DNA of 25,605 nt from a virus. The stretch spans positions 1 through 25,605 of IMG/VR virus record IMGVR_UViG_3300047409_000339; one strand, written 5' to 3'. Below are positions 1-25,605 of this stretch, in pieces (within the stretch, counting starts at the first letter, position 1; every line of letters begins with the position of its first letter). The notes under the pieces were generated by a model. It saw nothing but the letters and a program-made list of their open reading frames with translations. It made no database searches and was not told the origin of the DNA. The translations under genes were made by a program, and so were the position numbers.

Positions 1-50
1 GTTTCCCGTCGGTGCGCGCGCCAACACTCCGCTACCCCCCCACTCCCGTC

Positions 51-380
51 CTACCGAGATCGGCGCATACCACGTCGCGCTTCCTCTTCGGTCTTCGCGT
101 CACTGCACGCCGGACACAAGCCCTGCACATTCGCGTCGCTATCGGATCCACCCTCGGCCAGTGGGATGACGTGGTCGCGCACGGTCGCCACCGACACGCG
201 ACCGAGCGCGGCGCAGCGCACGCACAAGGGCTGCTCCCGAAACAGGTCGTGCCGCAACCGTTGCAGGCGACGTCCACGAATCCGGGTGACAGGCTGCGCG
301 TGGCCCCAGGCGGGACGGCGATGCGCCAGACAGCCAGCCCGGCCACAGGTCGCACACGCCCGCGGCGGCGCAGTCGGCAT
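51..380 (-). CDS. Small HNH endonuclease, probably terminase-associated
   Basis: Predicted 109-aa HNH nuclease. Cysteine pairs C9/C12 and C53/C56, then D69-H70, N84 and C89/C92, form the usual zinc-bound beta-beta-alpha metal fold. In known cos phages such as HK97, a small HNH protein next to the terminase genes takes part in DNA cutting for packaging; this gene is last before the left edge, so terminase genes may follow outside the window. The start overlaps the upstream stop (TGATG; a GTG one codon earlier is also possible). Odd point: the His that normally follows the last Cys pair is Ser (S93), so the canonical third HNH residue is missing. It ends in TAG. Family is fairly sure; the packaging role is inferred from position. 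Confidence 0.8.
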   Translation of the reverse strand: MPTAPPRACATCGRAGCLAHRRPAWGHAQPVTRIRGRRLQRLRHDLFREQPLCVRCAALGRVSVATVRDHVIPLAEGGSDSDANVQGLCPACSDAKTEEEARRGMRRSR

Positions 381-1045
381 CACCGTCGGCCTTTCTTCGT
401 CGCCTTCTTCGCGCCGCGCCGGCGCTGATGCGAGTGCAACGGCCGGTTGACCCGATCCGCGGCCGCGTCGCGCTCGAGCGACTGCCCATTCGCGTCCGTC
501 TCGAATTCCGCAACGGGCAGCGTCGGCTGATCGTCCTCGTCGTCGGCCGCATCGTCGTCCGACGTCTCGTCCTCGAAGTCGACGGACGAATCCGCCTCCT
601 CGAAGCTCACGAACCGCATCCCGTTGCGCCAGGCCTCGACGAAGCCGAGCTCCTTGTCACTGACGGGCCCGAACGTCGCTTTCAACACGCACGCGTACCC
701 GGTCATCCCCTTCTCGGTCCGCGCGTAGATCCCGGTGACCTTCACGTGGTCGAGGCGCATCGTCGCATTGGCGGTGTCGGGCGTCGCGTAGATGTCGAGG
801 GCCTGCCGCGGCACGCCGAGCGAGAAGTTGACCCGGGCGAGATGCGGATGCGGATCCGGATGCGACAGCTTGAAGAGTGTCGTGCGCACATCCGGATGCA
901 GCGCCGTCGCGAGCTTCGCGTCGAACGGCTGCACGCGCAGCGTCAACACGATGACCTTGACCTCGCCGTCTTTGCGTTTCTCCGTCGCATGCGCCACGGC
1001 ATCACACGCCAGGCCGACCTTGCCCACGTCGAAGAGTCTGTTCAT
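380..1045 (-). CDS. Hypothetical phage protein with acidic then basic tail
   Basis: 221 aa, not recognised. Residues about 1-140 look like a compact mixed alpha/beta domain. They are followed by a strongly acidic stretch (about 145-170, rich in Asp/Glu) and a basic C-terminus full of Arg and Lys. A globular domain with an acidic tail recalls single-stranded DNA-binding proteins, and the gene lies among recombination and replication genes, but no OB-fold signature can be shown by eye. The start at 1045 is supported by an AAAGGA ribosome binding site about 10 bases upstream. The stop overlaps the start of the small HNH gene. The function remains unknown. Confidence 0.75.
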   Translation of the reverse strand: MNRLFDVGKVGLACDAVAHATEKRKDGEVKVIVLTLRVQPFDAKLATALHPDVRTTLFKLSHPDPHPHLARVNFSLGVPRQALDIYATPDTANATMRLDHVKVTGIYARTEKGMTGYACVLKATFGPVSDKELGFVEAWRNGMRFVSFEEADSSVDFEDETSDDDAADDEDDQPTLPVAEFETDANGQSLERDAAADRVNRPLHSHQRRRGAKKATKKGRR

Positions 1046-1062
1046 CGGCTGTCCTTTCTCGT

Positions 1063-1206
1063 TTACCGAAGCAGATCGAAGAGCACGCCAATCTCCCGCA
1101 GGCGCCGCACATACCCGATCGTCAGGCGATACGCGGCGTCGGCGTCGCCGGCGCCGATGGCGTGCCGGATGACCATCACCCACGAATGCTTGATCGCGGC
1201 GCTCAT
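1063..1206 (-). CDS. Small hypothetical protein (47 aa)
   Basis: 47 aa, mostly helical by composition. The ATG overlaps the stop of the preceding 65-aa gene in an ATGA, the coupling signature seen throughout this operon, and that is the main reason to believe it. Residues 17-25 are an Ala/Gly/Asp-rich segment, and the C-terminal half contains YVRRLREIGVLFDLLR, which could form an amphipathic helix. No known family is recognised. It ends in TAA 17 bases before the next gene. Confidence 0.6.
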   Translation of the reverse strand: MSAAIKHSWVMVIRHAIGAGDADAAYRLTIGYVRRLREIGVLFDLLR

Positions 1207-1400
1207 CTCCCGTTTTCCCGCAGGATCTTTTCAATGCGATGAAAGATGGCCACTTTCGCCCATCCACCAAGGTTTCGGTCGGTGGCATCCACCCACAGGA
1301 CCAAACGATCAGCCTGCTCGCCCGCGTGATTCACAAACAAGTCGTTCACAATCATTCGCGCGATCTCACTTGCCGACTTCGGTCTTGTCACCATCCCCAT
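1203..1400 (-). CDS. Small hypothetical phage protein (65 aa)
   Basis: 65 aa. It starts at an ATG sharing one base with the rusA stop (TGATG) and ends overlapping the next ATG (ATGA), so it is tied into the operon at both ends. It is predicted helical with a basic C-terminus; motifs such as SASEIARMIVNDLF and LGGWAKVAIFHRIEKIL suggest two amphipathic helices. No cysteine clusters, signal peptide or membrane segment are seen. The family is not recognised. Confidence 0.65.
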   Translation of the reverse strand: MGMVTRPKSASEIARMIVNDLFVNHAGEQADRLVLWVDATDRNLGGWAKVAIFHRIEKILRENGR

Positions 1401-1876
1401 CAGCGCCCCGCCGCGAAGAGCGGCTGATCGTGCGCGAGCGGCACGACGCCGTCGGCCGCCTCGACCCGAATGACGGCATGGGGCGCGTCGCCTGGCGCCG
1501 CGTAGCGTTTGATCGCGAGCAGGTCGACGATTTGCGCGTCATCCTGAAAGACGATCCGCGTGATGGCATCCGCCGTACTCCGCACCAACTTGTCGAGATC
1601 GGGCGCCTTTGTGTGCGCCAGGACGCGCCGCGGGAGTGACTTCGGCCGCGGCAGGTAGAACGCGACCGTGAGCCGGACGCCGGCCGTGAGTAACTGGCGC
1701 TCGGCGCTCGGCAAGTCCTGCAAGGCATAACTCGCGCCTTCCGCGACGAGCGTTTGCCAGGACTTCAGATTGCGATTGCTGTCGGTGATGATCGCCCGCG
1801 TCCAGCCGCGCGGGATGAACGCGCGCTTCGACCCCATCTACTGGGCGACGCCGACCACTTGGAATTCCAGCGTCAC
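1400..1876 (-). CDS. rusA: RusA-type Holliday junction resolvase, interrupted by TAG at codon 13
   Basis: RusA enzymes cut four-way DNA junctions as dimers using a cluster of Asp residues. Counted from the internal ATG at 1837, the signature Asp residues are D80 and D82 (in APDLDKL) and D99/D100 (in FQDDAQ), spaced as in E. coli RusA D70, D72 and D91. The natural start appears to be GTG at 1876, which overlaps the upstream TGA (GTGA). From it the frame reads a first beta-strand ending VVGVAQ, then meets TAG at 1838-1840, then continues MGSKRAF without a frame change. The internal ATG at 1837 has no visible ribosome binding site. Either this is a nonsense mutation, the TAG is read through, or a 145-aa protein lacking its first strand is made. 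The RusA identity is strong. Confidence 0.82.
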
Positions 1877-2103
1877 TGGACGGTCTCCGCGCCGGTCGTG
1901 AGCAACGCATAGAGCTGCCCATGAAACGGCAGGATCTCCCGCGACGACGAGGACGGCTCGTCGCGGTCGACCGGCACCCACACCTCCGTGCGGTTCGTAA
2001 AGCGCAGGCGAAGAATCCCATCGGCGTCGATCCGGGCCGCCATCAACCCGACCGCGCGAAGCAGATCGGCCGTCACGGCGAACCGCATCACCCCTCCCGT
2101 CAT
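1873..2103 (-). CDS. Hypothetical protein (76 aa)
   Basis: 76 aa. The start overlaps the stop of the 237-aa HNH gene (ATGA), and the stop overlaps the GTG start of rusA (GTGA). A second possible start is Met6. The sequence suggests a small beta-rich domain (residues about 25-45, ILRLRFTNRTEVWVPVDRDE) followed by a helical end. There are no cysteines or membrane segments. The family is not recognised; position suggests an accessory role in replication or recombination. Confidence 0.65.
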   Translation of the reverse strand: MTGGVMRFAVTADLLRAVGLMAARIDADGILRLRFTNRTEVWVPVDRDEPSSSSREILPFHGQLYALLTTGAETVQ

Positions 2104-2813
2104 CGCGGTGTCTCGACGGCGGCCTCGAGCACCGCCACGTGTTGCGCCGTCTCGAGGATTTGCTGTTGCACCATCCGATACGCCTTGCGTTGGTCAGCGC
2201 GCCATTGCCGCTGGTCGATTTCGTCGTCGGAGAGTTGCCGAACTGCTGTCATCGGCCGCAGCAGCCGCAGCACACCGAGTCGCTCGAGGATCTCGCGCGC
2301 CTCCGCTTCGCTGATATGCGCGGGATGATCCGCCACCGAGACCCGTACCGGATGACCCTGGACGTCGAGCGGCACCTCCCGCAATGCCATCCCGAGCATC
2401 TCATTCAGGGCGTACGGATCGATCGCGATCCGCAGCGTATGAAATCGAACCTTGACGGCCTCCACGAAATCCCCGAGCGACTCGAAGGGCCCGCTATTGA
2501 TCACGTCGCGAATCACGCGCCAATGCAAACGCCGTAAGCGCTCGGCGTCATCATGGTGGGCGTGATGGTGCCGATAACAGAGCACGCGCAGATCGTCATC
2601 GGGTTCGGCGCCTAGATGGTCGTAACGGCGATGATGCACTTCGAGCCTGTCGGTCGCATCACATGCCGGCCATTCGCACCGCCAGGCGGCCAGGACCAAC
2701 GCGCGGTTCCGCCGTCGCCGCCATTCCGGCGTCTGTAAATAATCGTGGTAGGGCATCTGGCGCAACGCCTGGAGCCGGTCCGGATTCGTCGGCTGATCGG
2801 GTGTCTGCATCAT
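2100..2813 (-). CDS. HNH nuclease-domain protein (237 aa)
   Basis: N-terminal HNH domain at about residues 24-90: a YLQTPEWRRRRNRALVLA lead-in, C46 and C51, H60-H61 as the core pair, an acidic loop at 70-74, C79, and a His cluster at 82-87. This resembles McrA/HNH phage nucleases that cut or nick DNA in a metal-dependent way. Residues about 95-237 form a helical domain of unknown function with a Gln-rich C-terminal stretch. The start is an ATG overlapping the previous stop (ATGA). It could be a homing-type endonuclease, but its coupling into the operon favours a resident phage function. Domain assignment is good; target and role are unknown. Confidence 0.8.
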   Translation of the reverse strand: MMQTPDQPTNPDRLQALRQMPYHDYLQTPEWRRRRNRALVLAAWRCEWPACDATDRLEVHHRRYDHLGAEPDDDLRVLCYRHHHAHHDDAERLRRLHWRVIRDVINSGPFESLGDFVEAVKVRFHTLRIAIDPYALNEMLGMALREVPLDVQGHPVRVSVADHPAHISEAEAREILERLGVLRLLRPMTAVRQLSDDEIDQRQWRADQRKAYRMVQQQILETAQHVAVLEAAVETPR

Positions 2814-3076
2814 TCGTCCCGTCCTCGAGGCCGCGTCGGCGCCCACTCGAGCGGCAACAACCCGCGCAAAGGCTGGAAGGCCGGCGCGGGTACCTCGGCG
2901 CGCGCGGGGAGCGGCGGCAAGTCCGGCGGCGCCGGACCATCGCACGTGCACCGGATACTGACGCGCGCCACTCGATCAATGGCGATCACTTTCATCGCCT
3001 CGCCGACCTCGAGCACGTGCCCGCAGAGGCCGCACGTGTAGGCCCGGCCGGCAGCGGCGCGCGTCCAGGTGATCAT
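2810..3076 (-). CDS. Small zinc-ribbon-like protein (88 aa)
   Basis: 88 aa. Residues about 13-45 hold CGLCGH followed by CTC about 27 residues later, a possible four-Cys zinc site. The C-terminal half is Pro/Ala/Arg-rich and probably disordered. The ATG at 3076 is preferred because the predicted domain begins there; an AAGG lies about 12 bases upstream. A longer frame from 3151 exists but its extra N-terminus looks non-coding. The gene is first downstream of the iteron-like region and is coupled by ATGA to the HNH gene. Function unknown. Confidence 0.6.
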   Translation of the reverse strand: MITWTRAAAGRAYTCGLCGHVLEVGEAMKVIAIDRVARVSIRCTCDGPAPPDLPPLPARAEVPAPAFQPLRGLLPLEWAPTRPRGRDE

Positions 3077-3099
3077 GTTCGGCCGCCTTGAAGCTGGCC

Positions 3100-3376
3100 G
3101 TGGGATTCGAAGGCGTTGTCTTCTGTTCTCATTGAGAAAAATTGACAACATCGCGTCTGCGCGAGGTTCTAATTGTTAGTAGTACGACGAGTGGCGCAGA
3201 GAAGAAGACGTACCGCGTTCGCTCGTTCTGTTCTTCTTTTCGGTACGGGATCTTTGGTACGGGTACGGGATCGCGGGCGCGCGCGCGCGCAGGATCGTTG
3301 GAATCCGCGCGGAATCCGCCTGGAATTTCAGCAAAACGCGCAGAATCGTTGGAACAGCAAAACCCGTTCCGGAAAT
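3100..3376. other. Gene-free iteron-like region, possible replication origin
   Basis: No convincing gene here. The region holds clustered short repeats: GGTACGGG at 3242, 3256 and 3262, two extended to GGTACGGGATC; an alternating GC run at 3277-3290; GGAAT at 3300, 3311 and 3322, exactly 11 bases apart; ATCGTTGGAA at 3294 and 3345; CAGCAAAAC at 3329 and 3355. It lies directly downstream of the replication-initiator-like gene. In many phages the origin lies in or beside the initiator gene and carries iterons, so an origin is a fair inference but not shown. Confidence 0.4.
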
Positions 3377-3733
3377 TTACGTGTGCCCGTTGCGTTGCTT
3401 GCGTAGGCGATCCTCTTTTCGCTTTTTCTTTATTTCGTTGGCCGACGGGTTGTAATCCCTGAAGTCGTGAATCTGAAAACCGCCGGCCACTTTTTCGAGG
3501 AGATCCGCCTTCGCAAGCGCGCCAGCGATGGAGAGCGGATTCTCGGCATGGCCGAAGCCCAAGATCACATCCTCGGGGAGAAAGCCGTCGGTCAAGTGTT
3601 TGTTACTCCAGAGCAGGCTCAGGGTGTAGAAGCCCAACGCGATCACCGGGCCGTTTTTGCCGATGGCCCGCCCGGCCTGAAAAATCTTGGCGTGATCGAT
3701 CAGTGCATCGTCGAGCTTGGACCACATGGGCAC
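3377..3733 (-). CDS. Replication-initiator-like N-terminal domain protein
   Basis: 118 aa starting GTG, or ATG two codons later (MWSKLDD). The layout, W-x-KLDD at the start, a helical segment with LTDGFLPEDV, then FQIHDFRDYNPS and a basic tail (KKKRKEDRLRKQR), matches the N-terminal winged-helix region of many phage replication proteins found in operons with RusA and HNH genes. Such proteins usually run longer with a DnaD-like or helicase-loading part; here the protein stops after the basic tail, so it is short for the family. It is immediately upstream of the iteron-like region. Assigned by motif memory, not by search. Confidence 0.6.
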   Translation of the reverse strand: MPMWSKLDDALIDHAKIFQAGRAIGKNGPVIALGFYTLSLLWSNKHLTDGFLPEDVILGFGHAENPLSIAGALAKADLLEKVAGGFQIHDFRDYNPSANEIKKKRKEDRLRKQRNGHT

Positions 3734-3736
3734 TCG

Positions 3737-3889
3737 TCATTCCGTGGCGGCCGCCGGGCCGCTCGCCGACTTGTTGGTCTTGGTGGCCGCGATCGCGGCG
3801 ACGAGCTCCTCGCGCTGGAGGCGCAGCGCGGCGATCCTCGCGTCGATCTGTGCGAGCAGTTTCTCCGCGAAGGTCGCGCGCTTCGCCAT
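3737..3889 (-). CDS. Small helical protein (50 aa)
   Basis: 50 aa, starting ATG four bases after the TAG stop of the Pro-rich gene and ending at TGA four bases before the GTG of the initiator-like gene. The sequence is Ala/Arg/Glu/Lys-rich (start MAKRATFAEKLLAQI), with a heptad-like pattern over residues about 8-37 that suggests a short coiled coil, then a Ser/Gly/Ala tail. The tight spacing on both sides supports it. No family recognised. Confidence 0.55.
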   Translation of the reverse strand: MAKRATFAEKLLAQIDARIAALRLQREELVAAIAATKTNKSASGPAAATE

Positions 3890-3893
3890 CGAT

Positions 3894-4049
3894 CTATCCG
3901 TCCGTCGGCGCGGGCGCCGTGGGTTCGGGGGGCAAGCCGTGATCGGGCTTCGCCGGTCGCCCTGGGGGTTCCGGCTTGGGCAGATCGTGATCCGGCTTCG
4001 GCCGATCCTGGTCCGGGCGACGGGGTTCGGGTTTTGGTGGTGTCGGCAT
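3894..4049 (-). CDS. Proline-rich small protein with internal repeats (51 aa)
   Basis: 51 aa, nearly all Pro, Lys, Glu, Asp, His, Arg and Gly. Two imperfect copies of a unit like PKPDHDLPKPEPPGRP (about 17-32) and AKPDHGLPPEP (about 33-43) are visible. A strong ribosome binding site (AGGAGAGAGGA) lies 8-18 bases before the ATG, which makes a real gene likely despite the low-complexity sequence. It is probably unstructured. No catalytic features. It is the first gene left of the gap holding the divergent plus-strand gene. Confidence 0.6.
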   Translation of the reverse strand: MPTPPKPEPRRPDQDRPKPDHDLPKPEPPGRPAKPDHGLPPEPTAPAPTDG

Positions 4050-4092
4050 CGTAATGTCCTCTCTCCTGGTTGTGCGTTGACTGCCCATCAGC

Positions 4093-4122
4093 TTGCGACG
4101 GTTATCCGCCGTCAGATATTCT
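4093..4122 (+). promoter_or_regulatory. Candidate promoter and hairpin for the plus-strand coiled-coil gene
   Basis: TTGCGA at 4093-4098 and TATTCT at 4117-4122 are 18 bases apart, giving a start of transcription about 20 bases before the ATG at 4148. A perfect inverted repeat, GACGG-N7-CCGTC, at 4097-4113 fills the spacer and could be an operator. The same region must also serve the minus-strand gene starting at 4049. Seen by eye only. Confidence 0.3.
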
Positions 4123-4147
4123 GAAGAGACATATAACCGAATCCTAA

Positions 4148-4459
4148 ATGGCGAATGACCTGACCGACTTCAATAGCGCGTTGAGCCACATGGGCAACGG
4201 CATCCGCCGCGCGCGGGCCGGCTTTAAGGCCGCCGACGACGGGTTCGCCGAGGCGGATGCCGGCTTCCTCGCAGCCTTGGAGGCGCTGAAGGCGATCACG
4301 ATCGCCCGGGGCACCCTCGAGGAACGCTTCACCGAACTGCGCGAGACGATCGCCCGGCTGGAAACCGAGCTCCTCGCCCAGGGCGTCGAACTGCACGCCC
4401 TCCGCGCCGAGTTGGACGCCACGCGCGCCGAGGTGCGTGCGCTGCGCCCATCGTCCTAG
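4148..4459 (+). CDS. Coiled-coil protein on the strand opposite to its operon
   Basis: 103 aa. From about residue 45 on there is a clear heptad pattern (LEERFTELRETIARLETELL and onwards to RALRPSS) typical of a coiled coil; the first 40 residues are Ala/Gly/Asp-rich and also helical. It is the only plus-strand gene in an otherwise leftward early operon, lying between the NinB-like gene (convergent, 8 bases between stops) and the Pro-rich gene (divergent). The opposite frame over the same bases is Gly/Arg-rich and lacks coupling, so this strand is preferred. It ends in TAG. It could be an independently expressed cargo gene or a regulator; function unknown. Confidence 0.65.
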   Translation: MANDLTDFNSALSHMGNGIRRARAGFKAADDGFAEADAGFLAALEALKAITIARGTLEERFTELRETIARLETELLAQGVELHALRAELDATRAEVRALRPSS

Positions 4460-4467
4460 ACGCCTCG

Positions 4468-4899
4468 TCAAGCGGCCACCTTGCGCGGCGATCCCACCGT
4501 CACGCCGAGCGTGCAGGCAAACGCGGCAATATCCGTCAGGTACACGCTGAATTCGTCCTTCGTGAGCGTCGTCGTGGTGAGCGCCTCGAGCGCGACGTCA
4601 TCGACAACCACGCCCTGTTGGTCGTGGATGATGATCCGGTGCTGCGCCGGCAGGAACCGCCGCTTCAGATACGCGTGCATCACGAGCGGCGAGCAGCCGG
4701 TGTGCGCGGCCAGAGGCGCCACGTAGCCGGCCCAGTACAGCGCGTTGGCCGGGCGCGAACGGGTGGCTCGGGCGGGTTCAATCCGCACGATCACCTCGCC
4801 ATCGGGCCACGCCGCACACGCGCGCTCGAAGGCGAGTTTCTGCCGCAGCTTCAGCTTGCCCTGTCGCACGAAGCCGCTGGCCACGTAGTCGCGCGGCAT
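4468..4899 (-). CDS. NinB-like recombination-associated protein
   Basis: 143 aa. The segment SRPANALYWAGYVAPLAAHTGCSPLVMHAYLKRRFLP (quoted in parts: NALYW near 53-57, MHAYLKRRFL near 74-83) followed by an LTKDEFSVYLTDIAAFA-type helix near 113-130 and a GVTVGSP end follows the layout of lambda NinB (Orf) family proteins, which bind single-stranded DNA and assist recombination with exonuclease and annealing protein. It starts two bases after the exonuclease stop. Context with exonuclease, putative annealing protein and RusA supports the call. Confidence 0.65.
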   Translation of the reverse strand: MPRDYVASGFVRQGKLKLRQKLAFERACAAWPDGEVIVRIEPARATRSRPANALYWAGYVAPLAAHTGCSPLVMHAYLKRRFLPAQHRIIIHDQQGVVVDDVALEALTTTTLTKDEFSVYLTDIAAFACTLGVTVGSPRKVAA

Positions 4900-4901
4900 G
4901 G

Positions 4902-5558
4902 TCAGGCCACCACCGCGGCGAGCTGCGCCATGGACGCAATCGCCTCATAGTCGCGATCGACTTCGGCCAGAAACAGGCGCACGAGTAACTCGTACGCTTT
5001 CAAGTCGACGTCGGCGCGAGTCATGCGCGTGATCGTGAACTGCAAGGCCGGCGGAAAGCGGTCATCCCAGGACACGAAGTCGCACCAGGCCGCGCCGGTC
5101 AGCCACAGCAAGTGCGTCATCTGCGCCTGGTAGTCCTTCGGCACGGTGTGCGAGCGCAGGTACGACAGGTGCGTCGCGGACTTCGGGCACTTGATTTCGA
5201 TCAGGCCGGTGAAGTCGTCGATCATGCCGTCGGGTGAGCCGCCGGTCGCGAGCTCGGGATGCTGCACGAAGCCGCAGGGCTGCACCAGGCGGCCGGTGAT
5301 GGCTTCGTAGGCCGCGCGTGCGTCCGGTTCGCGGTCGATTCCCCGTTGCATCTCTTTGTTGATGAACGTGTCCTCTTGCCCGACGCCGGTCAGCCGCTCG
5401 CAGACAATTTGCAGCCGCAGATCGCGCCGGGCGGCGGCCTCGCCGGACTTGATCGTCGCCAGCATGTCGCACGCCCGTGACGCGGTCAGCTTGCCCACGC
5501 GCGCGGTATACCAGGCCGGCGTGCGTTGATCGGGGGTCAGGAGGGTGAAGCTGGTCAT
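4902..5558 (-). CDS. YqaJ / lambda-exonuclease family recombination nuclease
   Basis: 218 aa. Family signatures are visible in order: an N-terminal RTPAWYTARVGKLTAS segment (12-27), RGIDREPDARAAYE (72-85) with the conserved Glu, GSPDGMID (107-114) with D110, LIEIKCPKS (119-127) giving the E121-x-K123 catalytic pair, and QAQMTHLLWLTG (144-155). Enzymes of this family degrade one strand from double-stranded ends to prepare DNA for single-strand annealing. The upstream gene, seven bases away, is the likely annealing partner. A GAGGGGAC ribosome binding site precedes the ATG. High confidence in the family. Confidence 0.92.
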   Translation of the reverse strand: MTSFTLLTPDQRTPAWYTARVGKLTASRACDMLATIKSGEAAARRDLRLQIVCERLTGVGQEDTFINKEMQRGIDREPDARAAYEAITGRLVQPCGFVQHPELATGGSPDGMIDDFTGLIEIKCPKSATHLSYLRSHTVPKDYQAQMTHLLWLTGAAWCDFVSWDDRFPPALQFTITRMTRADVDLKAYELLVRLFLAEVDRDYEAIASMAQLAAVVA

Positions 5559-5565
5559 CGTCCCC

Positions 5566-6543
5566 TCACTCGCCCTTCGGGTCCTGCTTCTTCGCGTCGG
5601 CCATCGCGGCCCGCACCTTCAGGCTGTCCCAAGCCCCGGGCTCGGTGGCGGTGAGGTACTCGCGCGTGGCTTGCGGCGAGTTCTTCCAGGCCTCGGCCAG
5701 CAGCGCCACGCCTTCATCGGCGACGGCTTGCAGATCCGTCAGCCACTCGTCGAATCCGTCCGGCTTCGGTTTGTCCGTCGGCTTCGGGTCGCGCGTCGGC
5801 CCGGCGAAGGCCTCGTCGACGGTCGTATCGCCTTCCTTGATCGCCGTCGCGAGTCCCTTGAGCGTGGCCATGTGCTCAAGCGTGATGTCCTCGGCGCCTT
5901 TGACCTCGAGCAGCGCGAACACCTTCGCGTTGGGCACGCCCATCTTGAGGAAGTACGTCAGCATCGCGTCGCGCCGCTTCACCAGCGTCGACGCATCGCC
6001 GACGGCGACCTGGCGGCAGGCTTCATACACCGGCCCCCAAAAGGCCTTCGGGACCACCTTCAACACGGCGTTGCGGATCGCGATCGACGTCGCCGCGTTC
6101 GAGGTGACGCCGATCATGTCGTCGGAAAACCGCTTGCCGTTCTTGCCGGTGATGCGGCGTTTGGTCTCGAAGGCGATCAGCACGTTGTTCTGGATGTCGA
6201 AGGCGGTGCCGCGGGCGGTGATGAACCGGCCGTCATCGTCGACCGGCCGGCCCTCGATCCGCATGTTGCCGTAGGCACTGGCCAAGATTTCCGCCAGTCG
6301 CGCCGAGGGCCCTTCGATGGTTTTGCCGTCGCGCGGCAGCGCATAGATGCACGACTCGGCGGTGTCTTGATCGAGCGTGGCCATCTCAAGCGCACGATCC
6401 TTGAAGGTCTTGAGCGAGCGGGGAAAGCGTTTCGCCGTGGCGATCTGCACATCGATCTCGCCGCGGGTGATCGACTCGATCGCGTGACTGCTCGTCACCT
6501 CGAGCGGATCCGGCTCCAGCACCATCGTCGGCTCCTTGCTCAT
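5566..6543 (-). CDS. Putative phage single-strand annealing protein
   Basis: 325 aa. The start overlaps the previous stop (ATGA at 6540-6543). The best conserved-looking core is about residues 65-205: GKTIEGPSARLAEILASAYGN (given here as two parts, GKTIEGPS and ARLAEILASAYGN), FITARGTAFDIQNNV, ITGKNGKRFSDDMIGV, SNAATSIAIRNAVLKVVP, and an Ala-rich helix to about 205. The C-terminal 90 residues have a Pro/Lys/Asp linker and a helical end. I know this sequence type from phage operons but cannot place it by eye in RecT/Redbeta, Erf or Rad52-like families. Its position immediately before a YqaJ exonuclease is the classic place for an annealing partner, and that drives the call. Confidence 0.6.
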   Translation of the reverse strand: MSKEPTMVLEPDPLEVTSSHAIESITRGEIDVQIATAKRFPRSLKTFKDRALEMATLDQDTAESCIYALPRDGKTIEGPSARLAEILASAYGNMRIEGRPVDDDGRFITARGTAFDIQNNVLIAFETKRRITGKNGKRFSDDMIGVTSNAATSIAIRNAVLKVVPKAFWGPVYEACRQVAVGDASTLVKRRDAMLTYFLKMGVPNAKVFALLEVKGAEDITLEHMATLKGLATAIKEGDTTVDEAFAGPTRDPKPTDKPKPDGFDEWLTDLQAVADEGVALLAEAWKNSPQATREYLTATEPGAWDSLKVRAAMADAKKQDPKGE

Positions 6544-6812
6544 GCTCGCTCTCCCTCGGGCCGGCAGCGGCCGGGATAAATCGGCGCCAGGCGCGTGCGT
6601 TGCTCGGCGTAGGCTGGTTGCCAGTGTTCGACCATGGGGCGCGCGGCGAAGCCGGCGATGATCTCGACGCCGCATTCGGGGCACTCCCACTGGTCAGCGT
6701 CCCAGAGCTTGTAGGGCGCGCCGTCCTCCATGAGTTCCTCGACGGTGACCGAGTTCTTCTTGACCACCATGAAGCGGCCACAGCCACAGAGGATCTGCGA
6801 CGCGGTCGGCAT
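6540..6812 (-). CDS. Small zinc-ribbon protein (90 aa)
   Basis: 90 aa. C9-x-C11 near the N-terminus and C44-x-x-C47 (ECPECG) form a likely four-Cys zinc site around a beta-rich segment (FMVVKKNSVTVEELM). The C-terminal half contains Arg and Pro but no membrane segment. The start shares one base with the previous stop (TGATG), and the stop overlaps the next start. Similar small zinc proteins are common beside phage recombination genes, often without known function. It could bind nucleic acid or a partner protein. Confidence 0.65.
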   Translation of the reverse strand: MPTASQILCGCGRFMVVKKNSVTVEELMEDGAPYKLWDADQWECPECGVEIIAGFAARPMVEHWQPAYAEQRTRLAPIYPGRCRPEGERA

Positions 6813-7105
6813 CAGCCGTTGCTCCCGCGACGCATGGCGTCGAGGCTCTTCTCGTCCCGGAAATTCGGGAGGGCGATCGCGGCATCCGGGCGATAGAGGC
6901 AATCGGCCAGCGCGTGGAAGATGTCGCCGCGCGCGGTGATCGGGTCCGCCAGGCGCCCATCCAAGCGGCTCACGATGGCGTCGGCGATCAGGAGCAGGCG
7001 TTGTCCGCGGGCGCGCGCCAGATAGTGATCCGTCTGCTCCTCGCGCGCGAGCGCCTCGTGCACGGGGTCGCCGAATTCGTACACGCTCCGCGGCACGAAG
7101 GTCAT
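6812..7105 (-). CDS. Hypothetical helical protein (97 aa)
   Basis: 97 aa, predicted mostly helical, with acidic and Arg/Leu-rich helices (EALAREEQTDHYLARARGQ and LLLIADAIVSRL). The start overlaps the previous stop (ATGA) and the stop shares a base with the next ATG, so it is securely part of the early operon. No domain, Cys cluster or membrane segment recognised. Confidence 0.65.
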   Translation of the reverse strand: MTFVPRSVYEFGDPVHEALAREEQTDHYLARARGQRLLLIADAIVSRLDGRLADPITARGDIFHALADCLYRPDAAIALPNFRDEKSLDAMRRGSNG

Positions 7106-7242
7106 CGGTGCCGCTCCTCGGCAATGAACATCTGCCGGCGCTCGCGCGTGAGGCGCAGCGCCGACATGAGATCAGACCCGAAGCGCGAGGCGCGCCACGC
7201 CCGCCACCGCACCAGCCAGGGGAGCCACCAGGTGGGCTTCAT
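7102..7242 (-). CDS. Small Trp-rich basic protein (46 aa)
   Basis: 46 aa. The N-terminus is MKPTWWLPWLVRWRAW, with five Trp in the first 16 residues mixed with Arg, so it may lie on a membrane surface; the rest is a basic helix. ATGA overlaps exist at both ends (7239-7242 and 7102-7105), which is the main evidence that it is translated. No family recognised. A longer upstream frame exists but is Arg-rich shadow sequence over the excisionase-like gene. Confidence 0.55.
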   Translation of the reverse strand: MKPTWWLPWLVRWRAWRASRFGSDLMSALRLTRERRQMFIAEERHR

Positions 7243-7511
7243 CGCACCACCCGCTTGGGGCTGGAGACCGGTTGCTCGTCTGGCTCGCCTTGGACATAGC
7301 GCCAGACGAGCGTGCCAGAGAAGCAGTGCTTGCCGAGCGGGTGCTTGACTTTGAACCGATCGAGCTCGCCGGCAGCCTGGGCGGCCGTAAAGCGAGAATT
7401 GCCCCACTGGAGAATCGCGCCCATATCAGCGGGGCCCAGCAGGAGGCCGGCCTTGGCGCGCGCCAAAGCGGCCTGTTGGGCCTCGTCATCCAGCCGCCAG
7501 GTGGTTTTCAT
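7239..7511 (-). CDS. Excisionase-like winged-helix protein
   Basis: 90 aa. Residues about 24-75 read as helix (GPADMGAILQWG), turn, second helix (RFTAAQAAGELDRF), then a basic beta-hairpin ending in KHCFSGTLVWRYVQGE. This is the order seen in small AlpA/excisionase or MerR-type winged-helix proteins, where the last strand and helix set the end of the domain. In temperate phages such a protein, placed early in the lytic operon, steers the integrase toward excision. The integrase is about 1.5 kb away on the other strand. The match is by layout only. Confidence 0.45.
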   Translation of the reverse strand: MKTTWRLDDEAQQAALARAKAGLLLGPADMGAILQWGNSRFTAAQAAGELDRFKVKHPLGKHCFSGTLVWRYVQGEPDEQPVSSPKRVVR

Positions 7512-7523
7512 GCGGAGATTCCT

Positions 7524-7781
7524 TCAGGCTGCGGATCGACGGTTCTTCTTCGCGGTCTTCCGACCGCCGCGATCTCCATCCACTACTTGCGTCACGAACT
7601 GCTCGATTTTGTAGGCGGTCCGATCGAGCGGCCCGTGCTTCAGACGATTCGTGATCGCGAAGTGGAGCGACCGAGCCTTGACGGGATACCCCGCCCGCGT
7701 CATCTCGTCAGAGAGCTGGATGTAGGTCAGATCATTTTCGAGGCGATACGCGGCGAGTCGGACGAGAGCCGTGTCACTCAT
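7524..7781 (-). CDS. Small helix-turn-helix protein, likely Cro-like first early gene
   Basis: 85 aa from the ATG at 7781. Residues about 18-45 (LTYIQLSDEMTRAGYPVKA and on to a helix with AITNRL) fit a helix-turn-helix, followed by a helix and a very basic tail (GGRKTAKKNRR). It is the first gene of the leftward early operon and diverges from the repressor-like gene, the position of Cro in lambdoid phages. The longer frame from 7865 would begin inside the control region and is Cys-rich without character, so the ATG at 7781 is chosen. The best -10 box lies just upstream, so the mRNA may be nearly leaderless. Confidence 0.6.
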   Translation of the reverse strand: MSDTALVRLAAYRLENDLTYIQLSDEMTRAGYPVKARSLHFAITNRLKHGPLDRTAYKIEQFVTQVVDGDRGGRKTAKKNRRSAA

Positions 7782-7792
7782 GATAGGCGGGC

Positions 7793-7822
7793 ATCCTACG
7801 CAACGCATGCACGTAAAGTCAA
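7793..7822 (-). promoter_or_regulatory. Candidate early leftward promoter
   Basis: On the minus strand TTGACT (7822-7817) and TAGGAT (7798-7793) are separated by 18 bases. Transcription would start near 7786, only about five bases before the ATG at 7781, implying a leaderless or nearly leaderless message. An inverted repeat at 7833-7858 lies immediately upstream of the -35 box. Predicted from consensus only. Confidence 0.5.
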
Positions 7823-7832
7823 GACATGAATG

Positions 7833-7858
7833 CGTGCTCAGACAATATTGTGAGCACG
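7833..7858. promoter_or_regulatory. Inverted repeat, candidate operator 1
   Basis: CGTGCTCA at 7833-7840 and its exact reverse complement TGAGCACG at 7851-7858 flank a 10-base AT-rich centre that itself contains the palindrome CAATATTG. The size and symmetry suit binding by a dimeric repressor. It lies between the two divergent promoters, next to the -35 of the leftward one. Confidence 0.55.
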
Positions 7859-7879
7859 ACCGCATCGTTTGTCATTTAC

Positions 7880-7902
7880 CTACATAGACTTGTTGTCTGT
7901 AG
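7880..7902. promoter_or_regulatory. Inverted repeat, candidate operator 2
   Basis: CTACATAGAC (7880-7889), five bases, then GTCTGTAG (7895-7902): an imperfect palindrome with a two-base bulge. It abuts the -35 candidate of the rightward promoter at 7903. Its sequence differs from operator 1, so the two may bind different proteins (repressor and the Cro-like protein). Confidence 0.4.
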
Positions 7903-7930
7903 TTGCATAGCTTTCATTTTTTGCGATAGT
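7903..7930 (+). promoter_or_regulatory. Candidate repressor promoter
   Basis: TTGCAT (7903-7908) and GATAGT (7925-7930) with a 16-base spacer. Transcription would start at about 7937-7940, at or beside the GTG start codon of the repressor-like gene, so the message may be leaderless as is lambda cI from PRM. Boxes are weak and the call is by eye. Confidence 0.4.
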
Positions 7931-7939
7931 ATCCTGGCT

Positions 7940-8470
7940 GTGTCACAAGCCTTTTCTGCGCTCTTGCGGCGGATTCTGAAAAAGCAGTATCGGACCAACA
8001 AAGCATTCGCGGCGGCATTGGGCATCGATCCGAGCCATCTCAGTCGGGCGATGGCACCAGGAGGGCAACCGTTCAATATCGAAGGGTGTCTCCACCTGGC
8101 GCGTGTCACGAACACCCACCCGAGCACCGCACTACGCGCCGCCGGCAAAGGGCAGGTCGCGACGCTCATCGAACAGTTGTACGGCCCGGCCCGTGAGCTC
8201 TCCGCCACTGAACAGCAACTCCTCCGGGATTACGCCGCCGTCGAGGACGAGCAACTCCTACACGCCGTGCGGACGTTGCTCGAAGTTGGCGCGAAACAAG
8301 CGAGTCGAGGCCGGCGCAAACCCTCTGGCGGCGGGGGGCGCGGAGGTGGAGGAACGACCGGCGGAAGCGGCGAGGAAAAGCCGGAGCCAGTGGCCGGCGC
8401 TGATATACCAAAGGAACCCGAGCGGGTGCATCGACCGGCGATCTACCAACGTCGCGCACGAGTGGGTTGA
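7940..8470 (+). CDS. Repressor-like XRE-type helix-turn-helix protein
   Basis: 176 aa from GTG at 7940. The N-terminal domain (about 2-65) carries a helix-turn-helix, NKAFAAALGIDPSHLSRAM, as in XRE/Cro/CI proteins. A helical segment follows (about 75-118), then a Gly-rich stretch (about 127-145) and a basic end. There is no S24 peptidase domain, so it should not be inactivated by RecA-stimulated self-cleavage as lambda CI is. The GTG is chosen because residues before it in the longer frame resemble translated promoter DNA and the promoter candidate ends there. Over 8290-8470 a second frame that continues into the next gene is also open, so the exact C-terminus is less certain than the N-terminus. 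Confidence 0.7.
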   Translation: MSQAFSALLRRILKKQYRTNKAFAAALGIDPSHLSRAMAPGGQPFNIEGCLHLARVTNTHPSTALRAAGKGQVATLIEQLYGPARELSATEQQLLRDYAAVEDEQLLHAVRTLLEVGAKQASRGRRKPSGGGGRGGGGTTGGSGEEKPEPVAGADIPKEPERVHRPAIYQRRARVG

Positions 8471-8498
8471 AGCGCGAAAGAAGGAAGGGAATTACGTC

Positions 8499-9053
8499 AT
8501 GCCAAAGTCGGCGATCGAACAGCAGCTAGTGAAGGCATTCGCGGGCTTGAATCCCGAACTCAGGCGAATGATTCTGCCAGCGTTCGAGACGGATCTCGCG
8601 GCATCGCGCAGGGCGAGGGCCACGAACCGACTCCGTCTCATTAAGTTGCGCCCCGCCGCGGCAGCGTTGTCCTCAGTCCCGACGCACACAGTGGATCAAC
8701 TCCAGCAGATGAAAGAACTCGCGCCCAGCGAGTTCCAGGAACTCTGCCAAGAGATCGATCGCCGGTTCGTCATCGTGCAGCGTGCCCAGGCGGCCCGCAT
8801 CGATTGGTCCTCACAGAAGCCGTGGCCGTGGCCGTTGTTCTACGCTGTGCGCAAGGCCCCAGGCGCGAGCGCCGCCGCTCGCATTCTGATCAGGGTCCTC
8901 GGCGTCACCCACGTTAAGGTCCAGGACTTCGTGACACTCGCCGGCATCATTCGGACGGCGGATCAACGGGCCGCGCGGCTCATCCTGAGCACTCTGTTAG
9001 AGGAATATATGCCCGTCTCAGAGGCGACACGACGATTCGAGTTGGAGGGCTGA
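8499..9053 (+). CDS. Unknown protein between repressor and integrase
   Basis: 184 aa. A strong purine-rich ribosome binding site (GAAGGAAGGGA, 8480-8490) precedes the ATG at 8499. The sequence is rich in Ala, Arg and Leu and appears mainly helical, with an N-terminal helix (AIEQQLVKAFAGL), a central helix (LAPSEFQELCQEIDRRFVIV) and a C-terminal region ending in a repeated helix-loop pattern (VQDFVTLAGIIRTADQRAARLI). No catalytic motif, signal peptide or membrane segment is seen. It is co-oriented with repressor and integrase, so it is probably expressed in the lysogen and could be an immunity, exclusion or partner protein. Family not recognised. Confidence 0.7.
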   Translation: MPKSAIEQQLVKAFAGLNPELRRMILPAFETDLAASRRARATNRLRLIKLRPAAAALSSVPTHTVDQLQQMKELAPSEFQELCQEIDRRFVIVQRAQAARIDWSSQKPWPWPLFYAVRKAPGASAAARILIRVLGVTHVKVQDFVTLAGIIRTADQRAARLILSTLLEEYMPVSEATRRFELEG

Positions 9054-9056
9054 GCA

Positions 9057-10202
9057 TTGGGCCACCTCTATCAGCCGAGACCCGGCGGCGTGTGGATGAT
9101 GCAGTACGTCGGCAGCCACGGCCGACGCGTCCGTGAATCCACGGAGACCGACAACGAGAAGAAGGCCGCGAAGATCCTAGCCGCCAAGGAAACCGATCGG
9201 GATCGGGGCCTGCCTGTCGCCGCGGGCATCGGGAAGATCCGCTGGGAAGAAGCCGTCGATCTGATCCGCGCGGACTACGCCAACAACGATCAGACGTCGT
9301 GGGTCAATCAGGAGCGTCGGATTCGGCGGCACCTGGCGCCGGTCTTCGGCGGCCAGCGGCTGGCCGAGATCCAGCCGGATGCCTTTCTGCTCTATGCCAC
9401 GACCCGACGCGAGGCGGGCGCCACCGCCGCCAGCGTGAACCGGGAACTCGCGATTGTGCGGCGGATGTTCGTGTTGGCGATGCAGGCGGGCAAGCTGCTG
9501 TTTCGGCCACATATCCCCCGCCTGCGGGAGCGGAATGCGCGCGCCGGGTTCTTCGAGCGGGCGACCTTCGAGAGTGTGTATGCACACTTGCCCGAGGCCT
9601 TGCAACCGGTCGTGATGTTTGCCTATCTGACCGGCTGGCGGATCGACAGCGAAGTCTTGACGCGCGAATGGCGGCACGTCGATCTCGATGCCAACGAAAT
9701 CCGGTTGGACCCCGGCGAAACCAAGAACGGCGAGCCGCGCGTGTTCCCGTTAACCGACGAGCTCCGCGCCCTGCTCCTCGAGCGCCAGGCCGCACGCGAG
9801 GCCGCGGCGGCCGCCGGCTATGTCTGCCCCTGGGTCTTCTTTCGGCTCGTCGCGAAGGGTCGGGGCGGGAAGAAGTATCCCAAGCCGATCATCCGCTTCA
9901 ATAAAGCCTGGGCGGCCGCCTGCGCAGCCGCGGGGTGTCCTGGACGGATCCCACACGACCTTCGCCGCACGGCCGTCCGGAACATGGTCCGGAGCGGCGT
10001 GCCCGAACGCGTCGCGATGCAGCTCGCCGGGCACCTCACCCGATCGGTCTTCGAACGGTACAACATCGTGAGTCCGGGGGACCTCATGGACGCCCGCGCG
10101 AAGCTGGAAGGCCAGATGTCGGCCACGGCGAATAAACAGCAAAGCCACACAATGAGCCACACGGGGCCGATATTCGGCGGTCGCCGCGACTCGAACTCGT
10201 GA
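9057..10202 (+). CDS. int: Tyrosine-recombinase phage integrase
   Basis: 381 aa from TTG at 9057, with a GGAGGG ribosome binding site 8-13 bases upstream and the previous stop three bases before. Domains: an N-terminal arm-binding segment (about 1-50, GHLYQPRPGGVWMMQYVG), a core-binding domain (about 60-165) and a catalytic domain. Catalytic residues are all visible: R195 (TGWRIDSE), K223 (TKNGEPR), H300 and R303 (HDLRR), H326 (LAGHL) and Y335 (FERYNI). It joins attP to the host attB, and with an excisionase removes the phage. The gene ends 15 bases before a tRNA-Cys 3' sequence, and its last codons overlap two putative arm-type repeats. Very confident. Confidence 0.97.
   Translation: MGHLYQPRPGGVWMMQYVGSHGRRVRESTETDNEKKAAKILAAKETDRDRGLPVAAGIGKIRWEEAVDLIRADYANNDQTSWVNQERRIRRHLAPVFGGQRLAEIQPDAFLLYATTRREAGATAASVNRELAIVRRMFVLAMQAGKLLFRPHIPRLRERNARAGFFERATFESVYAHLPEALQPVVMFAYLTGWRIDSEVLTREWRHVDLDANEIRLDPGETKNGEPRVFPLTDELRALLLERQAAREAAAAAGYVCPWVFFRLVAKGRGGKKYPKPIIRFNKAWAAACAAAGCPGRIPHDLRRTAVRNMVRSGVPERVAMQLAGHLTRSVFERYNIVSPGDLMDARAKLEGQMSATANKQQSHTMSHTGPIFGGRRDSNS
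10143..10162 (+). repeat. Left arm-type repeats (AGCCACAC x2)
   Basis: AGCCACAC occurs at 10143-10150 and 10155-10162, start-to-start 12 bases, inside the last codons of the integrase gene. The same octamer in the same orientation recurs on the other side of the tRNA fragment. Phased direct repeats flanking the core are the form expected for integrase arm sites. Confidence 0.55.
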
Positions 10203-10217
10203 AAACGTTAGGAAATT

Positions 10218-10266
10218 TGGAGGCGCCGCCCGGATTTGAACCGGGGGTGGAGGTTTTGCAGTCCTC
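10218..10266 (-). other. attP core: 3' part of a tRNA-Cys gene
   Basis: On the minus strand this reads as the anticodon arm to the CCA end of tRNA-Cys: anticodon stem-loop 10266-10250 with anticodon GCA at 10259-10257, a perfect T-arm at 10245-10229, acceptor 3' strand 10228-10222, discriminator U at 10221 and CCA at 10220-10218. The 5' half (acceptor 5' strand GGCGCCG and D-arm) is absent upstream, so this is not a whole gene. Phages that integrate in tRNA genes carry just such a 3' piece to restore the gene after insertion. The anticodon stem has one A-A mismatch, possibly marking divergence from the host copy. Confidence 0.8.
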
Positions 10267-10364
10267 ACAAGAACCACCGAAACGAGTCATATTTCAGCGA
10301 TTTTGCTCAATGTTTTGCGCGATTCGTGAAATCTGGCGATTCCTGGAGTCACCATAGAAACCCA

Positions 10365-10384
10365 CGGTTTTCCTAACAAAACCG
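10365..10384. repeat. Hairpin in the attP region
   Basis: CGGTTTT at 10365-10371 and AAAACCG at 10378-10384 form a perfect 7-bp stem with a 6-base loop. A T-run follows at 10393-10398, so weak terminator activity on the plus strand is possible. The loop side TTTTCCTAAC is also the inverse of GTTAGGAAA at 10207-10215 beside the core, so it may instead be a protein site. Confidence 0.35.
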
Positions 10385-10403
10385 CGTGTCACTTTTTTAC
10401 TCC

Positions 10404-10434
10404 AGCCACACAAAAAGCCACACGCGAGCCACAC
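10404..10434 (+). repeat. Right arm-type repeats (AGCCACAC x3)
   Basis: AGCCACAC at 10404-10411, 10416-10423 and 10427-10434, spaced 12 and 11 bases start to start, about one helical turn. The orientation is the same as in the two left copies. Together with the core they give a two-plus-three arm arrangement around an att core, as in attP sites of lambda-type integrases. Confidence 0.55.
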
Positions 10435-10451
10435 AGACTTCGGATAGAAGT

Positions 10452-10796
10452 ATGCCCATGAAGCAATGTCGATTCTGCGCGGAAGAGATCCAAGACGCCG
10501 CGATAGTTTGTAAGCACTGCGGCCGCGACCTCGTCCCGCCGCGTCTACATCCCTTCTGGCGATTGGCGGGCTACGGACTGCTCATCGCCGCCGTGTTCCT
10601 CATCGTCTCGTTCGTCTCCTTCTACTTCGGTGAAGACAATCGGCAGCACCAGGCCTACGTGGCCGCGCGTGAGGCGTGGCACCGCAAGTGCTACAGCCCT
10701 ATTGAACCGGAGGGGATCACGCCAGAAATGCGGGCCTGCGCCGACGAACTGCGCGCGCTGAATGCCTCCGCGAGACGCCACGGGTGGGACCGATAA
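10452..10796 (+). CDS. Zinc-ribbon membrane protein, probable cargo gene
   Basis: 114 aa from ATG at 10452 (a second ATG two codons on). Residues about 5-26 hold two CxxC pairs (CRFC and CKHC) in a zinc-ribbon of the kind common in bacterial chromosomes. A membrane segment follows at about 37-60 (LAGYGLLIAAVFLIVSFVSF), then a soluble C-terminal tail containing two more Cys. It is separate from the structural operon, convergent with it, and lies just beyond the right att arm. After integration it would sit at the far end of the prophage, a usual place for lysogenic cargo. The gene may have come from a bacterial host. Function unknown. Confidence 0.7.
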   Translation: MPMKQCRFCAEEIQDAAIVCKHCGRDLVPPRLHPFWRLAGYGLLIAAVFLIVSFVSFYFGEDNRQHQAYVAAREAWHRKCYSPIEPEGITPEMRACADELRALNASARRHGWDR

Positions 10797-10813
10797 ATTC
10801 TCCTCTACTGCAT

Positions 10814-10900
10814 TCATCGGGAACACCAGGACGCGAGCAGGAGTAAGACGGCCAGGCCGAGTAACGGCCACGGGTCAAACCCCTGACGCTCCCTAGCCAT
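10814..10900 (-). CDS. Possible single-membrane-segment peptide (28 aa)
   Basis: 28 aa: short charged N-terminus (MARERQGFDPWP), then a hydrophobic run (LLGLAVLLLLASW) and CSR at the end. It overlaps the end of the preceding 20-aa frame and is the last frame of the structural operon. Size and single hydrophobic helix allow a membrane peptide, perhaps tied to the lipoprotein or to lysis, but with no family evidence it is tentative. Confidence 0.35.
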   Translation of the reverse strand: MARERQGFDPWPLLGLAVLLLLASWCSR

Positions 10901-10958
10901 CCGCGGTCAAAGTCGGCGGCCCCTCGTCGCGCACACGCCCCAGCGGGCTGTCGGGCAT
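10893..10958 (-). CDS. Very short coupled frame (21 aa)
   Basis: The ATG shares one base with the stop of the lipoprotein gene (TGATG), the coupling signal used elsewhere in the operon. The frame ends in TAG after 21 codons. The length is too short to judge and it may only pass ribosomes on to the next small frame. Confidence 0.25.
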   Translation of the reverse strand: MPDSPLGRVRDEGPPTLTADG

Positions 10959-12577
10959 CAATGCACCGTCGGCGCGGGCAGCGCGGGCAGCGCCGTGCGC
11001 GTAAACGGATTGCTCGGGCCACTCGCCGGGCTGACCCCCGTCGCGCCCGTCGCGCGCACGGTGAGCGTGTAGCCGCTCCCCGGGGCCACGCCCTGCACCA
11101 GCGCGGTGATCGGCAGCGCGCACTGCGACCCCGCGCGATCCGGATCGGTCACGCGCGCCTCGGTCGGATTCGTGACCGCGCCCGGCGGCGCCAGCGGCGC
11201 CAGCGCGCACGCGGCGGCGCTGTGCAGCAGATGCGTCGTCCCCACCGGCGGGCCGGTCGGCGGCGGCGTGGCCGCGGCCCAGACGGCCACATCCCACCCG
11301 ACGACGACGGAGGGCGGCGGCGCCGTCGACATTTCATACGCGCCGAGATCCGCCGCGCTGCCCTGCGGCCGCGCCGTGCCCGCGCGATCGGTCGGGACGG
11401 CCGCGACGGGCGTGCCCGTGTCGATCGCCGGACTCCCCGGCTGGAGCTGGAAGTCGGCGCCGGCGGGATTCACGAAGAGGGGATCGGGGCCTTCCAGATT
11501 GTGGTCGTGCGTCGTCCCGCTGCCCATGTCGAGATAGTTGGCGCCGCTCGACTGGTGGACGATGTTGTTCTGAAGGACCGTCCCGGTGACGCCCGCCCCG
11601 ACGAGGACCCCGGTGTTGCGGTTATTGGTGACGGTGTTGTGCCAGACCTTCGTGTTCGTCCCCGCCACGGTGATCGCCCCGAGATTCTGATTGCCGGCGG
11701 TCCCGACGGCAATCCCCGTGATGACGTTGTTGACAATCGAATTGTCGACGCCGTAGACCAGCACCCCCCACGCCTCATCGGGCGTCCCGGATCGCGTCAG
11801 GTCGTGAAAGTAGTTGTTCCGGATGATGTTGTGGTCGGGCGAATCGCCGCTGCCGTTGTAAATCTGGATGAACGCGCCTGAGGTGTCGTAAATCTCGCAG
11901 TGCTCGACGAGATTGTTCGGCCCGGAGATGTACACGCCGTAGGAGGCGCACTGATAGCCGCACTGCCCCGGATCGCCCCCCCCGTGAATGACGAGGTTGA
12001 TCAGCTCGAAGCCCCCGGTCGCCTGCAGGACGACATGCGCGCCGAGCGCAAACGCGCCGCTCGCGTAGGCGCCCGCCCCCGCGATGCATTCGGCGTTTTT
12101 GTAGCGAATGTGGTGCACGTCGTGATAGTTCTGTGTCGACAAGCTGACGCAGGGCTGGTGGCTCGGCCGGCCGTCGAGGTTGAGGCCATCGAACTCGATG
12201 TAGTGGTAGTCCCCATCGAGCCAGATCACATGCTGGCCGGCGGTCGTGTGCCCGCTCGCGGGCGTCAGCCAGACCGTCTCGCCCGGCGCCGCCGCGACCC
12301 GCTCCGTCTGCGCCCAGGACGTGCCCGACGGCACCGCGGTGATGACCTCGTCGTAGGTGCCCGCGCGGACGAGCAGCGTATCCCCCGCCACGAGACACGC
12401 GATCCCCGCGGTGATCGTGCGCTTCGGCGTCGCGGCCGTCTGCGCCGTGCCGCACGCGCGCGCATCGTCGCCCGCTGGCGCCACGTAGTACGTCGTCGCG
12501 GCGTGCGGCGTGACGCGGCACGCCGCGAGGGCGGCCAGGCCGCCGAGGGCCGCGGCCAGGAGCCGCCGGCGGATCAT
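10958..12577 (-). CDS. Parallel beta-helix lipoprotein
   Basis: 539 aa. N-terminus MIRRRLLAAALGGLAALAAC is a lipoprotein signal peptide with lipobox LAAC and modified C20; Arg at +2 suggests outer-membrane sorting in a Gram-negative cell. Residues 29-80 (YYVAPAGDDARACG, then GDTLLVRAGTYDE) start a right-handed beta-helix of the pectate-lyase-like type, with coils rich in N-x-I/V patterns (NNLVEHCEIYD, NNVITGIAVGTAGNQ, NNNIVH-type turns) to about residue 390, then a DLGAYE end. Residues about 405-539 look like a fibronectin III-type domain. No catalytic residues can be assigned. It is coupled by ATGA to the previous gene at the end of the tail operon. A virion protein would not need a lipobox, so host-surface modification in infected cells is plausible. 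Confidence 0.8.
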   Translation of the reverse strand: MIRRRLLAAALGGLAALAACRVTPHAATTYYVAPAGDDARACGTAQTAATPKRTITAGIACLVAGDTLLVRAGTYDEVITAVPSGTSWAQTERVAAAPGETVWLTPASGHTTAGQHVIWLDGDYHYIEFDGLNLDGRPSHQPCVSLSTQNYHDVHHIRYKNAECIAGAGAYASGAFALGAHVVLQATGGFELINLVIHGGGDPGQCGYQCASYGVYISGPNNLVEHCEIYDTSGAFIQIYNGSGDSPDHNIIRNNYFHDLTRSGTPDEAWGVLVYGVDNSIVNNVITGIAVGTAGNQNLGAITVAGTNTKVWHNTVTNNRNTGVLVGAGVTGTVLQNNIVHQSSGANYLDMGSGTTHDHNLEGPDPLFVNPAGADFQLQPGSPAIDTGTPVAAVPTDRAGTARPQGSAADLGAYEMSTAPPPSVVVGWDVAVWAAATPPPTGPPVGTTHLLHSAAACALAPLAPPGAVTNPTEARVTDPDRAGSQCALPITALVQGVAPGSGYTLTVRATGATGVSPASGPSNPFTRTALPALPAPTVH

Positions 12578-13179
12578 GGCGTCGCCCCGAGCGGCGGCAG
12601 CCCGTACTCGGCGCGAAATTCGTTCGTGTGCTTCTCGAGACAGGCCGCCCAGCCCATCAGGGCGACGTAATAATCGTACGCCGTCCGCGCACTGTGGACG
12701 CTGATCATGCCGGGGTCGATCGGGGCGCCGCACTCGGCATACGTCTCGTTGCAGACGGTGCCGAACTGCACGGCCTTGTCGTCCTCGAACGCGACGCCGT
12801 CCCACACATCGCTCCCGTCGCCCGCATCCCCGCACGGCGTCCACACCCACGCCGGATTGTTCGCCGGCCCGTGGACGTCCCAACTCGCGCCCGTGCCCGT
12901 CATCACGTCGATCGTGACCGTGCCGGGGCGCCACACCATGACGTCGCAGGGGATCTTCCCGTTCTGGTCGGTCTTGGTGAGCACGCCCCAATTCCCGCCG
13001 TCCTCGGGATGATCGGCGTTGATCGTCGGCACCATCGTCTCGGTCAGGAGCTTGAGGCGCGCGGGGTCGTTCGCGTCGCCGGGCGGGAAGGCTTCCGGGT
13101 GCGCCGCGCAGATGGCCTCCACGTCGGCGAAGCGGTTCGGGACGAGCGCTTGTGGGGTGGGGGCTGTCGGTTGGGTCAT
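12574..13179 (-). CDS. Hypothetical late protein (201 aa)
   Basis: 201 aa, starting ATG at 13179 overlapping the previous stop (ATGA) and ending in an ATGA with the lipoprotein gene. The central part (about 65-130) is beta-rich with Trp and Gly: GGNWGVLTKTDQNGKIPCDV, then VTIDVMTGTGASWDVHG. Several Cys (about C77, C121, C150, C156, C186) might form disulphides outside the cell. I have the impression of a recurring late-phage protein type, possibly tail-associated or a hydrolase, but cannot name it. Confidence 0.65.
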   Translation of the reverse strand: MTQPTAPTPQALVPNRFADVEAICAAHPEAFPPGDANDPARLKLLTETMVPTINADHPEDGGNWGVLTKTDQNGKIPCDVMVWRPGTVTIDVMTGTGASWDVHGPANNPAWVWTPCGDAGDGSDVWDGVAFEDDKAVQFGTVCNETYAECGAPIDPGMISVHSARTAYDYYVALMGWAACLEKHTNEFRAEYGLPPLGATP

Positions 13180-14537
13180 CGTCTCACGCCTCTCCTCGCG
13201 CGGCTGGTCCGAGCGCGTGCTGCCCGGGCCGCCGCCGGACCGCAGCCATACACATGAATCAGGGGCGCGTCCCCATCGCCGCGCGTCTGCGCGACGAAGA
13301 CGCGGTGCGTGTCTGGGTCGTAGCCCGCGCCCGACAACCGCGGGAGCCACGAGTAGAAATCGCTGCCGAGCGTCCACGCGGCATACGGCACGACGTCCCA
13401 CGGCGCGCGTGTGCCCGCCGCGACGAGCGCGAGCTCCGCGGCGTCATACGCCCAGACGCGCGCGTCGTAGGGGTAGGCGTGATCGCCTTTGGTGGGATTC
13501 ACGGGGTCGTACGCGTAGTACACGCCGGGTTCGCCCGGCACCTCGTGCCCGTCGAGCGCGGGGTCGGGCGTGCCCATGCCGTACGAATAGATCCCCACGC
13601 CGATCACCCCGAAAAACAGCACGGCGCGCGTGCCGACCGGCTGCACGACGCCGCCGATTTGCATGGTGCCGTTGAAGAGGATGTTGGGATTCGGTTCGCC
13701 GGGGCCGATCGTGTAATTGCCGAGGGTCGGATGACTCCCCGGATAGAACAGGAGCGGCGTCGTCGGCACCGGAGACACGCGCCCGATGTCGTCCGGGTCG
13801 AACGCGAACACGCCCGGGCCGAGACTCGTTCGACTCACGATCGGGATGCCAGAGTTGCCCGTGAAACACACGCCACGAAACGCCTCCTGCCACTCCGGCG
13901 CGATGGCGCCCAGGTAGCCGCTGACGTTCCCCGCGTGGACGCTGGCCGTCTCCGTCGCGTCCGTCACGAGCAGTTGCACCGGGCCGACGTATTCCCCACT
14001 CGGCGTCAGGTTCACGCTCCGCGCCCAATGTGAGACCGGTTGATCGCCGTTCGCGTCATAGTGCCGATACACCGTGACGATTAGCCGCTCGTGATGCACA
14101 TGGCAGCCGCCCAGGTTGATCGCCGCGCCATACGCGAGCGCGGCCCAGCTGCCTTCGGTGGGGTCTTGAATCGGCTGGATCTCGGCCGCGCGGTGCAGCT
14201 CGCCCAGTGTGGTCGCGCCCGCGATCGGCGGCGGGATCGAGATCTCGCCGAGGCCGTGGTAGTCCGCGAAGCCCGCGAGGACCAGCGAGTCGTGCGCCGC
14301 GTAATACGCCAGCCCCTTCGGCGGGAAGTCGTAGCGCACCGGATACGCCGGCACGCGGAAGCAGCCCTGATACAGCAAGTCGGTCGGGTAGATCAGCCCC
14401 GCATCGGCGTCGGGCGGGAGCGGCGCCGGTTCGCCACAGCCGGAGGGCGGCACCCACGGGTGCGACGGCTGCGCGCCCGCGTCGTCGTGCGCGTCCCAGG
14501 TCAGCATCCCTCGCAGCATGGCCGGCTTCGAAGGCAT
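13176..14537 (-). CDS. Large late protein, possibly beta-propeller-like (453 aa)
   Basis: 453 aa, rich in Gly, Pro, Tyr and Trp. Recurrent segments with a beta-blade look are seen, for example YAAHDSLVLAGFADYHG, HERLIVTVYRHYD, RAVLFFGVIGVGIYSYG, and DTHRVFVAQTRGDGDAPLIHVYG near the end; a spread of such strands is what a beta-propeller or similar binding protein shows. The C-terminus is Ala/Arg-rich. There is no signal peptide. In the operon it comes after the tail fibre, so receptor binding or another particle-surface role is likely. No family can be named. Confidence 0.65.
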   Translation of the reverse strand: MPSKPAMLRGMLTWDAHDDAGAQPSHPWVPPSGCGEPAPLPPDADAGLIYPTDLLYQGCFRVPAYPVRYDFPPKGLAYYAAHDSLVLAGFADYHGLGEISIPPPIAGATTLGELHRAAEIQPIQDPTEGSWAALAYGAAINLGGCHVHHERLIVTVYRHYDANGDQPVSHWARSVNLTPSGEYVGPVQLLVTDATETASVHAGNVSGYLGAIAPEWQEAFRGVCFTGNSGIPIVSRTSLGPGVFAFDPDDIGRVSPVPTTPLLFYPGSHPTLGNYTIGPGEPNPNILFNGTMQIGGVVQPVGTRAVLFFGVIGVGIYSYGMGTPDPALDGHEVPGEPGVYYAYDPVNPTKGDHAYPYDARVWAYDAAELALVAAGTRAPWDVVPYAAWTLGSDFYSWLPRLSGAGYDPDTHRVFVAQTRGDGDAPLIHVYGCGPAAARAARARTSRARRGVRR

Positions 14538-14546
14538 AAGTTCCTT

Positions 14547-14759
14547 TCAGTCGGGGACGGTGATCGTCAACGTGTCGTCGTCGAGGCTGAACGTCGGCGT
14601 CTGCGGGTCGAGGCCGAGCTCGGTCAAGGCCGTCGTTTGTTTGTGATGAGCCGTGGCGAGGGCCGCGCGGGCCTGCCCCGCGAGGACTTCGCAGCGCTGC
14701 GTGTCACTACAGAGCGCGCGGAGTTTCCAATACGTGGGGGCGTCGAGCGTGCGCGTCAT
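14547..14759 (-). CDS. Small late protein (70 aa)
   Basis: 70 aa. ATG overlaps the previous stop (ATGA). The N-terminal part is helical (YWKLRALCSDTQRCEVLAG) and the C-terminus is a short beta segment (TFSLDDDTLTITVPD). It could be a coiled-coil-containing accessory tail protein. Not recognised. Confidence 0.6.
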   Translation of the reverse strand: MTRTLDAPTYWKLRALCSDTQRCEVLAGQARAALATAHHKQTTALTELGLDPQTPTFSLDDDTLTITVPD

Positions 14760-15091
14760 CCGGTCACGCCGGCCAGTTTGTTCCAGTCGGTCATCAACTG
14801 ACTTTCCATGTCCGGATCGCCCGAGGCCGTCACCGTCGCGCCGACCTCGAAGTTGTAGGACGTCTCGAAGTTGAAGACGTTGGGTCGGTTCACGAACGAC
14901 GGCGCGAGCTGCTGTGCCGTCTGCAGAGGATTACTGTTCACGCGATTGGCGTACGCCACGCGTTCGGCGTGATACAGCGTCGATGGGTCTTCCTCGAGGA
15001 CTTCCCAGGCGATCCGGGTGACCGCATTTTGGAGCCGTTTATGAAACTGCGGATCGGCGGCAAGAGCTTGCTGCGTGAAGGCGTCATTCAT
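14756..15091 (-). CDS. Hypothetical late protein (111 aa)
   Basis: 111 aa with an AAAGGATG ribosome binding site before the ATG at 15091. The first half is helical (FHKRLQNAVTRIAWEVLEED and YANRVNSNPLQTAQQL), the second beta-like (VFNFETSYNFEVGATVTASGD). No domain recognised. It lies between the S74 fibre and a coupled small gene, in a region of tail accessories. Confidence 0.65.
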   Translation of the reverse strand: MNDAFTQQALAADPQFHKRLQNAVTRIAWEVLEEDPSTLYHAERVAYANRVNSNPLQTAQQLAPSFVNRPNVFNFETSYNFEVGATVTASGDPDMESQLMTDWNKLAGVTG

Positions 15092-15097
15092 CGCGGG

Positions 15098-16096
15098 TCA
15101 TCCTTTCAGGGTCGCGAGTTCGGCGCGGAGGGCGGCGAGCTCGGCGTCGTGGTGCTGCCATCCGGCGATCAGGTCGGGCACGAATTTGCTGTAGTCGGTC
15201 ATCCAGGGTAGCGCCAGGGTGCCGCTGTCGGTGCGATCGTCGGTCCCTTTCGAGACGGCCCGTGGATAGAGCGCGTGTGCCTCTTGCGCGAAGATACCCC
15301 GGTCGCGGATGCCGTCGGCCTTCCACGTGAAGTCATGCACGACCAGGGCGCGGAGTGCCGTCAGATCGACCGCGCGCCCGCCATCGTCTTTCAGCCGCGC
15401 ATCCGACGCCGTGTTATACGCGACGGTGGTGGCGCTCATCTGTTGAATCGTCCCGGCCGTGCCGAGCGCACTGTTGACGAACATGACGAAGTATCCCGCG
15501 TTGGCGGTGTAGAGATTTTGAATCACGAAGCCGTTGCGGACGCTCGCATCCCAGACCATGAAGACTTGCGCGTTCCCGCCATTCGTCGGCGTGTTGATCA
15601 CCACTTCCCCGGTGCCCAGGATTCGCGCCCGTTCCGCGTTGTTCGTATAGAACCGGAGCGGGGCGGCCGCCGAGGTCGCGAGTGAGAGGCCATTGGCGCC
15701 GACACCGAGGAGCGCGGAACCGTTCGGCATGTTGTAGCCGGACGGGGTGTAGGTGGACGAGAAGGCCGAGAGGACCGTGAGAAACGGGCTCGTATCGGTG
15801 CCGAGGAGTAGTTGGGCGGCGTTGCCCGTACCGGCGACCGTGTTCATGATTTGAATGGTATTGGTGCCGGCGCCCGACGCGACGAACGCATGGGTCCCGA
15901 GGCCGCTGACGGACAACAGACCCGCGATGACCTGATTGCCGGTGAAGCTGTTCCCGCCCGCGAGTTGCGCGACCTTGGCGAGCGCGCCGTCAATCTCGTT
16001 GTAAATCGAGGTCTTCACCGCGTTGTTGATCACGGTGCCGGTCGTCCCGGTGCCGTCGTCGTCGATCCAATTTGTGCGAACGATGGTGACGGCCAT
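15098..16096 (-). CDS. Tail fibre with S74 chaperone domain
   Basis: 332 aa, start sharing one base with the hub stop (TAATG). The N-terminal and central parts are beta-rich and Gly/Ala/Thr-rich, as in trimeric fibres. From about 228 the sequence TASDARLKDDGG matches the self-cleaving intramolecular chaperone (peptidase S74): the cut is before S231, with D232 and RGIFAQEAHALYP (266-278) and DYSKFVPDLIAGWQ (301-314) following. In the family the C-terminal piece helps fold the trimer and is then released. It most likely binds the host receptor. Confident. Confidence 0.88.
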   Translation of the reverse strand: MAVTIVRTNWIDDDGTGTTGTVINNAVKTSIYNEIDGALAKVAQLAGGNSFTGNQVIAGLLSVSGLGTHAFVASGAGTNTIQIMNTVAGTGNAAQLLLGTDTSPFLTVLSAFSSTYTPSGYNMPNGSALLGVGANGLSLATSAAAPLRFYTNNAERARILGTGEVVINTPTNGGNAQVFMVWDASVRNGFVIQNLYTANAGYFVMFVNSALGTAGTIQQMSATTVAYNTASDARLKDDGGRAVDLTALRALVVHDFTWKADGIRDRGIFAQEAHALYPRAVSKGTDDRTDSGTLALPWMTDYSKFVPDLIAGWQHHDAELAALRAELATLKG

Positions 16097-19000
16097 TAGA
16101 GCGCCCCTTGTCGCAAGAGTCGGAGCATTTCCTCCGCAGAGAAGCGGAGGCTCGAGGCTTCGACCGTGTAGGTCGGATTGAGGTGCGGCACGTTGAAGCG
16201 CGCCACACTCACGCGTTGGATCCGAAAGTCGCCGCGCAGATTGATCGGCGGGCCGAGATTGACCGTGACCATCGCGCCCGCCTGGGTATTGATGTCCCGA
16301 CACACGTAGGACACGGTAATCACGCCGACCTTCCCCTCGCTATCGAGCGCGCCGAGTAAATCGAGACGCGCCTGACAGCGGGCGACGCCTTCGGTGTAGG
16401 ACAGGCGGCCGTCTTGGATCTCGTCTTCGATGATGCCGTCGCTGCCGGGGAGCTGCGCGCGCACCGCGGCCTGGGCGTCGAGGTCGTCGACCTGCACGAA
16501 CACATTCACCGGGTCGCCTTTGAGAATCGGATACTTGATCACACCGACGCCATTGGCCGGAATCCCCGTCAGCATCGCGGCGGCGACCACGGTCGTGTTC
16601 CACGTGATCGTCGCGGTGATCGCGCCCGGCCCGCTCGGGGGAATGCCCAGCAAGGCGTTGCCGCTGATGCCGGTATAGCGGATGTTTTGCGAGCCGACGA
16701 TCGCCCAGCCGCCCGTCGGCCGAAACGCCGCGACGGTCGCGCACGGCAGCGTCGGTGATCCGGCCAGCACGTTCCCGGTGGGTTGTTGTAACAGCGAGGT
16801 GTCGCTGGTCGGGGCGTTCGCGCCGAGGGCCGCGTCGGCGACGACGTCGAGATACGTCGTCGTCGTGTTGTCGGCGAAGGTGACAAGCGCTTGGAGCTGA
16901 CTCACGTTCGCCTTCGTGCGGTAGAGCACACGCGCGATCACCGACGCGGCGCCGAGGGGAATCGCGCTCAGTTGCACTTGCGCGGCTTGCGCGGTGCCGA
17001 CGGTGAGCGCGGCGGCACCCAGGCTCGCATCGGGCACGGTGTCGAGAAAGTCGGTCGTGGTGTTGTCGCCGATCGTCGCGACGAGCTTCAGCGTGCCGCC
17101 GCCGGTATTCGCGGGCGTGCGATAGATTTTGCGCGCGGTCACCAAGGCATTCCCGAGCGGCAGCTTCGAGAGCGGAATTTGTCGGAGGACCGCGCCGTTG
17201 ACCGTCGGCGGGGCGGCGCCGAGGCTCGCGTTCGGCGTCGTGTCGGTGTACGTGCGTGTCGTGTTGTCTTGAATGACCGCGACGAGGCGCAAGCCGGCGC
17301 CGGCCGATCGGCGATAGAGCACGCGCCAGCCGCCGGCCCCATTCGCACCGGGGATCGTCGGAATGCCCGAGACGTGCACGGATTGATTGCCCCCGGTGGT
17401 CGTGTTCGACGCGGGAGGCCACGGGCCCCGGTTCGCATTGGGCATCGTGTCGGTGTAACTCGTCGTGGTGTTGTCGTTGAGGGTCGCGACGAGGCCCCAC
17501 GTGCCCGCGCTGTACCGATAGAGCTTGCGCGCGATGACGCCCGCGCCACTCGCGGCGGTCTGAATGCCTGAGAGATGCACCGTCGCCGCGAGTGTGCCGT
17601 TGACCGTCGGCGGCGCTGCTCCAAGACTGGCGTTCGCCGTCGAGTCGGTGTAGGTCGTCGTCGTGTTGTCCGCGATGGTCGCCAGCAGGCGCAAGCCCGC
17701 GCCGCCCGACTGGCGATAGAGCTTGCGCGCGGTGACAGAGCTATCGCCACTCGTCGGGAGATTCACGAGGTTCACGGTGTTGGCCGCGGGCCCGTGTCCC
17801 GGTCCGGGATAGAAACTGCTCGCGGGCATCCCGGCGACTTCGATCGTGACCGGCGAGGTCGACACCGACACCGATTGGAGCAAGGCCCACGGGCCGCCGT
17901 TGACGCTGACATAGAGTCTGGCCCCCGTGGCGCCGCCGACCACCGACGGCACCGTGACCGTGCGGCGGCAACAATTCGGCGCCCCCGAGAGCGCGGGTTG
18001 GATGGTTTGCGCGCCGGATGCGGGCCCCATGGGTGACTCGTCCACCCAGGTGCTTGGTTGGTTGGAATAGGTTTGGGCGTAGGACACGGTATCGCCCACC
18101 CGCCCGCTGTTGGCACCGGGCGAGGCGTTGCCTTGCGTCGGGTACTGCTGGCAGATCGGCCCGGTGCCCGGTGGTGAACAGGGCGGGCCGTTCGCGCCGG
18201 ACGTCGCGACCGGGCCGAGCGGCCCGGGTGTCGTTTCGCCCCCGCTCCGGACGAACGTACAGGCGTACGCGTGACTGCCGGTATCGACCGCGCCACCCGC
18301 GGCATACGAGCCCGCATTGGGCGCCGAGGCCGGCGGCGCGACGATCCCGGTCGTGACCGTTGCGCTCCAGGGGCTCGAGTCCGTCTCGCCTTCAGGCCGG
18401 ACGAACGTCGAGACATAGTTGTGTGGCCCGGGCTCCGGGCCGGGTCCGACCGACACCGATCCGGGATTGGGGGCGTTGGTCGGGGCGAGGATCCCGCCCG
18501 TGGTGATCTGTCCGCCAATCGGGCCCGGCGGCGTTTGGTCGCTCGACGCCGCCCAGAACGTGACGGCGTAGTCGTGCGCGCCGGGATCCGGACCAGGACC
18601 CGGATTCACGGCATCGGGATTGGGCCCGGTCGTTGGCGCCGGTAAGAGGTCCGTGCTCGCCGCCACCCGCGGGCCCGGTGTCGTTTCTCCGGTGCTGATC
18701 ACAAACGACACCGCGTAATCGTGCACGCCTTGATCGGGACCCGGGCCGGGACCAGCCGCGCCCGCCGTCGGCGCGGTCGAGGGCGCCAAAAAGACCCCGA
18801 CCGGCACCGTCAGCCGCGGCCCGACAACCGACTCCCCATTCACCGTCTTGAACGTGACCGCGTAGTCGTGCGATCCGACGTCCACGCCCGCCCCTGGGAG
18901 CAAGGACGGATTCGGCGCGCCCGTCGGTGCGGCTCCTGGTCCGACCAACGACCCGCCTCCGCCCGCATCGAGGCCGCCGTAGGTGACGCGCTGTTGCCCC

Positions 19001-19896
19001 ACGAGCACCCGGCCGCCCGTCGACGGATACCAGGCGGCCGTCTCCACGGGGAGCAACGTCTCGCCGGGCCCGATCTGGTCGAGCGCATTGGAGCCGCCGA
19101 AGTTGCCGAGGATGCGCGTCGCGACTTGCGAGAGGTCGCGCGTCCAGTGGATCGTGTGCAGGGTCGGATGGACCGCGTTCACGATCGTCGGCGGCGTGAT
19201 CGCCGTGTTCTCGTAGAACAGATGGACCACTTTACTGAAGTCACAGAGGAAGTCACCGCCGACCCGCTTGGCGAGTTGCGCGAACGCGCTCGACAGGTTC
19301 TGCTCCGTGAAGGTGATCTGGTCAAGGACCTCGGCCCCGATGTCGGTCTCGACGCGCAGCGAGTAGCCCGGGGCAAACGTCAGCAAGCTGGCGGCGATCG
19401 CAGCCACCGACGCGTTCGTGTAGTTACCCGACACCTTGCGGTTATCGAGACCCCACGTGTAGTCGATGCACGCGACGTCGTACAACATATTCCGCGCCAC
19501 GGGCTTGCGGGCGTAGCGATGCACCGTACTCAGGATCGTGCCCCCGAATTCCCGCCGCAGGTTATTGGTCGATCCGAGCGTGACGATGACGTCGGCGCCC
19601 TCGACGGGCACCCACCCATACGCCGTGAATGCCAGCGTGACCGGCGTGTTGTTGATGGCATCGGACTTCGTTAGCGACGCGGCGATCACGCCTTCATCGA
19701 GGGGATGCGTCCGCCAGCCCCGTTGAATCCCGCCCACACTGATGAACGGATGCGACGACGTGTAGTTGGACCGCGTGGCCCCGGCGCGTGCGACATTCGC
19801 GAGCGCGTACAGGGGCACCTTGGCGCCGAGCAACACCGGATAGCCCGAGCGCGTCACGCCCGACCGCGCGATGCCGGCGATGGCCTTCGTCAGCAT
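16096..19896 (-). CDS. Tail hub / baseplate protein with two tandem-repeat insertions
   Basis: 1266 aa. Residues about 1-310 look like a tail hub domain (ring around the tail tip, gpD/gp27-like layout, FISVGGIQRGW and RYARKPVARNMLYDV). Next come five copies of a unit of about 49-50 aa centred on HDYAVTF (343, 392, 441, 492, 542), then a divergent sixth near 601, then five copies of a unit of about 63-69 aa with ARKLYR (723, 789, 858, 921, 988) and DNTTT (743, 808, 877, 944, 1009). The hub fold seems to resume at about 1125-1266 (DPVNVFVQVDDLDAQ). The repeats resemble fibronectin-like sheets and may extend toward the host surface. The order after the tape measure gene supports a hub. The repeats are also seen in the DNA at 16.8-18.9 kb. 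Confidence 0.8.
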   Translation of the reverse strand: MLTKAIAGIARSGVTRSGYPVLLGAKVPLYALANVARAGATRSNYTSSHPFISVGGIQRGWRTHPLDEGVIAASLTKSDAINNTPVTLAFTAYGWVPVEGADVIVTLGSTNNLRREFGGTILSTVHRYARKPVARNMLYDVACIDYTWGLDNRKVSGNYTNASVAAIAASLLTFAPGYSLRVETDIGAEVLDQITFTEQNLSSAFAQLAKRVGGDFLCDFSKVVHLFYENTAITPPTIVNAVHPTLHTIHWTRDLSQVATRILGNFGGSNALDQIGPGETLLPVETAAWYPSTGGRVLVGQQRVTYGGLDAGGGGSLVGPGAAPTGAPNPSLLPGAGVDVGSHDYAVTFKTVNGESVVGPRLTVPVGVFLAPSTAPTAGAAGPGPGPDQGVHDYAVSFVISTGETTPGPRVAASTDLLPAPTTGPNPDAVNPGPGPDPGAHDYAVTFWAASSDQTPPGPIGGQITTGGILAPTNAPNPGSVSVGPGPEPGPHNYVSTFVRPEGETDSSPWSATVTTGIVAPPASAPNAGSYAAGGAVDTGSHAYACTFVRSGGETTPGPLGPVATSGANGPPCSPPGTGPICQQYPTQGNASPGANSGRVGDTVSYAQTYSNQPSTWVDESPMGPASGAQTIQPALSGAPNCCRRTVTVPSVVGGATGARLYVSVNGGPWALLQSVSVSTSPVTIEVAGMPASSFYPGPGHGPAANTVNLVNLPTSGDSSVTARKLYRQSGGAGLRLLATIADNTTTTYTDSTANASLGAAPPTVNGTLAATVHLSGIQTAASGAGVIARKLYRYSAGTWGLVATLNDNTTTSYTDTMPNANRGPWPPASNTTTGGNQSVHVSGIPTIPGANGAGGWRVLYRRSAGAGLRLVAVIQDNTTRTYTDTTPNASLGAAPPTVNGAVLRQIPLSKLPLGNALVTARKIYRTPANTGGGTLKLVATIGDNTTTDFLDTVPDASLGAAALTVGTAQAAQVQLSAIPLGAASVIARVLYRTKANVSQLQALVTFADNTTTTYLDVVADAALGANAPTSDTSLLQQPTGNVLAGSPTLPCATVAAFRPTGGWAIVGSQNIRYTGISGNALLGIPPSGPGAITATITWNTTVVAAAMLTGIPANGVGVIKYPILKGDPVNVFVQVDDLDAQAAVRAQLPGSDGIIEDEIQDGRLSYTEGVARCQARLDLLGALDSEGKVGVITVSYVCRDINTQAGAMVTVNLGPPINLRGDFRIQRVSVARFNVPHLNPTYTVEASSLRFSAEEMLRLLRQGAL
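16840..17760 (-). repeat. About 200-bp coding repeats in the hub gene
   Basis: Five tandem, diverged units of roughly 63-69 codons encode ARKLYR...DNTTT...TPNASLGAAPPTVN. Nucleotide similarity is visible, for example GTTGTCGTTGAGG/GTTGTCCGCGA type sections near each DNTTT copy. They are in frame, so they could expand or contract by recombination. Confidence 0.7.
18240..18900 (-). repeat. About 150-bp coding repeats in the hub gene
   Basis: Five tandem units of about 49-50 codons encode a Gly/Pro-rich linker (PGPGPDPG-like) followed by HDYAVTF and a TPGP turn. They are distinct from the longer repeats to the left. All are in frame with the hub gene. Confidence 0.7.
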
Positions 19897-19900
19897 TCGG

Positions 19901-22015
19901 TCACGTCCCGTACGGCAAGCGCACGCCTTGCCCGCGCATCAAGCCGACCTGGGCGTCGGCCACCGCGCGCGCGATCGCTTCGGGGGACCCGAGCGGCTGG
20001 GTGATGTAGAACACCTGAGTCATGCCGCCCCCGCCCATCCGGCCGCCCGGGATCACGTCGCTCCCGCTCGGCAGGTTGACGAGCTCAGGCCCGCGTTCCC
20101 CGACAATCGCCAGGCCCCCCGAGAAGTTACTGACCCCGCCGGCAAATTGCGGGAAACTCGACCGGCCCGCGTAGAGCTCGTCGAAGTTCTTCGGGATTTC
20201 CCCGTGCGGCCCGATCGGCACCCGCACGCCCGACGGGGAAGTGATGTAGTTCTGGCCGAAGAGCGTCTCGTTGGTCGAGCCCGGGAGCTTCGCGCCGCCC
20301 TGGTAGGTTTGCATGGCCGCGCCGATGGCCGCGCCCGCCTCCTGGGCCTTCGCCGTCACGTGGTCCAGCGTCCGGGTGGCCGTGTCATCGAGTTGCGCGG
20401 CCTTGCTCGCCGTGAGTTCGTACACGCTATTCGCGAACTGCGTCACCTGTTCCGCAGTCGCGCCCGTTTTCTGAAACGCGGCGATCTGATCGTCGGCGGC
20501 TTGCCAGAGTTTCAGATTCTCGTAGGTGTAGCGGTCCATCGACTGGCGCATCCGGTCATCGTTGACCTGCTTATCGATCGCGATGAGTTGCGTCGCCGCT
20601 TTGCCCTCGTTCGTCAAGCGGAGTTGGGATTGCTCGTTCTCCGTCTTACTCAACCCAAACTCGTTCACGTCGGCCTGGCGGTATCGATCCCCCTCGACCT
20701 TCATGACGAGCTTGATCGTCTCGGTGTAGTCCTTCATCGAGGCCGCGACCGCTTTCACTTGGGCATCCGTCAGGCCGAACGCGGTGGCCAGCTTTTGCTG
20801 AGACACGCCCGCGTCGAGGTACCACTTGACGGCTTCGACCACTTCGCCGTTGATCGTGTTGAGTGTGCCCTGCCACCCTTTGCCCGCGCTATCGAGTTCG
20901 ATCATCGCCTCGGCGATCGCCTTGCTCGAGGCGCCCCAGGCGTCCGACTTCTCGATGATGGCGTCGAGATCCTTCGGCACGCTCGGCGGGAGGATCTGCC
21001 CCCACATGTTGGCAATGGGCGGGCCGACCTTCGGGAGATCCTCGAGCGCCGCTTTGTACTCTCGCCATTTGCTCGTGCTTAATGTCAGCACATCGGCGAT
21101 CGCCTCGCCGATGTTGTTCTTCACGCTCTGGTAGAAGCGGCCCGCGGCATCTCCCGCCGCATCGAGGGCGTCGACCGTCCCCTTGCTCATGCCCGCCGCG
21201 CTGTTCTTGACGCCATCGAAGCCGGCTTTGATGGCGGGTAACACGTCGGCGAAGCCTTTGCCCATCAACTGGGTGCCGAGCGCGACCCGCTTGTCGTCAT
21301 CGTCGACCTGTTTCAGCGCCTCACTGATGGCGTAAAACTTCTCCTCGGGTGACATCCGTTTGATGTCGTCAAAGGCGAGCCCGAGTTGCGCGAGCGCGCC
21401 GGCGGTCCCTGAGGACCCTTCCCCGATGTTCTTCTGTAAGCGGTTCATCGCGTTAGCCATCGAGTCGAGACTTACCCCGGCGTCGGCGCCCACGACCCGC
21501 AACCGCTGCAACGTCTCTACGCTGATCCCCGTCCGGTCCTGTAAATTTTCGAGTTGATCGGCATCGTTGAACACTTCCTTGCCGAACTGGATGACTTGAT
21601 CGATGACCCGCTGCAACGACAAGGCGCCGAAGGTGCCCGAGAGCGTCGAGAGGGCCGAGTTCCAGAGCCCGGTGTTGTCGGCGGTCTCTTTCGTGGCGCC
21701 CGCGAGTTTCTGCATGTCGGCCGGCACGGTCTGTCCCATCAGGCGTAATTTTTCGGCGCCTTCCGCCGCGATCGCCGACATGCGGGCCAGCTCCTTCTCG
21801 GTCAGGACCGCGGCGCCGCCGACGTCTTCGACGGCTTTGGTGGCGAGCACGGCTTGCTGGACGATCTTTTGTCCGGAGATCGAATCCGCCATCCGATTGA
21901 GCGCGCTCTCCGTCTTGCTGGCGCCCGTCTCGAAGCCCTTCAACGACGCTTCCGCCTGCGCGCACGCATTCGTGAACGCGGTAAAGTCGGCGTTGAAGAC
22001 GCCTTGCAGGGGCAT
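19901..22015 (-). CDS. Tail tape measure protein
   Basis: 704 aa, by far the largest helical protein in the window and located between the tail chaperone and hub genes, the standard place. It contains long helical and Ala/Gln/Lys-rich segments (ALNRMADSISGQKIVQQAV), hydrophobic Gly/Ala stretches, and a C-terminal Gly-rich part (FAGGVSNFSGGLAIVGERGPE, partial quote) that recurs near the end of many tape measure proteins. It sets tail length; by the known rule of about 0.15 nm per residue the tail would be roughly 105 nm, an estimate only. The ATG at 22015 lies four bases after the frameshift-product stop. Confidence 0.9.
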   Translation of the reverse strand: MPLQGVFNADFTAFTNACAQAEASLKGFETGASKTESALNRMADSISGQKIVQQAVLATKAVEDVGGAAVLTEKELARMSAIAAEGAEKLRLMGQTVPADMQKLAGATKETADNTGLWNSALSTLSGTFGALSLQRVIDQVIQFGKEVFNDADQLENLQDRTGISVETLQRLRVVGADAGVSLDSMANAMNRLQKNIGEGSSGTAGALAQLGLAFDDIKRMSPEEKFYAISEALKQVDDDDKRVALGTQLMGKGFADVLPAIKAGFDGVKNSAAGMSKGTVDALDAAGDAAGRFYQSVKNNIGEAIADVLTLSTSKWREYKAALEDLPKVGPPIANMWGQILPPSVPKDLDAIIEKSDAWGASSKAIAEAMIELDSAGKGWQGTLNTINGEVVEAVKWYLDAGVSQQKLATAFGLTDAQVKAVAASMKDYTETIKLVMKVEGDRYRQADVNEFGLSKTENEQSQLRLTNEGKAATQLIAIDKQVNDDRMRQSMDRYTYENLKLWQAADDQIAAFQKTGATAEQVTQFANSVYELTASKAAQLDDTATRTLDHVTAKAQEAGAAIGAAMQTYQGGAKLPGSTNETLFGQNYITSPSGVRVPIGPHGEIPKNFDELYAGRSSFPQFAGGVSNFSGGLAIVGERGPELVNLPSGSDVIPGGRMGGGGMTQVFYITQPLGSPEAIARAVADAQVGLMRGQGVRLPYGT

Positions 22016-22018
22016 GGC

Positions 22019-22518
22019 TCAGTCGCCCTCGCGGCGTTGTTGTGCGATCAACATCTCGACCAGCACCTCGTAGTCATCCAGGCTCAACTCCCGAACCCAC
22101 TCGACGCGCCAGCCACACCGAAGGGCGATGGCGAGATCGCTGGCGATGGATTCGCGCCACCCTGGCCGTTTTTTCGCGCCTCGCGCCTGGCGCTGATCGC
22201 CTGCTCGTGCGCGCGGATGGCCTCGTCGATCTCCAGGTAGGTATCCCGGTCGAGCATCTTGAGGGCGGACTCCTCGAAGGGCTCCGGCTGCCCGTTGAAG
22301 TCCAGCAACGACCAGCCCGTGACGTATTCGAGGATGCGCGTCACGCCGACGCGCTCATAGTCGAGGGTGGGCCGTTCGCCCATCCGCATGTCTTTCACGT
22401 ACCCCGCCTCGAGATGCTGTTGTTCCCCGGCGTTGAGCTCGCGTTTGACCTCAATCCATTCGCCGTCCGAGAGCGACAGCCGCACGGTCCCCGGCTGCAC
22501 GAAGCGACACCGACCCAT
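22019..22518 (-). CDS. gpGT-like tail chaperone made by -1 frameshift
   Basis: Extended product of the tail chaperone gene. At 22174-22168 the message has A-AAA-AAC in frame (codons 115-117 of the upstream frame). A -1 slip there moves reading into a frame beginning RPGWRESIASDLAIAL and ending QRREGD at TGA 22021-22019, giving about 166 aa. After an 8-base spacer there is a small stem (TGGCG/CGCCA, 22159-22155 with 22145-22141). In lambda, gpG and gpGT arise the same way and both are needed for tail assembly. The peptide in the shifted frame (VRELSLDDYEVLVEM) looks like the expected T-domain and not random sequence. Confidence 0.75.
22084..22518 (-). CDS. Tail assembly chaperone (gpG-like)
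   Basis: 144 aa from ATG at 22518 with a GGGAGG ribosome binding site. It lies between the tail tube and tape measure genes, where lambda has gpG. The body (about 3-115) includes LSLSDGEWIEVKRELNAGEQQHLEAGY in parts, consistent with proteins that bind the tape measure protein during tail assembly. The short C-terminus after codon 117 is a Ser/Pro/Gly stretch, which would be replaced in the frameshift product. Start 22518 is preferred over the longer frame from 22629, whose extra residues are Arg/Ser/Gly shadow-like. Confidence 0.78.
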   Translation of the reverse strand: MGRCRFVQPGTVRLSLSDGEWIEVKRELNAGEQQHLEAGYVKDMRMGERPTLDYERVGVTRILEYVTGWSLLDFNGQPEPFEESALKMLDRDTYLEIDEAIRAHEQAISARREARKNGQGGANPSPAISPSPFGVAGASSGFGS

Positions 22519-22531
22519 AACACCGACCTCC

Positions 22532-22810
22532 CTACTGTTCCGGCGGGCCCAGGCGGGCGACGAGGGATCGAGTCCCGAGCTGGAGCGAGACAATCCCCCA
22601 GGCCCAGCACCCTTTGCGGGCCCCTTCATGCGGCGCCGTGAAGAGCAACGACGTCCGCCGCAGCATGAACGGTTCCGCGCGCGCGATCGTCGCGGTCAGC
22701 GTCCATTCGCCCTTGACGCGCACGATCGACCACGTCGTGAGGTGCGCGGCGGTGTGGTAGCCCCACACGATCGACGCCGCGGTTCCGTGGATCCGCAGCT
22801 TGTCGAACAT
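22532..22810 (-). CDS. Small late protein beside the tail tube gene (92 aa)
   Basis: 92 aa. Beta-rich sequence with aromatic strands (SIVWGYHTAAHLTTWSI, VKGEWTLTATIARAEPF, LLFTAPHE). It lies between the major tail protein and the tail chaperone. It may be a minor tail component or tail-tube-associated protein, but the family is not recognised. Confidence 0.6.
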   Translation of the reverse strand: MFDKLRIHGTAASIVWGYHTAAHLTTWSIVRVKGEWTLTATIARAEPFMLRRTSLLFTAPHEGARKGCWAWGIVSLQLGTRSLVARLGPPEQ

Positions 22811-22822
22811 GACGCGCGCGGC

Positions 22823-23224
22823 TCAGGGGCCGACGGCCATCGTCCAGGGCCCGCCGGCCTTGAACGTCGACGTAATCTTCGGGGCACCCTTCACGGTGCA
22901 ATCAATGTCCGCGTCGAGATAGGCGAGGCCGGACCACTTGAAGGCCGCCTCGGTGCTGTTGGGCGCGAGCTCGAGCAGGCCTGGGATCGGGGCCTTGGTC
23001 GCCTCAAAGATCGTGGTTTCGGCGCTGTTCCAGAAGCCGCCGAGACTACCGGACACGTCGGGCAGACCCGGCACATAGACCAGGTTGTCGTCACCGAAGC
23101 ACGTGACGTCTTCGTAGGTGTTCTTGAAGGAGGCTTTCCAGGTATTCAGCGAGATGACTTCGACTGGTGTGGTGCCCGCCGCGTCGTATTTGACCGTCCC
23201 GTACCGTCCCGTCAGAATTGCCAC
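22823..23224 (-). CDS. Major tail (tube) protein
   Basis: 133 aa, starting MAILTGRYGTVKYD and containing VEVISLNTWKASFKNTYEDVTCFGDDN, then VSGSLGGFWNS; a beta-sandwich of this size is typical of siphovirus tail tube proteins. It lies after the tail terminator and before the chaperone, the normal place. Subunits stack as rings to form the tube. Ribosome binding site AAAGGCGGG precedes the ATG. Good confidence from position and composition. Confidence 0.8.
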   Translation of the reverse strand: MAILTGRYGTVKYDAAGTTPVEVISLNTWKASFKNTYEDVTCFGDDNLVYVPGLPDVSGSLGGFWNSAETTIFEATKAPIPGLLELAPNSTEAAFKWSGLAYLDADIDCTVKGAPKITSTFKAGGPWTMAVGP

Positions 23225-23254
23225 GTCGTTACCCGCCTTTCTGTTCGATGTCCC

Positions 23255-23713
23255 TTACACGCCCGGAATCGATGCCTGCACGCGATAGTGCCCGCCGCGG
23301 TGTTGCCAGCGAATGGTGTCGTCGACCTCGTCGGTCTCCGGATAACGAATCGGCTGCTCACGGCACGTCACCATGTGGACGTAGCCGGGGATCGTCAACG
23401 GTTGGTCCTCGAGGAGCTCGTCGATGCGGTGCGCCGCGGCCTTGATGTCGGCACCGGTCGACGCGAGGGCGACCGCTTTCACGAGATACAACTTGTCCTC
23501 GTAGCCCCGGCTGCCGAAGACGGGCTCATCAAGCGCCTCGACGAGCGAGACAATCACAAACCGAGTCGCTTTCGGCTTCGCGATGTCCCAATACACGCCG
23601 TCAGGCATCAACGCCGACAACGTGGGATCCGCCAGGAGCACCGCGATCACCGCGTTGTCGATGTCTGACGAATCCGGCAGCGTGACGGCTCGTGCCGCTC
23701 GTGCGGCGCTCAT
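23255..23713 (-). CDS. Tail completion / terminator protein (DUF3168-like)
   Basis: 152 aa. The segment LPDGVYWDIAKPKATRFVIVSLVEAL-like (about 33-60) and a C-terminal Trp/His-rich strand (TIRWQHRGGHYRVQASIPGV) follow the DUF3168/gpU-like pattern of tail terminator proteins that cap the tail tube and join it to the head. ATGA overlap with the gp10-like gene upstream and the tube gene downstream fit this. Confidence is good. Confidence 0.75.
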   Translation of the reverse strand: MSAARAARAVTLPDSSDIDNAVIAVLLADPTLSALMPDGVYWDIAKPKATRFVIVSLVEALDEPVFGSRGYEDKLYLVKAVALASTGADIKAAAHRIDELLEDQPLTIPGYVHMVTCREQPIRYPETDEVDDTIRWQHRGGHYRVQASIPGV

Positions 23714-24150
23714 GGTTCACCCGTTACCTGGAGCCCGTGCCGCTCGACGACCCCGCGAAGCTCGTCGTACATCCGGCGCCGGTGTTTCTGCATGGCGCGC
23801 ACGAACACGTGTGTCGGTGGTTGCGCGGTCTTGCCCCACATCGTGCCCGTGGCCTTGCCGCTCGCCCAATGCCTGGCCTGGCTGCCGTTCTCGAAGATCC
23901 AGGCGTGCTTGGCGCTGCTCTTGAGCAGGGCGCCGGCCCCGAAGGCGCTCGAGGACGTCGACAGGTAGAGCCGGCTGGCCAGGTTTCCGCTGTCGGCGTG
24001 CGCCTCGTAGACCTGGCGGACCTCGGCCTCGGCCGCTTGCGCGGCGCCGGTGACATAGCCCGCCGCTTCCGCCGCGAGCGCGGCCGGCAGGGTCCGCAGC
24101 GCCTCGCGGAGCTCGTCGAGCCCGGAGAAGACGAAGCGGTTGCTGCTCAT
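23710..24150 (-). CDS. Head-tail joining protein, HK97 gp10-like
   Basis: 146 aa from ATG at 24150 overlapping the head-closure stop (ATGA). The start SSNRFVFSGLDELREALRTLP and middle AWIFENGSQARHW, then FVRAMQKHRRRMYDELRGVVERHG are characteristic of the HK97 gp10 family of tail-attachment proteins. Placed between head closure and tail terminator, as expected. Confidence 0.82.
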   Translation of the reverse strand: MSSNRFVFSGLDELREALRTLPAALAAEAAGYVTGAAQAAEAEVRQVYEAHADSGNLASRLYLSTSSSAFGAGALLKSSAKHAWIFENGSQARHWASGKATGTMWGKTAQPPTHVFVRAMQKHRRRMYDELRGVVERHGLQVTGEP

Positions 24151-24518
24151 GTGACGACCTCGGCACACACGAGCTCGAGCACGCGCCGGCGTTCGTCGAG
24201 GTCTCGCACGGTCAGGATGTTGAACACGCGCGCGCCCAAGAGCAGCCGCGTCGCCGTCGTGACATCCGCGCGATACCGCCCGCGCACCAGATGGGTCGCC
24301 GCCGCGATCGTGGTCCCGGCCGCCCGGGCTTCCCCGTCCCGGCCGGCGGCCCCGATGCTGACGAACCACGTCGGCGGATCCGCGGCCGGCCAACTCTCGG
24401 TGAAGCCGCCGTCGCCGTCGGCCACGGCCGGCCCCGGCGCCTGCACGGTCACGAGGTGCCGGTACGCGCCACTCCCGATCAGCCGATCGCGTTGGGCCGC
24501 CGCCAGGCCGCCAGGCAT
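24147..24518 (-). CDS. Head closure protein, SPP1 gp16-like
   Basis: 123 aa. YRHLVTVQAPGPAVADGDGGFTESW (in parts) and ADPPTWFVSIGAAGRDGE, then RYRADVTTATRLLLGARVFNIL follow the phage head-tail adaptor (head closure) pattern: a small beta-barrel with a conserved V-T-V-Q start and a W-x-V-x-I strand. It seals the portal channel. The start shares one base with the previous stop (TGATG). Confident from pattern and order. Confidence 0.82.
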   Translation of the reverse strand: MPGGLAAAQRDRLIGSGAYRHLVTVQAPGPAVADGDGGFTESWPAADPPTWFVSIGAAGRDGEARAAGTTIAAATHLVRGRYRADVTTATRLLLGARVFNILTVRDLDERRRVLELVCAEVVT

Positions 24519-24847
24519 CAGGCCACCACCGCATCGTGATAGGCGCGCAATAACTCGCGGACCAGGACCGTCGGCCCCTCGCCCTCGGGTCGCGCCGGCG
24601 CGTCGGGGTCATCGCCGCGGAACCGATCGAGCTCGCCGACTTGCAGCAGGATGGCGGCCACGACGACCGGCGGCACGGTCTCCGGCGTCCAGGCGTCCGC
24701 CACTGCCTTACAGCGCGGCGTCACGCTGCACCAGTTGAGAATGTGCGCCTCGGCCTGATCGAGCAGACTCTGAAGGTCGACATCCTCGTCCGTCGACGTC
24801 ACCCGCAATCGCGCCTTCGCTTGCTCGAGCGTCACGAATGTGGCCAC
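24518..24847 (-). CDS. Head-tail connector, gp6-like
   Basis: 109 aa from GTG at 24847, GAGGCGG upstream. The start TLEQAKARLRVTSTDEDVDL, the helix SLLDQAEAHILNW and C-terminal helix VRELLRAYHDAVVA are the signature of gp6-like (HK97 gp6 / SPP1 gp15) connector proteins that ring the portal. It is in the same frame as the upstream collagen-like gene, separated only by TAG and one codon. Confidence 0.85.
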   Translation of the reverse strand: MATFVTLEQAKARLRVTSTDEDVDLQSLLDQAEAHILNWCSVTPRCKAVADAWTPETVPPVVVAAILLQVGELDRFRGDDPDAPARPEGEGPTVLVRELLRAYHDAVVA

Positions 24848-24850
24848 GGG

Positions 24851-25444
24851 CTAGCGCCGCCTCGTGTCGTCGTAAACCTGTTGCCAATCGCGCCCGGGCG
24901 GGCCCGAAGGGCCGGTCGCGCCGGCCTTGCCGTCCGCGCCATCCTTCCCGCGCTTGCACTGCAGCGTCCAATCCTTGCCGCCCTCGCCCGGTTTCGTCGT
25001 GGTCGCCGGCGCATGACAGAACCAGAGCGACCCCGCCCAAGTGACGGAATCCCCGGCGGCGTACTCGCGGCCCGATGTCCAAATGCCTTTGTAGTCCGGC
25101 ACCGGGAATCGCACCGTGCCGATCGTCTTGACCTGTTCGCCGCGGACCGCCTTGACGGCGATCGTGCGGAGATCGAGTTGCTCCACGCGGAGATCCTCGA
25201 ACCCGAGCCCGTCGGCGCCGTCCTGGCCGGCCGGGCCAGGCGGCCCCTGGACGGGCGCGCGCGCCTCGAGTGTGGCCATGCGCTCGCGCAGCGTACCGAG
25301 CTCTTTCGTGGCGTCGACCACGTGCGCGAGCTGCCCCGCCATCGCCGCCTGCTGCAATTGCACGCTGGCCTGCGCTTTCGCGACCAGATCGAGGATCACC
25401 GGCGCCATGCCCTCGACGATCGCCGCGATGTCTTCGGCGGTCAT
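24851..25444 (-). CDS. Collagen-like carbohydrate-binding phage protein
   Basis: 197 aa. Helical N-terminus (about 1-60, with LRERMATLEARA), a short Gly-x-y collagen stretch (about 66-80, QGPPGPAGQDGADG), a beta domain (about 81-115), a carbohydrate-binding-type module (about 118-165: YKGIWTSGREYAAGDSVTWAGSLWFC), and a second collagen stretch (about 166-185). In other phages such proteins sit between capsid and connector genes and may decorate the head surface and bind glycans. It ends in TAG, and ATGA overlaps the upstream gene. The family is good; the display site is inferred. Confidence 0.78.
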   Translation of the reverse strand: MTAEDIAAIVEGMAPVILDLVAKAQASVQLQQAAMAGQLAHVVDATKELGTLRERMATLEARAPVQGPPGPAGQDGADGLGFEDLRVEQLDLRTIAVKAVRGEQVKTIGTVRFPVPDYKGIWTSGREYAAGDSVTWAGSLWFCHAPATTTKPGEGGKDWTLQCKRGKDGADGKAGATGPSGPPGRDWQQVYDDTRRR

Positions 25445-25605
25445 GCGGCGGCCCGCTGACTAGTGACGGCCTTCGTGAGCAGATGGCGCACCGAGGCGGC
25501 CACCTGGTCGGGCGGGAGCTGGCCGGCTGGCGCGGCCATCGGGGCCGGCCGCGGCTTGGCGAAGGGCTCATTCGCATCGCGTTGCGCGAGCGCCTCGAGC
25601 GAAAA
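25441..25605 (-). CDS. C-terminal end of an upstream head-region gene (partial)
   Basis: The last 54 codons of a gene entering from the right edge. The tail reads FSLEALAQRDANEPFAKPRP, then a Pro/Ala segment and a helix ending VTSQRAAA; TGA overlaps the next ATG (ATGA). By gene order in such phages it could be a capsid, protease or portal-region gene. The fragment alone cannot decide. Confidence 0.6.
   Translation of the reverse strand, partial: FSLEALAQRDANEPFAKPRPAPMAAPAGQLPPDQVAASVRHLLTKAVTSQRAAA

Follow-up and report, generated by a model that had tools for sequence, protein, structure and literature searches.

The gene for the lipoprotein Llp of phage T5 lies adjacent to and downstream of pb5, and in other siphophages lipoproteins for superinfection exclusion have been inferred immediately after gpJ (PMC9586334). 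Rtp45 is also a superinfection-exclusion lipoprotein, and its gene lies beside receptor-binding genes (PMC12685063). The known lipoproteins of this type are about 6-8 kDa and plug an outer-membrane receptor from the periplasmic side (PMC9586334, PMC12685063). Two further groups of described proteins resemble the protein analyzed here: phage tailspikes and depolymerases that contain right-handed β-helices, and cellular choice-of-anchor Q β-helix proteins (NF041518), in which a signal is followed by a β-helix, an anchor-Q domain, and an FN3/Ig-like C-terminus. Export signals are not expected on virion proteins. One survey of phage hypervariable (DGR target) proteins cited the absence of such signals in favor of a phage origin (PMC6199706).

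The window that we analyzed, a virus record from IMG/VR, has 25,605 bases and a GC content of 66%. The last gene of its minus-strand tail operon encodes a protein 539 aa long with a lipoprotein signal at the N-terminus followed by a β-helix (Table 1). A first-pass annotation had given the coordinates of this gene correctly and placed it at the end of the tail operon, as we also find, leaving the strand unstated. Out of six reading frames, only the minus frame of this gene shows coding-type codon usage, with a codon score (+0.36) and GC3 (0.90) that are the same as in the adjoining virion genes. Over 10958-12577 the plus-strand frame is interrupted by one stop, and its codon usage is anti-coding (score -0.40).

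The protein begins MIRRR-LLAAALGGLAALA-AC and contains the lipobox L-A-A-C at residues 17-20, a canonical lipoprotein signal (MIRRRLLAAALGGLAALA-AC). The pattern that we required of a bacterial lipoprotein (Lgt/LspA substrate) was a positive n-region, a hydrophobic h-region, and a lipobox of the form [LVI][ASTVI][GAS]C, and MIRRRLLAAALGGLAALAAC has all three. A strict rule combining the lipobox with the hydrophobic core matched only 2 of 6,218 mechanical ORFs from the compared loci, both of them one real small lipoprotein gene present in two contigs, and residue shuffles of the window protein passed the strict lipobox rule at a frequency of 5.5e-5. Because matches are this rare in both ORFs and shuffles, the signal is not a chance occurrence, and the signal peptide and LAAC lipobox noted in the first-pass annotation hold up. 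The protein is predicted to be processed by LspA and anchored in the envelope of the cell, where it would face either the outside or the periplasm.

Table 1. Features of the window discussed in the text (positions in the window; residues are those of the lipoprotein).
Feature	Position	Strand	Basis or remark
Tyrosine-type integrase	9057..10202	+	Homologues in L048, L031, L040
attP core, 3' half of tRNA-Cys (GCA anticodon), 54 bases	10208..10261	-	98% identical 54-60 bases in L048, L031
β-helix lipoprotein gene, 539 aa	10958..12577	-	Stop 10958-10960; codon score 0.36, GC3 0.90; translation
C-terminal FN3-like region, residues 418-539, sub-threshold	10961..11326	-	PDB matches, Pfam fn3
Choice-of-anchor Q domain, residues 374-416	11330..11458	-	NF041518 E=1.5e-14
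Right-handed β-helix core, residues 182-358	11504..12034	-	PF13229 E=3.6e-8
Pectin-lyase-type N-cap, from about residue 28		-	Weak matches to PelN and GH120 xylosidase/PL9 lyase in PDB
Lipobox Cys20 (LAAC), predicted lipid-modified +1 residue	12518..12520	-	Sequence
Signal peptide, residues 1-19 (MIRRRLLAAALGGLAALAA)	12521..12577	-	Sequence; strict-rule and shuffle tests
g202, 201 aa, no family	12574..13179	-	ATGA overlaps on both sides
g453, 453 aa, variable tail-end gene	13176..14537	-	No family match
g70, conserved tail-end marker gene	14547..14759	-	Variable slot begins beyond g70
g111, conserved tail-end marker gene	14756..15091	-	38 loci in IMG/VR
Tail fibre with C-terminal Peptidase_S74 (endosialidase chaperone) domain	15098..16105	-	PF13884 7.2e-8, phrog_5668 3e-13; start uncertain
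Large tail protein (called J by position), 1266 aa	16096..19896	-	Conserved in phage group

The parallel β-helix is supported by Pfam PF13229 (33.6 bits against a gathering cut-off of 25.9). The choice-of-anchor Q domain, a feature missed in the first-pass annotation, scored 54 bits against a curated cut-off of 25. An FN3-like C-terminus had also been claimed; this is plausible but below threshold, with PDB matches to residues 418-539 that are mostly FN3 modules (best E=0.0011) and a Pfam fn3 E-value of 0.089. The PDB matches to PL9 and GH120 enzymes are weak and cover the N-cap only (E 0.0012 and 0.026), and neither a catalytic site nor a target glycan was identifiable in the protein. The claim of repeats was not sustained, as an array scan returned only trivial 7-9-base arrays and hydropathy autocorrelation of the protein gave p=0.70. 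The rungs of the β-helix are therefore irregular. Single-sequence AlphaFold2 gave no usable model (pLDDT 30), so the fold is assigned from profiles. The protein resembles phage tailspikes and depolymerases in fold class and genomic slot but differs in its N-terminal lipoprotein signal, which stands where no Pfam or PHROG tail match to a virion-attachment domain was found. It has the same domain order as the cellular NF041518 proteins and differs from them in being phage-encoded inside a tail operon and anchored by an N-terminal lipobox.

Read from right to left, the minus-strand operon contains head-tail genes, the tape measure gene, J, the S74 fibre gene, g111, g70, g453, g202, and the lipoprotein gene. 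Five genes thus separate the lipoprotein gene from that of the large tail protein, on the same strand and in the same block. There are two successive ATGA overlaps that join g453, g202, and the lipoprotein gene without a gap, making expression with the late operon the simplest reading. A scan of 10200-15200 for sigma-70 sites only found no promoter-like site, and the Shine-Dalgarno sequence ahead of the first ATG of the lipoprotein gene is weak. A search with a library of defence systems gave no match.

The attP core adjoins the integrase and is about 0.7 kb downstream of the lipoprotein gene. The same core is found at 12463-12522 in locus L048 and at 12978-13031 in locus L031, in each case beside a homologous integrase and between the integrase and the tail-end genes. 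This conservation indicates that the tRNA-Cys core is attP and that the phage is temperate. No intact tRNA was found in a tRNA search of the window, where Rfam gave only a sub-threshold tRNA-like match at attP. Phage genes flank attP on both sides in a lambda-like layout, with the tail operon ending near attP. Beside attP, on the opposite strand (10452-10796), is a gene for a small zinc-ribbon membrane-type protein with deviant codon usage (-0.10); homologues in L026 and L028 likewise have the tail-end genes on one flank and the integrase side on the other.

This location raises the question of whether a host gene for a secreted lipoprotein was captured and serves in lysogenic conversion, giving the lysogen an altered surface, adhesion, or glycan degradation. 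Consistent with this are the short distance to attP, the anchor-Q domain, which NCBIfam naming assigns to cellular secreted proteins, and a secreted 230-aa protein of L004 (12264-12956, minus), encoded opposite to the tail module near that same end, its gene being itself a candidate for lysogenic conversion. By contrast, a moron is expected to have its own promoter and terminator and a deviant composition. The lipoprotein gene is ATGA-coupled to tail genes in the region where the sigma-70 scan found no promoter-like site, its codon usage is like that of the virion genes whereas the zinc-ribbon gene on the attP side deviates (0.36 vs -0.10), and a peptide-pattern scan of 84,980 species genomes found no close cellular relative. 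We regard capture of a host gene as an unlikely origin, though one that deserves consideration.

The conserved tail genes define a group of soil phages in IMG/VR, with J-like relatives at 19 loci and g111 relatives at 38, and the genes beyond g70 vary among them. Peptide-pattern scans of these sister phages and IMG/VR found no homologue of the window protein; since no sister phage has one, conservation of the signal cannot be shown. Five loci (L015, L016, L037, L038, and L039) carry signal-less β-helix proteins in this slot. One of the signal-less slot proteins was modelled as a β-helix (pTM 0.80), with polysaccharide lyases, polygalacturonases, and tailspikes as its best folds. The tail-end slot is a predicted receptor-binding-type slot, judging from these sequences and this model. 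Profile comparison detected no homology between the signal-less slot proteins and the window protein, making them analogues of position and fold only. Similarly, g453 could not be accepted as a relative of a 526-aa protein from sister phages; hhalign was not significant, despite one BLAST match. An enzyme-like slot protein, possibly a TIM-barrel hydrolase, occurs in L016 (13370-14338), L035 (10877-11857), L039 (10898-11839), and L019 (7283-9067), and the L016 copy had no family match.

Some sister phages have export signals in this part of the genome. In L040 the slot holds a gene (10330-12951) for a tail-fibre-like protein of 873 aa that begins with a Sec signal, L047 encodes a 253-aa tail-fibre-like protein with a Sec signal just ahead of g111 (303-1064), and in L041/L055 a gene for a 128-aa lipoprotein follows g111 directly (10377-10763). 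The last is a candidate spanin-like or exclusion lipoprotein. With the window excluded, 8 of 108 genes in the tail-end zone bear signals compared to 3 of 323 elsewhere (p=0.001), an enrichment that is suggestive only, as the zone takes in genes that probably function in lysis and two or more likely false positives.

Beyond the group, the only phage homologue found that covers most of the window protein is encoded by a Manatee Spring podovirus (MW202608.1; five near-identical records; 25.7% identity, E=1e-4). This 886-aa protein is the product of the last large gene of a structural block and aligns to window residues 28-421. It shares the β-helix N-cap and has a weak anchor-Q match, but it differs in having no signal peptide: its opening residues, MTTYYIAP, correspond to the window protein from residue 28 on. 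Proteins of this kind are therefore found with and without export. A relative without the signal had been named as grounds for rejecting the lipoprotein claim; a single remote phage homologue of this kind weakens the claim and does not refute it. The sole match in a plasmid search was to one Spirosoma protein, over the C-terminal anchor-Q part only, and no prophage with the large tail protein was found in the genomes scanned.

The start of the podovirus protein, together with the weak Shine-Dalgarno sequence before the first ATG, could mean that the signal is unused and that translation begins downstream, for instance at a GTG at Val32, yielding an ordinary cytoplasmic tail protein. We consider this very improbable. 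The first ATG is part of an ATGA overlap, as is typical for coupled starts, a start at GTG32 would drop the first β-strand motif (TTYYV), and chance would not preserve a perfect signal.

The podovirus homologue led our search to the Tunturi phages, plaque-isolated on Acidobacteriota. In Tunturi 1 (L061, PP887698; 10371-23028), five of six consecutive genes of the tail fibre/spike region have canonical Sec signals (gp12, gp13, gp14, gp16, and gp17), and Tunturi 2 (L069; 2910-15852) has the same pattern. Tunturi 4 (L062; 43652-47325) has Sec signals on gp113 ('tail protein') and gp114 ('virion structural protein'), while none was detected in the examined tail-region genes of Tunturi 3 and 5. The label 'virion structural' is annotation only, and we left it out as evidence of virion location. 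In gp12 of Tunturi 1 the signal is followed by a domain whose homologues form the very N-terminal ends of the tailspikes of Serratia MTx and E. coli ECO1230-10, and gp17 combines a choice-of-anchor Q domain with a weak β-helix match and a chitobiase/Fn3-associated C-terminal match. Like the window protein, gp17 of Tunturi 1 and 2 and gp114 of Tunturi 4 combine a Sec signal, an anchor-Q match, and an Ig-like or Fn3-associated C-terminus at the end of the tail block. They differ from it in having an ordinary Sec signal with no lipobox and otherwise unrelated sequence; a β-helix match occurs in gp17 only and is below the Pfam cut-off. Queries with Tunturi 4 gp114, the L040 protein, and Tunturi gp12 yielded no further IMG/VR relatives. 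The paper describing the Tunturi isolates makes no mention of signal peptides or virion proteomics, and we found no paper on tail fibres with Sec signals in the literature searched. Given the signal-less β-helices in the slot and the Sec signals on fibre and spike genes of soil phages, the earlier distinction that tailspikes have β-helices and not lipid anchors was drawn too sharply.

These observations open the possibility that the window protein is a virion tailspike with an export signal, which would be exported by Sec and be added to virions at lysis or later, or whose signal would have another N-terminal role. The signals on tail-region genes of three Tunturi phages, the tailspike N-terminal domain behind the signal of gp12, the two signal-bearing tail-fibre-like proteins of L040 and L047, and the tail-end enrichment all point this way. 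Tailed phages, however, assemble in the cytoplasm, searches of the window protein turned up no attachment domain, and a lipid anchor would keep it in the membrane; the enrichment itself is diluted by lysis-type genes and likely false positives. We find a virion location doubtful on balance.

We tentatively favor, with confidence somewhat short of even, a different role: an exported, lipid-anchored relative of tailspikes that is made late and acts on the envelope of the infected cell, most likely stopping re-adsorption. The protein of this temperate soil phage would be expressed late together with the tail proteins, and its β-helix would bind or trim the surface glycan recognized by the spike-type proteins of the phage itself. 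Neither the infected cell nor its debris would then go on adsorbing progeny and rival phages. We infer that the glycan-type fold acts on the cell's own surface and that the benefit lies in avoiding re-adsorption to cell or debris. Action at the infected cell's surface, one of the roles suggested in the first-pass annotation, is still the best reading; sugar uptake, another, is unsupported, with no transporter gene seen alongside.

In purpose and gene position such a protein would be like T5 Llp, and its means would be a tailspike-like glycan binder or enzyme versus a small receptor plug. The likeness to T5 Llp, Cor of T1/phi80, and Rtp45 lies in a phage lipoprotein gene downstream of tail-tip or receptor-binding genes and in a presumed action on the envelope. 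Exclusion is further favored by the lipoprotein gene directly after g111 in L041/L055 and by the documented exclusion lipoproteins beside RBP/gpJ genes. Against it, the window protein exceeds 50 kDa, compared to the periplasmic plugs of about 6-8 kDa, and late-only expression would give a lysogen little protection. With 539 residues and a fold of the glycan-enzyme type, it is outside the Llp/Cor/Rtp45 family, being far larger and of a different fold. A lipoprotein in a virion operon is thus less unusual than first thought, as lipoproteins near receptor-binding genes are a known theme, but the size and fold are unusual.

One explanation for the Sec-signal pattern on predicted tail-spike-type proteins of soil phages, which seems to us rather improbable and somewhat more so than either host-gene capture or a virion spike, is that some soil phages, notably those of Acidobacteriota, export their own receptor-binding proteins with Sec or lipoprotein signals. 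These proteins may cover the dying cell and act as decoys or blockers; alternatively, they may mature outside the cytoplasm and be loaded on virions at lysis. On this view the window gene would supply a lipid-anchored version. The Sec signals on fibre- and spike-type genes of cultivable soil phages are a more valuable result than the window gene itself. If the favored role of the window protein is true, superinfection exclusion would be widened from small receptor plugs to glycan-directed surface proteins. A tail operon with an exported, anchored spike-like protein and cultivable phages with Sec signals on tailspike genes make it testable whether receptor-binding folds are turned on the infected cell or part of the tail is assembled outside the cytoplasm.
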